DNA from: Micrococcales bacterium KH10
GTDB taxonomy: Bacteria; Actinomycetota; Actinomycetes; Actinomycetales; Cellulomonadaceae
DNA: 64,000 bases
Assembly (NCBI GenBank): GCA_900188465.1
Contig: FZPE01000002.1
Coordinates: 1-64,000 of the forward strand
Reading direction: 5' to 3'
Made by a program: the position numbers and the translations under genes. A model generated the notes under the pieces. The model ran no database searches. It was not told the DNA's origin and saw only the letters and a program-made list of their open reading frames with translations. Within the stretch, counting starts at the first letter, position 1. The number at the start of each line of letters is the position of its first letter. This document shows, piece by piece, positions 1-64,000 of the stretch.

Positions 1-791
1 GTGACAATCTCAAGGTCAGCCGTGCGTGGGCACAGCACGATCGGCCAATCAGTGACCGCCGCGTACTCTTTGATAGCAGTGGCGTCGCGCACGATAACCA
101 CACCACGCTGACCGCTGCGTTGCAACTCAGTCAGCCACGCTTGAAGTTGATAGGCACTGCGATGGCTCGCGCCGCGAGTGGTGTAAATCGCGAACCGCAC
201 ATCCGCACCAGCCAAAGCCGCCTTAAACTCCGGCACGCTGGCACGCGACCGCTGCACCGCGCGCCACGCCTGCAGCACAATCAGAATCTCCGCCAGTCCA
301 GCAGCAAGGACGAGCGCCAAGCAGAGCCATTCCAGCCCTGGCCCCGGGATGATCTCGTCGACAAAACCGAACTGTTCCGTCACAACCAGCACACCGTCAT
401 CATGCGGTGTTGTCGTTGTGACAGTGGAAGCGACAAGGTCCGACCAGACCACCGGCTCACGGCGGTTATCGATCATCAGCGTGGTCACCACCACAAGCGG
501 TACCAGTGCGGTCAACAGAACAACCGCCAACCGGCGGCGCGGCACCGACGCCGGATTTTCAAACCCGGGGATGCGAATACCCGCGACCACCGGGACACTG
601 ACCACCCGCATCGCAATCGGGTAGACCAGCACAATCGCCACCACACCGATCGTCAAGAAGTGATCAATGACATGGGCTTGCCCGTCGCGTGAACCGGCCA
701 GCCATACCGCCAGTCCGGCGATCAGCGCTGCAGCGAGCGCAGGCAAAATCCGCAGCGCCAGCGTCAGCAACCGGCGAATCTTCCCGCTCAT
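1..791 (-). CDS. Membrane protein with CDP-glycerol glycerophosphotransferase-like region, 3' end outside window
   Basis: An uninterrupted reading frame starts at ATG 789-791 and runs off the left edge (about 263 codons seen). The N-terminal half has hydrophobic segments at about residues 13-30, 44-66, 87-105 and 152-172. After about residue 185 the protein becomes soluble, with FAIYTTRGASHRSAYQL, VVIVRDATAI and LCPRTADLEIV, which resembles the start of the CDP-glycerol:glycerophosphate transferase domain used in teichoic-acid-type polymer synthesis. It lies 48 bp downstream of prs on the same strand, so it probably closes the glmU-prs operon, which fits an envelope role. The catalytic part is outside the window, so the enzymatic call is inference. 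The reading frame itself is well supported. Confidence 0.75.
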   Translation of the reverse strand, partial: MSGKIRRLLTLALRILPALAAALIAGLAVWLAGSRDGQAHVIDHFLTIGVVAIVLVYPIAMRVVSVPVVAGIRIPGFENPASVPRRRLAVVLLTALVPLVVVTTLMIDNRREPVVWSDLVASTVTTTTPHDDGVLVVTEQFGFVDEIIPGPGLEWLCLALVLAAGLAEILIVLQAWRAVQRSRASVPEFKAALAGADVRFAIYTTRGASHRSAYQLQAWLTELQRSGQRGVVIVRDATAIKEYAAVTDWPIVLCPRTADLEIV

Positions 792-839
792 TGCGCACCC
801 GCCTGGGGCTGCCCTCGCGTCACCACAGCCGACTGAGTC

Positions 840-1826
840 TTAACTGTTGCCGTCGAACAGCGAGGTGACCGATCCGTCATCGAAGACCTCGCGGATCGCA
901 CGAGCAATCACCGGCGCAATCGAAAGCACGGTGAGGTGCTCGAACCGTTTATCGGCCGAGATCGGCAACGTGTCGGTGACGACGACCTCGCGAGCACCGC
1001 ATTCCTGCAACCGCTGCGCGGCCGGGTGTGAGAGCACGCCATGGGTCGCCGCGACGATCACGTCCTTGGCTCCGGCTTCCAGAACCACGCGCACTGCCTC
1101 GGCAATCGTGCCGCCGGTGTCGATCAGGTCATCCACGAGCACAGCAGAGCGGCCCTCGACGTCTCCGACGACCCGGTTGGCCACAGATTGGTTCGGACGA
1201 GTGATATCGCGCGTCTTGTGCACGAACGCCAACGGACCGCCGCCAAGTTTGGCCGCCCACTGCTCCGCAACGCGGATACGTCCGGCATCCGGGGAGACCA
1301 CTGTGACGTTAGTGACGTCCACCCTGGTCTTCACGTAGTCGGTCAGCAGTGGCATCGCCCACAGGTGGTCCACGGGGCCATCGAAGAAGCCCTGGATCTG
1401 CGCGGTGTGCAGGTCGACTGACATGATTCGGTCGGCGCCAGCGGTCTTGAACAGATCCGCCATCAGCCGAGCCGAGACAGGTTCGCGACCGCGGTGCTTC
1501 TTGTCTTGGCGCGCATAACCGTAGAACGGGATCACCACTGTGATGGTCTTCGCTGACGCGCGCTTGAGCGCATCGACCATCAGCAGGTGTTCCATGATCC
1601 ACTGGTTGATCGGGCTAGTGTGCGACTGCAGTACGAACACGTCCGCACCGCGCACTGATTCACCGACCCGGGTGTAGATCTCACCGTTGGCGAAGTCGTA
1701 AGCGTTGACAGGCGCTAATTCGACGCCCATCTCCTCCGCGACACGCTGCGCCAGTTCTGGGTGTGCTCGTCCTGAAACAAGCATCAAACGTTTACTACGT
1801 GCATTGTCGGAGAACAGACCGGTCAT
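840..1826 (-). CDS. prs: Ribose-phosphate pyrophosphokinase
   Basis: Makes 5-phosphoribosyl-1-pyrophosphate (PRPP) from ribose 5-phosphate and ATP, the precursor for nucleotides, His, Trp and, in actinobacteria, decaprenyl-phosphoryl arabinose. The protein is 328 aa, normal for class I enzymes. Visible motifs are the N-terminal SGRAHPELA, the metal-binding SVDLHTAQIQGFFD, the flexible-loop region VVSPDAGRIRVAE, and the PRPP-binding loop VLVDDLIDTGGTI. The ATG overlaps the glmU stop by 4 bp, indicating translational coupling in a glmU-prs operon, the order usual in actinobacteria. Confidence 0.97.
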   Translation of the reverse strand: MTGLFSDNARSKRLMLVSGRAHPELAQRVAEEMGVELAPVNAYDFANGEIYTRVGESVRGADVFVLQSHTSPINQWIMEHLLMVDALKRASAKTITVVIPFYGYARQDKKHRGREPVSARLMADLFKTAGADRIMSVDLHTAQIQGFFDGPVDHLWAMPLLTDYVKTRVDVTNVTVVSPDAGRIRVAEQWAAKLGGGPLAFVHKTRDITRPNQSVANRVVGDVEGRSAVLVDDLIDTGGTIAEAVRVVLEAGAKDVIVAATHGVLSHPAAQRLQECGAREVVVTDTLPISADKRFEHLTVLSIAPVIARAIREVFDDGSVTSLFDGNS

Positions 1827-3592
1827 TGCGCACTGCCACCTTCGTTGTTGGACTGACCTGTATTTGACTCGCCGTTCGACTCGGTCAACGGCGTTCCGAA
1901 TGGTGGGGTGGGTGTGCTCTCCGGCACCCGGTAACCGTAGCCGACTCCATCGGCTGGAGTGGCTGACGCTGGCTTGCTGCCCTGTTCTTGGGCTCTTGCC
2001 TGTTCGGCGCGAGCCTGGCTGCTCAGGTTCACCGGAGCATCACCACCACGGGCCTGCTGGGCGATCTCGGCAGCCTCGGTGCCGGGGCGGCGGCGTTCAA
2101 CCCAGCCTTCGATGTTGCGCTGCCGTCCGGCCGAAACCGCGAGCGCCCCAGCGGGCACTTCATAACGCACGACAGTGCCGCCTGCGGTGTAGGCACCGTC
2201 ACCGATGGTCACCGGTGCGATGAAGATGTTGTTGGCGCCGGTGCGTGCTCCCTTGCCGACGGTGGTGTGGTGCTTGTTGACGCCGTCGTAGTTGACGAAG
2301 ATCGTCCCGGCCCCGATATTCGAGCGTTCGCCAATGGTGGCGTCTCCAACGTAGGAAAGGTGTGGCACCTTGGTTCCGGCCCCGATCTTGCCGTTCTTGA
2401 CCTCGACGAAGGTACCGATCTTGCCCTTAGCGCCGAGCTCCGTTCCAGGCCGTAAGTATGCGTACGGGCCTACGGTTGCGCCCTCGCCTATCACAGCCAA
2501 CGAGCCGTGGGTACGGATGATGGTCGCTCCTGGGCCTACCTCGACATCGGTCAGAGTCGTGTCCGGGCCGATAGTGGCACCTGCTGCCACGGAGGTGGCG
2601 CCATGCAGTTGCGTCCCCGGTAGCAGGGTCACATCTTGTGCGAGGTCCACATCGACATCGACCCAGGTGGTGTCGGGGTCGACCACGGTCACGCCGCGCT
2701 GCATCCAGTCGGTCAGGATGCGGCGGTTCAACTCCGCGCCGAGCGCGGCAAGCTGCACGCGGTCGTTGACGCCTTCGACCAGGATCGGGTCGTCGGAAAG
2801 CACGGCCCGCACGTTGCGGCCCTCACGATGCGCGATGGAGATCACGTCCGTGAGATAGACCTCGCCTTGCGCATTGTCAGTGGTGAGCTGGCCGAGTGCC
2901 AGGCGCAGCAGTGCCGCGTCAAAGACGTAGACGGACGAGTTGATCTCGTCTACTTTGCGCTGTTCGTCGCTGGCGTCACGCTCTTCGACGATTCCGGTCA
3001 CTTGCCCGGTGGCCTCGTCCCTGATGATGCGGCCGTAGCCGGTTGGGTCGTCGACGCGGGTGGAAAGTACGGTGACCGCGTTGTCGTCCTCGTGGTGGGC
3101 GGTGACGAGCTGATCGAGGGTTTCGGCGTCGAGCAGCGGAACGTCGCCGGCGATCACGACGATGGCGCCCTCGACTCCGCCACCGGCGCCTTGTCCTTCA
3201 GCACCGATGGGAACACCTTGCTGGCCGACGCGGCGGGCTTGAATGGTGGCGTCCAACACGCTCATGGCGCACTGGACGGCTCGGCCGGTGCCGGGGACTT
3301 CATCCTGATCGGTGATGACAACGTCAGGATTGACTTCGACTGCGTGCGCTGCCACTGCATCGCGTTCGTGACGAACGACAACGGTGACCAGATCCGGGTC
3401 GAGGCCTTGCGCGGCGTGCATGGCATGACCTAGAAGGGATCGGCCGCCGATACGGTGCAGCACCTTGGGAGTGCTGGAGACCATTCGAGTGCCAGCGCCT
3501 GCGGCGAGAACGATTACAGCTGCGGGGGCGACCTGCGCCACTGAGGAACTCCTGTCCGTTGGTGCGTCACTCGTCGTTCGTGACACGCTCAT
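1823..3592 (-). CDS. glmU: Bifunctional GlmU: N-acetylglucosamine-1-phosphate uridyltransferase / glucosamine-1-phosphate acetyltransferase
   Basis: Cytoplasmic enzyme that acetylates GlcN-1-P and couples it to UTP to give UDP-GlcNAc for peptidoglycan and other wall polymers. The pyrophosphorylase signature VLAAGAGTRMVSSTPKVLH is near residue 32, followed by the nucleotidyltransferase fold. A left-handed beta-helix of hexapeptide repeats (GATIGPDTTL, GKIGAGTKVPHLSYVGDATIGERSNIGAGTIFVNYDG) forms the acetyltransferase half. At 589 aa it is longer than the usual 460-500 because of a roughly 100-residue low-complexity Ala/Gln/Ser-rich C-terminal tail, as in mycobacterial GlmU. It is coupled to prs by a 4-bp overlap, and tRNA-Gln lies 80 bp upstream. 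Confidence 0.97.
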   Translation of the reverse strand: MSVSRTTSDAPTDRSSSVAQVAPAAVIVLAAGAGTRMVSSTPKVLHRIGGRSLLGHAMHAAQGLDPDLVTVVVRHERDAVAAHAVEVNPDVVITDQDEVPGTGRAVQCAMSVLDATIQARRVGQQGVPIGAEGQGAGGGVEGAIVVIAGDVPLLDAETLDQLVTAHHEDDNAVTVLSTRVDDPTGYGRIIRDEATGQVTGIVEERDASDEQRKVDEINSSVYVFDAALLRLALGQLTTDNAQGEVYLTDVISIAHREGRNVRAVLSDDPILVEGVNDRVQLAALGAELNRRILTDWMQRGVTVVDPDTTWVDVDVDLAQDVTLLPGTQLHGATSVAAGATIGPDTTLTDVEVGPGATIIRTHGSLAVIGEGATVGPYAYLRPGTELGAKGKIGTFVEVKNGKIGAGTKVPHLSYVGDATIGERSNIGAGTIFVNYDGVNKHHTTVGKGARTGANNIFIAPVTIGDGAYTAGGTVVRYEVPAGALAVSAGRQRNIEGWVERRRPGTEAAEIAQQARGGDAPVNLSSQARAEQARAQEQGSKPASATPADGVGYGYRVPESTPTPPFGTPLTESNGESNTGQSNNEGGSAQ

Positions 3593-3672
3593 GGCAACTC
3601 TACCGCCACATGGGCATCTGCGGCTGGGCCAACAGCCATCTGTGAATCCTCAAACGTCATCTGTAAGCAGTG

Positions 3673-3744
3673 CTCCGCCCCCAGGACTCGAACCTGGACT
3701 ATGGGCACCAAAAACCCGTGTGCTGCCAATTACACCAAGGCGGA
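3673..3744 (-). tRNA. tRNA-Gln (anticodon TTG)
   Basis: The reverse strand folds as a 72-nt tRNA: acceptor TCCGCCT/GGGCGGA with discriminator G, D-arm TGGTGTAATTGGCAGCA, anticodon loop TTTTGGT with TTG, and T-arm CCAGGTTCGAGTCCTGG. CCA is not encoded. It sits just upstream of glmU, a position conserved in many actinobacteria. Confidence 0.97.
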
Positions 3745-3817
3745 ATGGCGCGGATTCTTCTTGTCCGAAAAACCTTCGCCTGGACCATTGTGCCAAACGA
3801 TCGGGCAAGATGGGTCC

Positions 3818-4453
3818 ATGGCCCAAGAAGTGAAACGCGTACCTCGATCGCGAATGAGCGCGAAAGAACGTCGTGAACAACTCCTCGATGTGTCGCGCCG
3901 ACTCTTCGCGGCGAAGGGGTTCGAAGGCACGTCGGTGGAGGAGATCGCTGCAAAATCGGGGGTTTCCAAGCCCATTGTGTACGAGCACTTCGGTGGCAAA
4001 GAGGGCATGTACGCGGTGGTGGTGGACCGTGAGATCCAGGCTTTGACCGATGCCTTGAGTGGGGCGCTTGAGGCCGGCGGACACCCAAAATTACTCGTCG
4101 AGCGAACGGCGCTGGCGTTGTTGGGGTACATCGAGCAGAACGAGGACGGCTTTCGGATCCTGGTCCGGGACTCCCCCGTGGCCCAGTCAACTGGGACATT
4201 TTCATCGTTGATCGGAGATGTGGCCACACAGGTGGAGTACCTGCTGGTGGACCAGTTCCGTCGGCGGCGACTGGACACCGGAGTGGTGTCGATCTACGCG
4301 CAGATGCTGGTGGGCATGGTGGCTTTGACTGGGCAGTACTGGCTGGACGCACGTGACCTGGACAAGTCCGTTGTTGCCGCGCATCTGGTGAACCTGGCCT
4401 GGAACGGCTTGGCCGGAATGCAGCGCGACCCGTCGCTGAGCCCAGTGGACTGA
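3818..4453 (+). CDS. TetR family transcriptional regulator
   Basis: A 211-aa DNA-binding repressor. The start chosen is ATG 3818 (MAQEVKRVPRSRMSAKERREQ). A longer frame would run back into the tRNA-Gln gene and is rejected. The HTH is the classic TetR N-terminus at about residues 15-60: LLDVSRRLFAAKGFEGTS, VEEIAAKSGVSKPIVYEHF, GGKEGMY. The rest is an alpha-helical ligand/dimerisation domain. It is divergent from tRNA-Gln and glmU. A TetR gene at this place next to glmU is common in actinobacteria, but its ligand and targets cannot be read from sequence. Confidence 0.92.
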   Translation: MAQEVKRVPRSRMSAKERREQLLDVSRRLFAAKGFEGTSVEEIAAKSGVSKPIVYEHFGGKEGMYAVVVDREIQALTDALSGALEAGGHPKLLVERTALALLGYIEQNEDGFRILVRDSPVAQSTGTFSSLIGDVATQVEYLLVDQFRRRRLDTGVVSIYAQMLVGMVALTGQYWLDARDLDKSVVAAHLVNLAWNGLAGMQRDPSLSPVD

Positions 4454-4754
4454 GCGCGCGGCGCCTGAGAAATAGGGCATGCTGGCGTAAACCATCCTCT
4501 TCACGATCACTGCCCTCGGCGACATATTGATTCAACAAGCACAAAGTCCAATGTTTTGCTAGTTTGACCTTGATGTCCCTATCGGGCCCTGTCAAACCAA
4601 GAGGTCTTTCGTGTTCATACAGTTCCCCCACCGTTTTCCGCAAAGTTAAAGATCGGCAAGAACAAGGTTCGTATTCTCAGACCAGCCGTTTCGGGGTACC
4701 GAAAAGCCGCATCGCGGAAATTCACCATCAGATAACCAAGAGGCGGTGATCAGT

Positions 4755-5342
4755 ATGGTCCAGATGAGGGGGTTTCTAGGAACCGTCGTCATTCCTATCG
4801 CTGGATGCATCGCGTTGGCAGGTTGCGCTGGTTCGAGTGAGGGTGTCATTGAGGGCGAATGCTTGACTGTCACAGCACCGCTGAATGAAGCATCCGCCCT
4901 GGCTGCCGCGGCAGGCTTTACTGACGCAGTTGACCGGCGCGACCAAGAATGCGCCAACCAACTCGTCACCGACTGGTTCCTCGAACACGCCACCCGAGCC
5001 GACACCATCACCACAGAAAACTGGCTCAAAGAAGGCTGGGGCGGCTGCGGAAGTTCAGTAGCCAACCTACACAAACACCCCGTCAGTAAAGACAAAGACG
5101 GCCCATCCGCACGCGACGCTTACAAACGAGAACTCCACTGCTGGAGTTACCTACCAATCGACCTAGAAGATGCCCCGCAAAACCCTCCAGTCGGCTACAG
5201 AATCGTGTGGACAGACGGCGATATCGACAAAGACGGCGAGGCCATGCGGGTGAGGTTTGGTGTCATCGAAGAAGCCGATCACATCAAAATCGACTACCTC
5301 GAAATCGACAGACAAACCGACCAAATACCCATACCGGGATGA
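4755..5342 (+). CDS. Hypothetical lipoprotein
   Basis: A 195-aa protein starting at ATG 4755 (a GTG at 4746 is in frame, but the GAGGCGG ribosome site at about 4739-4745 fits the ATG better). The N-terminus has a short hydrophobic segment ending in a lipobox (CIALAGC), so it is probably a lipid-anchored surface protein. The mature part has four or more cysteines (GEC, QECANQ, GGCGSS, LHCWSY) and an alpha/beta C-terminus ending DHIKIDYLEIDRQ. No family recognised. It is flanked by about 300 bp of non-coding sequence upstream (4454-4754, no terminator or promoter I could identify) and by a long palindrome downstream, so it looks like a single-gene accessory insertion. Confidence 0.8.
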   Translation: MVQMRGFLGTVVIPIAGCIALAGCAGSSEGVIEGECLTVTAPLNEASALAAAAGFTDAVDRRDQECANQLVTDWFLEHATRADTITTENWLKEGWGGCGSSVANLHKHPVSKDKDGPSARDAYKRELHCWSYLPIDLEDAPQNPPVGYRIVWTDGDIDKDGEAMRVRFGVIEEADHIKIDYLEIDRQTDQIPIPG

Positions 5343-5399
5343 CCCTCATCCAACAACCCAGATACCTAGCCTTCCACTGCGTCACAAGACTTCGGTTCC

Positions 5400-5459
5400 G
5401 GGTGTCATATTCGGGTTCAGGGCACCATATATGGAACCCTGAACCCGAATATGACACCC
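5400..5459. repeat. Long perfect inverted repeat, hairpin family B copy 1
   Basis: Two 23-bp arms (5400-5422 and 5437-5459) are exact reverse complements and begin GGGTGTCATATTCGGG. They enclose a 14-nt loop that starts CACCATAT. No poly-T follows, so it is not a typical intrinsic terminator, although it lies 58 bp after a gene end. It shares loop and design with 32972-33029 and arm sequence with 58533-58592. Confidence 0.9.
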
Positions 5460-5530
5460 CCACGTGGCGACACCCGCACTCTGACAACAGGACGCCCACC
5501 GGGCATGGTCAAGATTCTTGACGTCAAGGT

Positions 5531-5543
5531 ATTGTCGGACAAT
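5531..5543. promoter_or_regulatory. Probable MarR operator overlapping the start codon
   Basis: ATTGTC-G-GACAAT is a perfect 6-bp inverted repeat around a central G, and its last two bases are the A and T of the start codon at 5542. A second perfect palindrome, TTGACGTCAA, lies at 5518-5527. MarR proteins usually bind such dyads and autoregulate. With no ribosome site before the ATG, transcription probably begins at or near the start codon (leaderless), so binding here would block it. Confidence 0.6.
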
Positions 5544-6039
5544 GACACATCGCGACGAGGTCGACCGCATCGTAGCCGCCTGGCACCGCGTGCGCCCAGA
5601 CATTGACCTTGCCCCGCTTGAGATCATGTCCCGGATCAGTCGTATCAACCGGCGGCTCGATCAGGCTCGTCGTCAGGCATTCGCGCGTCATGACCTAGAA
5701 ACTTGGGAATTCGACGTGCTCGCCGCGTTGCGCCGCGCAGGCTCCCCCTACTGCCTGTCACCGGGCTCTCTGGCCACACAGACCTTGGTTACCTCCGGCA
5801 CAATGACCAACCGGGTGGACCGGCTCGTCGCCCGAGGACTCGTCACCCGCGAAGCGGACCCAGCTGACCGCCGCGGCGTCGTGGTGACCGCCACACAACA
5901 GGGTCTCGACCAGGTCGATGCCGCTATCACAGATCTACTGACCGTGGAAAAGGCACTGCTCGCGCCGATCTCGGCCAAACAACAACAGGACCTCATCGAA
6001 GCGCTGCGCGCCGTGCTCGGCACGCTAGAAAACTCATAG
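5542..6039 (+). CDS. MarR family transcriptional regulator
   Basis: A 165-aa winged-helix regulator. The fold is visible as LEIMSRISRINRRLDQ, the HTH CLSPGSLATQTLVTSGTMTNRVDRLVARGLV (about residues 70-100) and the wing READPADRRGVVVTATQQG. The DPADRRG wing motif is diagnostic. The N-terminus (THRDEVDRIVAAWHRVRPDIDLAPLEIM) matches the actinobacterial MarR subgroup with a WHRVRPD motif. An upstream TTG in frame at 5518 is less likely. The dyad over the start codon suggests autoregulation. No obvious target gene is adjacent in the same direction. Confidence 0.92.
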   Translation: MTHRDEVDRIVAAWHRVRPDIDLAPLEIMSRISRINRRLDQARRQAFARHDLETWEFDVLAALRRAGSPYCLSPGSLATQTLVTSGTMTNRVDRLVARGLVTREADPADRRGVVVTATQQGLDQVDAAITDLLTVEKALLAPISAKQQQDLIEALRAVLGTLENS

Positions 6040-6183
6040 CCCATCCCTGACCAGTGGCGGGGTAGAGTGTCCGCGTCTGCACTAAATCCGTGAACCGTCG
6101 CAAAATTCGCAAACCTCCCTCGCATACTAGGCAAGGTCACAAAATTGGCGACGGTTTACCACTGGTAGCGGGGTACGAGCCGC

Positions 6184-7071
6184 TCAGCGGGCGGACGTCA
6201 CCGCAAGAGTGGACGAGCACACCCCGGCAGCATCCCACTCACGTGCGATACCCGCAGCATGCTCCGCATCACGCGCCAGCGCCGCGACCGTCGGCCCAGA
6301 CCCGGAAACCACGGTGCCCAACGCACCAGCAGCGGACGCCACCGAAAGCACATCCCCCAATCGCGGCATCAAGGCCAGTGCGACCGGCTGCAGGTCGTTG
6401 TGAAGACAGGCACCGATAGCCGCCAGGTCTCCAGCGCGCAACGCGTCGATAAGCTCACGTTCCGCATCCACGCGCAGCGCACTGACACCCATGGCGTCGA
6501 CCTCCCGGTACACTGCGGCAGTCGATAATCCCTCGTCCTGGAAACCCAAAGCGAAATGCAACTGTGCCGCTGATTCCAACGGCTGGATCACGTCGCCGCG
6601 TCCAGTCCCGAGCGCCACGCCACCGACAACGGTGAACGGAACGTCGGCCCCCAACGGGCGCGCCAGCACTGCGAGCTGACGCCGGTGCAGGCCAACATTC
6701 CATAACTCGTTCAGCGCCAGCAGAGTGGCACCCGCGTCAGCGGATCCGCCACCCATACCGCCTTCGACCGGCACACCCTTGGTGATCTCAATCGCGACAT
6801 CGGGCGAACGCCCCACCCATTGGGCGAGCAGTTGCGCAGCCTGAACGGCCAGGTTGGACTCGTCCAATGGCACCCGGTCCGCATGTAAACCCTGCACCGA
6901 GACCCGAAGCTCATCGGCAGGGCTCACCGTGACGGATTCAGGCAGCGACAACGAGGCAAAAACGGTCCGCAGCGGGTGGTAGCCCTCATGATCCACCGGG
7001 CCAGAACGCAGTGACAGATTCACTTTGCCCCAGGTGCGCGCAGTGACCGACGTGCTCAGCGATTCGTTCAT
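6184..7071 (-). CDS. ispE: 4-diphosphocytidyl-2-C-methyl-D-erythritol kinase
   Basis: GHMP-family kinase of the non-mevalonate (MEP) isoprenoid pathway; phosphorylates CDP-methylerythritol at the 2-hydroxyl. The protein is 295 aa. Seen: N-terminal [28 protein letters not shown], the GHMP phosphate-binding loop [17 protein letters not shown] at about residues 103-119, and the C-terminal [14 protein letters not shown]. The ATG overlaps the ksgA stop by 4 bp, so the two are translationally coupled at the end of the tatD-rpf-ksgA-ispE gene line. Confidence 0.96.
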
Positions 7072-7958
7072 GCGTTTCTTCCTCGTTCGAAGATGGGAGC
7101 TCCGGCTGCCACCAGCGCACCAGCGAGCGCCGCGTAATGCGCCACATCAAGTTCCTCGCCTCGAGTGCGCGGATCAATTCCCGCTTCGTCCAGCGCAGCG
7201 TCTAATAGTGCGGTTTCATGGACGAGTGCTCCCAGAGCTCTGCGGATGGTCTTGCGCCGCTGTGCGAAAGCCGCGTCGACGACGGAAAAGACCTGTTCGC
7301 GGCTCGCGAGCGTATCGGGCTGCGGACCGCGAACGATTTCGACCAGCGCGGAATCGACGTTCGGCACCGGCCAGAACACCGCCCGTCCGATGGTTCCCGC
7401 ACGGCGCACTGAGCCGTACCATCGGGCTTTGACTGACGGCACGCCGTAAGTACGCGAACCGGGGTCGGCGGCCAGTCGGTCCGCGACTTCGGCCTGCACC
7501 ATGACCAGCGCCCGCGAGATGGAAGCAAACCGGGCCATAAAACGCAGCAAGATCGGCACGGCCACGTTGTAGGGCAGATTGGCGACGAGCGCGGTCGGTG
7601 CCGGTCCAGGCAGAGCATCCACAGTCAATGCGTCATGATTAATGACCGTGAGATTGCCGACATGATCAGGGGCGAAGCGTTCCATGGTGTGTGGCAGTTG
7701 CCCCGCTAGTTTCGGGTCGATTTCGACGGCCGTCACCCTCGCCCCGACTTCAACGAGCCCGAGCGTGAGAGAGCCTAGTCCTGGTCCGACCTCGATGACG
7801 TGTTGCCCCTCAGCGACGCCGGCGGTCCGCACGATCTTGCGGACTGTGCCCGCGTCGTGCACGAAGTTCTGCCCCCACACCTTCGTCGGTGTGACATCGA
7901 GGGTCGCGGCTAGTTCGCGGATCTGGGCAGGACCCAGCAGGGAAACGGACGTTGTCAC
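7068..7958 (-). CDS. rsmA: 16S rRNA (adenine1518-N6/adenine1519-N6)-dimethyltransferase
   Basis: Also called KsgA; dimethylates two adjacent adenines in the 3'-terminal hairpin of 16S rRNA during small-subunit maturation. The start chosen is GTG 7958 ([20 protein letters not shown]), giving 296 aa; a longer frame would overlap the upstream cell-wall hydrolase gene. Motifs: [10 protein letters not shown], the SAM site [15 protein letters not shown], and the catalytic motif [12 protein letters not shown]. It begins 14 bp after the upstream gene and is followed by ispE with a 4-bp overlap. Confidence 0.95.
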
Positions 7959-7972
7959 CGCAGTCGTGGGCC

Positions 7973-9064
7973 TCAGTACCAGTGCTTGGCCTGGAAGTGC
8001 GCCCAGGCACCACATGGCGTCTTATAACGGCCCTTGACGTAGCCGAGTCCCCACTTGATTTGAGTCTCGGCGGAAGTCTTCCAGTCAGCGCCCGCACTGG
8101 CCATCTTGGAACCGGGCATCGCCTGCGGGATGCCGTAGGCACCAGAGGAAGTGTTGTGGGCCGTCACCCGCCAGCCGCTCTCGCGCTGCCACAGTGCATC
8201 GAGGCACTTGAATTCGTCATCGCCCCAGCCGCGGTCCTTCAGCATCTTCTTCGCAATCGCACGAGCCGAGCCTGGCTGCACCTTCGCACCGGTGGGCACG
8301 CTGAACGGTTCTTTGGTGCCGACGCTCACGACTTTGTCGCGTGGTTCAGAGACCACAGCAGACGCGATTTCGACGCGGGAGACTTCCACGCCGTCAACGA
8401 CTTGAACCGAATAGGTGGTCAAGCGTTCACCGGCGGTGCCTTCGGTTTTAACGACCTTCTTCCCCTTGTCGAGGGTCGAGTCGTTTTCCTTTTTCGTCTT
8501 GAAAGCGATCTCTTCGGTCACAGTGACCGTTTCAGTCGCCGCACTGGCTACCGTCACTGTCGCCCCATCGGTCAAAACCTCATCCAGACCTGGAGAAACG
8601 ACATCGCCCTCAACCAACACGACGTCAAGTTCCTTGAGCACTGTGCGCACGTCGGCGGCGTGTGTAGCCAGTTCCTGGCTCTGACCGTCAATGGCGACTG
8701 TGACGTTCACCAGCGGGCCACGCTGGTCAGCGGCGGAACGAGATGCCGCGCTGGCGCGGGTGATCAGATCGGCGCCGCCGTCCACGAGGCGCACGGCGAC
8801 TTGGTCACCATCGCTGATGGGCTGGTCGAGCGCTGGAGCAACGATCTCTCCATCTGCCACCGATATCCCTGCAGCCTCCAGGGCAGAGGCAACTGTGCCG
8901 CCGAAGGTCGTGACCGTGACGACGTTACCGTTGTGGTCGACTTCGATGCGCTTATGTGCCGAGGCGTACCCGACCGTCCCGACAGCCAACACAGCCACAA
9001 CTGTGCCGCGTGCGACCCAATTGGTCACACGGCGTCGAGCGGATGTACGTTTCGGATCAGTCAC
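7973..9064 (-). CDS. RpfB-like secreted cell-wall hydrolase (DUF348 x2, G5, transglycosylase)
   Basis: The start chosen is GTG 9064 with GAGGA 8-12 bp upstream (363 aa); the longer frame would reach into tatD. Order: basic N-terminus and a membrane/signal segment (about 17-37); two DUF348 (YabE-type) ubiquitin-like domains ([19 protein letters not shown] and [18 protein letters not shown]); a G5 domain ([27 protein letters not shown]); then a C-terminal lytic-transglycosylase-like domain (about 280-363) with a probable catalytic Glu in WQRESGW and [13 protein letters not shown]. It occupies the conserved rpfB place between tatD and ksgA, but the catalytic module is of the soluble-transglycosylase kind rather than the compact Rpf domain of mycobacteria. 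Expected to cleave peptidoglycan outside the membrane. Confidence 0.9.
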
Positions 9065-9104
9065 TAACTTCAATCCTCGCAGGGCATATTTCGGGTAGGA
9101 CAAC

Positions 9105-9121
9105 TCGTTACACGATAACGA
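9105..9121. promoter_or_regulatory. Inverted repeat upstream of the RpfB-like gene
   Basis: TCGTTA-CACGA-TAACGA, 6-bp arms with a 5-nt spacer, 41 bp upstream of the chosen GTG. GTTAC/GTAAC-type sites are used by the actinobacterial regulator MtrA at cell-wall hydrolase genes, so this may be its site. That link is inference from position and a short motif. Confidence 0.35.
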
Positions 9122-9155
9122 AAAGACAACGCCATGGCGAGTGCCCTTGGTCACA

Positions 9156-10154
9156 TCATTGGGGAGAAGGACCCAACTTCGGCATGATTCCGCCGTCGAC
9201 TGCACTGGGTAACTCGGGGAGCTCTCGGCCCAGATGCGCTGGCCAGGGGCCATAAATCTGCTCCGAGGTCTCAGAGATTGTGCTGCAGACGTGCGCCAGA
9301 TCTTCGTCGCGATATTCGGCCATGGCTCGCACCGTCAGCGCCGCCAGATAGGGAGCATTGGGACGACCCCGATAGGGGTGCGGCGGCAGGAACGGCGCAT
9401 CGGTCTCCACCAGCACCCGACTGAGCGGCACCGCTCGCAGAGCGGCTCGTAGCTCGTCATTGGATTTGTACGTCACCGGTCCAGCGAAGGACAGATACCA
9501 CCCTTGCCCGGCACAGAACTCCGCCATGGCACGGTCTCCGGAAAAGCAGTGGAAGACGGTCCGTTCTGGCGCACCGTCACGCTGCAGCACGTCGAGCACT
9601 TCCCGGTGCGCATCGCGGTCGTGAATCTGCAGTGCGAGCCCCAGTTCCTTCGCCAGTGCGATATGCGCCCGGAAGGATTCAGTCTGCGCAGCCAGACCGC
9701 GTTCACCGGTGCGGAACTTGTCCAGACCGGTCTCTCCGATGACACGAATATTGTCATGGCTACGCGCCAGGTCTGCGATCTCGGCTATCGCCGCCTCGAG
9801 GTCGATGCGGTGGTGACTTTGCGGGCGCGGCTCCAGCCCGTCCGGACCGATCTCCAGGACACCTGCGTGCAGCGGCGCTTCGTTGGGGTGAATCGCCACC
9901 CCGCCTAAGAAGGGGTAGCGCGTGGTCCAGGCCGCCGTGGTGCGGGCAGACGGCAGATCGCATCCAATTTGGACGAGTCGATCCACTCCAGCCGCGGCAG
10001 CCGCATCAAGATGCTCGGCAATACTCGGCACCGCGACGCCCGGTTCCAGCACATCGTCAACGAAGTCGAGGTGAGTGTGGTTGTCCACCACCGGGTGCGG
10101 TAACGGCGTGGCGGGTGGCGGCGGCCAAGAACGGTCGCGAGATTTCTTACTCAC
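9156..10154 (-). CDS. tatD: TatD family metal-dependent deoxyribonuclease
   Basis: A 332-aa TIM-barrel hydrolase starting at GTG. Metal ligands are visible: HTH in VVDNHTHLDF (near residue 26), the Glu in VIGETGLDKF, His in LQIHDRD, His in VFHCFSGD, and Asp in LVETDAPFLPP. TatD enzymes act as 3'-5' exonucleases or DNases in DNA quality control. It sits between metG and the rpfB-like gene, the usual order. An N-terminal Pro-rich tail before the barrel is common in actinobacterial copies. Confidence 0.93.
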   Translation of the reverse strand: MSKKSRDRSWPPPPATPLPHPVVDNHTHLDFVDDVLEPGVAVPSIAEHLDAAAAAGVDRLVQIGCDLPSARTTAAWTTRYPFLGGVAIHPNEAPLHAGVLEIGPDGLEPRPQSHHRIDLEAAIAEIADLARSHDNIRVIGETGLDKFRTGERGLAAQTESFRAHIALAKELGLALQIHDRDAHREVLDVLQRDGAPERTVFHCFSGDRAMAEFCAGQGWYLSFAGPVTYKSNDELRAALRAVPLSRVLVETDAPFLPPHPYRGRPNAPYLAALTVRAMAEYRDEDLAHVCSTISETSEQIYGPWPAHLGRELPELPSAVDGGIMPKLGPSPQ

Positions 10155-10224
10155 GGCTTTTCACTCACACGATCAGTCGTTCGGCGGTCATCGGCGCGCA
10201 TGTGATTCCTTCGGTGACGAGTGC

Positions 10225-11859
10225 TCACTTGCTGTCGGCGGACTCGTCTTCAATACGCGGGAACAGTGGTGCGCCCTTGGTGATGGTCACGTGCTGTGGC
10301 AAGCCATTGAAAGCGGCGGCGTCCGCGACCGGCTGCTTGTCCAATTCGCCCAGTGCCTCGGTGCCCCCAAGGATCGTCCATAGATTCTGGGCCGCCTGGG
10401 GGGTGACGGGGTTGAGCAGAATCGCGAGCGAGCGCAAGGCCTCCGCAGCGGTGACCAGGATGGTGGCGAGACGACCACCACCGGCCCCGGCGCCGGACTC
10501 GTCCAGTTCACCGGGGAGCTTGGCGACCTTCCATGGCTCTTGTTCGGTCAGATACACGTTGGTGGCCTCAACCAGGGTCCAGACGGCGGCTACCGCGTCA
10601 GTGGGGGAGATCCGGTCAATGGCCGCTTCCGCGTCGGCGACCGCCCGCGCGGCGACCGCCTCAAGGTCGGTCTCAGCATCGGTGAGGGCACCGGGCGTGG
10701 GCAGGGCGCCGCCGAAGTATTTGCCGACCATCGCGGCGACACGCGATGCAAGGTTGCCCCACCCGTTGGCCAGTTCGGCGTTGTAACGCGCGGCGATGTC
10801 CTCCCATGAAAATGACCCGTCGTGACCGAATTGGACAGCGCGGGTGAAGTAGTACCGGAAGGCGTCCGAGCCGAATACGTCGGTGATCTCACGCGGATGA
10901 ATGCCGGTAAGTTTGGTTTTCGACATTTTCTCGCCGCCGACCAGCAGCCAGCCGTGCGCGAAGATCGTCTTGGGCAGTGGCAGACCCGCGGCCAATAGCA
11001 TGGCGGGCCAGATCACCGCGTGGAACCGCAAGATGTCCTTGCCGACCAAGTGCACGTCGGCGGGCCAGATCCGGGAGAACTCGTCCTGCTTCGACTCGTC
11101 TTCCAAACCAACGGCACTGGCGTAGTTGAGCAGCGCGTCGAACCAGACGTAGAGCACGTGGGAGGAGTCCCACGGCAGTTCGATGCCCCAGTCGAAGCTG
11201 GATCGGGAGATCGACAGGTCGCGCAAGCCCTGTTTGACGAAGCCGATGACCTCGTTGCGAGCAGATGCGGGCTGAACGAATTCCGGGTGGGCTTCGTACA
11301 GTTCAAGCAGTTTGTCGCCGTATTGGCTCAGCGGGAAGAAGTAGTTCTCCTCCGACAGGGTCTCGACAGGGCGGCCATGGATCTTGCAGACCTGCTGACC
11401 CTCGTATTCGCCGGTGCCGTCCTCGAGGTCGCCCGGCAGTTTGTATTCCTCGCAGGCAACGCAGTACTGGCCCTCGAATTTGCCTTTGTAAATGTGACCG
11501 TCATCGTAGAGGCGCTGGATGAAGCGCTGGACGGCGACCTCATGGCGCTCGTCGGTGGTGCGGATGAAGTCGTCGTTGGCTGCGTCGAGCGTGTCGAGTA
11601 CCGGCAGCCATTCCTCGGCAACGAGTTTGTCTGCCCACGCCTGCGGTGCGACACCCTTGCTCTCGGCAGTGCGCAGCACCTTTTCGCCGTGTTCATCGGT
11701 TCCGGTGAGGAACCAGACCTCTTCTTGACGTTGCCGGTGCCACCGGGTGAGCACGTCGGCAGCCACTGTGGTGTAGGCGTGACCGATGTGGGGGGCATCG
11801 TTGACGTAGTAAATGGGCGTGGTCAGGTAGAAACAAGACGGCTGGGCCATACCTGACAT
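10225..11859 (-). CDS. metG: Methionine--tRNA ligase
   Basis: Class I aminoacyl-tRNA synthetase, 544 aa from ATG 11859 (a second ATG at 11850 is possible). The start lies close to the divergence point with no clear ribosome site, so translation may be leaderless. Motifs: catalytic PIYYVNDAPHIGHAY, a connective-peptide zinc knuckle CVACEEYKLPGDL with CKIHGRP, the tRNA-reading GWLLVGGEKMSKTK (KMSKS), and an anticodon-binding helical domain at the C-terminus. There is no C-terminal EMAP tRNA-binding domain, as in mycobacterial MetG. Downstream are tatD and the rpf-like gene on the same strand. Confidence 0.97.
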   Translation of the reverse strand: MSGMAQPSCFYLTTPIYYVNDAPHIGHAYTTVAADVLTRWHRQRQEEVWFLTGTDEHGEKVLRTAESKGVAPQAWADKLVAEEWLPVLDTLDAANDDFIRTTDERHEVAVQRFIQRLYDDGHIYKGKFEGQYCVACEEYKLPGDLEDGTGEYEGQQVCKIHGRPVETLSEENYFFPLSQYGDKLLELYEAHPEFVQPASARNEVIGFVKQGLRDLSISRSSFDWGIELPWDSSHVLYVWFDALLNYASAVGLEDESKQDEFSRIWPADVHLVGKDILRFHAVIWPAMLLAAGLPLPKTIFAHGWLLVGGEKMSKTKLTGIHPREITDVFGSDAFRYYFTRAVQFGHDGSFSWEDIAARYNAELANGWGNLASRVAAMVGKYFGGALPTPGALTDAETDLEAVAARAVADAEAAIDRISPTDAVAAVWTLVEATNVYLTEQEPWKVAKLPGELDESGAGAGGGRLATILVTAAEALRSLAILLNPVTPQAAQNLWTILGGTEALGELDKQPVADAAAFNGLPQHVTITKGAPLFPRIEDESADSK

Positions 11860-11893
11860 GTTAATGCGAGTCGGACCGCTGTGAGTACAGTGT

Positions 11894-12736
11894 TCACCTG
11901 GTGGCGAGCACAGCCTCATAAAGTTCTCGTTTTGAAACACCATGCCCGGCAGCCACCTGCGCCACTGCTTCCTTGAGCCGCGCACCGTGATCAGTCAGTT
12001 CGATGACATTGCCGACGAGTTCTGCCACGCTTTTCACTGCTTGCTGCTGTGCGCCTGCAACGACGATCACGAACTCGCCGCGCGGGGTCTCGGGCAACTG
12101 CTCCAGTACGTCGCTGATGCTGCCGCGCAGCACCTCTTCGTAGGTTTTTGTCAGTTCCCGGCACGCGGCGACGGAGCGCTCGTCGCCGAACACCTCGCCC
12201 ATGACCGTCAAGGTTTCACGTACTCGGTGCGGCGACTCGAAAAACACCAGCGTGCGCGGGTCGGTGGCGACTGCTTCGAACGTGCGTCGCTTCTCCCCTG
12301 TTTTACGTGGGATGAAGCCCTCGAAGGTGAACCGGTCGGTAGCAAGCCCCGAGATGGCGAGCGCGGTGAGCACTGCCGAAGGACCGGGCGCAACAGTGAC
12401 GGGTAGGTCGCGGGAGGTGGCTGCGGCGATCAGCGGATAGCCGGGGTCGGAAATCGTGGGCATTCCGGCATCGGAGACCACCAGGACGAGTTGCCCTGCT
12501 GCGACTGCGTCAAGCAGATCGCCCGTGCGGGCACTTTCATTGTGCTCGTGATGAGAGATGACCTTGGCGCTGACGGTGACGTCGAGGCGACGGGCAAGGT
12601 CGCGGAATTTGCGGGTGTCTTCGGCTGCGATGAGGTCGGCGGTCTCGATCAGTTCACGCAGCCGCAGGGAGGCATCGGCGGCGTTTCCTATCGGCGTAGC
12701 GGCTAGCACGAGCATTCCGGCGGACGAGTCACTCAT
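11894..12736 (-). CDS. rsmI: 16S rRNA (cytidine1402-2'-O)-methyltransferase
   Basis: SAM-dependent enzyme that methylates the ribose of C1402 in the ribosomal P site. Length 280 aa from ATG 12736 (MSDSSAGMLVLAATPIGN). Family motifs are LVLAATPIGNAADASLR, AAEDTRKFRDL, LVVSDAGMPTISDPGYPL, VAPGPSAVLTALAISGL, and FFESPHRV. The longer upstream frame is rejected because the family N-terminus starts at LVLAATPIGN. It lies 34 bp upstream of the metG start and both are on the minus strand. Confidence 0.96.
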   Translation of the reverse strand: MSDSSAGMLVLAATPIGNAADASLRLRELIETADLIAAEDTRKFRDLARRLDVTVSAKVISHHEHNESARTGDLLDAVAAGQLVLVVSDAGMPTISDPGYPLIAAATSRDLPVTVAPGPSAVLTALAISGLATDRFTFEGFIPRKTGEKRRTFEAVATDPRTLVFFESPHRVRETLTVMGEVFGDERSVAACRELTKTYEEVLRGSISDVLEQLPETPRGEFVIVVAGAQQQAVKSVAELVGNVIELTDHGARLKEAVAQVAAGHGVSKRELYEAVLATR

Positions 12737-12824
12737 GGTCTTTAGGGTGTCACACCCACCAGCAATCGCCGGTTGATACCAACTACTACTCGCGGGAAAG
12801 TGGAGTACTGGGATGCTGAAAGAA

Positions 12825-13139
12825 CTAAGATTCCGGGAGAACGCGTTTCGCCACGGCCTGCATATCGCGGCCAAGCCCGCCCAGTCGGTCATCGACCCGT
12901 TGGAAACGCAACTCCATCTCGGTGCGCAATGAACCCATCTCGTTGCGCAATGAACCGACCTGGGTCGTCATCTCACTGCGCAGCGAACCGACCTGAGTCG
13001 TCATCTCGTTACGCAGTGACGTGATCTGCCCGGTAATCGTGCGCAGCATGACCTGCGTGATGACGGCGATGGTGCCAACCAACGTGGCAGCAAGCACCGA
13101 GATGATGGTCCATGTCTGCGGCTCGGTCAATTCGATCAC
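12825..13139 (-). CDS. Small membrane-anchored coiled-coil protein with internal repeats
   Basis: The start is uncertain; GTG 13139 (VIELTEPQTWTIISVLAATLV) gives 104 aa, and longer in-frame starts exist. One transmembrane segment (about residues 10-30, TIISVLAATLVGTIAVITQV) is followed by a heptad-like helix built from near-identical 11-residue units (SLRNEMTTQVG, SLRSEMTTQVG, then shorter SLRNEMG and SLRTEME). It ends ERFQRVDDRLGGL-like, resembling small actinobacterial proteins of this plan with no known function. The matching 33-bp DNA units suggest expansion by slippage. It is between rsmI (same strand) and the divergent mannosyltransferase. Confidence 0.65.
   Translation of the reverse strand: MIELTEPQTWTIISVLAATLVGTIAVITQVMLRTITGQITSLRNEMTTQVGSLRSEMTTQVGSLRNEMGSLRTEMELRFQRVDDRLGGLGRDMQAVAKRVLPES
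12915..13018. repeat. Tandem 33-bp coding repeats
   Basis: Within the coiled-coil gene, units reading (reverse strand) CTGCGC-ARYGAGATGACGACYCAGGTCGGTTC recur about twice in full and twice shortened. They correspond to SLR(N/S)EMTTQVG. Confidence 0.75.
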
Positions 13140-13260
13140 TCTCCCATTGTTACGGCTTACCACCGAATATGCCAGGCCTGTTCGTAGCGGGGACTCCCCA
13201 CACCCGCATTGTGGAGAACTCGTCCCCGCGGCAACCGGGAATACACCAGCACTCGGTAGC

Positions 13261-15024
13261 ATGGGCCGGGTGCACGATCTTGACGAGCCCGCCGCCCCAG
13301 AGGTCTTAGGCGACACGTCAGACGAGGCACAGCAGAACTCGTCCTATCAGGATCACCTCGACCGCTTTCATCGGCTACTTTTTCGTCCCCGAGAACTCGC
13401 CCTCGGATCGACTGCCCACGACCGCCTGTGGGGCTGGCTCGGCCCAGCCTTAGTCACTTTGCTGGGTGGCCTCCTGAGGTTGATCAACCTCGGGAATCCA
13501 GCCGAACTCGTCTTCGATGAGACGTACTACGTCAAGGACGGGTATGCGCTGATTGAACTCGGCTACGAGGCACGTTGGCCCGACGACGCCAACGACCAGT
13601 TCGCCGCAGGACAAGCCGATCTATACAGCACAAGCGCCACCTATACCGTGCACCCCCAAGTCGGAAAACTGCTGATCGGATGGGGCATCCGCCTCGGTGG
13701 CGTAGAAAACCCCTGGGCCTGGCGACTCGCCACCGCCCTATTGGGCACAGCGGCAATCTTCGTCCTGGCTCGCACCGCGCGGCGCATCCTCGGGTCCACC
13801 GTCATGGGCACTGTTGCCGGCGGCCTGCTGGCTCTGGACGGTATGGGCATTGTGCTGGCCCGGACCGCATTGCTGGACGGCATCTTGATGTTCTTCATCG
13901 TGGTGGCCTTCGCCTGCTTAGTCGCTGATCGGTTCCAGTCCCGGCATCGTCTTGCGGCACGCGCCGCCACCATGATGGCGGCGGGCGGCGACCTGAGCAT
14001 GATGAAGCCGGGACTGGGCTGGCGGTGGTGGCGGCTCGCCGCGGGTGTCTCGTTGGGGCTGGCCTGCGGAACAAAATGGTCCGGCTTCTACGCCTTGGCG
14101 GTCTTCGGCATCGTCACGGTGTGGTGGGACCTGGGCGCACGACGAGCAGTGGCGGGACAGCGCTGGGGGTGGACCTGGCTGGTGCGCGATGCGATTCCTG
14201 CCTTCGGCGCACTGGTGCCAACAGCGCTGGTCACCTACGTCGCGTCATGGTGGTCGTGGTTCGCCCACCCGCAGTCTTGGGGGCGCCTGTGGCATACCGA
14301 AAATCCTGCTGCGCTACCCGGCTGGTTGCCCGACGGGTTACAGAGCTGGTGGGACGTGGGCCGATCCTGGTGGCACCACCACGCCACGATGTTGGACTTC
14401 CACGCCACATTGGACGACCCGCACCGTTACCAGGCGAATCCTTATTTATGGCCGTTGCAAGTGCGGCCAACCTCGTTCTACTGGGAAGAGACCGAAGGGC
14501 CGTGCGGCGGCTCTGACACCTGCGTGCAGGTCATCACCTCGCTTGGCAACCCCCTGTTGTGGTGGCTCGCGGTGGCGGCCTTCGGCCTTGCGCTATGGCG
14601 GCTCATTCATCATCGGGATTGGCGTGCCGGAGCCGTCATCGCCGGGTACTGCGCAGTGTGGGTGCCCTGGTTCTTCTTCGCTCACCGCACGATCTTCACG
14701 TTCTACATGGTGGCTCTGGCACCCTTTGCGGCGCTCGCGGTCGCCTACGCGGCCCAAGTGTTGTTGGAGCGGTGTACCGTTTCGCCGCGTGATGTGGAAT
14801 TGGCGGCGCGGACGGCACCGGGCGGGGTGCGAACCCGGGCGGAGCTGAACGCTCGCAGGCGGGTTCGTGTCGCCGCCCGGCGGCTGCGACACACGAAGTT
14901 CTGGTTCGCCGCTGCATTGGCTTCAATTGCCGCGATGACACTGTTCTTCTACCCGATCTGGACAGCCTGGAACGTGCCCTACTTGTTCTGGTTAGTGCAC
15001 ATGTGGTCACCAACCTGGATTTAG
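13261..15024 (+). CDS. pmt: Dolichyl/polyprenyl-phosphate-mannose--protein mannosyltransferase
   Basis: GT-C fold integral membrane enzyme that transfers mannose from polyprenyl-phosphate mannose to Ser/Thr of secreted proteins. 587 aa from ATG 13261 (GTG 13270 also possible). The catalytic acidic pair is in LVFDETYYVKDGY after the first transmembrane helix; then YTVHPQVGKLLIGWGI and many hydrophobic helices (GTAAIFVLARTARR, LALDGMGIVLARTALLDGILMF), a large extracytoplasmic loop with HPQSWGRLWHTENP and FHATLDDPHRYQANPYLWPLQ, and C-terminal helices with FFFAHRTIFTFY. It is divergent from rsmI, the order seen in mycobacteria (Rv1002c/Rv1003). Confidence 0.94.
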   Translation: MGRVHDLDEPAAPEVLGDTSDEAQQNSSYQDHLDRFHRLLFRPRELALGSTAHDRLWGWLGPALVTLLGGLLRLINLGNPAELVFDETYYVKDGYALIELGYEARWPDDANDQFAAGQADLYSTSATYTVHPQVGKLLIGWGIRLGGVENPWAWRLATALLGTAAIFVLARTARRILGSTVMGTVAGGLLALDGMGIVLARTALLDGILMFFIVVAFACLVADRFQSRHRLAARAATMMAAGGDLSMMKPGLGWRWWRLAAGVSLGLACGTKWSGFYALAVFGIVTVWWDLGARRAVAGQRWGWTWLVRDAIPAFGALVPTALVTYVASWWSWFAHPQSWGRLWHTENPAALPGWLPDGLQSWWDVGRSWWHHHATMLDFHATLDDPHRYQANPYLWPLQVRPTSFYWEETEGPCGGSDTCVQVITSLGNPLLWWLAVAAFGLALWRLIHHRDWRAGAVIAGYCAVWVPWFFFAHRTIFTFYMVALAPFAALAVAYAAQVLLERCTVSPRDVELAARTAPGGVRTRAELNARRRVRVAARRLRHTKFWFAAALASIAAMTLFFYPIWTAWNVPYLFWLVHMWSPTWI

Positions 15025-15035
15025 CGCGTTCAGAT

Positions 15036-16514
15036 TCAGCGCTTCACACCGGAACCGTAGCGTGCCTCGGCTCGTGCGACGAACTCGTCCACATCACGCG
15101 TCTGGTCGCCCATCCACGCGATCTCGGAAATTGCGGCCAGCCGTGGCAGCAGCATGTGCATGAAGTCCGCGCGGCCCTGAATTGTCTCAGTCCAGATGGC
15201 GGCTTCGACGCCATGGACCGGCACTGGTCCTTGATCATCGCGCAGCAGTTCGCAGATGCGCCAGTCATAGGCGGATCGCAATGTGGCGCAGCCCGCCCAG
15301 TCCTGTCCCACGGTGTCCCGGGGCGAGTACTTCGAGTCGAGGTAGGCCATGGGCGCAGGTGCGGCGATGACCTTGCCGCCCCGCTCGGCATGTTCGCGCA
15401 CCCCGGCAGGCAACCCGGCCCGCAGATCCCACACGGTGACCCAGGCGCTGGGGTCAAGTGAGACTTTCGCTGCTTCTTGCCACAGCACCGGGGTCTTCCC
15501 CGCTGCCAGCACTTCGGCCACTGCGGGTTGCACCAATTCCCGGTACTCGTCGTCCGTCATCTGATGGCACTCGTCCCCGCCGACATGCAGCCACTGACCG
15601 GTGGTCATCGCGGCCATCTCGCGCACCACACGGGCGATGAATGGACGGGTTGCCGGGTTATCGCGGTGCAGTTTGGAAAAGCCCACATTGATTCCGGTGT
15701 AGGGATGCGGGTCGTCATTGGGGCCGCGCAGTTCCGGCAGCGCGTACAGCGCGGCGTGCGTGTGACCGGGCATATCGATTTCGGGGACGAGCACCATGCC
15801 GCGGCGCGCAGCGAATAGTTGCAGTTGAGTGAAATCCTCGATGCTCAGGTAGCCGTCGCCGCCCGGCAGGGTGGAACTCTGGCTGGAACGGGCCACCAGA
15901 TCTGGCAATCCGGGGATGTCGAGCCGCCATCCCTGATCGTCGGTCAGGTGCAGGTGCAGCACGTTGAGCCGCATCTCGGCTGCAATATCGATGACCTCGC
16001 GCAACAGGTCAACGGGGACAAAGTTGCGGGCCAGGTCGACCGATAGTGAACGCCAGGAATGGGTGGGCTGGTCGTGGATAACGGCTGGTTCCAGGCTGCC
16101 GGGGGTGTCTGTGGCGGCCAACTGTGTCAGCGCACTGATCGCGTGTCCTGCCCCGCCGAAGGACACCGCGCTGATGCGTACCTGCTCGTCGATTTCGATG
16201 GTGAAGGATTCGTCGGTCTCCGGCCCGAACTGACCGACCTGCTCGGGGGTTCCGGTCAGGGCGATGGTGACTTCGCAGCGGTCAGTCGACTTGTCGGCAG
16301 ACGAGTGCTCCCTCGCGATCACAGGGGCGACATCGGCATCGACCCACTGCCTGATCGCCGTTTCGAGCCGTTCGATCAGAGTCTGCGCGACTGGTACGTT
16401 CTCATGCCCGCACAGCGCTGCGTCTGTCCTGACGAGAACGGATACGCCCGCACGCAGATCGATAACACGGTGGCCACTAGTACGGTGATCGCCGAGATGG
16501 TGGTCGTTCGTCAT
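15036..16514 (-). CDS. Beta-N-acetylhexosaminidase (GH20)
   Basis: A 492-aa glycoside hydrolase that removes terminal N-acetylhexosamine by substrate-assisted catalysis. An N-terminal GH20b-like domain (to about residue 140) is followed by the GH20 barrel: WRSLSVDLARNFVP, LNVLHLHLTDDQGWRLDIPG, LVPEIDMPGHTHAAL, and the catalytic Asp-Glu in HVGGDECHQM. Trp residues lining the site are in VLWQEA and AAIWTETI. No signal peptide or membrane segment is seen, so it should act in the cytoplasm, perhaps on imported chitobiose or wall-recycling products. The ATG overlaps the flavin reductase stop by 4 bp. Confidence 0.94.
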   Translation of the reverse strand: MTNDHHLGDHRTSGHRVIDLRAGVSVLVRTDAALCGHENVPVAQTLIERLETAIRQWVDADVAPVIAREHSSADKSTDRCEVTIALTGTPEQVGQFGPETDESFTIEIDEQVRISAVSFGGAGHAISALTQLAATDTPGSLEPAVIHDQPTHSWRSLSVDLARNFVPVDLLREVIDIAAEMRLNVLHLHLTDDQGWRLDIPGLPDLVARSSQSSTLPGGDGYLSIEDFTQLQLFAARRGMVLVPEIDMPGHTHAALYALPELRGPNDDPHPYTGINVGFSKLHRDNPATRPFIARVVREMAAMTTGQWLHVGGDECHQMTDDEYRELVQPAVAEVLAAGKTPVLWQEAAKVSLDPSAWVTVWDLRAGLPAGVREHAERGGKVIAAPAPMAYLDSKYSPRDTVGQDWAGCATLRSAYDWRICELLRDDQGPVPVHGVEAAIWTETIQGRADFMHMLLPRLAAISEIAWMGDQTRDVDEFVARAEARYGSGVKR

Positions 16515-17008
16515 CGTGCCGACTCCTCATATGAACCTCGGTAGCGCAGCAAACCGGGTCGGGTGTCGCCTTCAGCGGCGGCCATCCAGGTGACCTCTCC
16601 CGCGACGAGCGTATGGGTTGCGACTTCGACCGAAGCTGTGGTGCGGACTTCGAGCCACGCTAATGCATCGTCGATCAGTGCGGGGCCGTCCGGGTCGCGA
16701 CGGTGGTGCGGAATGTTGTCGAGCAGTCCGATCAGCGGTGTGCCTGGTTCGGAGAGCCACCCTGCGATATGGCGCTGTTCTGCGGCCAGGAAACTGACAG
16801 CCCAGTGTCCGGCCTCTTCAACCGCCTCGCACATGCGGCCAAGAGAGTAGAGCGAGACGAGCATCGTCGGCGGATCCCACGAGACTGCGATCACATCGGT
16901 GACGGTGCGGGCATGATCGTGTCCGCGGGACCGTGCTGTGATGACCGCTACGCCCTTGGCGAGGCGGTTAGACACGTCACGGAACTCTTCGCTGCGGTCA
17001 CTGTCCAT
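16511..17008 (-). CDS. Flavin reductase domain protein
   Basis: A 165-aa protein from ATG 17008 (MDSDRSEEFRDVSNRLAKG); a longer frame starts at 17041. It has the FMN-binding split-barrel pattern of the HpaC/flavin-reductase-like family: VAVITARSRGHDHARTVTDVIAVSWDPPTMLVSL, WAVSFLAAEQRHIAGWLS, LAWLEVRT, HTLVAGEVTWM. Such proteins reduce FMN/FAD with NAD(P)H for partner oxygenases, or simply bind flavin. It is translationally coupled to the hexosaminidase, an unexpected pairing, and the partner enzyme is not evident here. Confidence 0.87.
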   Translation of the reverse strand: MDSDRSEEFRDVSNRLAKGVAVITARSRGHDHARTVTDVIAVSWDPPTMLVSLYSLGRMCEAVEEAGHWAVSFLAAEQRHIAGWLSEPGTPLIGLLDNIPHHRRDPDGPALIDDALAWLEVRTTASVEVATHTLVAGEVTWMAAAEGDTRPGLLRYRGSYEESAR

Positions 17009-17047
17009 ACCGCTATTGTGCCCAGCCCAGGAACTTTTCATTGCCGG

Positions 17048-17437
17048 TCACCACTTGATTTTGAGGCCAGCGAGCCCTGAGAAGGCTTCATCGTTACTCA
17101 AGAAGGTTAACGACTCGATCATGGCCTGCGCGGCGAGCATTCTGTCGAATGGGTCACGGTGTTCCCACTGGAGTGTCCCCGCGAGCAGAGAGTGGTCCTC
17201 AGTGATTGGTAGTCGAGTAACACCTAGTCGATCAAGATGGCGCGCATATCCTGCAAGCAACACATCCGCTTGCGGAAGCTTTCCGAGTCGATGTTTTGTC
17301 GAGATCTCCCATGCAGATACCGCAGACGCCACAAGCACACAGCTGCGGTCCAGGATAATTCGGCGTGCATCAGGTCCTAGCCGACTCGGATCCGTTAAAG
17401 CCCATAACAACGTATGAGTATCGAGTAGAAAGGTCAC
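17048..17437 (-). CDS. PIN domain toxin (VapC-like)
   Basis: A 129-aa probable ribonuclease toxin. The start chosen is GTG 17437, which overlaps the antitoxin stop by 4 bp (GTGA). PIN acidic residues are in FLLDTHTLLWAL (Asp6), SAWEISTKHRLGKL (Glu) and WEHRDPFDRMLAAQAM (Asp). The TxxLLWAL and DPFDR motifs match the chromosomal PIN group paired with Phd-type antitoxins. It probably cleaves RNA when the antitoxin is degraded. Confidence 0.9.
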   Translation of the reverse strand: MTFLLDTHTLLWALTDPSRLGPDARRIILDRSCVLVASAVSAWEISTKHRLGKLPQADVLLAGYARHLDRLGVTRLPITEDHSLLAGTLQWEHRDPFDRMLAAQAMIESLTFLSNDEAFSGLAGLKIKW

Positions 17438-17664
17438 AGCACACCTTCCCATTGAGTGAGTTCATCGCTGGGAAGCGGCTCATTAAAACTATCGGGAACC
17501 CGGTACTCGACAAACCCGGTCTCCCGTGGCGCAGAGCGATCAATAGGGACAAGCCTCGCCACTGGCTGGTCTCCACGCGCAATGGTGATTTCTTCACCTT
17601 GCCCCACCGCAGCGATGAGGGCCGACAAGTGAGTTTTCGCATACTGGATTTTCACCTGGGTCAT
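17434..17664 (-). CDS. Phd/YefM-type antitoxin
   Basis: A 76-aa antitoxin partner of the downstream PIN toxin. The N-terminal DNA-binding region has the Phd pattern KIQYAKTHLSALIAAVGQGEEITIARGDQPVARLVPI. The C-terminal part (ETGFVEYRVPDSFNEPLPSDELTQWEG) is the likely toxin-binding tail, with the D-x-F-x-E-P-L-P motif typical of antitoxins of this PIN group. A strong palindrome lies just upstream, presumably its autoregulatory operator. Confidence 0.92.
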   Translation of the reverse strand: MTQVKIQYAKTHLSALIAAVGQGEEITIARGDQPVARLVPIDRSAPRETGFVEYRVPDSFNEPLPSDELTQWEGVL

Positions 17665-17690
17665 ACAAGCAGCCTAAGCCATGTAGACCA

Positions 17691-17718
17691 AGGTTGGTCA
17701 ACCTTGATTGACCAACCT
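17691..17718. promoter_or_regulatory. Operator palindrome of the Phd/PIN toxin-antitoxin operon
   Basis: AGGTTGGTCAA (17691-17701) and TTGACCAACCT (17708-17718) are perfect 11-bp inverted arms with a 6-nt spacer. An overlapping dyad GACCAA-GG-TTGGTC lies at 17686-17699. They sit 27-54 bp upstream of the antitoxin ATG (17664), where antitoxins bind to repress their own operon. Confidence 0.8.
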
Positions 17719-17741
17719 CCCACCTGTCCTTTTTGACGCGA

Positions 17742-18848
17742 CTACTTCACCTCATAAGAACGCGTGGAGGGCATCAGTTCGATCCAGGTGTTCCCGGGAG
17801 CGAGCTGTACCTCTTCCCCGTCGGCGGTGAGCACGAACGGCGACTTCTGCTTCTTCTTCTCCCACTTGACCTTGATGGTCTTGCCGCCGGTGGCCACCAG
17901 TCCTTTACCGGAGCCGATCACGATGGTTTCGGGCACGGGGTTGCCCGCTGGATCACGATAGGCGGTGTTGCGGATCTCGACCTCGAGCACCACCACGTTC
18001 TTGGCACTTAACCGAGTGCCGTCTGCGGACGTAGCCGGAGTTGATCCCTCAGAACGAAGAAACACGCCTTCGCCGCCATCCCAAGTCCAGGTGGGGCGGT
18101 GACCGTTCGACATCGTCACGGCCAGTTCTTTAGCGTCACTGCCGGAGACGACAGCGGTGGCCTCGTCCTCGGATTCGGCGAACACGAATGGCGGGTTGGG
18201 GACCTTCTTGTGGCCCTTCTTCGCCTGACCCCAGAATTTGTCCGGGTCGCCGATCACGTTGTGGGGCGCGCGCCGACTCGATGTGCGCGAGAATCCCGCG
18301 TGACCGCTGTCCATGGACACGACCTGCAACCCGGCGGCGGGCGCTAGCCCCAGGAAGGCGGACTGTCCGCCGGAGTACACCAGCAGACCACCCAGTTGCG
18401 CCACGATATTGGCGTCCATGGGACGCACGGAACGGATCGGACCGACCTCGTCAGGCTTCTTCGACTGGTAAACGGCGATAAAACGGGTAATACCGCCTTC
18501 GACGACCTCTTCATAGACGAGGTCGGCTTTCTCCAGCCCGAACTGCGGGCGAGCAGCCGGTGAGTTCTCGACCTTGATCGACAAAGCGGGACGATTCGCT
18601 ACCTTGTCTGAGACCTCGCCTGTCAATGGCCACGCCAGGGCGTCACTGACCTCTTCGATTGCCGGGGCGACCACACGGGTGGGGGTCACTGACGGCAAGA
18701 CGGTTTTGGTCTCTGGTTCTGGATCGTCACCACATCCGGCGACAACGACCAGCGCCAAAGCCGTACCGGCCGCAACAGCCGACAGGCGCACCCGCCTGGC
18801 TGCGCCACGCTGCCGAGCACCAGTTGAACCTTGTTCGAGTCGTCTCAC
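17742..18848 (-). CDS. DUF3048 (YerB-like) lipoprotein
   Basis: A 368-aa protein with a twin-basic N-terminus, hydrophobic segment and lipobox (LVVVAGC near residue 39), so it is likely lipid-anchored outside the membrane. The DUF3048 pattern is clear: WPLTGEVSDKVANRPALSIKVENS, ARPQFGLEKADLVYEEVVEGGITRF, VGPIRSVRPMD, GHAGFSRTSSRRAPHNVIGD, and a C-terminal half ending LTADGEEVQLAPGNTWIELMP. Function is unknown. It is divergent from menE with an 87-bp shared promoter region. Confidence 0.92.
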   Translation of the reverse strand: MRRLEQGSTGARQRGAARRVRLSAVAAGTALALVVVAGCGDDPEPETKTVLPSVTPTRVVAPAIEEVSDALAWPLTGEVSDKVANRPALSIKVENSPAARPQFGLEKADLVYEEVVEGGITRFIAVYQSKKPDEVGPIRSVRPMDANIVAQLGGLLVYSGGQSAFLGLAPAAGLQVVSMDSGHAGFSRTSSRRAPHNVIGDPDKFWGQAKKGHKKVPNPPFVFAESEDEATAVVSGSDAKELAVTMSNGHRPTWTWDGGEGVFLRSEGSTPATSADGTRLSAKNVVVLEVEIRNTAYRDPAGNPVPETIVIGSGKGLVATGGKTIKVKWEKKKQKSPFVLTADGEEVQLAPGNTWIELMPSTRSYEVK

Positions 18849-18935
18849 TTACGAACCCCTCTCGTGGATCGCTCCATTCGTCGCCGATCGTGTCGACACC
18901 AAGGTTTAGCCTAAGCCCAGCCCTACCCTAGAAGG

Positions 18936-20057
18936 GTGAGCCGCGCCCCAGATCACCCAAACCACGATCTACTCGTCACCGACGCCGCCCAGCGGATCGT
19001 AGATGTTCTTGCTGGCGAGCGCCGTCATTTGGTGGTGAGCACGTCGGGGTCGACAGGCGCGGCAAAGCGAGTCGCAATCTCCGGCGCAGCGTTGCGCGCT
19101 TCTGCCGTTGCCACCTATGAGCGCATCGGAGGGCCGGGCCAGTGGCTGTTATGCCTGCCGGTTGACCACATTGCCGGGCTGCAGGTCTTGGCGCGTTCCC
19201 ATTTGGCCGGGAGTCCTCCGGTGGTGATGGACCGAGCGGGATCTTTTTCTGCGGACGAGTTCTCCCAGGCGGCGCGGCAGCTGACCGCTGAGCGCAAATA
19301 TGTGTCATTGGTGCCCACTCAGCTCCACCGGCTCCTTGCTGACGGAGCCGGTGGAGCAGCGCTACGGACTTTTGACACGATTTTGTTGGGTGGCGCCGCG
19401 GCCGCACCAACGCTATTGCAACGCGCACGCGCCGCCGGGCTGCCGATCGTGGTCACTTACGGGATGACTGAGACGAGCGGCGGCTGCGTCTATGACGGAG
19501 TGCCGCTGGATGGGGTACGGATCCAGATCGGTCCCGATGGACGAGTCCTGCTGGCTGGGACGGTCCTCGCCGATGGTTATCTGAACGCTGACGGTACGCT
19601 CGAACCGCTGACCGCCGATGCTCCTGATGGCACCGCTGGATGGTTCCACACTCAGGATCGCGGTCAGACCGTCGGGGGACGGCTGATCCTTGAGGGCCGC
19701 GCGGACGATGTGATCATCTGCGGAGGTGAAAATGTGCCACTGCAACCGGTGACCGAGGCGGCGGCCGCCTTATTGCAGGCTCGCGGCGAGCATCGCGAGG
19801 TGCAGGCCCTTGGTGTGCCTGATGATCACTGGGGACAGCGGGTGGTCGTGGCGGTGACCGGCTCATCGCAAGCGTTACTGCAGGACGAGTTCTCTCAGGC
19901 CGTCTCGGAGGCTATTCGCGCTGCCTGCGGCCGTGCCGCAACGCCGCTCGCGGTGGTTCAGCTGCCGCGGTTCCCGACTCTGGGATCGGGCAAATATGAC
20001 CGGCTCACGCTCGGCGAACAAGTCGCAGAGATCTTGAATCGCACGCAGGTGTCGTAG
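18936..20057 (+). CDS. menE: o-succinylbenzoate--CoA ligase
   Basis: AMP-forming acyl-CoA synthetase of menaquinone synthesis; activates o-succinylbenzoate to its CoA ester for MenB. 373 aa from GTG 18936, short as usual for actinobacterial MenE. Motifs: AMP-binding P-loop VVSTSGSTGAAKRVAIS, VVTYGMTETSGGCVYDG, hinge ILEGRADDVIICGGENV, and C-terminal LGSGKYDRL carrying the catalytic Lys. Two copies of the window-wide GACGAGTTCTC word fall in this gene, both encoding DEFSQ. menA follows 41 bp downstream. Confidence 0.95.
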   Translation: MSRAPDHPNHDLLVTDAAQRIVDVLAGERRHLVVSTSGSTGAAKRVAISGAALRASAVATYERIGGPGQWLLCLPVDHIAGLQVLARSHLAGSPPVVMDRAGSFSADEFSQAARQLTAERKYVSLVPTQLHRLLADGAGGAALRTFDTILLGGAAAAPTLLQRARAAGLPIVVTYGMTETSGGCVYDGVPLDGVRIQIGPDGRVLLAGTVLADGYLNADGTLEPLTADAPDGTAGWFHTQDRGQTVGGRLILEGRADDVIICGGENVPLQPVTEAAAALLQARGEHREVQALGVPDDHWGQRVVVAVTGSSQALLQDEFSQAVSEAIRAACGRAATPLAVVQLPRFPTLGSGKYDRLTLGEQVAEILNRTQVS

Positions 20058-20098
20058 CCTCGTGGGAGAACTCGTCGTCAAAACCTCCAAGGAGCATC

Positions 20099-20977
20099 AT
20101 GGCGAATGCCGCGCAGTGGCTTGAAGGCGCCCGTCCGCGTACTCTCCCGGCGGCTGCCGCCCCGGTTGTCGTTGGTACTGCGGCGGCGATCCATGGCGGT
20201 GACTGGTCTGCGATCCGTGCGCTGCTGGCGCTTGGTGTCGCGCTGTGCATGCAGATCGGCGTGAACTACGCCAACGACTATTCCGACGGGGTCAAGGGCA
20301 CTGACCTGGATCGGGTCGGACCGATGCGCCTGGTGGCCTCGGGGGCGGCCTCGCCGAACGCGGTGAAGCGAGCCGCTATCGGCTGGCTCGGTCTGGGTGC
20401 CGTCATCGGGTTGGTCTTGGTGGCTGTCTCCGGTCACTGGTGGCTGCTGGCGGTTGGTGCTGTGGCACTGGTCGCCGCCTGGCTGTACACCGGGGGACGT
20501 CATCCCTATGGCTACCGCGGTCTGGGCGAAGTCGGGGTGTTCATCTTCTTTGGGCTCGTGGCAGTGCTCGGCACACAGTTCACTCAGGCAGATACTGTGT
20601 CGATTCCCGGTGTGCTGGGAGCCACGGCGATTGGCTTGATCGCGTGCGCGCTGTTGATGGTGAACAATATCCGCGATGTGGCAACGGACCTGACCGCCGG
20701 GAAGCGAACGCTGGCGGTGCGGCTTGGCGAAAGGCGGGCGCGTCGCGCCTATGTCGTCATGATCTGGCTGCCGCTCCTGCTGGGGGCGGCAACTGCGGTC
20801 TGGACGTCCGGATGGAGCCTGCTGGTGCTGTTGTTGCTGGCGCCAGCGGTGTTGTTGTCCTTGCCGGTGTTGGCGGGGGTATGGGGACGAGCCCTCATAC
20901 CGGTACTCGCCGGAACTGGACTGTATGAACTCGGTTTTGCCCTGTTGCTGGGGGCCGGGCTGGTGTTGGGCCGCTAG
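20099..20977 (+). CDS. menA: 1,4-dihydroxy-2-naphthoate polyprenyltransferase
   Basis: UbiA-family membrane enzyme that attaches the polyprenyl tail to 1,4-dihydroxy-2-naphthoate, giving demethylmenaquinone. 292 aa from ATG 20099 with AAGGAG 6 bp upstream. The first Asp-rich prenyl-diphosphate motif is in GVNYANDYSDGVKGTD and the second in NNIRDVATDLTAGKRTLAVRLG; about eight hydrophobic helices. N-terminal WLEGARPRTLPAA is typical. Probably transcribed with menE. Confidence 0.97.
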   Translation: MANAAQWLEGARPRTLPAAAAPVVVGTAAAIHGGDWSAIRALLALGVALCMQIGVNYANDYSDGVKGTDLDRVGPMRLVASGAASPNAVKRAAIGWLGLGAVIGLVLVAVSGHWWLLAVGAVALVAAWLYTGGRHPYGYRGLGEVGVFIFFGLVAVLGTQFTQADTVSIPGVLGATAIGLIACALLMVNNIRDVATDLTAGKRTLAVRLGERRARRAYVVMIWLPLLLGAATAVWTSGWSLLVLLLLAPAVLLSLPVLAGVWGRALIPVLAGTGLYELGFALLLGAGLVLGR

Positions 20978-21003
20978 AGCCGATCGCTAAGATGACCTGT
21001 AGT

Positions 21004-22896
21004 TCATTCCGCAGCAGTTAAGCCACCGCAGTTTTGGTTCACATCACAGTCCACCAGCCAAGACCCGACTGATTCAACCCATCCGGCGGGCTGGTGGTTC
21101 CAATAGTCCTTGTTATCCACGATGGAGAACGCCGCAACTGCCTGAGTAAAACCGGGAGTTACGATAGCCACCTGTTTGTCCACGGCGATGATGTGGGCGT
21201 TGCGGACCCAGAGTTGTTGTCCGGTGCCGAGGTCGCGTCCGCTCACTTCATTGGGAAGAGCGGAATCCGCCGACGGCGGCACATCAACCACCACTATCCC
21301 GCCACCCAGATGGACGGATACGCCATAATCCTCCGGTTCGGAGACCTTTGCCTCCCATAAGGGCACATCCCAATTCCCGATGTGAAAAGCAGTGATCTCG
21401 CCCGCAGCCTGCACTAGGACGACGTCACCATCGCTCTGCACGCTGGTCGTCAGCCCAATATCGGAGGGAACTGTCACGGGTAACGGTGTCGTAGCGCCTG
21501 TGGTTGTGTCTATTACTTGATATGGCTGCCAGTCATGGTCTTCTTCTGAAACCGGTTGAGGCGGAGTGTCCGTGATCCAGCGCGACCCCTGACGCCAGTG
21601 CAGCGGCTCCTCTGAAACCAACAGTTCTTCGCCGTTGGCCGAGTCAAGAGCGATATAGGTGGATCCTGAGTTGTATTCGGTGCACACCACGACTTCGTCA
21701 TCCTCGTATGCGCTCTCGTCGAAATCGCAGGTCACTGGTCTGCTGACCTGCAGAACAACAGCGTCCTCAATGGCGGCATTCTCAAATGACGTGAATGCCC
21801 AATCATCATCGGCATGGGCAACAAGTGTCTCAAGATAGTCGGCTGCAAGCGACACATCGCTATGCCACAACCGTTCGTCGTTACGAACCGCAGCGAAACG
21901 CACAAAACCTTCCTGCTGGTTCGGCGTTGCAGTGATGATCAGACCATGGGCACCAACCCAAGAACCATTGGGGGTAACTAGGCGTTGACCGGTACGACCG
22001 TCGAATGCAATTTCACGCGCCTCACCCTCTTGATTGAAATAAGTACAAATGACCAGGTCTTGACCGCTGAGCCGACAACTGTCGTATTCGTCGCCGTCCT
22101 CGAAGTTTTGGGAATCTATCACCCAGTTGATGACCCCTTTGGTCAGATCAACACCGAAGTGCACGTTCACCTCATGTCTTCCGGCGATCAGTCCCTCAGT
22201 ACCGATCAAGCGGGAACTCTCGGCGGTCACCGTGACCAGCCCGCGATCGCCATGTCCTTGCCAGACAAATATCGGTTCCGATCCGAACGCCAGCCCAGCG
22301 CGGCTCGCTGCTCGCGCAAAATCGTTGGGCGTCAGCGTCCACGCTTTCTCCGGAATAGTGAGGTACGAGCGCATCGTGACGTCTTGCCCCGGTGCCGGTT
22401 TTGACGGAGACCACTTCCAAACTGCGGCAGTGCCAAGCACCGCAATCAGTGCGACAACGGCGGCCGCAACTAACCAACGCTTCCGTCGCGGGTTTTTCCG
22501 CTCGTTATTCGTTGAACCAGCACCAACGAAGCCTCCTGGCAGTGAAGCATCTTCGTTAGGTGTGCCGAATGTTCGAGCTACTCGTGAACCCTCGATCAGG
22601 TAATGGGAGTCGTTCTGGCTGGTCTGCGCTGACGATTGCGGGATGACGGCATCTGGTGAGAGGCGAACCAGAATGAGCGGGCGATCCCAGCCGCCGGGCG
22701 GTGGCTGTCGCCATGCCAGCACGGCATCGACTTGTGGGTCTTGCAGTGCGAGCAAAGCGTCAAGCACTCGAACGTCAGCACGCGGGTGGCCAGCGATTTG
22801 CGGAGCCAATGCTGAACTGTATTCCAGTGCCGCTAGAAGTTGTTCCGGTGTACTAGCCCCCGATCCGACGATTTCTCGAGCTTCTTCCGGGTTCAT
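21004..22896 (-). CDS. Membrane-anchored beta-propeller protein with N-terminal LRV-like domain
   Basis: 630 aa. The N-terminal about 70 residues (EEAREIVGSGASTPEQLLAAL, APQIAGHPRADVRVLDALLA) resemble the helical leucine-rich-repeat-variant domain of many actinobacterial proteins. A basic stretch and a single transmembrane helix follow (about 138-160, WLVAAAVVALIAVLGTAAVW). The large C-terminal part has beta-propeller-like strands and six or more Cys, predicted outside the cell (DSCRLSGQDLVICTYFNQEG, AFDGRTGQRLVTPNG, TYIALDSANGEELL, DLGTGQQLWVRNAHIIAVD); these resemble PQQ-type repeats. Function unknown. The ATG overlaps the upstream DUF4229 gene by 4 bp. Confidence 0.8.
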   Translation of the reverse strand: MNPEEAREIVGSGASTPEQLLAALEYSSALAPQIAGHPRADVRVLDALLALQDPQVDAVLAWRQPPPGGWDRPLILVRLSPDAVIPQSSAQTSQNDSHYLIEGSRVARTFGTPNEDASLPGGFVGAGSTNNERKNPRRKRWLVAAAVVALIAVLGTAAVWKWSPSKPAPGQDVTMRSYLTIPEKAWTLTPNDFARAASRAGLAFGSEPIFVWQGHGDRGLVTVTAESSRLIGTEGLIAGRHEVNVHFGVDLTKGVINWVIDSQNFEDGDEYDSCRLSGQDLVICTYFNQEGEAREIAFDGRTGQRLVTPNGSWVGAHGLIITATPNQQEGFVRFAAVRNDERLWHSDVSLAADYLETLVAHADDDWAFTSFENAAIEDAVVLQVSRPVTCDFDESAYEDDEVVVCTEYNSGSTYIALDSANGEELLVSEEPLHWRQGSRWITDTPPQPVSEEDHDWQPYQVIDTTTGATTPLPVTVPSDIGLTTSVQSDGDVVLVQAAGEITAFHIGNWDVPLWEAKVSEPEDYGVSVHLGGGIVVVDVPPSADSALPNEVSGRDLGTGQQLWVRNAHIIAVDKQVAIVTPGFTQAVAAFSIVDNKDYWNHQPAGWVESVGSWLVDCDVNQNCGGLTAAE

Positions 22897-23210
22897 TGCG
22901 GCTCTTCGGACGGACCTTCGGACTCGCCGTCATTTGCGCTGGTTTCACGATCAATCGCGGCGTCCTCGTCTGCGAAGTCTTCTTCTTGCTGGGGCGTGAA
23001 GCGGTGACCGGAGTCACGGCGCACACGGCGGGCGGCCAAGTATTCCGCGGCACGGGTGCGAGGACTGTTCAGCAGAGCGTACGAGGCGAGCAGTGCAACG
23101 AAGACCGCCACCACCCAGAGCAACCAGCCTCGCATTCCCGCCCAATACAGCCCGGCGGCTGAGGCGAAAAGCAGAAGCAGGCGCCACGCGGAATAAATCA
23201 GGAAAGGCAC
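22893..23210 (-). CDS. DUF4229 family membrane protein
   Basis: 105 aa from GTG 23210. Two transmembrane segments at about residues 3-24 and 28-46, then a short conserved linker LLNSPRTRAAEYLAARR and an acidic tail. DUF4229 proteins are small actinobacterial membrane proteins of unknown function, often coded close to menaquinone genes, as here (menA is 2 kb away on the other strand). Translationally coupled to the propeller protein. Confidence 0.82.
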   Translation of the reverse strand: MPFLIYSAWRLLLLFASAAGLYWAGMRGWLLWVVAVFVALLASYALLNSPRTRAAEYLAARRVRRDSGHRFTPQQEEDFADEDAAIDRETSANDGESEGPSEEPQ

Positions 23211-23249
23211 CTAGTCAGCCTAGCCGTTCTTTACTCCGGCTCGGTCGAG

Positions 23250-23846
23250 TTAGCCAGAGAAATCCGGACCCAACTTGGCATCGAGACACTCGACCTGCGG
23301 ATCAACACCCATATCCCGCAACTGCTCAGACTTCTCCCACACCAGCAGCCGCGGCTCCTCACCCCGCTCACGCAAGCACTCCGCCAACACCCCGGCCTCA
23401 ACGCCCCAGTTGTCACGATGCCAACCCCAGAGCGTATTGACCGAGTCGAATTCCTCGGCGAGACACTGATCGTGCCGCTCAAGTGAGTCACCCACATCTT
23501 CGAACCGGTAATCGATGACCTGATTCTCCTCACCCATCACCTCCACATTGACACCAGCAGCACCAGCACAAGCACGAAACCGCTGGAACGCCGCTTGATA
23601 CTCGTCATAGGTAATCTCGCCGTCAGCCAACACCGCACGCTGCGCGTCAGACATCTCATACCCTGTGCCACGAACCAGGTCTTCCGGGTCAAACCCCTCA
23701 TTCCATTTCAACGCCACCGCCGCCGCCGTCGGCATCTCCGTCGCGACCGACTCACCCGAACCCGACGAACAGCCTACAATCCCAACAAGACAAACAAAAG
23801 CGACAAATGCCGCAGAAACTGTTTGACCAAAACATCTGAAGATCAT
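23250..23846 (-). CDS. Hypothetical lipoprotein
   Basis: 198 aa from ATG 23846, chosen because GGAG lies 8 bp upstream. The signal sequence ends in a lipobox (LVGIVGC). The mature part starts with a Ser/Gly/Thr-rich linker and is acidic, with three or more Cys (RACAGAAGV, HDQCLAEE, ECLRERGEE, VECLDAKLG). It contains YEMSDAQRAVLADGEITYDEYQAAFQRFRAC, a pattern seen in small actinobacterial lipoproteins of unknown function. Downstream of, and convergent to, nothing obvious; it starts about 130 bp from the divergent secreted-protein gene. Confidence 0.8.
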   Translation of the reverse strand: MIFRCFGQTVSAAFVAFVCLVGIVGCSSGSGESVATEMPTAAAVALKWNEGFDPEDLVRGTGYEMSDAQRAVLADGEITYDEYQAAFQRFRACAGAAGVNVEVMGEENQVIDYRFEDVGDSLERHDQCLAEEFDSVNTLWGWHRDNWGVEAGVLAECLRERGEEPRLLVWEKSEQLRDMGVDPQVECLDAKLGPDFSG

Positions 23847-23974
23847 CGCACTCAGCTCCTTTGCCAATTGCCTTTCCCACTATTAAGTATAGAGTATTTC
23901 CTAAGCAGTAAAAATCCGCTGCTTACTGGCGGTTCAACGACGAACCGCAACCCGACTCAACGAGGAGAAGGGTC

Positions 23975-24361
23975 ATGACATTCCGACACAAATTCGCGGC
24001 TGTCATCACGGCCGCAGTCACCCTGGTCGCCACTGGATTCCTGGCGGCACCGGCCAACGCCACCCAAACCAAGACTGAGTATTGTGGCACTGCCGGAATC
24101 TATGGCACTTGGGAAGCCTGGAACAACCAATCCACCAAGAAAGCCGGCAGTCGCCACGCCACCGGACCTCTGTGCAGTTACTACAAGGTGCGTATCCGTT
24201 ACGAAGTCCCGACCACGGGGACAAGGTACTGGGCGACGTGGGCGACAAATACTGCAGGGAACTACGCCGTCACCCAGAACAGTCCCAGCGGCTACCCACT
24301 CATCAAGGCCGAGCACCGCGTGGTGAAAAACGGGTCCGTCTACACCGTGACGACTATCTAG
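23975..24361 (+). CDS. Small secreted protein with two cysteines, candidate export cargo
   Basis: 128 aa from ATG 23975 with GGAG upstream. A clear Sec signal peptide (FAAVITAAVTLVATGFLAAP) ends ANA, leaving a mature chain of about 99 residues that is basic and aromatic-rich. Two Cys (EYCGTAG and PLCSYYK) could form one disulfide. A C-terminal beta-rich part (RIRYEVPTTGTRYWATWA, VVKNGSVYTVTTI) follows. I do not recognise the family; it is not a clear lactococcin-972 or lantibiotic. A strong hairpin follows the stop and then an adaptor-ABC transporter set on the same strand, which suggests, without proving, that this protein and the transporter work together. Confidence 0.8.
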   Translation: MTFRHKFAAVITAAVTLVATGFLAAPANATQTKTEYCGTAGIYGTWEAWNNQSTKKAGSRHATGPLCSYYKVRIRYEVPTTGTRYWATWATNTAGNYAVTQNSPSGYPLIKAEHRVVKNGSVYTVTTI

Positions 24362-24377
24362 TCGGTTGACAGTGGCA

Positions 24378-24415
24378 GGTGGGTTGCGGATTCAGTCCGT
24401 CATCCGCAACCCACC
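24378..24415 (+). terminator. Hairpin after the secreted-protein gene
   Basis: GGTGGGTTGCGGAT and ATCCGCAACCCACC are perfect 14-bp arms with a 10-nt loop, 17 bp after the stop codon. No U-tract follows. It could terminate most transcripts and allow limited read-through to the transporter genes, giving more secreted protein than transporter. Confidence 0.7.
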
Positions 24416-24563
24416 GGTTCACCGGAATACCTTGCCACTAGCAAGAACTCAAGTCCACACCGGGTTTGACCGACTAGATTGTTCATAAGGAAAGTCCCGT
24501 GACAGCGATTTCCGTCACTGGGCACACCGGTGTCACACAGAGCAGAACGAACAGGTTCACGAA

Positions 24564-25733
24564 ATGTCAGGTCAGCATCAACAGCGTGGCCGCGGGCGGG
24601 GGTTGTGGCGTTCGCTGATATTCGTTCTCCCGCTGCTCGCGGTTTGGGCGATCCCCGTCTCGGTTCTCACGATGGTCGCGCCCGCAGTTGAGGAAGCCGA
24701 AGCTGAACGGGTCACTCCTGTTGAGCCGGACACGATTCCAGTCGGCTCACGTTCGTCAGACCAAGCCACCAGCGTGGGCCTGTCAGTCGGGTTCGGTCAA
24801 TCCGCCTCAGTGGCAGTGCGGGCCTCCGGCCTGGTCACAGCGGTCCATCTGAGCCCCGGAAAATCCGTCAAACAATGCCGTGCGCTTATTGACATCAATG
24901 ACGTTCCAGTGCTTGCCTACCGAGCAAAAGCCCCGCTCTTCCGTGACCTCGCTGTCAAAGACAAAGGCACTGATGTGCAAGCACTTGCTCAGTACCTAGT
25001 TGCCTGTGGCACCCTCGACAAGGCCGACATATCAAACACCTTTACGAGCCAGATCGAAAGTGCGGTCAAGACGCTACAACGCGACGTCTTAAAAGTGAAA
25101 GACACTGGAGAGTTCGCCACATCTTACGTGGCGTTCATTCCCCGCGAGGTAAAACTCGTCAAAACAATTCCGGTAACCATTGGAGACGAGGTCAACCCAG
25201 GCACAGAAATCATTTCCGTCAGCGGCCCGCCGCAGTCAGTCACTATTGTTGATCCCGATCTCGGTCAACCACTAGATCTTTCTGCCCCAGATGGTTACGT
25301 CCTGCATAGCGGCGAGACGAGCATCAACATTGCTGGTTCAATCATCCCAGAAGATCAACTGGTTGAAATCAATCAGTTCATCAGTGACGCTGTCGCGATC
25401 GGTTCGCTGTCTGGCCGGGCTGTCAATTCTGACGTAGACGGTGAACCAGGTAGCGGCTCTGCCACCGAGTTCTACAGTGGCGCAACAATCACCACACATT
25501 CAGTCACGGAAACAGGTGCTGTTCCATCTAGTGCCATCTATGCCAGCCCCAGCGGAGTCACCTGCGTCTTCGTTTCTTCAAGTGGCTCCGACTATGAACC
25601 GGTAGCAATCAGTGAACTCCAAATGATCAAGGGTGAGTTGGGAAGTATCGGGGTACCTGCTGATCTGATCGGCAAGAGCGTGGTACGTGATCCCACAGCA
25701 CTCCCTGCTGAAGTGGCAACGTCATGCGGGTAG
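24564..25733 (+). CDS. Membrane-fusion/adaptor-like protein with peptidoglycan-binding domain
   Basis: 389 aa. A basic N-terminus and one transmembrane segment (about 15-40, SLIFVLPLLAVWAIPVSVLTMV) place the rest outside. A region reading VAVRASGLVTAVHLSPGKSVKQCRALIDINDVPVLAYR resembles the biotinyl-lipoyl/HlyD-type hairpin start. A peptidoglycan-binding-1-like domain follows (about 130-190, FRDLAVKDKGTDVQALAQYLVACG, IESAVKTLQRDVL), then a second beta domain (KTIPVTIGDEVNPGTEIISVSG). This matches actinobacterial periplasmic adaptors paired with MacB-type exporters. The stop overlaps the ATPase start by 10 bp, so the three genes form one operon. Confidence 0.82.
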   Translation: MSGQHQQRGRGRGLWRSLIFVLPLLAVWAIPVSVLTMVAPAVEEAEAERVTPVEPDTIPVGSRSSDQATSVGLSVGFGQSASVAVRASGLVTAVHLSPGKSVKQCRALIDINDVPVLAYRAKAPLFRDLAVKDKGTDVQALAQYLVACGTLDKADISNTFTSQIESAVKTLQRDVLKVKDTGEFATSYVAFIPREVKLVKTIPVTIGDEVNPGTEIISVSGPPQSVTIVDPDLGQPLDLSAPDGYVLHSGETSINIAGSIIPEDQLVEINQFISDAVAIGSLSGRAVNSDVDGEPGSGSATEFYSGATITTHSVTETGAVPSSAIYASPSGVTCVFVSSSGSDYEPVAISELQMIKGELGSIGVPADLIGKSVVRDPTALPAEVATSCG

Positions 25734-26356
25734 AAGTTCGTGGTGCCACACTTGGATTTGGCAAACGCATAGTCTTCGAAGATCTCGACGCAGATTTTCC
25801 ACACGGCAAGGTCACAGCACTGGTTGGCCCTTCTGGCTCCGGTAAATCATCGTTGCTCGCAGCCATGGCCGGATACATCAAACTTCGTGCCGGAACTATT
25901 AGTGGTGTAGCAGCTGACCAGAGGACACCGCTTGATGCGTCCATGGTTGCCTGGGTGCCACAAGGCTCAAACGCGTTGGGCGGCAGAAGCTCTCTGGAAA
26001 ACGTGATGATCGGTGCTCTCGCCGATGGAGCACAGTGGAACGAAGCACGCGACGATGCGCTGTCGGCACTCGCCCAAGTCGAAATGATTGACTTGGCGAA
26101 CAAAAGTGCACGGTCTCTGTCAGGCGGGGAGTTACAGCGCGTTAACTTTGCGAGGGCACTCGCGACCCGCAAACCCCTCGTCTTTGCCGACGAACCGTCC
26201 GCGTCATTAGATGCAGTCAACACTCGCCGTGTTGCAGAGCTGCTGTTCTCGCTACGGTCACGAGCAACCATCATCGTTGCCACACATGACCCGCTCCTTG
26301 TCGAGGCTGCCGAACACCAAGTGAATCTGCGTCAGGAGTTCAGCCATGCAGCGTGA
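25724..26356 (+). CDS. ABC transporter ATP-binding protein
   Basis: 210 aa, ATP-hydrolysing subunit of the adjacent permease. Walker A LVGPSGSGKSSLLAAMAGYI (about residues 33-52), signature RSLSGGELQRVNFARALATRKPLVFADEPSASLD with Walker B, and H-loop TIIVATHDPLL. Size and signature fit the MacB/LolD class that drives FtsX-fold permeases. It overlaps the genes on both sides (10 bp and 11 bp). Confidence 0.95.
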   Translation: MRVEVRGATLGFGKRIVFEDLDADFPHGKVTALVGPSGSGKSSLLAAMAGYIKLRAGTISGVAADQRTPLDASMVAWVPQGSNALGGRSSLENVMIGALADGAQWNEARDDALSALAQVEMIDLANKSARSLSGGELQRVNFARALATRKPLVFADEPSASLDAVNTRRVAELLFSLRSRATIIVATHDPLLVEAAEHQVNLRQEFSHAA

Positions 26357-27386
26357 CAGGTGGCGGCTCGCTCCATTCCTTCACGAAGCCGCACGCAATG
26401 TCTTTGACTTCCGGGCCAAACTCTTTCCCGCGGTACTACTCGCCGTTCTCGCCGGTTCCGGGCTGGCCGCGATCAGCGCCATCGAATCAACGGGGATCGA
26501 GAACCAACTCAAAGACCTGCAACAGCAAGGCAGGCTCGTCTACACCCTGACCTCGCAAGATCCCTCCAAGCCGGTCGAAATTGACCGCGCATCGTGCGAG
26601 GCGTTGGCCGACCAACCCGGTGTCGATCGTGCGGGTCTGGTCAAGGGAATCGGATTTTACGACGTCCCCCAAATTGGCACCGGCATGATCATCTCAGCTG
26701 CCTCGTCGTCACTATTTCCTGAACTCACCACACACGGCGCGCTCGTCGGCTCCGCGCTGCGTGAATCCGGCCCAGCATTCAACCTGAAATTGCCTGATGG
26801 GTACGTGGCTCAAGCAATGGTGTTGCCGGCACAGCCCAGCGGCATCGATACAAACTCAATGGTGCTCGTCCCGCTGCGTGCTGATCAACAAACCGGCGAC
26901 AGTTGCCGGGTCGTGTTCGAGCGACACGGCAACCCTAAAGAAGCCGGAGACCGCGCCCTCGCGTCGTTACAGGCGCATGGATCAGAACCTCTTGTCGCAA
27001 ACACGCCCCACCAAGAGAACATTGATCCGGTCGCGGCATACCTCAAACGAGCATCCCGGTTCTTGCCACTCTTGATCGGGATACTCGGTGGTTTTGCAGC
27101 AGCCGTGATCAACCGAGTGCGGCTCAGCGAATTCGCTGCCTATCGGTTGTCCGGCACCTCTGGGCGTTCACTCGCACTACTCATGTGGACCGAACAGGCA
27201 CTCCTCGCAGGAACTCTGGCTTCCGCGACAGCCGTTGCGACCCTTGTGCTGCGCAATTACCCGATCAGTCCAGACACCGTGATCTATGGCGGTTTGACCG
27301 CTGGTCTTGCTTGGATCGCTACCGCCACTTTATTCACTATTGACATCGCCTGGCGGCGACCAACTGACTTGGCCAAAGACCGCTAA
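26346..27386 (+). CDS. FtsX/MacB-like ABC transporter permease
   Basis: 346 aa with the FtsX-fold layout: one N-terminal transmembrane helix (about 27-48, LFPAVLLAVLAGSGLAAISAI), a large extracytoplasmic domain (to about 235) with two Cys (RASCEALADQ and GDSCRVVF), then three C-terminal helices (FLPLLIGILGGFAAAVI, ALLMWTEQALLAGTLASATAVATLVL, YGGLTAGLAWIATATLFTI). MacB-type permeases move or release substrates such as peptides, drugs or lipoproteins from the outer leaflet using the adaptor. Substrate unknown; the secreted protein at 23975 is the nearest candidate. Confidence 0.85.
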   Translation: MQRDRWRLAPFLHEAARNVFDFRAKLFPAVLLAVLAGSGLAAISAIESTGIENQLKDLQQQGRLVYTLTSQDPSKPVEIDRASCEALADQPGVDRAGLVKGIGFYDVPQIGTGMIISAASSSLFPELTTHGALVGSALRESGPAFNLKLPDGYVAQAMVLPAQPSGIDTNSMVLVPLRADQQTGDSCRVVFERHGNPKEAGDRALASLQAHGSEPLVANTPHQENIDPVAAYLKRASRFLPLLIGILGGFAAAVINRVRLSEFAAYRLSGTSGRSLALLMWTEQALLAGTLASATAVATLVLRNYPISPDTVIYGGLTAGLAWIATATLFTIDIAWRRPTDLAKDR

Positions 27387-27509
27387 CCATCTCCATACAG
27401 CGCCGCGAGTGGACGACTCGCCAGTGAGCCGATGCAAAGACCTACGAACTTCGCCCCTAGTTACTGGATGCCAAGGAAGTAAACAGCAGAATCCCGCTAG
27501 GCTAGGAGG

Positions 27510-27863
27510 ATGCGTAATCTGCTGATTTTGCTCGCCGCAGCACTCACTGTCTATGCCGCGGTGGATTGCTACCAAGCACCTCGGTACCGCCACGTGGGAG
27601 TGCCGCGCTGGCTGTGGCTCATCCTGGTGATCGTATTACCGGTGATGGGGCCGATCATATGGCTTGTCATCAGCAAGACTGCGAAAAAACCCGGGCCGGT
27701 CGCCCCGGACGATGACCCCGAGTTCTTACGATTTTTGGACGAGCGCGCCCGGCGCGCCACCACCGAGCCTCCGATTAGCGACGCTGGTAACGAAACACCA
27801 TCGACCTCGGACGACTCCGCTCAATCGCCAACAGACCCGCCCAAGGACGACCCAGAGTCCTGA
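27510..27863 (+). CDS. PLDc_N domain membrane protein
   Basis: 117 aa. The N-terminal two-helix module (LLILLAAALTVYAAVDCYQAP and PRWLWLILVIVLPVMGPIIWLVIS) matches the phospholipase D/cardiolipin synthase N-terminal domain without the catalytic HKD part. The C-terminus is a disordered acidic Pro/Ser tail with DDPEFLRFLDERAR. GGAGG lies immediately before the ATG. Such short proteins are common near menaquinone genes in actinobacteria; their function is unknown. Confidence 0.88.
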   Translation: MRNLLILLAAALTVYAAVDCYQAPRYRHVGVPRWLWLILVIVLPVMGPIIWLVISKTAKKPGPVAPDDDPEFLRFLDERARRATTEPPISDAGNETPSTSDDSAQSPTDPPKDDPES

Positions 27864-27882
27864 TCGCTGACTTCTCGAACGG

Positions 27883-28197
27883 TTATCCAAGCCTTTCTGA
27901 CCAATAGCCTGGCCGCTTTCGCTCGTGCGCGTAAGCAAGAACATAAATCTCGCGGCCGCTACGAAGGTAGACAATCTTGAATGGAAAGCCCGCAACGCTT
28001 CTCGAATAGAGTTGGGGCGAACGTTCCTGATTACGGTAGAAACCCCAGTTCACTGACGGGTCACGAATACTGTCGACCGCTGCGTCAACAGCATCCATGA
28101 AGACATCGCCCCAACCTGGCCGCTTTTCTTCGTACCATTGTGCAGCTCGGCGATATTCTTCTATGGCGTCGCGGTGTTCACGCCAATCCAGCATCAC
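27883..28197 (-). CDS. ParE/RelE superfamily toxin
   Basis: 104 aa. The family pattern is WREHRDAIEEYRRAAQWYEEKRPGWGDVFMDAVDAAVDSIRDPS at the N-terminus and RSVAGFPFKIVYLRSGREIYVLAYAHERKRPGYW at the C-terminus. Probable gyrase- or ribosome-targeting toxin. The ATG overlaps the antitoxin stop by 4 bp, the usual coupling. Confidence 0.92.
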   Translation of the reverse strand: MMLDWREHRDAIEEYRRAAQWYEEKRPGWGDVFMDAVDAAVDSIRDPSVNWGFYRNQERSPQLYSRSVAGFPFKIVYLRSGREIYVLAYAHERKRPGYWSERLG

Positions 28198-28445
28198 TTT
28201 CGAAGTGCAGCAATCTCAGCACGAATATGGTCATGCGCACGGCGCCCATCCACAAACTCGTCCGGATTGCTCAACACATCGCTCACACGGCGGTCGATTG
28301 CTTCATCCCACGCCGCATCTACGTCTGCCTGTGAAAGATCCGAATCTTCGTCCACACTAAGCAGAAGTTGGTGAGCAACTTCGAGTCGCTCGTTAACATC
28401 AAGCGCCTTGCCCGCCGCTATATACTCCGCCAATTCTGCCGTCAT
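28194..28445 (-). CDS. Addiction module antitoxin (Unstab_antitox type)
   Basis: 83 aa, acidic and helical: ELAEYIAAGKALDVNERLEVAHQLLLSVDEDSDLSQADVDAAWDEAIDRRVSDVLSN. The repeated L-x-x-R-x-x-x-A and DAAWDEAIDRRV motifs match the putative addiction-module component family that pairs with ParE-like toxins. It lies upstream of and coupled to its toxin. Confidence 0.9.
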   Translation of the reverse strand: MTAELAEYIAAGKALDVNERLEVAHQLLLSVDEDSDLSQADVDAAWDEAIDRRVSDVLSNPDEFVDGRRAHDHIRAEIAALRK

Positions 28446-28496
28446 ACATACGAGTGTACGCGTGCCCTATGACATCAACCAGGCCTGAGTTGCAGG

Positions 28497-29912
28497 CTAC
28501 GAACCGGACGAACCAGAGTCATGATCGCCTTGCCGTCCCGTCAATTCCACTTCGCGCAATTCAGAAATCTCACTGTCGTCGCGTGCAGCGACGTCATCCG
28601 AGTCATCATCTGGTGAACCGTCCGCGACCACAGGCTGATCCGCTTCTGGCAGATTCAAGACGGCATCCGGCGCCATCGCAGCGGCGATGGCAGTGGTGAT
28701 CGGAATGGCTAGCACCAGTCCGATCGAACTGACCAGGGTTCGCACCACTTCTTCAGCGATTGCACCAGACGTCAGTGAGACCCCGACAGCCTGCTGTTGC
28801 ATGATGACCAGCATGAACAGCGGCAGCGACGCGCCTAAATAGGCAAAGACAATCGTGTAGACAGTAGAGGCGATGTGGTCTCGTCCGATGCGCAGGGCTC
28901 CTCGGAACAGCGCCCACCGGCCAGCCTGCGGTGCCAAGGCCCTCATCTCCCACACCGCAGACGCCTGCGTGACCGTGACATCGTTCAGCACACCGAGACC
29001 CGCCAGCACGATGCCGCACATCACCAGGCCACGCATATCCAGGTTGGGCACGTAAACGGGAAGCATCAGCGCTTCTTCGCTGGTCAGTCCCGTGAGCTGA
29101 CTCGCCCCCGTGGCCCACCAAGCAATCGCCGTCGTCAGCGCCAGCCCGCACACCGTGCCCAGCAGCGCAGTAGAAGTTCGCACCGAAACTCCGTGCGCAA
29201 CATAAAGCGACACCAACATGATGGCAGTCGAACTCACCAACGCGACCAGCATCGGTGGTTGTCCAGCCAACAGCGCGGGCAGGGTAAAGAAACCCAACAC
29301 TGCGACCGACAGCCCCAGTCCAATGAACGCCGCTAAACCGCGCCATCGAGCCACCGCCAAGACCAACAGCCCGTAGAAGATGGCGAGCATGCCAATGGGA
29401 GCCGTGCGGTCATAGTCGAGGAATACATAAGGACTTGCTTCATTGCCGCTACCGTCATCGACTCCGACGGCGTAGGGCAGGTAGATGATGCGAAGCTTCG
29501 CTCCGTCGGAGACTCCTACCCGCATTTGTTCCGTGGGCATGTTGACCCGAATATCGATGCCGACCTCGGGTATGGGATGGCCACCAGCCTGTAGTCGTTC
29601 AATAGACTCGTCCGGGATCCCGGTCAGCACGGCCGGAGCCAGCATTCGGTCCTCGTCGGCTGGCCCAGTGATCTGTGCACTCATCACAGCCGCGTCAGGA
29701 TCCATCATCGGCAGCCGGTCCGGCAGGGACGAAGGGGACGGCCACAGGCCGATCAGGCCCACCACAGTGCCCAGCAGCACTGGGACGAGCACCGCCAGAA
29801 TGATCATCCGGCCGCGGCGGTCTGATGAGACAGCTCCGTGTCCGCCGCCGTGAGAGTGCCCGTGACCATGCGCCGGCATCTGGAGCTTTCGGGCTTGAGC
29901 CGGGTCGGTCAT
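28497..29912 (-). CDS. YibE/F family membrane protein
   Basis: 471 aa from ATG 29912, 10 bp after the ABC permease gene (a longer frame would overlap that gene). A His-rich cytoplasmic N-terminus (HGHGHSHGGGHG, possible metal binding) precedes one transmembrane helix, an extracytoplasmic domain ending KLRIIYLPYAVGVDD, and then about seven helices. The signature region is GVSVRTSTALLGTVCGLALTT and VLAGLGVLNDVTVTQASAVWEMR. The C-terminus is a long acidic tail. Family function is not established; transport is often suggested. Co-directional with the ABC-2 genes. Confidence 0.9.
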   Translation of the reverse strand: MTDPAQARKLQMPAHGHGHSHGGGHGAVSSDRRGRMIILAVLVPVLLGTVVGLIGLWPSPSSLPDRLPMMDPDAAVMSAQITGPADEDRMLAPAVLTGIPDESIERLQAGGHPIPEVGIDIRVNMPTEQMRVGVSDGAKLRIIYLPYAVGVDDGSGNEASPYVFLDYDRTAPIGMLAIFYGLLVLAVARWRGLAAFIGLGLSVAVLGFFTLPALLAGQPPMLVALVSSTAIMLVSLYVAHGVSVRTSTALLGTVCGLALTTAIAWWATGASQLTGLTSEEALMLPVYVPNLDMRGLVMCGIVLAGLGVLNDVTVTQASAVWEMRALAPQAGRWALFRGALRIGRDHIASTVYTIVFAYLGASLPLFMLVIMQQQAVGVSLTSGAIAEEVVRTLVSSIGLVLAIPITTAIAAAMAPDAVLNLPEADQPVVADGSPDDDSDDVAARDDSEISELREVELTGRQGDHDSGSSGS

Positions 29913-29922
29913 GCCGTCACCA

Positions 29923-30729
29923 TCAGGCAATGTCTTTACGCAAGGTGGTAACTCGTCCAACAAAGGCCAGCACTAGACCGTAGGCGATCAGGACGAGTGC
30001 TCCCTGCCACCAGGCGAGCACGTCGGCCATACCCATGGTGGCGTAGAACGATGCTTCTGAGAGCGCTTCGCCCGCGGCTCCTGGCAGGTATGCGGAGATC
30101 GCCGCACCGGCATCGTTCAGTGCGGCAGGCAAGGCCATGCGCACGATGGGTTCGACGAACTGCGTGAAGGCGAGGATCACCACGATGGCGGCCACCTGGT
30201 TGGAGATGACACTGCCGATGCCTACACCGACCACGGTCCATACCGTCAGCGCGATGACGGCCAGCACAACGGAGCGCCACACCGACGCTTCGCCGAGCAT
30301 AGGATCTTCGCCCATGATCGCGAGGGTGCCTGCTCCTGCCAGGGTCCCGGACAGCACTCCGACCAGTCCGTAGAGCACCCCTGCTGGCAACGCGGCGATG
30401 AGTTTACTCACCAGGAACTTTGTTCGAGACGGTTCGAACAGCAGGCTCGGCACGATGGTGCCGTGTCGGAATTCACCAGTGACGGACATGATTCCGATCA
30501 GAGCCGGAAAGACATACCCGAATGACACCGCGATGGTGTAAACCGATTTTGCCTGCGCCAACGGGTCGACTTCGACGGCCTCACCCGACATGTCTTCGGC
30601 GCCGTAGCCCAAAGAGAACGCCATCGTCGCAGCCAGGAAGATCATGTAGGCAGCCAGCATGATCAGCAGCACCCACCACATTCGGGTGGAGAAGAACTTG
30701 CGAATCTCGGTGCGGATTCCGTTGCTCAT
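29923..30729 (-). CDS. ABC-2 type transporter permease
   Basis: 268 aa, about six hydrophobic segments: WWVLLIMLAAYMIFLAATMAFSL, VSFGYVFPALIGIMSVTGEF with the conserved GEFRHGT(I), LIAALPAGVLYGLVGVLSG, VVLAVIALTVWTVVGVGIGSVI, VAAIVVILAFTQFVEPI, and LAWWQGALVLIAYGLVLAF. The ATG overlaps the ATPase stop by 4 bp, so together they form an ABC exporter. Substrate unknown; related systems often confer drug or peptide export. Confidence 0.92.
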   Translation of the reverse strand: MSNGIRTEIRKFFSTRMWWVLLIMLAAYMIFLAATMAFSLGYGAEDMSGEAVEVDPLAQAKSVYTIAVSFGYVFPALIGIMSVTGEFRHGTIVPSLLFEPSRTKFLVSKLIAALPAGVLYGLVGVLSGTLAGAGTLAIMGEDPMLGEASVWRSVVLAVIALTVWTVVGVGIGSVISNQVAAIVVILAFTQFVEPIVRMALPAALNDAGAAISAYLPGAAGEALSEASFYATMGMADVLAWWQGALVLIAYGLVLAFVGRVTTLRKDIA

Positions 30730-31691
30730 GCGGCTGCTCCTGTCATCGCGGGGGCTGGCGCTCCCTCAGCCACAAGCCGCAAGAACACCTCTTCCAAACT
30801 CGGCGCGTCCTCTTCGAGCCGGTGTAACTCGATCCGGTTCGCGAAGGCCGCCGCGCCGACTTCGGCTGCTCGCACTCCTTGAATCCGCAGTGCACCGCCG
30901 TGTGCACCAACCGACTGGGCGGTCCACTGTTGCTGCTCGACCAGGTCTGCCAAGGCTGTGGGCTGCGGCCCGTCAACGATGACCGCTGGCACCGCGAGTG
31001 CGTTCAGTTCCACAAGCGGGGATTCATGGACGAGTTGCCCGCGAGCAATGATCACAACATCGTCGACGGATTGCTGCACTTCAGAGAGCACGTGGCTGGA
31101 AACCAACACGGTGCGGCCAGCGGCTGCGAAGTCCTTCAGGAAGTTCCGCAGCCATGCGATGCCTTCGGGGTCAAGGCCGTTGGTGGGCTCGTCCAGAATG
31201 AGTACTTCGGGGTCACCGAGCAGTGCCGTAGCGAGTCCCAGCCGTTGCCGCATACCGGTTGAGAATCCGCCGACCCGGCGATCTGCCGCTGGGCCTAGCC
31301 CAAGGAACTCCAGCAGTTCTGTGCAGCGGTCAGTCGTGGCCCCTGCTGACTGTGCGTAGAGTTTCAGGTGGTCGAGTGCGGTGCGGCCCGGATGGAAGCT
31401 ACTGGCTTCGAGTGCCGCTCCGATCCGAGTAGCGGGGTGCTCGAGCGTCGTATACGGCTTGCCGCCGAATAAGGCAGTCCCGCTCGTCGCTTGGACCAAG
31501 CCCAACAGGATTCGCAAGGTAGTGGTCTTACCCGCCCCATTGGGTCCCAGGAAGCCGGTGACTCGTCCTGGCTTGACGGTGAAACTTAGGTTGTCTACCG
31601 CTTTGACCTGGCCGAACTGCTTGGTCAGTTGATTCACGCTGATAGAGAGCCCGTCAGCGCGCTGGTCGCGATTGTCTGTGTCCTCGCTCAT
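30726..31691 (-). CDS. ABC transporter ATP-binding protein
   Basis: 321 aa from ATG 31691. Walker A FLGPNGAGKTTTLRILLGL near residue 50, signature GGFSTGMRQRLGLATALLGDPEVLILDEPTNGLDPEGI, and switch VSSHVLSEVQQ. The C-terminal extension after about residue 225 (VDGPQPTALADLVEQQQW, APSLEEVFLRLV) is typical of ABC-2/DrrA-type drug or natural-product exporters. Coupled to the permease. Confidence 0.95.
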   Translation of the reverse strand: MSEDTDNRDQRADGLSISVNQLTKQFGQVKAVDNLSFTVKPGRVTGFLGPNGAGKTTTLRILLGLVQATSGTALFGGKPYTTLEHPATRIGAALEASSFHPGRTALDHLKLYAQSAGATTDRCTELLEFLGLGPAADRRVGGFSTGMRQRLGLATALLGDPEVLILDEPTNGLDPEGIAWLRNFLKDFAAAGRTVLVSSHVLSEVQQSVDDVVIIARGQLVHESPLVELNALAVPAVIVDGPQPTALADLVEQQQWTAQSVGAHGGALRIQGVRAAEVGAAAFANRIELHRLEEDAPSLEEVFLRLVAEGAPAPAMTGAAA

Positions 31692-31784
31692 GGGTTTCAG
31701 CCTACAAGGACCGGGCGACATATTGCTGGGTCATGACGCGGATGCGCTGGTCATCGCTACTTGATGATGACACCACAGGCGATC

Positions 31785-32768
31785 TCAACTAGATTCAGAG
31801 CCCTCGTCGATGTTGACGTACTCGCTGAAGATCCCGGACGGTGCGATGGCAAGTTTCGGCTCGCCGCCTTCCTCACCCTGGCGACCACCAATCCGCTCCA
31901 CCGTGCCGTCGGGTGCCCAGTAGTAGGTATATGGGCTGACCAGGCCTCCTGGGTGGTGGAAGTCTGGGCTGAAACTGAGGCTGTCAGCGGTCTGCACTAC
32001 GCCCATGAGCTGGTTGATCCACTCGTCCTGCGTGATGACCGAGTACAGCAACAGACTGCGGTTCGGAATGGCGAATACGATTCCGAGCGGCGCTGTTCCG
32101 GTCACTTCTGGGACGAGTGCTCCCAGGTTGGCGGCCTTCGACGCTATGAATAGCGAATCACCGGTGAGTCCTTTGACGAACTCGTTGATCTCGAACTGTT
32201 CGCCTATGGGTTCGGCATCGGTATTGGCCTGGCCCTGGGCAAAAAGGTCGTCGACGGTCATGGCCACGGAGTCCAAAGCAGACGAGGGCAGTGTGGTGAC
32301 CGTGTCCGGGTAGTCAACGCAGAGCGCTTGAACGATTCCCGGCGCGAATGCTCTGGCATACGAGGTGTCTACGAGGTCGTCCTCGACGTCGCTGAGCAGC
32401 CGGGTGCGGATCCGTTCACGTAACTCGTCCTCGCTCATGTCTTCGGGTTCCGTGCGGTTCTGTGCTTCAAGCTGGGCAGTGACCATGTAGCTCACGAACT
32501 GTGGCCACTCGTCCCGTTCGATCTCGCGCGCGTTCGCGATCATATTGTCCAAGAACGCGATGGAGCCGTTGGACAGGTGCAGCGCGTACTCGTCGCCAGT
32601 GTCGTCGAGGGTGGCGGTGATGTCGTGTCGAGCGAACTCCGCAATCACCAGGTCGCGCACTGCCTTGCCGACCTCGTCCAACGGGGGTGGACCAGCCGTA
32701 GCGGATGGGTCACCGCCGTGATCGGACTCGTCCTTATTGCCGAAGATCTTGCCGAAGAATCCCGCCAC
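31785..32768 (-). CDS. Hypothetical cytoplasmic protein
   Basis: 327 aa from GTG 32768, chosen because GAGGAGAAGG lies 8-17 bp upstream; an ATG at 32792 is in frame but sits in a repeated sequence (32782-32814) and has no ribosome site. The N-terminus VAGFFGKIFGNKDESD is followed by DEVGKAVRDLVIAEFARHDITATLDDTGDEYALHL and a long alpha/beta region with EWPQFVSYMVTAQLE and SPYTYYWAPDGTVERI. No membrane segment. I do not recognise a family beyond a loose likeness to DUF1444-type proteins. The single gene is followed by accessory repeats upstream. Confidence 0.75.
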   Translation of the reverse strand: MAGFFGKIFGNKDESDHGGDPSATAGPPPLDEVGKAVRDLVIAEFARHDITATLDDTGDEYALHLSNGSIAFLDNMIANAREIERDEWPQFVSYMVTAQLEAQNRTEPEDMSEDELRERIRTRLLSDVEDDLVDTSYARAFAPGIVQALCVDYPDTVTTLPSSALDSVAMTVDDLFAQGQANTDAEPIGEQFEINEFVKGLTGDSLFIASKAANLGALVPEVTGTAPLGIVFAIPNRSLLLYSVITQDEWINQLMGVVQTADSLSFSPDFHHPGGLVSPYTYYWAPDGTVERIGGRQGEEGGEPKLAIAPSGIFSEYVNIDEGSESS

Positions 32769-32781
32769 GTCGCTTACCTTC

Positions 32782-32814
32782 TCCTCAGTCATTAGGGCCC
32801 GAACGCTGCGTTAC
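32782..32814. repeat. 33-bp direct repeat, left copy
   Basis: TCCTCAGTCATTAGG then G-C-CCGAACGCTGCGTTAC; 30 of 33 bases match the copy at 33827-33859, same orientation, 1045 bp apart. The two copies enclose an accessory, gene-poor stretch containing a truncated endonuclease V gene. Confidence 0.8.
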
Positions 32815-32833
32815 TCGACGACCAAACCTGATG

Positions 32834-32928
32834 ATTGAGTACGCGACGAAGGAGCGGTATCGAGATCACCAACAGGTCTCGATATGCTGCGCTACTCGAC
32901 CACCGTACACGCCACGCTCGTCGAGTAG
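32834..32928. repeat. TCGAGTAG-type hairpin repeat
   Basis: Two stems: TATCGAGA (32858-32865) with TCTCGATA (32877-32884), and CTACTCGA (32892-32899) with TCGAGTAG (32921-32928). Words like TCGAGTAG...ATCGAGACC are a dispersed intergenic repeat known from many Micrococcales chromosomes. This copy looks degenerate. Confidence 0.7.
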
Positions 32929-32971
32929 TGAGCCCGCGAAGGCGCCAAGACAAGCCCGCTATGCCAGTGGT

Positions 32972-33029
32972 GGTATCAAAGTCGTGTTCGGGGCACCATA
33001 TTTGATACCCCTAACACGACTTTGATACC
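32972..33029. repeat. Long inverted repeat, hairpin family B copy 2
   Basis: Arms of 22 bp (32972-32993 and 33008-33029; 21 of 22 pair) begin GGTATCAAAGTCGTGTT. The loop is again 14 nt and again begins CACCATAT. The arm sequence differs from copies 1 and 3, so loop and architecture are conserved while the arms vary. Its right end lies about 20 bp from where the endonuclease V remnant becomes recognisable. Confidence 0.85.
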
Positions 33030-33052
33030 CCGAGACGAGTAGCAGCCCTAGT

Positions 33053-33355
33053 CGTCTGCCCAGATCTATTATTCTCAACCGTGCAGTCGGAACACACGTT
33101 TCTGCTTCACTTGACATTCCGGTAATCGCGGTTGCAAAGACCGCTTTTCGAACCGCGACCCACGCGGTCAAAGTCGTACGAGGATCAGCAAGCAAACCCC
33201 TGTACGTCACGGTGCCAGGTGGAATTAGTCTGGCGGAGGCAGCCGAGCGCGTTGCCGCAATGGCAGGACCTTATCGAATCCCCAACGCATTGAAACGAGC
33301 AGATAGGCTCGCGCGTGGCCTCGTCGAGCCGACCGGTGCCCGCTATTTGCTCTGA
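33053..33355 (+). pseudogene. nfi: Endonuclease V (nfi) C-terminal remnant
   Basis: The frame ending at TGA 33353-33355 translates to ...RAVGTHVSASLDIPVIAVAKTAF, RTATHAVKVVRGSASKPLYV, AAERVAAMAGPYRIPNALKRADRLARG. This matches the C-terminal third of endonuclease V (deoxyinosine 3' endonuclease), including the VAKT-x-F core. The N-terminal two thirds with the catalytic Asp/Glu are absent: upstream the frame soon meets a stop (33023) inside hairpin B copy 2. So this is a 5'-truncated, non-functional relic, probably left by a rearrangement at the repeat. Confidence 0.75.
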
Positions 33356-33826
33356 CTACCCGCGGTCAACGACCAGCAAACAAGTCACGAACATGAGCCG
33401 TACTTTCCGGTGCGACAACTCGAAAGGCTCAGAGATACCACAAGTAACTTCCATCCGTCGAGTCACTGCCACGCGCCGCTGATACCGTCCCAACGTCGGT
33501 CCGCTGTGTGAATCAGCGCCCAAGCATCGCCAACTCCTAGAAGCGAGTCAAACACAGAAAGCGGCGACCTTGTCAGACTTCGCTGGCGACCTTCTAGTAG
33601 TTCAATTTCATACACGCGCCCAACGGGCAACCGACCCTTCACCCGTCTTATTCACACGTTCGTGTCAAAAGGTCCCCGATATAGTTCCAATATCCACTAG
33701 TAGCCGAGCGTTCCTCATCGTAGAAACTACTCGGCAGATCCATACCAAACGGCTCATTCAATGCTGTACTGCCGCACACCTAAAGAGGGCATCCTCTCTG
33801 CGAATAGCCCAAAAACACAGGCATCA
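33356..33826. other. Gene-poor accessory stretch
   Basis: No supported gene on either strand. Open frames here (for example 33570-33947 on plus) have no recognisable motif, no ribosome site and base use unlike the neighbours. The sequence is noticeably richer in A/T than flanking genes, consistent with decayed or foreign DNA between the 33-bp direct repeats. Confidence 0.5.
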
Positions 33827-33859
33827 TCCTCAGCCATTAGGTGCCGAACGCTGCGTTAC
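33827..33859. repeat. 33-bp direct repeat, right copy
   Basis: TCCTCAGCCATTAGG then T-G-CCGAACGCTGCGTTAC; three mismatches to the copy at 32782-32814. It lies just downstream of the vapC relic. Confidence 0.8.
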
Positions 33860-33885
33860 GCACACACCCCTCCGATGGACAAAAC

Positions 33886-34127
33886 CTATGCTTCTATACA
33901 CGTCACGCCCGGCAGGTCACCGAACCGCGCGTCGACATCACAACTGATGACGACGCGCCCCGTCTCGGCGGCGTGCGCCGCAATGATCAGGTCATGCGCC
34001 CCTCTTGCGGAGCCGGTCCGACGAATATGGGCCAGAAGCCTGCCATGTGAACGGCCATTTTCGTCGTGTATTCCAGTATCTCTGCCTGGTCGAGAAACAC
34101 ATCAAGCACGTTGGTGTCGATGATTAC
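33886..34127 (-). pseudogene. Broken PIN-domain (VapC-like) toxin
   Basis: Immediately after the antitoxin the frame reads VIIDTNVLDVFLDQAEIL, a PIN N-terminus with the first Asp, but it soon meets a stop. In another frame the C-terminal half is intact: LLAHIRRTGSARGAHDLIIAAHAAETGRVVISCDVDARFGDLPGV, ending at TAG 33886. The middle of the domain, about 50 residues with the second acidic residue, is missing, and the first codon is GTA, not a start. So the toxin is inactivated by deletion and frameshift. Confidence 0.8.
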
Positions 34128-34384
34128 TCTTCGGACCACAGGTCTGACCCAGGTGTCAGTAGTGCTCTGGTCTCGTCGAGAATGACTTGGGAATCATCAT
34201 CCGACGGATCGGCTTCAAGCCGCTGTAGTTCTACTTTGAGCGACTCCCAAGTGTGTTCCGGCGCGGGCCGGAATTCTGCTATTGCACGACCGCCTCGGGT
34301 GACCATGACGGTCTCGCCGCGCTCAATCGCATCAAGCAGTTGTGAGAACTGCCTCGAGGCTTCGGCCGCCGTCAAAATCCGCAT
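34124..34384 (-). CDS. Phd/YefM-type antitoxin, partner toxin lost
   Basis: 86 aa. The Phd DNA-binding module is clear: RILTAAEASRQFSQLLDAIERGETVMVTRGGRAIAEFRPA. The C-terminal toxin-binding tail (WESLKVELQRLEADPSDDDSQVILDETRALLTPGSDLW) is complete. The adjacent toxin is broken, so this is an orphan antitoxin. It may persist as a regulator or as protection against a related toxin. Confidence 0.9.
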   Translation of the reverse strand: MRILTAAEASRQFSQLLDAIERGETVMVTRGGRAIAEFRPAPEHTWESLKVELQRLEADPSDDDSQVILDETRALLTPGSDLWSEE

Positions 34385-34430
34385 ACAACGATGGTGTCAG
34401 ATTATCTGATTTTTAGAGCAAAAGAATCGG

Positions 34431-34760
34431 TTACCGTTGCGACGAATCAAGTCTTGGCCGCACCGCAGGCCCATTGAGGTGCACTTGGAACCAAGGCACA
34501 AAAACACGCAAGACGGTAGCGGCTAATACCACCGGCACGCTGATAAAGACCGAGTACCAGAAGTTAGCAACATAACTTTGCGCATCCGCGCCGATCATCA
34601 TCGCCGTCATCACGACAACCAGCGACACCCATGTGAAGAAACCCAAGACTGCTAGCGACACGACCTTGCGAATCCATGTGACGAGGACGTGCGCGTACGA
34701 CCGTGGCCCCGACAGCATCACGGCAGTTCGTAGGGTGCCATTTTCATCCATGCCGGTCAT
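34431..34760 (-). CDS. Small two-helix membrane protein
   Basis: 109 aa from ATG 34760 (ATG 34751 also possible). Two transmembrane segments: KVVSLAVLGFFTWVSLVVVMTAMMIG (about 34-60) and NFWYSVFISVPVVLAATVLRVFV (about 67-90). Short charged ends. No family recognised; flanked by the orphan antitoxin on one side and inverted repeats on the other. Confidence 0.6.
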   Translation of the reverse strand: MTGMDENGTLRTAVMLSGPRSYAHVLVTWIRKVVSLAVLGFFTWVSLVVVMTAMMIGADAQSYVANFWYSVFISVPVVLAATVLRVFVPWFQVHLNGPAVRPRLDSSQR

Positions 34761-34778
34761 CCTAGAGAACACACACGG

Positions 34779-34854
34779 TTGAACGTGTGTTTGTGGCATT
34801 GGGGTGCCGTAATTTCCGTCAATAACGCACGTTCAACGCCACGTTCGGCACCCC
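34779..34854. repeat. Interleaved inverted repeats, possible relative of hairpin family B
   Basis: TTGAACGTG (34779-34787) pairs with CACGTTCAA (34828-34836), and GGGGTGCCG (34801-34809) pairs with CGGCACCCC (34846-34854). The GGGTGCC word is also at the edge of family B copies 1 and 3. Non-coding, between the two-helix protein and ccsB. The link to family B is tentative. Confidence 0.45.
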
Positions 34855-34953
34855 ACTTCCACACTCGGCACCCGAAGACAACGTGGTTTCGCCCCTTTGG
34901 CACCCGAACGCGTAGGACAGCGCAGACCCCGGAGCGGGGCCGGGTGGCGCCGC

Positions 34954-35925
34954 CTACACCCCGGAGTACGAGTGCTTGCCGTTGAAGATCAGATTCACGC
35001 CCGTGAAGTTGAACAGCACACAGGCGTAACCGACCAGCACCAGGTAGCCGGCCCGGCGGCCGGTCCATCGCTGCGTCGCCCGTGCATGCAGATATGCCGC
35101 GTAGACGATCCACACCACGAAGCTCCACACTTCCTTCGGGTCCCAACCCCAGAAGCGTCCCCAGGCGTCTTCAGCCCAGATAGCTCCGGAAATCAGCGTG
35201 AAAGTCCACAGTACGAAGGCCACGGAGTTCACTCGGAAGCTCAGCACCTCAAGCGTGCTGGCGCGCGGCAAGGACTCCAGCCAGCGCAGATTCAACAGCC
35301 GGGTTTTCAGGATCGGCTTGCCCCGTCCGGCAGCGCCTTCGCCGCGCAGCAATGTCGATCCGTTGTCGTAAGAATCGCGCAACAACTGCAGCACGGTGAA
35401 CAGCATTCCCACCGTAAACACTCCGGTACCGCCCACGGCGACACCGACGTGCAGCACCAGCCAGTAGCTTTGCAGCGCCGGTTGCACACCATCGGCGACC
35501 ACGTGTAATTGCGTCAACCCCAACACGATCGCAGCCGTTGCAACCCCGGTGACCGGAGCGCCAAGGAACCACACTTTCCGGCGCATCGCGACGATCACGA
35601 ATACCAGCACTGCGACCAGCGAACCCACCACCGTGAACTCGTACATATTGGCCCACGGTGCGCGCTGCGCGGCGAACCCACGCAACACCACAGCAGCGAT
35701 GTGGACGAGCACGCCAAGGATCAACACCGATTTCGCGATCCCCAACGACTTCTGCCGCCGCCGCTGCGAACGCTGCTCACTGGCGGCGGCGTCCTCGTCC
35801 GGCTCGTCCTCGCTTGCGACAACACCGCGGCCCGTCACCAGATTAATGGTGAACGCCACCATGGCAATCAGATATGCCGTGGCGGTGCCCCAGGTCAGGA
35901 TGTCGCTAATCTGTGCGGCGTTCAT
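34954..35925 (-). CDS. ccsB: Cytochrome c biogenesis protein CcsB (CcsA/ResC family)
   Basis: 323 aa, about eight transmembrane helices. With ResB it forms the system II heme exporter/cytochrome c synthase. The heme-handling WWD-like motif is WGRFWGWDPKEVWSFVVWIVY, and conserved His are in the helices (QLHVVADG, LHVGVAVGG, YLHARATQRW). N-terminal TWGTATAYLIAMVAFTINL. Last gene of the five-gene cluster, 34 bp after resB. Confidence 0.95.
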   Translation of the reverse strand: MNAAQISDILTWGTATAYLIAMVAFTINLVTGRGVVASEDEPDEDAAASEQRSQRRRQKSLGIAKSVLILGVLVHIAAVVLRGFAAQRAPWANMYEFTVVGSLVAVLVFVIVAMRRKVWFLGAPVTGVATAAIVLGLTQLHVVADGVQPALQSYWLVLHVGVAVGGTGVFTVGMLFTVLQLLRDSYDNGSTLLRGEGAAGRGKPILKTRLLNLRWLESLPRASTLEVLSFRVNSVAFVLWTFTLISGAIWAEDAWGRFWGWDPKEVWSFVVWIVYAAYLHARATQRWTGRRAGYLVLVGYACVLFNFTGVNLIFNGKHSYSGV

Positions 35926-35959
35926 CGGTGGATCCCCTCAGTGCTGATGAGCCGTGTGG

Positions 35960-37780
35960 TTAATCTGACGTAACTGTATCCGAGTCACGGTCGTCAAGTG
36001 GCTGCCCATATGCGGCGGCCTCCGCAAGTGAGCGTACTGCACGTTCCAACCCGAAGTCGTCGGTCTTGGCCAGTCCGCCCGCCTCGACCACACCGTCTCG
36101 CACCCGCAGCCACATTCGGCGCCGCGGTATGAATAGTGACATCGCAAGGCCCACCATCGCCGCAACCGAAGAGATCAGCACGTAAGCCAAGGACGGGTCG
36201 TGCCGCAGATCCAGCGCAACGTACCGGTCAAGTCCTTCAAAGGCCAGTGTGCCAAGACCTTCGGGCAGGTCAATGCTCTCCCCGACGCGCAGCACAATGG
36301 TGACCGCGTCGTCGCCGTCGGTGACCTGGGTCATTCGGCTGGTGTCGAGCCGGTACACGTTCTGAGGGATGCCCTCGTCCAGCCCCAGGTCGCCGTGCCA
36401 TAAGGTCAGCACCAGCATGGGGTCGAGCGGTTCGGGATAGATCGACCGCCACGTATTCGGGGCAGGCTGATCAGCGGTGGGTAGCAGATATCCAACAAGC
36501 CCGAATTGCTCACCACTGGTCACATCGGGAACTTTGATCGTGCCTTGTGAGGTGTATACCTGGTCGTCCGGGATGAACGGCACCGGCCCGGACAAGGCAA
36601 CCTCACCTGCGGCATCCGTGACCGTCACGACTGGCGCGTACCCGTTGCCTTGCAGGTAGATTTTGGCGCCACCAATTTCTAGCGGGTGGTTCACCTTAAT
36701 GGTTTCTTGGCTGGTCTGACCGTCGTCGTCAATGGTCACGAACGCCGTGAAATCTTGCGCGGCAGCATCATGTAGCCGGAACTGCGCATCGAACTGGTCA
36801 AGCGTCATCCGGAACGGATGCAGATCTTGCGGGTCGAACCACGCCCCGGCCTCGAAGGTGTTGTAATCGACTTGAGCGTTGGCGAAGCCGCGCCCTTGCA
36901 CCAAAATGACCTGGCCGCGATAGTGCAGCAGGTGCCCGGCGGCGACCGACAGCAGCAGCCCCACCAGCGCAATATGGAACAGCAGGTTGCCGGTTTCGCG
37001 CGCGTATCCGCGTTCGGCGCGAATCACTTGCGCGCCACTTGGTTCCGTCTCGGTCACCACGCGGTAGCGGCGCAGCCAACCACCACGTAGATACCGCACA
37101 CCTTGGGCGATAAATTTTGCGGACGAGTCCGCCCGGGCGGCCGGTTGGCTGGGTTTGAGGGACGAGTTCTCCTGCGCTGTGGAGGGCCCGTCCGGGTCGG
37201 CGCCAGTCGCGGCGACGCTTACCTGGCCCGCCTCACCCGCAGCGCCCAGGTCGATACGGTGATGAGCGGGCAGCCGGTCGAAGTTACGTGGCGTGCGCGG
37301 CGGCTCAGCGCGCAGTGCGCGAAGGTGAACTTTGGTGCGCGGCAGGATGCAACCGATCAGCGAGATGAACAGCAGGATATAGATCGCTGAGAACCACACC
37401 GAGGTGTAGACATCGAAGAGCTGCAGCTTGTTGAACCATTCGACCCGTTCGGGGTACTGCGCAATGTAGTCGGCGTAACCGCGGGGGTCGGCGCTGCGCT
37501 GCGGGATGATCGAACCGGGGATGGCGGCGGCCGCCAGCAGCATCAACAGCAGTAGCGCGACGCGCATGGACGTGAGTTGCCGCCAAATGAAACGCAGCAT
37601 TCCGACGAATCCAATATCGGAAACTGCCCTGCGCGGCGGCTTGTTGCCGCGGGCGGTAGTCCCCGTCGCGCTGCCAGATTCCGACTTATCTGAGGCGGGA
37701 TCGGACGACGACTCGTCAAGCAGCGCGGCATCGTCTGCCATGCCTTCGGGCCGGTATGACCGCTTGTCGTCAGGCGTCAT
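35960..37780 (-). CDS. resB: Cytochrome c biogenesis protein ResB
   Basis: 606 aa. An N-terminal Ser/Asp-rich cytoplasmic extension (about 50 residues) precedes helices (MRVALLLLMLLAAAAIPGSIIPQ with the typical QRSADPRGYADY), VWFSAIYILLFISLIGCILPR, a linker, a third helix FHIALVGLLLSVAAGHLL, and a large extracytoplasmic domain with YAPVVTVTDAAGEVALSGPVPF. The C-terminal helix is AYVLISSVAAMVGLAMSLF. It holds apocytochrome for heme attachment. Coupled to ccdA by a 4-bp overlap. Two GACGAGT words lie in its low-complexity linker, encoding DSS and ENSS. Confidence 0.95.
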   Translation of the reverse strand: MTPDDKRSYRPEGMADDAALLDESSSDPASDKSESGSATGTTARGNKPPRRAVSDIGFVGMLRFIWRQLTSMRVALLLLMLLAAAAIPGSIIPQRSADPRGYADYIAQYPERVEWFNKLQLFDVYTSVWFSAIYILLFISLIGCILPRTKVHLRALRAEPPRTPRNFDRLPAHHRIDLGAAGEAGQVSVAATGADPDGPSTAQENSSLKPSQPAARADSSAKFIAQGVRYLRGGWLRRYRVVTETEPSGAQVIRAERGYARETGNLLFHIALVGLLLSVAAGHLLHYRGQVILVQGRGFANAQVDYNTFEAGAWFDPQDLHPFRMTLDQFDAQFRLHDAAAQDFTAFVTIDDDGQTSQETIKVNHPLEIGGAKIYLQGNGYAPVVTVTDAAGEVALSGPVPFIPDDQVYTSQGTIKVPDVTSGEQFGLVGYLLPTADQPAPNTWRSIYPEPLDPMLVLTLWHGDLGLDEGIPQNVYRLDTSRMTQVTDGDDAVTIVLRVGESIDLPEGLGTLAFEGLDRYVALDLRHDPSLAYVLISSVAAMVGLAMSLFIPRRRMWLRVRDGVVEAGGLAKTDDFGLERAVRSLAEAAAYGQPLDDRDSDTVTSD

Positions 37781-38715
37781 AGCACCGTCTCATATCCAGA
37801 AATCCACCATTGCAACTGGCCGCTAATATACCCCCACAGCCCTGAGACTAACGCGATTCCGAGGATAATCAGCATCGCCCCACCGATGCGCACAATAGCG
37901 CGGCGGTGCCGCTGTAAGAACGCGACGATCCGCGACGAGGCCCCCAACCCGAATGCCAGTAAGACGAAGGGCAGTCCAAGGCCGATGCAGTACGCGACCG
38001 CGAGCACTGCGCCGCGCGCTGGTGAGCCGCCGTCGAGGGCTAGCGCGTTGATCGCGGTCAGCGTAGGGCCGAGGCATGGTGTCCATCCCAGCCCGAAGGC
38101 CACCCCCAGCAGTGGAGCCCCCCATAGCCCAGCATTGGGCGATATGTGCCAGCGACGCTCACGCTGCAACGCGGGAACCGCACCAATGAACGCCAGTCCC
38201 ATCAAGATGACGACGACTCCGAGCCCGCGTTCGATCACGGTGTCCCAGGTGCGCAGGAATTGGCCGACGGTGCCGAAAAACACGCCCAGCGAGATGAACA
38301 CGGCGGAAAAGCCCGCCACGAATAGCCCGACCCCTAGGATCATGCGGCCGCGGTTCACTGCGGCTGTGGCGGGCGGCGTTTCTTGATCGGCGGCGGCGAA
38401 CATTGCGTCTGCTGTGGCCTGGGTTGATTGCGGACGAGTGCTCCCTCGCTCCTTAACACCAACGTGCGCCTTGCTGCCAGTGCGCGTCTGCGCCGTTTGG
38501 TTTGTGCTCGTCACGGCTATGCCGGATAGGTAACCCAGGTATCCGGGCACCAGCGGCAGTACGCAGGGTGAGGCGAATGAGACCAGTCCTGCAAGCAATG
38601 CCACCGGAATCGCCAGGAGCATTGCACCGGAAAATATCACTGTGCCGAAGCGGTCTGCCTCTTGGGCAATCACAAGTACATCGGGCGTCATTGCGCCCAA
38701 CTGGCTGAGGTTCAT
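37777..38715 (-). CDS. ccdA: Thiol-disulfide transporter CcdA
   Basis: 312 aa, six or seven transmembrane helices. It passes electrons from cytoplasmic thioredoxin to the extracytoplasmic thioredoxin-like protein. The first redox Cys is in LVSFASPCVLPLVPGYLGYL, the second in FGLGWTPCLGPTLTAI. A long polar insertion (TNQTAQTRTGSKAHVGVKERG and on to about residue 115) separates the first two helices. The start overlaps the stop of the thioredoxin-like gene by 4 bp. Confidence 0.95.
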   Translation of the reverse strand: MNLSQLGAMTPDVLVIAQEADRFGTVIFSGAMLLAIPVALLAGLVSFASPCVLPLVPGYLGYLSGIAVTSTNQTAQTRTGSKAHVGVKERGSTRPQSTQATADAMFAAADQETPPATAAVNRGRMILGVGLFVAGFSAVFISLGVFFGTVGQFLRTWDTVIERGLGVVVILMGLAFIGAVPALQRERRWHISPNAGLWGAPLLGVAFGLGWTPCLGPTLTAINALALDGGSPARGAVLAVAYCIGLGLPFVLLAFGLGASSRIVAFLQRHRRAIVRIGGAMLIILGIALVSGLWGYISGQLQWWISGYETVL

Positions 38716-39533
38716 GACGCGGATTCAGCGTCTTGGTCATCCACCTGTGTCTGAACCTCGTCGGTATTACTGCTGTCGGTTGTGGTTTCGGTTGGATCGT
38801 TGCTGGTCGTATCACTGTCGGCGGCAGAACCGTCTAGATCGGAATCGTCCGCCGCGGCATCGGAGGTAGTCGCCGCAGGCGCGGCCTCGTCAAGCAAATC
38901 GTCGATCAGCGTTGCCAGCGTGCTCTGCGGAACTTCGCCCAAAACTCGTGCTGCGACTCGTCCTTGCTGGTCTAGCAGCACGGTTGTCGGCACGGCCTGC
39001 AGCGGGACCACACCTTGCAGGGTGGCCGTTGCAGCGCCGTCACGGTCCGCAATCGACGGGTAATTCACATCGAAGGTCCGTTGGAATGCCTGCGCAGTCG
39101 CCGTCTCGTCAGTGGAGTTCAAACCGACCAGGTGCGCTCGTCCTTGATATTCCTCAGCAATAGCGACAAGCGCGGGCGCTTCAGCGCGACATGGCGGACA
39201 GGCCGCGTACCAGGTGTTGATCACGACGACGTCGCCCTGCCAATCGCCCGTGTCAACGGCGCCGCCTTCAAAGTCCTCCCCGGTCAGACGCACTGGCTCG
39301 CCCCGGTCATCCTGTGGCCATTGCCGCACGGAGCCGTCGCCGGAGGTGTAGCCCTGGTTGATGACATCACCGTCGTTTCCGGACGGCTGGGCGCAACCCA
39401 TCAGCACCGCGGCGGTGACGATGAGCATGCTGAGCCCCAGGGTGCGGGTTGAGCGATGTCGTTGAGTGAACACCCTTGCATCGTTGCCAATGAAACTTGG
39501 GAACATCTGAGAATGAGGCAACGCTCTGGTCAC
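38712..39533 (-). CDS. TlpA/ResA-like thioredoxin-fold lipoprotein
   Basis: 273 aa from GTG 39533. Signal sequence with lipobox (AAVLMGC at about residue 47), then a thioredoxin fold: DWQGDVVVINTWYAACPPCRAEAPAL with the CPPC active site, YPSIADRDGAATATLQGVVPLQAVPTTVLLDQQGRVAAR. It keeps apocytochrome c haem-binding Cys reduced for ResB/CcsB, fed by CcdA. The C-terminus carries a Ser/Thr/Asp-rich tail of about 70 residues that is unusual for the family. Overlaps both neighbours by 4 bp. Confidence 0.93.
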   Translation of the reverse strand: MTRALPHSQMFPSFIGNDARVFTQRHRSTRTLGLSMLIVTAAVLMGCAQPSGNDGDVINQGYTSGDGSVRQWPQDDRGEPVRLTGEDFEGGAVDTGDWQGDVVVINTWYAACPPCRAEAPALVAIAEEYQGRAHLVGLNSTDETATAQAFQRTFDVNYPSIADRDGAATATLQGVVPLQAVPTTVLLDQQGRVAARVLGEVPQSTLATLIDDLLDEAAPAATTSDAAADDSDLDGSAADSDTTSNDPTETTTDSSNTDEVQTQVDDQDAESAS

Positions 39534-40174
39534 GCACCAGGAATCTGGCTGGCACCTTTGAGCAGGTCACCAGCTGGTTCGGTGTAACTGATCGAGGTGA
39601 ACTCGTCATCGTCGAAGTGAATGGAGGTGACCGACGCGAGTGAGCACTCCCGCTTGCGCGGGTCGTGCCAGAGCCGCTTGCCTTCGAAGGCCAGCCGCGC
39701 GATCCAGACGGGCAATTGGTGGCTGACGATGACGGCTTCACCGCCGGCAGCCTCGTTACGGGCATCGGCGACGGCGGCGTGCATGCGTGCAACCTGCTCT
39801 TTATAGGGCTCGCCCCACGATGGTCTGGTCGGGTTGATCAGGCGCGGCCAGTGGCGCGGGTGCCGTAGCGAGCCGTCTCCGACGCCGAAGGTCATGCCCT
39901 CGAAGTAGTTGGATGCTTCGATCACGCGGTCATCGGTGCGCACGTCAAGACCGAGTGCGGCGGCGATCGGTGCCATTGTTTGCTGCGCGCGTTCCAATGG
40001 CGAGCACACCAACGCTTTGATATCACGCTCGGGCGATCCGAAGAACTCCGCGAGTCGAGCGGCCATTGCTTGACCGCGGTCGGAGAGGCGATATCCCGGC
40101 AACCGCCCGTAGAGAATGCCCTCGGGATTGTGGACCTCGCCATGACGCACCAAATGAACCGTCGTGTGAACCAT
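39530..40174 (-). CDS. Histidine phosphatase family protein (phosphoglycerate mutase-like)
   Basis: 214 aa. The phosphohistidine motif is VHLVRHGEVHNPEG, with the second catalytic His in AVIVSHQLPVWIA and the Arg in CSPLERAQQT. First gene of the cytochrome c biogenesis cluster, as in Mycobacterium (Rv0525-Rv0529). Its substrate in this context is not known. Confidence 0.93.
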   Translation of the reverse strand: MVHTTVHLVRHGEVHNPEGILYGRLPGYRLSDRGQAMAARLAEFFGSPERDIKALVCSPLERAQQTMAPIAAALGLDVRTDDRVIEASNYFEGMTFGVGDGSLRHPRHWPRLINPTRPSWGEPYKEQVARMHAAVADARNEAAGGEAVIVSHQLPVWIARLAFEGKRLWHDPRKRECSLASVTSIHFDDDEFTSISYTEPAGDLLKGASQIPGA

Positions 40175-40272
40175 GCCTCATAGTCTCCCAGAGGTTGCAC
40201 CTAAGCCCGAAATTGATATAAGTTACAACTATTGCTTCTGCAACCAACTCATCTCACATTCGGAGGATCATC

Positions 40273-40821
40273 GTGACCGCACTTCCTGAAGGCCTCGAGC
40301 CGGGCACCTACACCATCGACGCTTCGCACTCATCAGCGCAGTTCATCGTCCGCCACGCCGGAATCTCCAAGGTGCGCGGCACCCTGGCCATCCTCGACGG
40401 CACTGTGGAGGTCGCCGACACCCTGGAGGGTTCATCGGTCACCGCTACCCTGGATGCCGCCAGCGTCGACACCGGCGCCGAGCAGCGCGACGAGCACCTC
40501 AAGTCGGCTGACTTCTGGGATGCCGCCACGAACCCCACCTGGACTTTCACCACCACAGGCGTGACCGTCGACGACGGCGACATCGTCGTGAACGGCGAGC
40601 TGACGCTCAACGGCGTGACCAAGCCTGTCGCATTGGAAACCGAGTACACCGGCAGTGCTGTTGACGCCTTCGGCAACCCGCGTGCCGGATTCGAGGCAGT
40701 GACCGAGTTCTCCCGCAAGGAGTTCGGGATCACCTGGAACGCTGCCCTGGAAGCAGGCGGCGTGCTCGTCTCAGACAAGGTGAAGGTCGAACTGGACATC
40801 TCCGCGATCAAGTCCGCCTGA
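40273..40821 (+). CDS. YceI family protein
   Basis: 182 aa from GTG 40273 with GGAGGA 7 bp upstream. Lipocalin-like barrel that binds polyprenoid lipids in characterised members. Family motifs: YTIDASHSSAQFIVRHAGISKVRGTL, GTVEVADTLEGSSVTATLDAASVDTG, RDEHLKSADFWDA, FTTTGV, GELTLNGVTKPVALE, and FSRKEFGITWN. No signal peptide, so cytoplasmic. Divergent from the histidine phosphatase with a 98-bp gap; no clear operator seen. Confidence 0.95.
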   Translation: MTALPEGLEPGTYTIDASHSSAQFIVRHAGISKVRGTLAILDGTVEVADTLEGSSVTATLDAASVDTGAEQRDEHLKSADFWDAATNPTWTFTTTGVTVDDGDIVVNGELTLNGVTKPVALETEYTGSAVDAFGNPRAGFEAVTEFSRKEFGITWNAALEAGGVLVSDKVKVELDISAIKSA

Positions 40822-40847
40822 TCCGCACCACAGCAGACGCCCGCTCT

Positions 40848-40915
40848 ATTGCCGCAGGACAACTTTCCAGTTGCCGGGAAACAAACCGTCGACAGGAAAG
40901 AAAGCCTGCGGCAAT
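40848..40915. repeat. 68-bp REP-like element A, copy 1
   Basis: Exactly 68 bp, with complementary ends ATTGCCGCAGG and CCTGCGGCAAT and an inner block AAACAAACCGTCGACAGG. About 56 of 68 bases match the copy at 50082-50149. Between yceI and the glutaredoxin gene, which converge, so it may also act as a terminator. Confidence 0.9.
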
Positions 40916-40943
40916 AGTGCGAGGGGCGGCGGGCGCGACGCGC

Positions 40944-41294
40944 CTATGCTCGCAGTCGCCTAGTCGACCCTCCGCCACCCTCAGGATCATCCGCGCCCAA
41001 TTCGCTGCGGATCGCGTGCGCGAGTCGGCGCTCGTCAATCGTCCAAAATCCTTGCGGCACTCCGCCAACCAGGACCACCGGAACCATATCCGACCAACGG
41101 CTGGCCGCCTCCGCCAGCTCCGGCTCGGAGATATCTCTTGTCTGCCAGGCGACACCGAGGTCGTCACAGACCCGCCGCACGACGTCACGCGCCGGCCCGC
41201 ACAGGGAACAGTTCGCGCGCACGAGCAACTGAACCAACGGCTCGTCAATCGCCTGTTCATCCACGTGAGTTTCGCCTCCAGCCTGGTCCACCAC
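40944..41294 (-). CDS. Glutaredoxin-like protein
   Basis: 116 aa. A thioredoxin fold with the C-x-x-C site in LLVRANCSLCGPARDVVRRVC, cis-Pro loop VPVVLVGG and ending FWTIDERRLAHAI. It matches the glutaredoxin-2-like/DUF836 family common beside the HAD phosphatase in actinobacteria (Rv0508-like position). Probably a small cytosolic thiol-disulfide protein. Divergent from the HAD gene. Confidence 0.88.
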   Translation of the reverse strand: MVDQAGGETHVDEQAIDEPLVQLLVRANCSLCGPARDVVRRVCDDLGVAWQTRDISEPELAEAASRWSDMVPVVLVGGVPQGFWTIDERRLAHAIRSELGADDPEGGGGSTRRLRA

Positions 41295-41343
41295 TCCACC
41301 CTACCGATTTCACACAGGCTCACCTCGGGATAAAGTGGGACCG

Positions 41344-42138
41344 ATGACGCCGACGCCCGCCCCGACTGGAAAGACTGCTGCGTTCTTCGATATCGATAAC
41401 ACGATCATCCGGGGCGCCAGTTCTTTTCACCTTGCGCGCGCACTGTACAGCAGAGGTTTCTTCAAGAGTTCTGACCTGCTGCGATTCGCCATCCACCAGG
41501 CCCGATACCTCGCCTGGGGCGAGAACAAACGGCAGATCGACCAGGTGCGTTCCGAGGCGCTGTCGATTATGCGCGGCCACCTCGTAGCTGAGGTCGTGGC
41601 AATCGGCGAAGAGGTTTACGACGAGGTCCTTGCGCTGCGCATCTACCCCGGCACACAACAGCTTTTGGACGAGCACCTCAACCGCGGCGATGAAGTCTGG
41701 CTGGTGTCAGCGACACCAGTTGAGATCGCGGAGCTGATTGCGAGACGTCTGGGCGCCACCGGGGCGCTGGGGACGGTGGCCGAACACGAGCACGGCAAGT
41801 ACACCGGCCGACTCGTCGGAGACATGCTGCACGGCCAGGCCAAGGCTGACGGGGTGCTCGCGCTGGCTGAGGAGCGCGATCTGGACCTGGCGAACTCGTA
41901 TGCCTACTCCGACTCACTCAACGACTTGGCACTGCTGTCGCAGGTCGGCAACCCGTGCGCCATCAACCCGGATCGGCGCCTGCGGCGCCACGCCGCCACC
42001 ATCGGCTGGCCGATCCGCGATTTCCGGAACCGGCGCTGGTTCAACCGGCGCAATATGCGCACCGTGAGCGCTGCCGGAGCACTGTGGGCCATTGTGCTCG
42101 CTGTACGGGCGGTGCTGCGGCGCGGCCGTTTCCGTTAA
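41344..42138 (+). CDS. HAD-IB family hydrolase (SerB-like phosphatase)
   Basis: 264 aa from ATG 41344. The nucleophile motif I is AAFFDIDNTIIRGASSF, with motif II VSATPVEIAELIA and motif III KADGVLALAEERDLDLANSYAYSDSLNDLALL. The C-terminus has a membrane-like helix (AAGALWAIVLAVRAVLR). Related to Mycobacterium SerB1 (Rv0505c) but more likely a phospholipid or small-phosphate phosphatase than the serine enzyme. It converges on bS22 across a shared terminator. Confidence 0.92.
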   Translation: MTPTPAPTGKTAAFFDIDNTIIRGASSFHLARALYSRGFFKSSDLLRFAIHQARYLAWGENKRQIDQVRSEALSIMRGHLVAEVVAIGEEVYDEVLALRIYPGTQQLLDEHLNRGDEVWLVSATPVEIAELIARRLGATGALGTVAEHEHGKYTGRLVGDMLHGQAKADGVLALAEERDLDLANSYAYSDSLNDLALLSQVGNPCAINPDRRLRRHAATIGWPIRDFRNRRWFNRRNMRTVSAAGALWAIVLAVRAVLRRGRFR

Positions 42139-42143
42139 CGACG

Positions 42144-42171
42144 GAGGGCCCGGCCAACCGGCCGAGCCCTC
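42144..42171. terminator. Bidirectional terminator
   Basis: GAGGGCCCGGCC (42144-42155) and GGCCGAGCCCTC (42160-42171) form a 12-bp stem with one mismatch and a 4-nt loop, between the convergent HAD hydrolase and bS22 genes. Confidence 0.85.
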
Positions 42172-42177
42172 ACAATG

Positions 42178-42276
42178 TCACTTCTTGTTACGACGCTGGT
42201 GGCGCGTCTTCCGAAGCAGTTTGCGGTGCTTCTTCTTCGCCATACGCTTGCGACGTTTCTTAATAACGGAACCCAT
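42178..42276 (-). CDS. 30S ribosomal protein bS22 (AURKAIP1/COX24 domain)
   Basis: A 32-aa protein too short for most ORF calls: [20 protein letters not shown] followed by [12 protein letters not shown]. It is nearly identical to the actinobacterial ribosomal protein bS22 seen in mycobacterial ribosome structures (MSMEG_6069-type) and to Rv0500B. Extremely basic, expected to sit deep in 16S rRNA. GGAGG lies 6 bp before the ATG. The pairing with the HTH gene upstream is conserved in actinobacteria. Confidence 0.95.
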
Positions 42277-42429
42277 GGGGGCCTCCTCGTTCCAGTATCG
42301 GGTGAACGGATAGTTGGTACTGCTCCGGTCACACCGGAACGGCAAAGTCCGTCTTTCAGGTTACCTGGTTTATCGCCATCTAGTGAAATGACGAGTATTG
42401 ATCGCCCACTTAGCGAACAACGGAGCAGA

Positions 42430-42636
42430 TCAGGATGACAACTTATCAGCGTCGTAGAAGGCGCCCGCGAGGTACTCGTCCAACGCCCGCTGCGGAACCC
42501 GGAACGACTTCCCCACCCGGACTGCAGGCAACTCACCAGAATGGACGAGCCGATACACGGTCATCTTGGATACCCGCATCTGTTCTGCGACCTCTGCCAC
42601 AGTCAGAAACTTGGTGGCAGGCATCTCCGTTGGCAT
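42430..42636 (-). CDS. BldC-like helix-turn-helix protein
   Basis: 68 aa, excisionase/MerR-type winged helix: KFLTVAEVAEQMRVSKMTVYRLVHSGELPAVRVGKSFRVPQRALDEYL. Ribosome site AGGAG 8 bp upstream of the ATG. The match to the BldC/Rv0500A family is nearly full-length. BldC controls development in Streptomyces by cooperative binding to direct repeats; its role in non-sporulating actinobacteria is unclear. Same strand as bS22. Confidence 0.93.
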   Translation of the reverse strand: MPTEMPATKFLTVAEVAEQMRVSKMTVYRLVHSGELPAVRVGKSFRVPQRALDEYLAGAFYDADKLSS

Positions 42637-42889
42637 CTGTTCAACTCCTGGACACTGACGAACTGCGTGAAGAAGCAGTTAGTAACGCCATAGTAGAGCC
42701 TTGACGCGCACTGCGGAAACCGGAGGATCATGAACCAGGCCGATTTCTCCCCACGAACCGTTAGCCGACCACGCCGCTATCAGTCATGATTAGCAATGGG
42801 CCACCTGTCAGTCGTCGAAAGTTCTCGACACCCAAGTGACCCGGCATCGCATTAGTTCTAGGTCCTGGGAGAAGGAAGCAAGGAGCACA

Positions 42890-44287
42890 ATGGCGTTACC
42901 TGAGCGTCTGAGGCTCATTCGGTTACGTGATGTCATAGACCGCGTTGCACGGCAATCGCCAGCACGGCTCGCCCTTGCCGCGTTCGCGGTGGTCATCGCG
43001 ATCTTCTCGGCATTGCTGATGCTGCCGCAGGCAACCTCATCCGGGCACAGCGCGCCCGCAGTGGATGCCATCTTCACCGCCACCTCTGCTGTGTCAGTCA
43101 CCGGACTCACCGTGGTGCCGACCGGCACCTATTGGTCCACCTTCGGACATGTGCTGATCTTGCTGGGCATCAAAGTCGGCGGCCTGGGCGTAATGACTTT
43201 GGCCTCCATCCTTGGTCTGGCGGTCTCGCGCCGTATCGGGCTGACGCAGAGAATCCTGGCAGCCTCCGAAACCAAGACCACCACCACACGGCTCGGCGAA
43301 GTCGGTTCGCTGATCCGTATCGTGATCGTCACATCGACCAGCTTAGAACTCGTCCTCATCGCCCTGCTGACGCCGAGGTTCCTCGTCCTGCATGAGACCG
43401 TCGGCGAAGCACTGTGGCATTCGAGTTTCTACGCGGTCTCAGCATTCAACAACGCCGGGTTCGTTCCAACGGAGGCAGGGCTCGTGCCGCACCATTCCGA
43501 CTGGCTGCTCCTTCTGCCCATCATCATCGGAGTCTTCGTCGGCTCACTCGGCTTCCCCGTGATTCTGAACGTGCTGCGAGTGTGGAAGCAGCGGCGGCGC
43601 GGTCGCTGGGCACACCTGTCCTTACACAGCAAGCTCACCCTGGTGACCAGCGCGGTGCTCGTCCTGATCGGGGGCATCCTGTTCCTGCTGACCGAATGGT
43701 CGAATGACGGCACTATCGGCCACATGTCGACCTCCGGGAAACTTCTTAACGGGCTGATGATGGGGGTCATGCCACGTTCTGGAGGATTGGCGACCTTTGA
43801 CATGGCGCAGGCAGACGAGGCCACCTGGCTGATCACCGACTCGCTCATGTTCGTCGGCGGCGGCAGTGCGTCAACCGCTGGCGGAATCAAAGTGACCACA
43901 CTCGCCGTGATGCTGATCGCGATCATCGCTGAGGCGCGCGGTGACCGCGACATGGAGGTCTTTGGTCGTCGTATCCCGCGCGACACTCTTCGCGTGGGCG
44001 TCGCGGTGGTGTTCATCGGTGCGACCACGCTTTTGATCTCGTCGATCCTGCTGCTCGAGATCTCCGATTCAAGCCTGGACCGGGTGCTCTTCGAGGCGAT
44101 CTCGGCCTTCGGCACCGTGGGACTGTCCACAGGGCTCAGCGCGGAGTTGCCCACATTGGGCAAGTACGTTCTAGTGGTGTTGATGTTTGTCGGACGCACT
44201 GGGACGATGACACTTGCGGCCGCACTAGCGATCCGTGACCGTCGCCGTGTTATCCGGTTGCCTGAAGAAAGGCCGATCATTGGCTGA
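42890..44287 (+). CDS. trkH: Trk-type potassium uptake protein, membrane subunit
   Basis: 465 aa from ATG 42890 with AAGGAG 6 bp upstream. KtrB/TrkH-type K+ channel with four pore repeats: DAIFTATSAVSVTGLTVV (first filter), FYAVSAFNNAGFVP (second), NGLMMGVMPRSGGLATFD (third), FEAISAFGTVGLSTGLS (fourth). About ten hydrophobic segments. GGGSASTAGGIKVTT matches the conserved intramembrane loop region. Works with the RCK protein coded downstream, whose start overlaps its stop. Confidence 0.96.
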   Translation: MALPERLRLIRLRDVIDRVARQSPARLALAAFAVVIAIFSALLMLPQATSSGHSAPAVDAIFTATSAVSVTGLTVVPTGTYWSTFGHVLILLGIKVGGLGVMTLASILGLAVSRRIGLTQRILAASETKTTTTRLGEVGSLIRIVIVTSTSLELVLIALLTPRFLVLHETVGEALWHSSFYAVSAFNNAGFVPTEAGLVPHHSDWLLLLPIIIGVFVGSLGFPVILNVLRVWKQRRRGRWAHLSLHSKLTLVTSAVLVLIGGILFLLTEWSNDGTIGHMSTSGKLLNGLMMGVMPRSGGLATFDMAQADEATWLITDSLMFVGGGSASTAGGIKVTTLAVMLIAIIAEARGDRDMEVFGRRIPRDTLRVGVAVVFIGATTLLISSILLLEISDSSLDRVLFEAISAFGTVGLSTGLSAELPTLGKYVLVVLMFVGRTGTMTLAAALAIRDRRRVIRLPEERPIIG

Positions 44288-44978
44288 TTTGCATACGTCA
44301 TTCAGGGAGGCTGACCGTCCGCGCTCCCGGTCACGCGCTGGCGTGTTGGTGATCGGGCTGGGGCGGTTCGGCTCGTCCATCGCCGCCACTTTGGATCGGC
44401 TCAATCAGGAAGTGCTGGCCGTTGAACGCAGTGCGGATCTGATTCGGTTGTTCTCCGACCGCTTCCCAGTGGTCGAGGCGGATGCGACCAGTCCCGAAGC
44501 CCTAGAACAGTTGGGCGCACGAGAATTCCCAGTCGCCGTGGTGGGAATCGGGTCATCTTTGGAAGCCTCGGTGTTGGTGACCGGGAACCTCGTCGATATG
44601 GGCACAGCCGAGATCTGGGCCAAGGCCGTCTCGGCTGAACATGGGCGGATTCTGCAACGCATCGGAGCCCATCATGTGGTCTTCCCCGAATCAGACGCGG
44701 GCGCGCGTGTCGCTCACCTGGTCTCCGGCAAACTACTGGACTACATCGAGGTCGAGGACGGATTCACCATCGTCAAAATGCGGCCGCCACGCGAAACCCA
44801 GGGGTTCACCATCGCGCAGTCGAAGGTGCGCACCAAATACGGCGTGACCATCATCGGCGTGAAATCGCCTGGGGACGAGTTCGTCTACGCTACACCCGAG
44901 ACTCGTATCGCTGCGTCAGACTTGCTGGTGGTTTCGGGGCACTCCGAACTGCTGGAACGCTTCGCGGCTCGTCCTTGA
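44280..44978 (+). CDS. trkA: Trk-type potassium uptake regulatory subunit (RCK/TrkA domain)
   Basis: 232 aa from TTG 44280, which has GAAGAAAGG 7 bp upstream; it overlaps trkH by 8 bp. A longer GTG start at 44235 would lie inside trkH with no ribosome site. The Rossmann nucleotide-binding motif is VLVIGLGRFGSSIAATLDRLNQEVLAVE, followed by DATSPEALEQLGA and the TrkA_C domain (GFTIAQSKVRTKYGVTIIGVKSPG). Binds ATP/ADP or NAD(H) and, in relatives, c-di-AMP at the C-terminal domain; disA nearby could supply c-di-AMP. Confidence 0.93.
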   Translation: MADLHTSFREADRPRSRSRAGVLVIGLGRFGSSIAATLDRLNQEVLAVERSADLIRLFSDRFPVVEADATSPEALEQLGAREFPVAVVGIGSSLEASVLVTGNLVDMGTAEIWAKAVSAEHGRILQRIGAHHVVFPESDAGARVAHLVSGKLLDYIEVEDGFTIVKMRPPRETQGFTIAQSKVRTKYGVTIIGVKSPGDEFVYATPETRIAASDLLVVSGHSELLERFAARP

Positions 44979-45014
44979 AGTCCTTCGCGGCTCGCGGCGA
45001 CGCTCGGCGCGTTC

Positions 45015-46121
45015 CTACAGGCCGTACCCGTCGTAGAACCGCTGCAACTCGTTCGATGGCCCCTGCAAGGTGATCACAACGGTGTCGTTGGTCCACACCA
45101 GCGCGCCGGGGGAATCATCCTGGGCAAGACCGTCGATCGGAGCCCACAGTCCGCCTACTCGTTCCTGAGCAGTTGGATCCGATGCGGACTCTGCCTCGGC
45201 CTCTTGCGAAGCGTTACCGTCAGTGCTGCTGCCCTCGTCGGCCGCCTCGTCCTGCGCGGTCTGGCCCTCTGGCGCCTCGTCCTCGTTCGTGCTTTGGACG
45301 AATGCGAGCACGTCGCTGAGGTTCGTGTTGACGCCGACGAGGCTACCGGTCAACGACGTCGCATGGGTGATCGCGTCATCCGACGAAGGCCACTGTCCAA
45401 TGGTGACCTGCAACTGCACAGTTCCATCGCCAAGGCTTGCGGGACCCTCGTAAACCGCGTCGTAAGCCTCAAGGGCCTCGCGTTCCTGTACCCAGGCTTC
45501 ATTCGGCACCAACGATGTCAGCACGAACTGGTTCGTCACATCCGGGATGGCATCGTAGAGCGCGGAGCCCTCGCCTTTTTCTATCGGGGTGCCCGTCGGA
45601 GTCGGGGCCGCAGCGGTCACGGTGACGGTCGGAGCTGGCTCTGAGGATCCTCGTGACACCACTGCGATCACGATCGCAGCGATGACAGCGGCAACGCCGA
45701 CACCGATCAGCACCCATGCCCACCAGGGGATTCGGCGGCGGTTCTCGTCGGCTTCGTCTTCGCCGGTTTCGGTTGGCTCGTCGCCGTCGGTCACGAGGGG
45801 CGAGTTCGTCTCGCTGTCGCTGTTGTCACCGGGGTCACTGCTGTCACCGACAGGGTCGAATGGGTGCGATGCGGTCTCCTCGAGCTGCCCCGCTCTTTCG
45901 GCCTGCGCCTGGGCTCGAGCCTCAGCTCGCGTTTGTGGTTGAGCCGGTTCCTGGGAGGGTGCTGCCTGCGCAGGTGTGGCCTGCGGGGCGACGGGCTGTT
46001 CAGAAGGCTGCGTCGGTGAAGCGTGCCCGTCTGCACCTGGAGCAGCCAAGGTGCCGTTGTCGCCGTTGGGCTCATCGTCACGCGGTCCCCGCACGGGAGG
46101 AAAGATCGGTCCCTGACTCAT
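45015..46121 (-). CDS. Single-pass membrane protein with Pro/Gln-rich cytoplasmic N-terminus
   Basis: 368 aa from ATG 46121 (GAGGAG 8 bp upstream). The N-terminal 130 residues are low-complexity (PTQPSEQPVAPQATPAQAAP, then Asp/Glu-rich). One transmembrane helix (about 134-158, WWAWVLIGVGVAAVIAAIVIAVV) leads to an extracytoplasmic domain with VTVTAAAPTPTGT, EGSALYDAIPDVTNQFVLTSLVP and VQLQVTIGQWPSSDDAITHA. The family is common in actinobacteria beside radA-disA but uncharacterised. Divergent from radA. Confidence 0.85.
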   Translation of the reverse strand: MSQGPIFPPVRGPRDDEPNGDNGTLAAPGADGHASPTQPSEQPVAPQATPAQAAPSQEPAQPQTRAEARAQAQAERAGQLEETASHPFDPVGDSSDPGDNSDSETNSPLVTDGDEPTETGEDEADENRRRIPWWAWVLIGVGVAAVIAAIVIAVVSRGSSEPAPTVTVTAAAPTPTGTPIEKGEGSALYDAIPDVTNQFVLTSLVPNEAWVQEREALEAYDAVYEGPASLGDGTVQLQVTIGQWPSSDDAITHATSLTGSLVGVNTNLSDVLAFVQSTNEDEAPEGQTAQDEAADEGSSTDGNASQEAEAESASDPTAQERVGGLWAPIDGLAQDDSPGALVWTNDTVVITLQGPSNELQRFYDGYGL

Positions 46122-46316
46122 CTCGTCCACTCCTCAACTGGGCAACCAATCGCCCCCGGTAGTATCACTGCCGCAAGGGCTATCGGCCGTTTCGTCCATT
46201 TTCGCCTTGGACGAGACTACCCGGTCTCATACGATTTTCGGCGCGATTGGGCGGGTGCGTCCCATACTGACCACGAGGTTGCCGCCGATGTCACAGGGGC
46301 GCGCTAACGTGAGGCC

Positions 46317-47729
46317 ATGGCAACTTCCACTGCGAAAAAGTCGGCGGCGAAACGTGACCGTCCCGAGTTCCACTGCGCTGAGTGCGGTTGGACTACGGTC
46401 AAATGGGTGGGCCGTTGCGGGGAATGCCAGCAGTGGGGCACCGTTGTGGAAAAGAACGCTGTGGCCGAGCCACGCACGGTTGCGGTAGCGCCCACAGCCC
46501 GGCCAGCGGTGCCGATTGACTCGGTGGAGGTAGCTGCGGCAGCCGCCACACCGACTGGCGTCAGTGAGTTTGATCGTGTGCTCGGCGGCGGTCTGGTGCC
46601 AGGGGCTGTGGTCTTGGTGGCCGGGGAACCCGGCATCGGCAAGTCCACTTTGCTGCTTGACGTGGCAGGGCAGACCGCGCGCGGCGGTAAACGAGTGCTG
46701 TATGTCACCGCTGAGGAATCAGCCGCACAAGTGCGGTTGCGAGCCGAACGCATCGGCACGTTGCACCCGTTATTGATGCTGGCCGCTGAAACCGACCTCG
46801 GAACGATTTTGGGGCATATCGAGCAGGTCTTGCCCGATCTGTTGATCGTGGACTCGGTGCAAACCGTGGCTTCTGTGGCCGTTGAAGGTCTCGCCGGCGG
46901 CGTCACCCAAGTGCGGGAAGTGACCTCTTCGATCATCGCCGCTGCGAAGAGCCGGGATCTGCCCGTACTGCTGGTCGGGCACGTGACCAAGGATGGCAAT
47001 GTGGCGGGGCCACGCACGTTGGAGCACCTGGTCGATGTGGTGTGCCAATTCGAAGGCGACCGGCACACCCAGCTCCGGTTAGTGCGTGCTGCGAAGAACC
47101 GCTACGGCGCCACGGACGAGGTTGGTTGTTTTGAGTTGACCGAAACCGGCATCCATTCTTTGGTCGATCCGTCACGCATGTTCATCTCGCGTGTCGGCAA
47201 CGAGGTTCCCGGAACCTGTATCACCGTCACATTGGAAGGACGCCGTCCTCTCACCACAGAGATACAGGCCTTGAGCATGCCGACAGCCGGTACCCATGCG
47301 CGCCGGACCACATCGGGCACTGATTCGTCTCGGTTGGCGATGAATCTGGCCGTGCTGGATCGGCATCTACTGCGCGGTTCCGTCGGTGGACAGGATGTGT
47401 ATGTTTCCACTGTTGGAGGCGCTCGTGCCTCCGAACCGGCCACAGACATCGCGATCTGCCTTGCGGTGGTGTCCTCCGTGCGAAACGAGCCAGTCCAACG
47501 CGGCCTCGTTGCCTTTGGTGAAGTTGGCCTCTCAGGCGACCTGCGACCTGTGGTCGGGATGCCGAGGCGCCTTGCTGAAGCCGCACGCCTTGGCTTTACC
47601 CACGCGGTTGTGCCTGTTGGTGCTGGTGGGGGTGCCTTAGGGGCGCAAAACGGAACAATTGAGATTATTGAAGTGAATAATGTCGCCGAAGCTGTTGCGG
47701 TTGCGATTCCACCGACGGCTTCCAGCTAG
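46317..47729 (+). CDS. radA: DNA repair protein RadA
   Basis: 470 aa. The N-terminal C4 zinc finger is CAECGWTTVKWVGRCGECQQW; the RecA-like core has Walker A LVAGEPGIGKSTLLLD, the RadA KNRFG-type motif as KNRYG, and a C-terminal Lon-like domain (GLVAFGEVGLSGDLRPV). RadA drives branch migration in recombinational repair. It is followed by disA after 9 bp, an arrangement conserved in Gram-positive bacteria and known to link repair with c-di-AMP control. Confidence 0.96.
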   Translation: MATSTAKKSAAKRDRPEFHCAECGWTTVKWVGRCGECQQWGTVVEKNAVAEPRTVAVAPTARPAVPIDSVEVAAAAATPTGVSEFDRVLGGGLVPGAVVLVAGEPGIGKSTLLLDVAGQTARGGKRVLYVTAEESAAQVRLRAERIGTLHPLLMLAAETDLGTILGHIEQVLPDLLIVDSVQTVASVAVEGLAGGVTQVREVTSSIIAAAKSRDLPVLLVGHVTKDGNVAGPRTLEHLVDVVCQFEGDRHTQLRLVRAAKNRYGATDEVGCFELTETGIHSLVDPSRMFISRVGNEVPGTCITVTLEGRRPLTTEIQALSMPTAGTHARRTTSGTDSSRLAMNLAVLDRHLLRGSVGGQDVYVSTVGGARASEPATDIAICLAVVSSVRNEPVQRGLVAFGEVGLSGDLRPVVGMPRRLAEAARLGFTHAVVPVGAGGGALGAQNGTIEIIEVNNVAEAVAVAIPPTASS

Positions 47730-47738
47730 ACTGCGATT

Positions 47739-48824
47739 GTGGCCACACCAACTGATCACCCTGATGAGCTCCTGCTGGAGACCCTTGCGGCTGTCGCGCC
47801 CGGAACCGAACTGCGCGACGGCCTAGAACGCATCTTGCGTGGCCGCACCGGAGCAATGATCGTGCTGGGTATGGATCAGGTTGTCGAAGAGATCTCGTCG
47901 GGTGGTTTTGTGCTTGACGTGCCGTTCTCCGCAACCCGTCTTCGCGAGTTGTGCAAAATGGACGGCGCCGTTGTCGTGGACGCGGAATCTGGACGAATCG
48001 TGCGCGCAGCGGTGCAGTTGCTGCCCGACGCCACCATCCAAACCACTGAATCAGGAACCAGGCATCGCACGGCGGAACGGGTTGCCAAGCAGACCGGCTT
48101 CCCCGTGATCTCAGTGAGCCAGTCGATGCGGATCGTGGCGCTCTATGTCGGGCACTCCCGCCACGTACTTGAAGACACCGACACGATCTTGGCGCGAGCC
48201 AACCAAGCTCTCGCCACCCTTGAGCGCTATCGTGCCCGCCTCGACGAGGTGGCTGGGACCCTTTCCGCGCTGGAGATCGAAGATCTCGTCACGGTGCGTG
48301 ATGTGTGCGTGGTGGTGCAGCGCCTGGAGATGGTGCGGCGCATCTCAGACGAGATCAACGGCTACGTGGTCGAACTTGGCACGGACGGTCGACTGCTGAA
48401 CTTGCAGTTGGAGGAATTGATCGGCGGCGTGTGGACTGACCGGGAGGCCGTGATCCGCGACTACGTCGATGTTGCGCATCAGGGCGGCAACGCCGATCCT
48501 ATTCTTGCCAGCCTTGACGCCTTGGACTCGTCGGAGTTGCTGGACCTGTCCGCTATCGGCCGCGTGCTCGGCCTGCCGGGCGGCGGCGAGGCCCTCGATG
48601 CGGCCGTGGCACCGCACGGTTACCGCTTGCTTACCCGAGTGCCGCGCCTGCCCACCGCGATCATCGACCGACTGGTGGAGCACTTCGGCGGCCTGCAAAA
48701 ACTGCTGGCCGCATCTGTGGACGAATTGATGACGGTGGACGGTGTCGGCGAACTTCGTGCCCGCGCCGTGCGCGAGGGCCTGTCGCGGCTCGCCGAGTCA
48801 TCCATCCTCGAACGCTACGTCTAG
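47739..48824 (+). CDS. disA: DNA integrity scanning diadenylate cyclase DisA
   Basis: 361 aa from GTG 47739. Makes c-di-AMP from two ATP. The DAC domain shows KMDGAVVVD (catalytic Asp-Gly-Ala) and [17 protein letters not shown] (ATP-binding Arg-His-Arg). A helical linker is followed by C-terminal RuvA-like HhH repeats ([27 protein letters not shown]) that bind branched DNA. Operon with radA. The c-di-AMP product commonly restrains K+ uptake; trkH/trkA lie 3 kb upstream. Confidence 0.96.
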
Positions 48825-48895
48825 CTAGCCTGCTCCCTTACTGCGCTCCGCACCACCCCACACCCGCCGCCCCACACCCGCCGCCCCACACTCCT

Positions 48896-48963
48896 GTTGC
48901 CGCAGGAATTCTTTCCTGTCGACGGTTTGTTTTCCGGCAACAAGAAAGCAAACCTGCGGCAAC
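48896..48963. repeat. 68-bp REP-like element A, copy 2
   Basis: Reverse complement of copy 3 (50082-50149) with only one mismatch in 68. Complementary ends GTTGCCGCAGG and CCTGCGGCAAC. Lies 3 bp before the stop of the AbiEi-like gene. Confidence 0.93.
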
Positions 48964-48966
48964 TCC

Positions 48967-49962
48967 TCACTGGCTTCTGGGCACCCCAGCCTTTTTCAGC
49001 CGCCGAATTAGACGCGTCGGGTCCTTCAGATCTGCCCATATCCATCGCACCGTCTGTAGACCTAGTTGTCGCAATCGGTCTTCACGCATCTTTTCTTCGG
49101 CCAGCACTTTCCTTGGATCACGGCCGTTTAACGTTGCCGGATCGACGTATTTCTTTAGTCCATCAAACTCGCCGATGATCCCGGCATCCTCCCAGTGGAA
49201 ATCACACCGTGCTACGAATCCATCTTCGTCGTGGAAACTCTGTTGGAGGTCGGGGATTTCGAAGCCGTGCAGCAATAGCAATATCCGACTCCATGATTCG
49301 CCGACAGACTCCGCGCGCCCATCGATGTGAGTCAGATAAGTCCTAGCTCTAGCAATTCCTGTGCGACCAGACATGGATTTGATTCGCTCATTAATAGCGT
49401 CCACATCGGTCATCTTGTGTCGAACAGCGTGATCAGCTGACGCGACGGCCGACCACATTGAGTCCCTTCGTGCGAGGTCCACGATTGTCGTTGCAGGGTC
49501 AGTTACCCGCATTCCTCTCACTTGCAATGATTCAGCGACGAGCGGTTCGTGGAAGGTCTTGACCGACGCGCGATGTGTACCTCGTTTCGTACGGCAACCA
49601 CTGATCACCTGCGGCCTGCTGTGCCACTTATCAAGTCTGGGAATGCCGTAGACCGCAGCGGCCGATTCGTACGCGAAGATGAGATGCGGAGCGCGTTGAG
49701 CCAGCGCCTCCACAAGCCATTGATGCCGTTGTTCCGGGAAAGCCTCCCGCCATACGTCAGTTCTGACATAGAAACCACGCATAGGCCGAGTGAGTATCCC
49801 GCGTTTGACCGCTCGATGCAGCGTTGCATGCGGTATTCCCCAATGGGCGGCAGTCGCCGTTGTGAAGCGATCCTTGTGGGTCTGCAAAAGACTGTGCAAG
49901 TCCGGTGTCAAGTCAGCGCCCAACCGCAATTCCTGGGTTATACGAGGTTCGATGTGCTCCAT
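48967..49962 (-). CDS. AbiEi antitoxin-like winged helix plus DUF559-like domain
   Basis: 331 aa. N-terminal winged helix of the type IV AbiEi antitoxin domain (TTATAAHWGIPHATLHRAVKRGILTRPMRGFYVRTDVWRE), a middle AbiEi_4-like part (LIFAYESAAAVYGIPRL, KTFHEPLVAESLQVRGMRVTDPATTIVDLARRDS), and a C-terminal nuclease-like core (CDFHWEDAGIIGEFDGLKKYV, VLAEEKMREDRLRQLGLQTVRWIWADL) resembling DUF559/Vsr-type endonucleases, with Asp, Glu and Lys at the expected places. No AbiEii toxin gene is adjacent. Such solitary genes are widespread in Micrococcales, function unproven. It is framed by inverted copies of repeat A and interrupts the disA-mutY neighbourhood. Confidence 0.85.
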   Translation of the reverse strand: MEHIEPRITQELRLGADLTPDLHSLLQTHKDRFTTATAAHWGIPHATLHRAVKRGILTRPMRGFYVRTDVWREAFPEQRHQWLVEALAQRAPHLIFAYESAAAVYGIPRLDKWHSRPQVISGCRTKRGTHRASVKTFHEPLVAESLQVRGMRVTDPATTIVDLARRDSMWSAVASADHAVRHKMTDVDAINERIKSMSGRTGIARARTYLTHIDGRAESVGESWSRILLLLHGFEIPDLQQSFHDEDGFVARCDFHWEDAGIIGEFDGLKKYVDPATLNGRDPRKVLAEEKMREDRLRQLGLQTVRWIWADLKDPTRLIRRLKKAGVPRSQ

Positions 49963-50081
49963 ATAAGGATCATTCAGGTCAACCGTTCACGGCGCCGTTT
50001 GAATCACCCATTGTGGACAACTCATACGGACTTTGCTTTTGCGGCAGCCATGTAACCGACCGTCAAGAGTGTCAGTAGAGA

Positions 50082-50149
50082 GTTGCCGCAGGTTTGCTTT
50101 CTTGTTGCCGGAAAACAAACCGTCGACAGGAAAGAATTCCTGCAGCAAC
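50082..50149. repeat. 68-bp REP-like element A, copy 3
   Basis: Inverted relative to copy 2, one mismatch in 68 (a CAG instead of CGG near the right end). Together with copy 2 it brackets the AbiEi-like gene in a unit of 1254 bp (48896-50149). About 56 of 68 identical to copy 1. Confidence 0.93.
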
Positions 50150-50184
50150 AAGTGGCGGGGCAGCAGGCGGCAAGCGTGGGACGC

Positions 50185-50766
50185 CTAGTTGAGCGTGAAG
50201 ACGAGCTCCTCGCTCGTCGCATCACCAAGGCTCACCTGCGCGCGGTACGTTCCAGCACGCAGTTTCCGCTGCCCCTCCTCGCACCCAGGTACTGATCGTT
50301 CCGTGCGCCAGGTGATGGTTTGCGAGTCCTTGGTGTCCTCGGACATCAACAATTCACGCGGCTCATCGGCAGCACAGTGCGCGGAGGACCAAATATCGTC
50401 ATTCCCCGAGCGAATGGAGAGCACTCGTGATTTATCCGACGCGTCGATCAGACATGGGTCGGCGGCCTTCGACGTGACAGTAACCACGAAGTCAACCTTT
50501 GACCCGACTTCGAAAGAAGTACCCTGCGTCGCCACACTCAACTCAAGAGCATCGGCCGCACAGTTGGCTGGCGCCCCCTGTTGCGACTTGGGTGACTCGT
50601 CAGTATCGCCCGAATCCGCAGTGTTTTGCGTAGGCGGAGTGGCGTCGCCATCGGATGTGAACAGCCCGACGATGGCAGTAATCAGCCAGATCAGCAAGGC
50701 AAGGATGACGAGCAGAACCACCATCGCGACGGCTCTGCGGCGACGGTAGACCGGCTCATTGCGCAT
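50185..50766 (-). CDS. Membrane-anchored hypothetical protein
   Basis: 193 aa from ATG 50766 with GAGGAG 9 bp upstream. One transmembrane helix (about 13-36, AVAMVVLLVILALLIWLITAIVG), a disordered Thr/Ser/Asp linker, then a beta-sandwich-like extracytoplasmic domain (FEVGSKVDFVVTVTSKAADPC, QTITWRTERSVPGC, KLRAGTYRAQVSLG) with four Cys, probably two disulfides. This pattern is common in actinobacteria beside DUF4395 and mutY; function unknown. Confidence 0.82.
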   Translation of the reverse strand: MRNEPVYRRRRAVAMVVLLVILALLIWLITAIVGLFTSDGDATPPTQNTADSGDTDESPKSQQGAPANCAADALELSVATQGTSFEVGSKVDFVVTVTSKAADPCLIDASDKSRVLSIRSGNDDIWSSAHCAADEPRELLMSEDTKDSQTITWRTERSVPGCEEGQRKLRAGTYRAQVSLGDATSEELVFTLN

Positions 50767-50894
50767 GGGCACGCTCCTCGCTACATCAGCGCTGACCTGA
50801 TCAATGTCAGATATACCAAGGCTACGGGCCAATGCGCGCCGAGACACGAGGGCACGCCGAAGTCATGGTGCGAAACAGTGGCAATGACGCCGAA

Positions 50895-51440
50895 TTACAG
50901 CGGCGACCCGGGCCGAATCACTCGTAGCCGCACCAGCCCCAAGTACATTTCACAGCCCAGGCAGAACCCGAACGCCGCGTTGAGGAACGCAGCAACGAAC
51001 GCCGCGCCGCCAAAGACAACCAGCGCCCACGGCACGCCAACCAGATGCAGTACGAGCCCAATCGTGACAACGGCAAACCCGACGAACTGGGCAAATCGCG
51101 GTGGGCGAGGATCTTCCCAGTCACGGGTCGGACCCAGTCGGGGCTTGACGACCGTGCGGAACAGAACAGCCCAGGGAGCGCTCGTCGGCACCGTAAATCC
51201 CCAGACAAAGAGCAGCGCGATCACTGCTGACAACACGAATGCGGGATCGCCTGCACGTTCAGAAACAGTAGCGCCGGAAGCATCTGGAGAGGTCCCGATA
51301 GCAGCCAGGAAGACGGCGACGAGCAACAGGACAGTCGTGATGGCTGCCCCAAAACGCGGCCCGCGGGCGTCAATTGCACGGGACGCGCTCACATTGGACG
51401 AGTGCTCAGTGGTTTCAGTGTCAACTGGTCGATTAGTCAT
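50895..51440 (-). CDS. DUF4395 family membrane protein
   Basis: 181 aa, four transmembrane segments: FGAAITTVLLLVAVFLAAIG, AFVLSAVIALLFVWGFTV, FVGFAVVTIGLVLHLVG, and VPWALVVFGGAAFVAAFLNAAFG. The diagnostic motifs are DARGPRFGAA and GFCLGCEMYL. It pairs with the thioredoxin-fold gene upstream (11-bp gap), so a redox role with the C-x-x-C of FCLGC is likely but inferred. Confidence 0.9.
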   Translation of the reverse strand: MTNRPVDTETTEHSSNVSASRAIDARGPRFGAAITTVLLLVAVFLAAIGTSPDASGATVSERAGDPAFVLSAVIALLFVWGFTVPTSAPWAVLFRTVVKPRLGPTRDWEDPRPPRFAQFVGFAVVTIGLVLHLVGVPWALVVFGGAAFVAAFLNAAFGFCLGCEMYLGLVRLRVIRPGSPL

Positions 51441-51451
51441 GATGTCCTCAA

Positions 51452-51859
51452 TTATTCGATCTCGGCGACGACGTCAGCACCCGTGACCTCACCAGCCAGT
51501 CGTGCAGCAACCATTCCGTCTGGGGCAACGACTAGCACCGTCGGGGTCTGCAAGATGCGCAACTGATTGGCGACCTGAGGGCGGTCCGTCAGGTCTACCT
51601 CGGAAAACACTGCATCGGGTCGCTGCTGCAGGGCAGATGTGATGGACCGGCGCACCGCTGGGCAACGGGAGCAGTAGACCGTGGTGAACTGGACGACGGA
51701 CCAGAGGCCGTCGGTGGTGGGAATGCCCAATTCCCGCAGATCGAGAGCAGTGATGTCGGACTTTGTGACCCGAACGGAGCGGGATCGCAGCACGAATCCA
51801 AGGATCGTGGTCACAGCGACTAGCGCTGCCACGATCACGAGAGCTATCACGGGGCTCAT
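51452..51859 (-). CDS. Membrane-anchored thioredoxin-fold protein
   Basis: 135 aa. An N-terminal transmembrane helix (VIALVIVAALVAVTTILGFVL) is followed by a thioredoxin domain with WSVVQFTTVYCSRCPAVRRSI (C-S-R-C) and cis-Pro LQTPTVLVVAPDG. Usually paired with DUF4395 in actinobacteria, as here. Probably handles extracytoplasmic thiols or organic peroxides/sulfur, not shown. Confidence 0.9.
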   Translation of the reverse strand: MSPVIALVIVAALVAVTTILGFVLRSRSVRVTKSDITALDLRELGIPTTDGLWSVVQFTTVYCSRCPAVRRSITSALQQRPDAVFSEVDLTDRPQVANQLRILQTPTVLVVAPDGMVAARLAGEVTGADVVAEIE

Positions 51860-51995
51860 TCATTGAAAGTACGCCAGTCAACTGCTCACCGAGAAGGACG
51901 AGCCACAATGTGGACACTTGCCTTATGCGGCTGAACGACAACGCCACGGGCCTGCCTAGTCTTCATCCCACCCCGAGATCGAGGACAATGATCCC

Positions 51996-52898
51996 GTGCC
52001 AGTTGTTGCCCACCCCTTCGAGGTTCAGGACCGCATCGTCGCCTGGTTCGACGAAAATGGCCGCGAACTGCCGTGGCGCGAGCCATCGTGCAGCCCATGG
52101 GGCGTGCTCGTCTCGGAGATCATGTTGCAGCAGACCCCCGTCAGCCGCGTCCTGCCTCGTTGGCTGGAGTGGTTGGAGCGCTGGCCGACTCCGCAGGATC
52201 TGGCAGTCGCACCGACGGCCGATGTGCTGCGAGCCTGGGATCGGCTTGGCTACCCGAGACGCGCGCTGCGGTTGCGCGACTGCGCGCAGGCGATCTGCGA
52301 ACGCTTCGACGGTCGCGTTCCGAACAACGAACCCGATTTGCTCAGTCTGCCCGGTATCGGTGAGTACACCGCTGCGGCGGTGGTTGCTTTCGCGTACCGG
52401 AGGCGTTCCGTGGTGCTCGACACCAATGTGCGCCGAGTATTTGCGCGACTTTTCGACGGCCAGGCGCTACCCGACCCGCACCTCAACAAGGCTGAGCGCC
52501 AGCGCGCGGGAGCACTCGTCCCCGAAACCGACGACGAAGCGTCACGATGGGCGGCAGCCTCGATGGAGTTGGGGGCGCTGATCTGCACGGCGAAGAATCC
52601 GAGTTGTCAGGGCTGTCCAGTGTTGGATCGATGTGCGTGGGTGGCGGCTGGGCAGCCGGTCGATACGCACGCCCATCGTCGCAAGACCCAGGCTTGGCAC
52701 GGCACAGACCGGCAGGTTCGCGGGCAGATCATGGCGTTGCTGCGCGGAAATGACGAGGTCTCCCGCAGCGTTTTGCTCCAGCAGGTATCCGGTGCGCAGA
52801 CGCAGTTCGATCGGTGTTTGACGTCGCTCGTCGCCGATGGTTTGGCGGTTGAGATCTCGTCGGCTCACGACGAGCCCACCTACCGGCTTCCGGTTTAG
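51996..52898 (+). CDS. mutY: A/G-specific adenine glycosylase
   Basis: 300 aa from GTG 51996. Removes adenine opposite 8-oxoguanine. HhH-GPD fold with WGVLVSEIMLQQTPVSRVLP (catalytic Glu), LPGIGEYTAAAVVAFA (HhH), VVLDTNVRRVFAR (catalytic Asp), and the 4Fe-4S cluster C-x6-C-x2-C-x5-C in CTAKNPSCQGCPVLDRC. The C-terminal MutT-like domain is reduced to a short winged-helix-like end, typical of actinobacteria. The best copy of the GGACGAGTGCTCCC word lies within it (52507-52520). Confidence 0.96.
   Translation: MPVVAHPFEVQDRIVAWFDENGRELPWREPSCSPWGVLVSEIMLQQTPVSRVLPRWLEWLERWPTPQDLAVAPTADVLRAWDRLGYPRRALRLRDCAQAICERFDGRVPNNEPDLLSLPGIGEYTAAAVVAFAYRRRSVVLDTNVRRVFARLFDGQALPDPHLNKAERQRAGALVPETDDEASRWAAASMELGALICTAKNPSCQGCPVLDRCAWVAAGQPVDTHAHRRKTQAWHGTDRQVRGQIMALLRGNDEVSRSVLLQQVSGAQTQFDRCLTSLVADGLAVEISSAHDEPTYRLPV
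52507..52520 (-). repeat. Best-matching site of the dispersed GGACGAGT(G/T)CTCCC word
   Basis: On the minus strand GGGGACGAGTGCTCCC. Exact 11-mers GACGAGT(G/T)CTC seen by eye: plus strand starts 7221, 10216, 16300, 19254, 19884, 29992, 32112, 37161, 38433, 51397, 61496, 62866; minus strand spans 11075-11085, 13214-13224, 20066-20076, 52510-52520. Near matches at 13332, 43344, 58110. About 42 copies of the core GGACGAGT in all. See the finding for interpretation. Confidence 0.85.
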
Positions 52899-52919
52899 GT
52901 CGTTAGCGGTCTGCGACTG

Positions 52920-53504
52920 TCACAGGTCAATGAGCATGCGGGCGTTGCCGAGAGTGTTCGGTTTGACGCGTGCAAGGTCAAGGAACTCCGCCACACCATC
53001 ATCGTGTGAGCGCAGCAACTCCGCATAGACCTCTGGGGTGACGGGGGTGCCTTCGATCTCCCGGAAGCCTTGGCGCAAGAAGAACTCTATCTCGAAGGTC
53101 AGACAGAACACGCGGGACAGCCCCAGTTCTCGGGCCCGAGTGAGTAGTCCTTGGACGAGTTGGTAACCGACGCCCTGACCCTTGCGGCGTGGGTGCACGG
53201 CAAGGGTTCGGATCTCAGCCAGGTCGCTCCACATGACGTGCAGCGCGCCGCAGCCGATGACTTCGCCGCTCACAGTGTCTTCCGCGACGAGGAACTCTTG
53301 GACATCCTCGTAGTACCCGACGAGTTCCTTCGGCAGCAAAATGCGATCCACCGCGTACTGCTGCACCAACGAATCGATCACCGTGACATCTCGCGGGAGC
53401 GCACGGCGCACTTTGATGTGCTGCGCTGTCGGCGTGCGGCCTTGCGCAGGGCGCGGCGTATCGTCACCGTCGGTCACGATGCGCAAATGAGGGCTACCAG
53501 TCAC
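52920..53504 (-). CDS. Amino-acid N-acetyltransferase (GNAT)
   Basis: 194 aa from GTG 53504; GTG 53477 is also possible, neither with a clear ribosome site. GNAT fold with KVRRALPRDVTVIDSLVQQYAVD, ILLPKELVGYYEDVQEFLVAED, ALHVMWSDLAEIRTLAVHPRRKGQGVGYQLV (acetyl-CoA motif R-x-x-G-x-G), and VFCLTFEIEFFLRQGFREIEGTPV. The match is to the single-domain N-acetylglutamate synthase of actinobacteria (ArgA, Rv2747-type), which acetylates glutamate for arginine synthesis. Confidence 0.88.
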   Translation of the reverse strand: MTGSPHLRIVTDGDDTPRPAQGRTPTAQHIKVRRALPRDVTVIDSLVQQYAVDRILLPKELVGYYEDVQEFLVAEDTVSGEVIGCGALHVMWSDLAEIRTLAVHPRRKGQGVGYQLVQGLLTRARELGLSRVFCLTFEIEFFLRQGFREIEGTPVTPEVYAELLRSHDDGVAEFLDLARVKPNTLGNARMLIDL

Positions 53505-53716
53505 GAGTTCCAGCGTAACGCCCGGCAGGGCATGTGACTCGGTGAGCAAACGTTATTGGGGATCAATTGAGTTGATTTTCCAACGTTTGATCAGTGATTT
53601 TGCGGCAAAGCAGGTCATCCTGTGTGACGAATCTGACAGCTTTTTCATCCCGATATGGGACGAGTTCGTCTGACCGATGGTGCCTGTCACCCGCCGGTGA
53701 CGCGACAATGGTGTGC

Positions 53717-54190
53717 ATGACCCAACTGCCTCGCATCGCTTTCTATGAGCCGCGGATCCCGCAGAACACCGGTAACGCAATTCGTCTTTCGGCGGTCACT
53801 GGCACGCGACTCGATCTGATCGAACCGCTCGGGTTTGATCTGTCGGAGCCGAAACTGCGCCGCGCGGGGCTGGATTACCACGACATGGCGTCGGTGCAGG
53901 TCTTCCCTGATTTCGACTCTTATCTAACTGCGGTGCCTGATGCTCGTGTGCTCGCTTTCACGACTCGTGCCACCAACCGGTACACCGACATTGAATACAA
54001 GCCCACTGATGTGCTGCTATTCGGCCCCGAGCCGACCGGCCTGCCCGAGGAAGCCTTGGCGCATCCGCGCATCACCATGGAACTGCGCATCCCGATGCTG
54101 CCGCAACGACGATCGCTGAATCTGACCTCGTCTGCCTCAATCGCGATCTACGAGGCCTGGCGGCAAACCGGCTTCGACGAGGGTGTTTAG
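53717..54190 (+). CDS. trmL: tRNA (cytidine/uridine34-2'-O)-methyltransferase (SpoU, TrmL-like)
   Basis: 157 aa from ATG 53717. SPOUT fold trefoil knot with RIAFYEPRIPQNTGNAIRLSAVTGTRLDLIEPLGF, DVLLFGPEPTGLPEEAL, and RIPMLPQRRSLNLTSSASIAIYEAW. Methylates the wobble ribose of certain tRNA-Leu. A longer frame to 53594 lacks the family N-terminus. Preceded by a 212-bp gap with no feature I can name. Confidence 0.94.
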   Translation: MTQLPRIAFYEPRIPQNTGNAIRLSAVTGTRLDLIEPLGFDLSEPKLRRAGLDYHDMASVQVFPDFDSYLTAVPDARVLAFTTRATNRYTDIEYKPTDVLLFGPEPTGLPEEALAHPRITMELRIPMLPQRRSLNLTSSASIAIYEAWRQTGFDEGV

Positions 54191-54317
54191 ATCACGACTT
54201 CTGGTCCCCCACACTCATTGCTGAGGCTATACTCGGACCGAAATGACATCGCTTCCGCAAACTGGTCGCGGTACCGGCGTCCTCACCGTTGACAACCAAT
54301 TAGGAAGCTTCTTGGCT

Positions 54318-54833
54318 ATGGACCGCGACTCTCTGACGGGCGAGATCAGCACGCAGTGGTCATGGAAGACACCGCTCATCGTGCTGGCTGTCGTGTTTGC
54401 CGTTGTGGCAGCCATCATTGCGAGTTGGGCCATCCCTTCCTACGCCGCCTACGCATCCCGCAGCAGTCTCACCCACGAGGAAGTCCAAAAGTTCGCCCGG
54501 GATCTTGTCGACACGACCCTGTCAGATTCCCCGGAACTAATCTGTGTCGACACCGCAGACCCAAACAGATGCCTTTGGAACTTAGCAGAATACAAAGACC
54601 TGATGCCGTCGGCGCACGCCGATGTCGTCTGTGTCTGGGAGATCCCAGACAGCGGCTCCAACTGGGCTGTCGCCTACCGCGGGACGACCGGCGACAACAA
54701 GGCCTTCACGACTTATCAGCGTTACTACCGTGAACAGGGCACAATGCACGGAAACAGAGTCTTCTGGATGCCCTACAACACTCCGCCAGAAGGAGCCCAA
54801 ACCGTCACCGACGACGGCGTCTCCTGCGGATAG
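54318..54833 (+). CDS. Hypothetical single-pass membrane protein
   Basis: 171 aa from ATG 54318 (AGGAAG 9 bp upstream; an in-frame ATG at 54243 lacks a ribosome site). A transmembrane helix (about 17-42, TPLIVLAVVFAVVAAIIASWAIPSY) precedes an extracytoplasmic domain with four Cys (ELICVDTADPNRCLWN, VVCVWEIPDSGSNWAVAYRGT, DGVSCG). No family recognised. Ordinary spacing to neighbours on the same strand. Confidence 0.72.
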   Translation: MDRDSLTGEISTQWSWKTPLIVLAVVFAVVAAIIASWAIPSYAAYASRSSLTHEEVQKFARDLVDTTLSDSPELICVDTADPNRCLWNLAEYKDLMPSAHADVVCVWEIPDSGSNWAVAYRGTTGDNKAFTTYQRYYREQGTMHGNRVFWMPYNTPPEGAQTVTDDGVSCG

Positions 54834-54875
54834 CCCAACTATGTGGGCGTCCGCTGACTATCAGACAATAAGAGC

Positions 54876-56006
54876 ATGGCCGCCCGTCGAGTGCTGATCG
54901 CACCGGATTCCTTCAAAGGTTCGATCCGGTCAGTCGATGCCGCCCAGGCGATCGCTCGCGGCTGGCACGACGCCCACCCCGACGATCAGATCGAGTTGTA
55001 CCCTATGGCCGACGGCGGCGAGGGCACCACCGAAGTGCTTGCCTACGCGATCCCACAAGCCCACTGGCGCGGCCTGAAACAACCGCGGACCACCAAGGAT
55101 GGACCTGGCCCAAGCCGATGGTTGCAACTACCCGACGGCACGGCCGTAATCGAACTCGCAGCCTCATGCGGCCTCGAACTGTACGACAAGCCACAGCCCA
55201 TGACCGCGAGCACCTACGCACTAGGTCAGACCATCGCCGCCGCACTGGACGCGGGAGCCACAAGCCTCGTCATCGCACTCGGAGGCTCTGCTTCAACCGA
55301 TGGCGGAACTGGTGCGCTACGCGCCCTCGGCGCACGATTCCTTGACAAGCACAGCCGAGACTTGCCTCTAGGCGGCGGCGCATTACAGCAGCTGGCAACC
55401 ATAGATGTCAGTAACCTGCGTCAGCCTCCACCCGGCGGGGTTGAAGTGTTGACCGACGTAGCAACCACCCTGCTGGACCCCCATGGCGCGGCCCATACCT
55501 TCGCACCACAAAAGGGCGCGACACCCGAACAGGTCGAAGAACTCGCAACCGGGCTGCGGCGGCTAGACGACCTCGTCCATCGACTCACTCGGCAAGCGGC
55601 CAACCGTGCCGATACCCGACATGCGGACGAGCCCGGAAGCGGAGCCGCAGGCGGCACCGGTTACGGGCTCATGGCGCTGTGGCAGACGCAGCTCGTCCCC
55701 GGAGCTAAGCGCATCGCGGATCTGGTCGGAATGCCGGATTCCTTAGAAACCTACGACGTGGTGATCTCGGGTGAGGGGCAACTAGATGACACCACCGCAC
55801 AGGGCAAAGTAGTACACGAAGTGCTGTCTCGGGCCGAAAATGCGCAGAAACGAATTGTGATTTGCGGCACGGATGCCCGTACTATGCCAGATACCACAAG
55901 CTTGAGAATCGTTGAGTTATCAACGCTGGCGAGGAGCGCGCGAGCGGCCATGAACGAACCAGCGCGGTGGCTGACGGCCGCTGGAAAACTAATAAACCTG
56001 GATTAA
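54876..56006 (+). CDS. Glycerate kinase
   Basis: 376 aa, type II (GarK/GlxK) glycerate kinase: RRVLIAPDSFKGSIRSVDAAQAIARG, YPMADGGEGTTEVLAY, LVIALGGSASTDGGTGALRALGARFLD, LTDVATTLLDPHGAAHTFAPQKGATPEQVEEL, EPGSGAAGGTGYGLMAL, VVISGEGQLDDTTAQGKVV. Phosphorylates glycerate to 2- or 3-phosphoglycerate. A Lys/Arg-rich insertion (RQAANRADTRHADE) before the glycine-rich loop is longer than usual. Confidence 0.95.
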   Translation: MAARRVLIAPDSFKGSIRSVDAAQAIARGWHDAHPDDQIELYPMADGGEGTTEVLAYAIPQAHWRGLKQPRTTKDGPGPSRWLQLPDGTAVIELAASCGLELYDKPQPMTASTYALGQTIAAALDAGATSLVIALGGSASTDGGTGALRALGARFLDKHSRDLPLGGGALQQLATIDVSNLRQPPPGGVEVLTDVATTLLDPHGAAHTFAPQKGATPEQVEELATGLRRLDDLVHRLTRQAANRADTRHADEPGSGAAGGTGYGLMALWQTQLVPGAKRIADLVGMPDSLETYDVVISGEGQLDDTTAQGKVVHEVLSRAENAQKRIVICGTDARTMPDTTSLRIVELSTLARSARAAMNEPARWLTAAGKLINLD

Positions 56007-56066
56007 TACCCGGGGGTCGGGAATATACTTCTCAGGCGGCTCTCGTCCGGATCTATGACGATTTGA

Positions 56067-57785
<1,719 letters not shown>

Positions 57786-57797
57786 CGAGGCGGTGCT

Positions 57798-58466
57798 CTA
57801 ACTGTCGGTTGGAATGTCGATCACGCGCCGTTCCCCGATTTTCGGCTGCGTCGCTCCGGCTGATGCCGCAGCGATGAACGCGGCGAACTCGTCCTGTAAC
57901 GATGGGTCGGTGGCCACAGTCAATGTGGCTACCGACCCATATTCAATGTCAGACAGGTTCGCGTCACGGCCAGCGCACCAGGTGCGCAGCAGATTCTCCA
58001 TCCGTCCGGCTTCGCCGTAATCTATGTCGAGGCTGATCAGCTGCCGCCAAGCCCGTTGCACCGCTGGCGCTTGATCAATCGCCTCGGACACTGCGGCGGT
58101 ATAGGCCCGGACGAGTCCTCCCGCACCAAGCAGGATCCCGCCGAAATAACGAGTCACAACCGCCACGACATCAGTGAGGCGGCGGTGTCGGAGCACTTCG
58201 AGCATAGGGATTCCAGCCGTTCCCGACGGTTCGCCATCGTCACTGGAACGCTGTTGGTCTGCCTGCTGTCCGATGATCATAGCGACGCAATTGTGCCGCG
58301 CATCCCAGTACTGTTTGCGAACCGCCGCTATCACTCCGTCCGCTTCGCCGGTCGTTGGAGCGTGGGCGAGCGTGGTGATGAACCTTGAGCGTTTGATCTC
58401 GATCTCGTGAACGGTCGTACCCGCTACCGTACCCGGCAGTTCGCGCGTCGTCCGGTCTGTGCTCAC
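57798..58466 (-). CDS. YigZ/IMPACT family protein
   Basis: 222 aa. The Impact domain is clear: EIEIKRSRFITTLAHAPTTGEADGVIAAVRKQYWDARHNCVAMIIG, SSDDGEPSGTAGIPMLEVL, VVAVVTRYFGGILLGAGGLVRAYTAAVSEAI, then a DUF1949-like C-terminal domain. Conserved from bacteria to eukaryotes (IMPACT regulates GCN2); bacterial role uncertain. Convergent with the MFS gene. Confidence 0.94.
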   Translation of the reverse strand: MSTDRTTRELPGTVAGTTVHEIEIKRSRFITTLAHAPTTGEADGVIAAVRKQYWDARHNCVAMIIGQQADQQRSSDDGEPSGTAGIPMLEVLRHRRLTDVVAVVTRYFGGILLGAGGLVRAYTAAVSEAIDQAPAVQRAWRQLISLDIDYGEAGRMENLLRTWCAGRDANLSDIEYGSVATLTVATDPSLQDEFAAFIAAASAGATQPKIGERRVIDIPTDS

Positions 58467-58532
58467 CCCATCACCCTAGTCGGTGGTGCCGCGTGGTAGC
58501 GGATGTCCGGACGGTCACTTCCGCGCGGTAGC

Positions 58533-58592
58533 GGGTGCCATATTCGGGTTGTCCCATGCATATATACGCCCCTCAAGCCGAATATGGCACCC
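58533..58592. repeat. Long inverted repeat, hairpin family B copy 3 (diverged loop)
   Basis: GGGTGCCATATTCGGGTTG on the left pairs with its complement on the right (58574-58592), one mismatch. Arm sequence matches copy 1 (5400-5459) apart from one base in the first 16; the central part is longer and A/T-rich (CATGCATATATACG). Confidence 0.8.
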
Positions 58593-58643
58593 CCAACCGG
58601 TGGCACGGGAGCACAGGTCGCGACTCTCCGACAGGTTCAAGGC

Positions 58644-58702
58644 GACGCAGGCTCGACCAGCGACACAGGCTCGACCAGCGACGCAGGCTCGACCAGCGAC
58701 AC
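58644..58702. repeat. Tandem 18-bp repeats
   Basis: Three consecutive units GAC(G/A)CAGGCTCGACCAGC (58644-58661, 58662-58679, 58680-58697) and a partial fourth. Non-coding, between the family B hairpin and the clpC terminator. Confidence 0.85.
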
Positions 58703-58704
58703 AC

Positions 58705-58765
58705 GAAAGCCCGGCTGCCCGCCGGATCACCCCAATCGGGGCGTCCAGCGAAAAGCCGGGCTTTC
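58705..58765 (-). terminator. Terminator of clpC
   Basis: GAAAGCCCGGCT (58705-58716) and AGCCGGGCTTTC (58754-58765) form a 12-bp stem, with an inner stem CCCC-AAT(C)-GGGG. On the minus strand it lies 20 bp after the clpC stop. Confidence 0.8.
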
Positions 58766-58784
58766 GACCACTAACGAGTCGGGA

Positions 58785-61349
<2,565 letters not shown>

Positions 61350-61627
61350 GGGCGCTCCTTCCGGTGCCACCAGCAACAGACACCTGTGGCCAGTGGCTTT
61401 CGACTCTAACGGTTTCGCGCCCGCGGATCGTCCGAGATCGGCTGATGTTCGCCACCGGCGTGACGATTACGCCTGGAGCGAGATGCATGCTTGAGGACGA
61501 GTGCTCTCTCGCCCATTCCAACGCTCACGATGCCCTAAAGCCAATCGCTGGACTTCAGTCCCACACCCGAGCCACTTATCGCTGCGACGCTAGGTAAGAC
61601 AACGGTGTCAATGGAAAGGACAACCCC

Positions 61628-62779
61628 ATGCCGTCCATTTTCGACGAATATCAACTCCACGATCTGACTTTGCCCAACCGGATCGTGATGGGTCCGATGA
61701 CCCGGGCCAAGGCAACTCCCGAGGGCGTTCCCACCCCGATCATGGCGACTCACTACGCGCAACGAGCCAGCGCCGGGCTCATCATCACCGAGGGCACTTG
61801 GCCGGAGCGGCGCGGCCAGGGCTACTTCGACATCCCGGGCATTGAGACCCAGGAACAGCAGGACGCCTGGGCGAAGGTGACCGAGGCGGTCCACGCCAAA
61901 GGCGGACGCATCTTCTTGCAGATGGAGCACACCGGACGTGTCGGACACGAGGTCAACAGCGGCGGCAACACTCTGTGCGCACCGAGCGATGTGCCAGCGG
62001 ATTTCAAGATCTTCAGCCGCGATGAAGGTCTGATCCAGATGACGACCAAACTGCATGTGCTCAGCACTGAGGAGGTCTGGGAGGTCATCGAGAAATACGG
62101 CAAGGCTGCGGAGCGCACCAAAGCCGCCGGGTTTGACGGGATCGAACTGCACGGTGCTTCTGGATATCTGCCGCATCAGTTCCTCTCGGACACGTCGAAC
62201 CTGCGCGATGACGAATTCGGCGGAAGTCCTGTCAAGCGCACTAAGTTCATGATCGAGGTTCTTAAGCGTCTGATCGAAGCGTGGGGCGACTCGCACCGCA
62301 TCGGCGTAAAGATCTCCCCCGGAATCCTTTACAACGGCAGTGTGGAGAACGAGGTCGAGGAAACCTACTCGGCACTGATCGAACAGCTCAACGAGCTCGA
62401 CTTGGCCTATGTCGCCTTCCAAACGCCTGAGTCATTGCGGTCGCTCAGCGGCATGGACAACGACGACATTGCCAATGGTGCGATCTGGCACCGGTTCCCG
62501 TACGAGTTCATTCGCGAGCGCTACAACGGCACGGTCATAGCCTCCGGTGATCTGACTCGAACGCTGGCTCAAAATGCCCTCGACGCAGGAAAAGCGGACC
62601 TGTTTGTCTTCGGGCGCGCCTATATGTCGAACCCCGATCTGGTCGAGCGGATGCGCAACTGCTGGCCTTTGACCCCGGTCGACATGGGCCGCGGTTATGG
62701 CGGCGGTGAGGAAGGCTACAACGACTACCCGACATGGGAGGAACAACAAACTGAAGAGCATGGGAAGCCTGTCGGCTAG
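61628..62779 (+). CDS. Old Yellow Enzyme family NADH:flavin oxidoreductase
   Basis: 383 aa. FMN-dependent ene-reductase, TIM barrel: LTLPNRIVMGPMTRAKATPEG, HYAQRASAGLIITEGTWPE, GGRIFLQMEHTGRV, catalytic His pair in FDGIELHGASGYLPHQFL, DDEFGGSPVKRTKFMIEVLKRL, and FGRAYMSNPDLVERM. Thr rather than Cys in the PMTRAK loop, as in classical OYE. Reduces alpha,beta-unsaturated carbonyls; natural substrate unknown. Divergent from clpC across a 278-bp gap that holds one copy of the GACGAGTGCTC word (61496). Confidence 0.94.
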   Translation: MPSIFDEYQLHDLTLPNRIVMGPMTRAKATPEGVPTPIMATHYAQRASAGLIITEGTWPERRGQGYFDIPGIETQEQQDAWAKVTEAVHAKGGRIFLQMEHTGRVGHEVNSGGNTLCAPSDVPADFKIFSRDEGLIQMTTKLHVLSTEEVWEVIEKYGKAAERTKAAGFDGIELHGASGYLPHQFLSDTSNLRDDEFGGSPVKRTKFMIEVLKRLIEAWGDSHRIGVKISPGILYNGSVENEVEETYSALIEQLNELDLAYVAFQTPESLRSLSGMDNDDIANGAIWHRFPYEFIRERYNGTVIASGDLTRTLAQNALDAGKADLFVFGRAYMSNPDLVERMRNCWPLTPVDMGRGYGGGEEGYNDYPTWEEQQTEEHGKPVG

Positions 62780-62800
62780 CCCGCGGCTTCTGCGATCCTG

Positions 62801-62841
62801 GTGCGCCGCGCAAACCGATTCGTTCGGTTTGGGCGGCGCAC
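62801..62841 (+). terminator. Terminator of the Old Yellow Enzyme gene
   Basis: GTGCGCCGCGCAAACCGA (62801-62818) and TCGGTTTGGGCGGCGCAC (62824-62841) form an 18-bp stem (17 of 18) with a 5-nt loop, followed by TTGTGTAT. Confidence 0.88.
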
Positions 62842-62958
62842 TTGTGTATCGGGGTAGTTTTCGATGACGAGTGCTCCCCAACGTTTTGCACCTGCCAGTC
62901 GTTTAAGTTCATAGAGGGTCCTCATTGGCGGGACGAGATAAGAGAACGAGGGCCGACG

Positions 62959-63504
62959 ATGGCGCGCTGGGAGCAGTTGCTGGAGGCAGTGGTCGCTGAC
63001 CATTCCTCGGCGTTGCTGACCTATGGGCGCATGCTGACTGGCAACCCGGCCGATTCCGAAGACCTGCTTCACGACGCCCTGATCAAGTCATTCGCTAAAC
63101 CATCACACATGTTCCGGCTGGCTTCCGACCAGGATGAGGCCACCGGCACCGTGAAGGCTGTCGCCTATGTGCGTCGCACCATGGCCACTATCCACATCGA
63201 TCAGCACCGCCGCCGTACCCGCTGGTTCGAGCGCGCTCCGCTGCTCGCCGTGGCCGAGTCGGCGCCCGATTCCACCGGCCCGATCAATGATCGACACGAT
63301 GTCTATGCTGCACTGCAATCGTTGAGTCCGACACAACGCACCTGTGTTTTGCTGCGCTATTACGACGACCTGACTGTTCCGCAGATCGCCGATGTCATCA
63401 ATGCCTCGCAGGGAACGATCAAACGCCACCTGCACGACGGGCTCGAACGACTGCGCTCCGCGCCAGCACTGCTGGATCACCTGCCACAGGAGCAACGACC
63501 ATGA
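62959..63504 (+). CDS. ECF-type RNA polymerase sigma factor
   Basis: 181 aa from ATG 62959. Region 2: LEAVVADHSSALLTYGRMLTGNPADSEDLLHDALIKSFAK and AYVRRTMATIHIDQHRRRTRW. Region 4: LSPTQRTCVLLRYYDDLTVPQIADVINASQGTIKRHLHDGLERLR. Its ATG-coupled downstream neighbour starts inside its stop codon (ATGA), the usual link between an ECF sigma and its anti-sigma factor. A GACGAGTGCTC copy lies about 90 bp upstream. Confidence 0.92.
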   Translation: MARWEQLLEAVVADHSSALLTYGRMLTGNPADSEDLLHDALIKSFAKPSHMFRLASDQDEATGTVKAVAYVRRTMATIHIDQHRRRTRWFERAPLLAVAESAPDSTGPINDRHDVYAALQSLSPTQRTCVLLRYYDDLTVPQIADVINASQGTIKRHLHDGLERLRSAPALLDHLPQEQRP

Positions 63505-64000
63505 CCGACAAATACTTCGCTCCGCTCGGGGACGAGCCCACCCCTCTAGATTCTTTTGAGGACGAGTTCACCGGCGCGCTGCGCGCCCAACCAGACACTG
63601 CCGTGACCGAATCCTGGGCGGCCCGCGCAGCTTCGCTGCCCCGGCTGATCCGCCGACGCCGCACCGCGAGAGTCACCGGCTCTATTGCCGCGAGTGTCGC
63701 CCTCGTCCTCGGCGCGACCCTTGCTGTTGCACAAATCCCGACCAGCGTGACTACCCCTCCGCCACCCCCAGCCAATCTGCTCCCAGCGCCTGAGGGGCAG
63801 CCTTTGGAGATGAATTGCACAACCACGTTGACCGACGTGCTTGAGGCACCTGCGGCTGTTAATGGTTTCGCATTGACGGACTTCCTGGTCGGCGACGCAG
63901 GCCAGGTAAGTGCCGTGTTGAATGGTCCGGATTCAACTAGTGCGACTGTTGATGAGCAATGGCCCCTTGCAGGGGCTACACCTGCGAATCAGTATTACGA
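63501..64000 (+). CDS. Membrane protein coupled to the sigma factor, probable anti-sigma, 3' end outside window
   Basis: Reading frame from ATG 63501 (4-bp overlap) open to the right edge, about 166 residues. A 56-residue cytoplasmic N-terminus (DEPTPLDSFEDEFTGALRAQ, WAARAASLPRLIRRRRTARV), one transmembrane helix (VTGSIAASVALVLGATLAVA, about 57-76), then a Pro-rich linker and an extracytoplasmic domain. No zinc-binding His-x3-Cys-x2-Cys anti-sigma motif is visible, so the anti-sigma role rests on coupling and topology only. Confidence 0.65.
   Translation, partial: MTDKYFAPLGDEPTPLDSFEDEFTGALRAQPDTAVTESWAARAASLPRLIRRRRTARVTGSIAASVALVLGATLAVAQIPTSVTTPPPPPANLLPAPEGQPLEMNCTTTLTDVLEAPAAVNGFALTDFLVGDAGQVSAVLNGPDSTSATVDEQWPLAGATPANQYY

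What the first reader, a model, noticed from the sequence alone, without database searches (positions are those of the whole stretch)
23975..27386. Secreted two-cysteine protein with dedicated adaptor and MacB-like ABC exporter
A signal-peptide protein of about 99 mature residues is followed by a strong hairpin, then an overlapping operon of a peptidoglycan-binding membrane-fusion protein, an ABC ATPase and an FtsX-fold permease. High-level small product followed by lower transporter expression is the layout of bacteriocin or toxin-peptide systems with export/immunity. The peptide matches no family I recognise. It may be a new antibacterial or cell-wall-acting protein with its self-protection transporter.
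Basis: partly seen in the sequence, partly recalled or inferred. Interest (0 to 1): 0.65.

Follow-up and report, generated by a model that had tools for sequence, protein, structure and literature searches.

The report
Secreted peptide, lipoprotein partner, shared pump
A soil-type actinobacterium carries a small secreted protein of no known family that travels through related bacteria with a partner lipoprotein and a dedicated pump, the pattern expected of an unrecognised bacterial weapon and the shield its maker uses against it.

Summary
The window (genus Rarobacter) encodes a 128-aa secreted two-cysteine protein, a strong hairpin, an overlapping MFP-ATPase-permease operon and, divergently upstream, a lipoprotein (23250-23867, minus). 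The peptide family has no credible Pfam, NCBIfam or PDB-sequence match. Of 16 loci with the specific permease, 14 carry the peptide gene (one frameshifted) and all 16 the lipoprotein; one exception is a clean in-frame deletion of about 300 nt that leaves lipoprotein and pump. Outside the genus the order is peptide, lipoprotein, MFP, ATPase, permease. In a related genus peptide and lipoprotein form tight pairs that vary together while the pump ATPase stays 0.91-0.94 similar, and lipoproteins 60-65% identical to other species' paired ones occur without the matching peptide. Best reading: a Sec-secreted bacteriocin-like protein, a membrane-anchored lipoprotein as specific immunity, and a MacB/YknXYZ-like pump as general protection. 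It would work like NisI plus NisFEG but with different parts, and by sequence it is not lactococcin 972. Toxicity, immunity and target are untested; many distant lipoprotein-pump loci show no recognisable peptide.

The parts
23975..24361 (+). secreted two-cysteine peptide, 128 aa (about 99 mature); putative bacteriocin-like toxin
   Evidence: ORF and leader; 17-member alignment A3; no family; moderate-confidence all-beta model
23250..23867 (-). lipoprotein, 205 aa, lipobox Cys plus four Cys invariant in 18 of 18 aligned; putative specific immunity protein
   Evidence: ORF; homologues linked in all 16 permease loci; alignment A5; model pLDDT 83.7
24380..24413 (+). 12-bp-stem hairpin just after the peptide stop codon; possible attenuator or mRNA stabiliser
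   Evidence: z -4.45; hairpins of other sequence at the same position in L010 and L011
24564..25733 (+). membrane-fusion protein with lipoyl-like and peptidoglycan-binding-like domains
25724..26356 (+). ABC ATPase
   Evidence: PF00005 5.4e-25
26346..27386 (+). FtsX/MacB-like permease, 346 aa
   Evidence: homologues match PF02687 weakly; alignment A2
23929..23948 (+). short 5'-UTR hairpin (7-bp stem, loop AACGAC) upstream of the peptide start
   Evidence: 50-nt stretch z -3.99; a similar stem with the same loop in L012, whose stretch is not significant (z -1.35)

Best explanation
A Sec-secreted, probably disulfide-bearing bacteriocin-like protein with a two-layer self-protection system. The peptide (23975-24361) crosses the membrane by its own signal peptide, folds outside as a small beta-sandwich and harms related Gram-positive bacteria at an extracytoplasmic target, probably the membrane or wall precursors. 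The lipoprotein (23250-23867) sits on the outer face of the producer's membrane and is the specific immunity protein. The MFP-ATPase-permease assembly is a MacB/YknXYZ-like pump that moves the peptide off the membrane and out through the wall, giving less specific protection and perhaps helping release. Shown: gene content, conservation, linkage, peptide-lipoprotein covariation, lipoproteins without their peptides, loss of the peptide with retention of the rest. Inferred: toxicity, target, immunity, pump substrate and direction.
For: Peptide gene in 14 of 16 strong permease loci, lipoprotein in 16 of 16. In-frame loss of about 300 nt of the peptide gene in C. funkei U11 with lipoprotein and pump retained. 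Peptide and lipoprotein genes overlap in 4 of 6 pairs of genus g33. Peptide similarity follows lipoprotein similarity beyond ATPase similarity (partial Mantel 0.64, 0.45 and 0.89, p 0.0001, 0.0001 and 0.006). Lipoproteins 60-65% identical to other species' paired ones occur without the matching peptide, checked over whole genomes. A new peptide found by a blind search stands directly before a lipoprotein. Secreted small ORF before 17 of 66 lipoprotein genes against 38 of 3867 random positions. Highest dS in the peptide. Precedents: NisI/NisFEG, YknWXYZ against SDP.
Against: No assay. Covariation also fits a ligand and receptor. The partial Mantel test on the 11 core loci is not significant (0.26, p 0.065). 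Ten of 15 distant lipoprotein-pump loci have no peptide that I could find, and peptide-lipoprotein pairs also stand without a pump in the stretch fetched (L128, L136, L138), so pump and pair are separable. In Rarobacter the lipoprotein is divergent, not co-directional. Five of 18 peptides are not clearly cationic.
Confidence: 0.64

Rival explanations
1. A secreted, non-toxic envelope protein (wall- or glycan-binding, or part of attack on yeast cells) that is exported after Sec through the wall by a dedicated MacAB-like machine; the lipoprotein is an assembly chaperone or receptor.
For: Weak fold matches include carbohydrate-binding jelly rolls; Rarobacter, Oerskovia and Cellulosimicrobium carry the cassette and are yeast-lytic genera (recalled; for C. 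cellulans also the abstract start in the listing).
Against: Does not explain lipoproteins kept without their peptide, loss of the peptide alone, or two or more peptide-lipoprotein pairs per genome; the cassette also occurs in other families of the order.
Confidence: 0.15
2. A peptide signal and its receptor: the lipoprotein binds the peptide (own or neighbours') and the ABC system senses or imports it, as in peptide pheromone systems.
For: Pairwise covariation; regulator-like ORFs beside the lipoprotein in L054, L055 and L061.
Against: 99-residue mature protein with disulfide cysteines is large for a pheromone (recalled); the pump is of the MFP/FtsX export or protection type; no regulator beside the window cassette.
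Confidence: 0.12
3. A true, divergent lactococcin 972 bacteriocin.
For: Small Sec-type secreted protein next to an ABC system; the ATPase matches TIGR03608 L_ocin_972_ABC at 109.9 bits among many other ATPase models.
Against: Below that model's cut-off of 254.85 bits; no PF09683 hit in 17 of 17 members; profile comparison with six lactococcin-972-like peptides gives probability 0.1%; five of six such loci fetched have a 435-866-aa membrane-protein ORF and an ATPase, and none of the six a match to the MFP, permease or lipoprotein.
Confidence: 0.05

Closest known systems
Nisin immunity NisI + NisFEG (LanI/LanFEG)
   Same: Specific lipoprotein plus ABC transporter, each giving partial immunity (PMC4828448, passages)
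   Different: Nisin is a lanthipeptide; here an unmodified-looking 99-residue protein; the lipoprotein model is mainly helical while NisI is mainly beta; here an MFP and a single FtsX-type permease
YknWXYZ of Bacillus (protection against SDP)
   Same: MFP, separate ATPase and FtsX-type permease; protects against a self-made disulfide-bearing toxin (PMC4887032, passages)
   Different: YknW (Yip1) replaced by no homologue that I identified; no lipoprotein partner in the passages read; here the pump is linked to the secreted protein
Pneumococcal Spr0693-0694-0695 MacAB-like pump
   Same: MFP-ATPase-permease in a monoderm; resistance to an antimicrobial peptide (PMC5768738, passages)
   Different: No linked secreted peptide or lipoprotein in the passages read
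Lactococcin 972
   Same: Unmodified bacteriocin that binds lipid II (PMC9964109, passages); Sec secretion and linked ABC genes are recalled
   Different: No sequence, profile or locus match

Membership tests
Lactococcin 972 (PF09683) | match to PF09683 | tested here: not met
   0 of 17 members at E<=1
Lactococcin 972 (PF09683) | profile similarity to lactococcin-972-like peptides of the order | tested here: not met
   hhalign probability 0.1% against six sequences; small alignments
Lactococcin 972 (PF09683) | locus with one large membrane protein plus ATPase | tested here: not met
   window has MFP, ATPase, 346-aa permease; compared with six fetched loci
Lactococcin 972 (PF09683) | beta-sandwich fold of lactococcin 972 | tested here: inconclusive
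   all-beta model of moderate confidence; lactococcin 972 not in the rows listed
LanI/LanFEG lantibiotic immunity | lipoprotein anchored outside | tested here: met
   lipobox Cys invariant in 18 of 18
LanI/LanFEG lantibiotic immunity | sequence family of LanI | tested here: not met
   no credible Pfam or NCBIfam match of the lipoproteins
LanI/LanFEG lantibiotic immunity | two-permease ABC transporter without MFP | tested here: not met
   one permease and an MFP here; the LanFEG layout is recalled
MacAB/YknXYZ-type pump | MFP, separate ATPase, FtsX-type permease | tested here: met
   FtsX match weak and absent for the window protein itself
MacAB/YknXYZ-type pump | four transmembrane helices with large extracellular domain | tested here: inconclusive
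   simple hydropathy finds three segments in the window permease and four in L056
Bacteriocin-immunity system (broad sense) | toxin gene linked to a cognate, covarying protector | tested here: met
   linkage and covariation; core-only test not significant
Bacteriocin-immunity system (broad sense) | secreted product kills relatives and the linked gene protects | not testable with these tools
   needs bench work

The most novel reading that the evidence does not exclude
The window is one member of an undescribed, polymorphic toxin-immunity superfamily of Micrococcales: fast-changing secreted beta-sandwich toxins paired with a four-cysteine, mainly helical lipoprotein of no recognised fold, exchanged as pairs at loci with or without a shared wall-spanning MFP-ABC protector, with extra lipoproteins giving immunity to neighbours' toxins.
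Probability: 0.5. Interest if true: 0.8.

Novelty: new variant of a known kind. Interest (0 to 1): 0.66.

Why it matters
If right, it adds an unrecognised family of secreted antibacterial proteins in actinobacteria, and a natural system (matched pairs, unpaired lipoproteins, a natural peptide deletion) to test how a lipoprotein and a MacB-type pump divide self-protection in a monoderm cell. Neither the peptide nor the lipoprotein had a credible model in Pfam or NCBIfam, and neither had any PADLOC hit, as searched here.

Tried and rejected
Lactococcin 972 membership: no support. Anti-phage defence: in PADLOC only the ATPase matches, to ATPase models. Plasmids: no tblastn match of peptide or permease in 72,556 records. 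A viral-contig scan with the permease confirmed no relative. PDB by sequence: three hits at E 0.56-0.89 for the window peptide, none for the profile. PDB by fold: peptide best Foldseek E 7.4e-3 and VIA Z up to 6.9 (lactococcin 972 was not among the rows listed); lipoprotein best E 1.2 and Z up to 4.6. Missing matches do not prove new folds.

Single-sequence peptide hits in G048 (two), G090, G098 and G110 (E 1e-4 to 0.009): the two G048 stretches (L013, L014) hold no MFP, ATPase, permease or lipoprotein match and are taken as chance; G090, G098 and G110 were not followed. L027 (G046): pump and three lipoproteins, no peptide found. Distant loci with lipoprotein and pump in the stretch read: a secreted small ORF by the lipoprotein in L059, L127, L129, L130 and L134; none found in L027, L054, L055, L057, L060, L061, L121, L126, L131 and L133 (L121's lipoprotein lies near a contig end). 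Lipoprotein without pump or peptide found: L120, L122-L125, L132, L135 (L137 not scanned for a peptide). My peptide HMM does not reach the new small ORFs of L059, L127-L130, L134 and L136 at E 0.01, so common ancestry with these is not claimed.

Discarded: the MFP row for L023/L033 (wrong frame); first-pass L075 values (wrong coordinates, mended). The Mantel runs (18 sets) are replaced (19 sets, L074 added); one search pointed the same way (all 0.62, p 0.0001; near-duplicates out 0.39, p 0.0024; core 0.26, p 0.067; g33 0.66, p 0.033).
Full report
WHAT IS THERE. The window lies in a 2.8-Mb genome. Its congener G001 corresponds to Rarobacter faecitabidus (G001:C5 and the record behind L028 have the same length, 181,819 bases, and matching places), so the genus is taken as Rarobacter, order Micrococcales; no call names the window's species.

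THE PEPTIDE. 128 residues, Sec-type leader, about 99 mature residues, two cysteines. No credible Pfam or NCBIfam family for it or for any of 17 aligned members and no credible PDB sequence. In the alignment of 17 mature peptides the second cysteine is invariant, with a majority pattern C-G-x-x-G-V-R-x-x-Y...G...W-x-x-W...Q-H. AlphaFold2 gives an all-beta model of moderate confidence (pLDDT 70.5, pTM 0.64); fold matches are weak, general beta-sandwiches. Of 18 peptides computed, 13 have a net charge of +1.0 or more, two are near neutral or acidic at +0.1 and -1.3 (L049, L051), and L058, L075 and L076 lie between 0 and -0.9.

LINKAGE. Permease searches give 16 loci with strong full-length relatives: the window, G001, G002, G003, G021, G046, G049, G064, G212, G327 (two), G357, G538, Oerskovia rustica and two Cellulosimicrobium cellulans strains. 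Fourteen of the 16 have the peptide gene and 16 of 16 the lipoprotein; in G003 both lie on another short contig, and in R. faecitabidus the peptide gene is frameshifted. The two without a peptide gene are G064 (C. funkei U11) and G046. In C. funkei the two flanking stretches are 91.6% and 93.2% identical to L023 and a net 300 nt of the peptide gene are missing, leaving a 15-codon in-frame remnant; lipoprotein, MFP, ATPase and permease are 92-96% identical to those of L023. In a draw of 396 genomes of the order the permease at E<1e-50 is in 7 genomes and the peptide profile at E<1e-12 in 7, with 6 in common. At E<=0.001 the profile hits 12 places in 10 genomes; all 12 lie by a lipoprotein and MFP-ATPase, but nine of them had gone into the profile, and the three new ones are G160, G305 and G371. 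In 296 genomes of the class, only the window's genome and G538 have the permease.

PAIRING AND SWAPPING. In 10 of 10 peptide loci outside the genus (L023, L026, L030, L032, L033, L049-L053) a lipoprotein gene follows the peptide gene on the same strand. In another genus of the order (g33, unnamed), peptide and lipoprotein genes overlap in four of six pairs (two in L056, one each in L058 and L074) and are 11 and about 77 nt apart in L075 and L076. There the ATPases of L056, L058 and L074 are 0.91-0.94 similar, yet the L058 peptide is unrelated to the other two, while the matching L056A and L074 peptides (0.58) have matching lipoproteins (0.52). Partial Mantel tests of peptide against lipoprotein similarity given ATPase similarity: 19 sets 0.64, p 0.0001; 17 without near-duplicates 0.45, p 0.0001; g33 alone (6) 0.89, p 0.006; the 11 core loci 0.26, p 0.065, not significant. 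L074 (G305) also holds lipoproteins 65% and 60% identical to those paired with the L076 and L058 peptides, and L126 (G264) one 63% identical to that of L058. Over six whole g33 genomes the L058 peptide is found only in its own; the L076 peptide is found in its own, at 37% in G147 (L056B) and at 32% (E 0.0019) in G305. That last place was then read: it holds a further two-cysteine secreted peptide directly followed by two lipoproteins of the family (HMM E 2.5e-23 and 1.5e-17), with no pump in 9 kb. So G305 lacks a close partner for its two extra lipoproteins, and the unforeseen peptide came with a lipoprotein. Between Cellulosimicrobium loci L023 and L033 dS falls from 0.92 (mature peptide) to 0.31 (lipoprotein), 0.18 (permease) and 0.14 (ATPase), with peptide dN/dS 0.21: a constrained gene, with divergence or exchange centred on the peptide end.

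THE LIPOPROTEIN. The lipobox cysteine and four more are invariant in 18 of 18 aligned sequences. No credible Pfam or NCBIfam family. The AlphaFold2 model is confident (pLDDT 83.7) and mainly helical, without a clear PDB fold match. The family occurs in 34 of 198 genomes of the order, often with MFP, ATPase and permease. Of 15 such distant or peptide-less loci, five have a secreted small ORF by the lipoprotein and ten none that I found. L128, L136 and L138 show pairs without a pump in the stretch read. In a test that uses no similarity, a secreted 80-160-aa ORF ends near the start of 17 of 66 lipoprotein genes, against 38 of 3867 random positions in the same loci. Its strict filter missed several peptides known from other calls; loci overlap in ancestry, and the control positions are random points, not gene starts.

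MECHANISM. The peptide has its own signal, so the ABC system is not needed for crossing the membrane. The pneumococcal MacAB-like pump is modelled as carrying substrate from the outer membrane face to the peptidoglycan layer (PMC5768738, passages), and YknWXYZ protects Bacillus from its own disulfide-bearing toxin SDP (PMC4887032, passages). NisI and NisFEG show how a lipoprotein and an ABC transporter share immunity (PMC4828448, passages). By analogy I infer that the lipoprotein gives specific and the pump general self-protection. The target cannot be named; an extracytoplasmic one is likely because both protectors act outside.

WHAT COUNTS AGAINST. No assay exists. Covariation alone would fit a ligand and its receptor. 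Pump and pair are separable. The core-only Mantel test is not significant. Hairpin attenuation is unproven, although strong hairpins of different sequence stand at the same place in three Rarobacter loci.

LITERATURE. Eight full-text searches of the open PMC library listed no paper that, by title and abstract start, describes this peptide, lipoprotein or cassette; three of these lists were short parts of more than 180 hits. Subscription papers and preprints are not covered. Five papers were read in passages only (that is PMC4887032, PMC9964109, PMC4828448, PMC5768738: four papers in fact); the others were seen in listings.

Noticed in passing
window 27883-28445 (-): Two-gene toxin-antitoxin-like module just downstream: PF09720 addiction-module component (2.9e-9) overlapping a 104-aa ORF without a Pfam match.
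   Followed up: no
window 21004-22896 (-); L011 12032-15990 (+): A 630-aa membrane protein with a weak LRV_2 match lies near the cassette; similar-looking 653- and 683-aa ORFs flank the R. faecitabidus cassette on its other side.
   Followed up: no
window 23929-23948; L012 about 6499-6518: 5'-UTR stem-loops with the same AACGAC loop but different stems before the peptide gene.
   Followed up: partly
L010 12310-13794 (-): A reverse-transcriptase-like ORF (looks like a group II intron protein, by eye) and further mobile-element-like ORFs flank the cassette.
   Followed up: no
L058 8254-8382 (-): A 43-residue stretch 56% identical to the L056B peptide: possible remnant of a lost peptide gene.
   Followed up: no
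L030 2846-3508 (+): Oerskovia rustica has two tandem peptide genes before a single lipoprotein gene.
   Followed up: partly
L054, L055, L061: A 155-aa regulator-like ORF (LuxR-type by eye) lies beside the lipoprotein in these distant pump loci, hinting at regulated expression there.
   Followed up: no
L138 3028-4778 (-): A second, unlinked peptide with two lipoproteins in genome G305, with no pump within 9 kb.
   Followed up: yes
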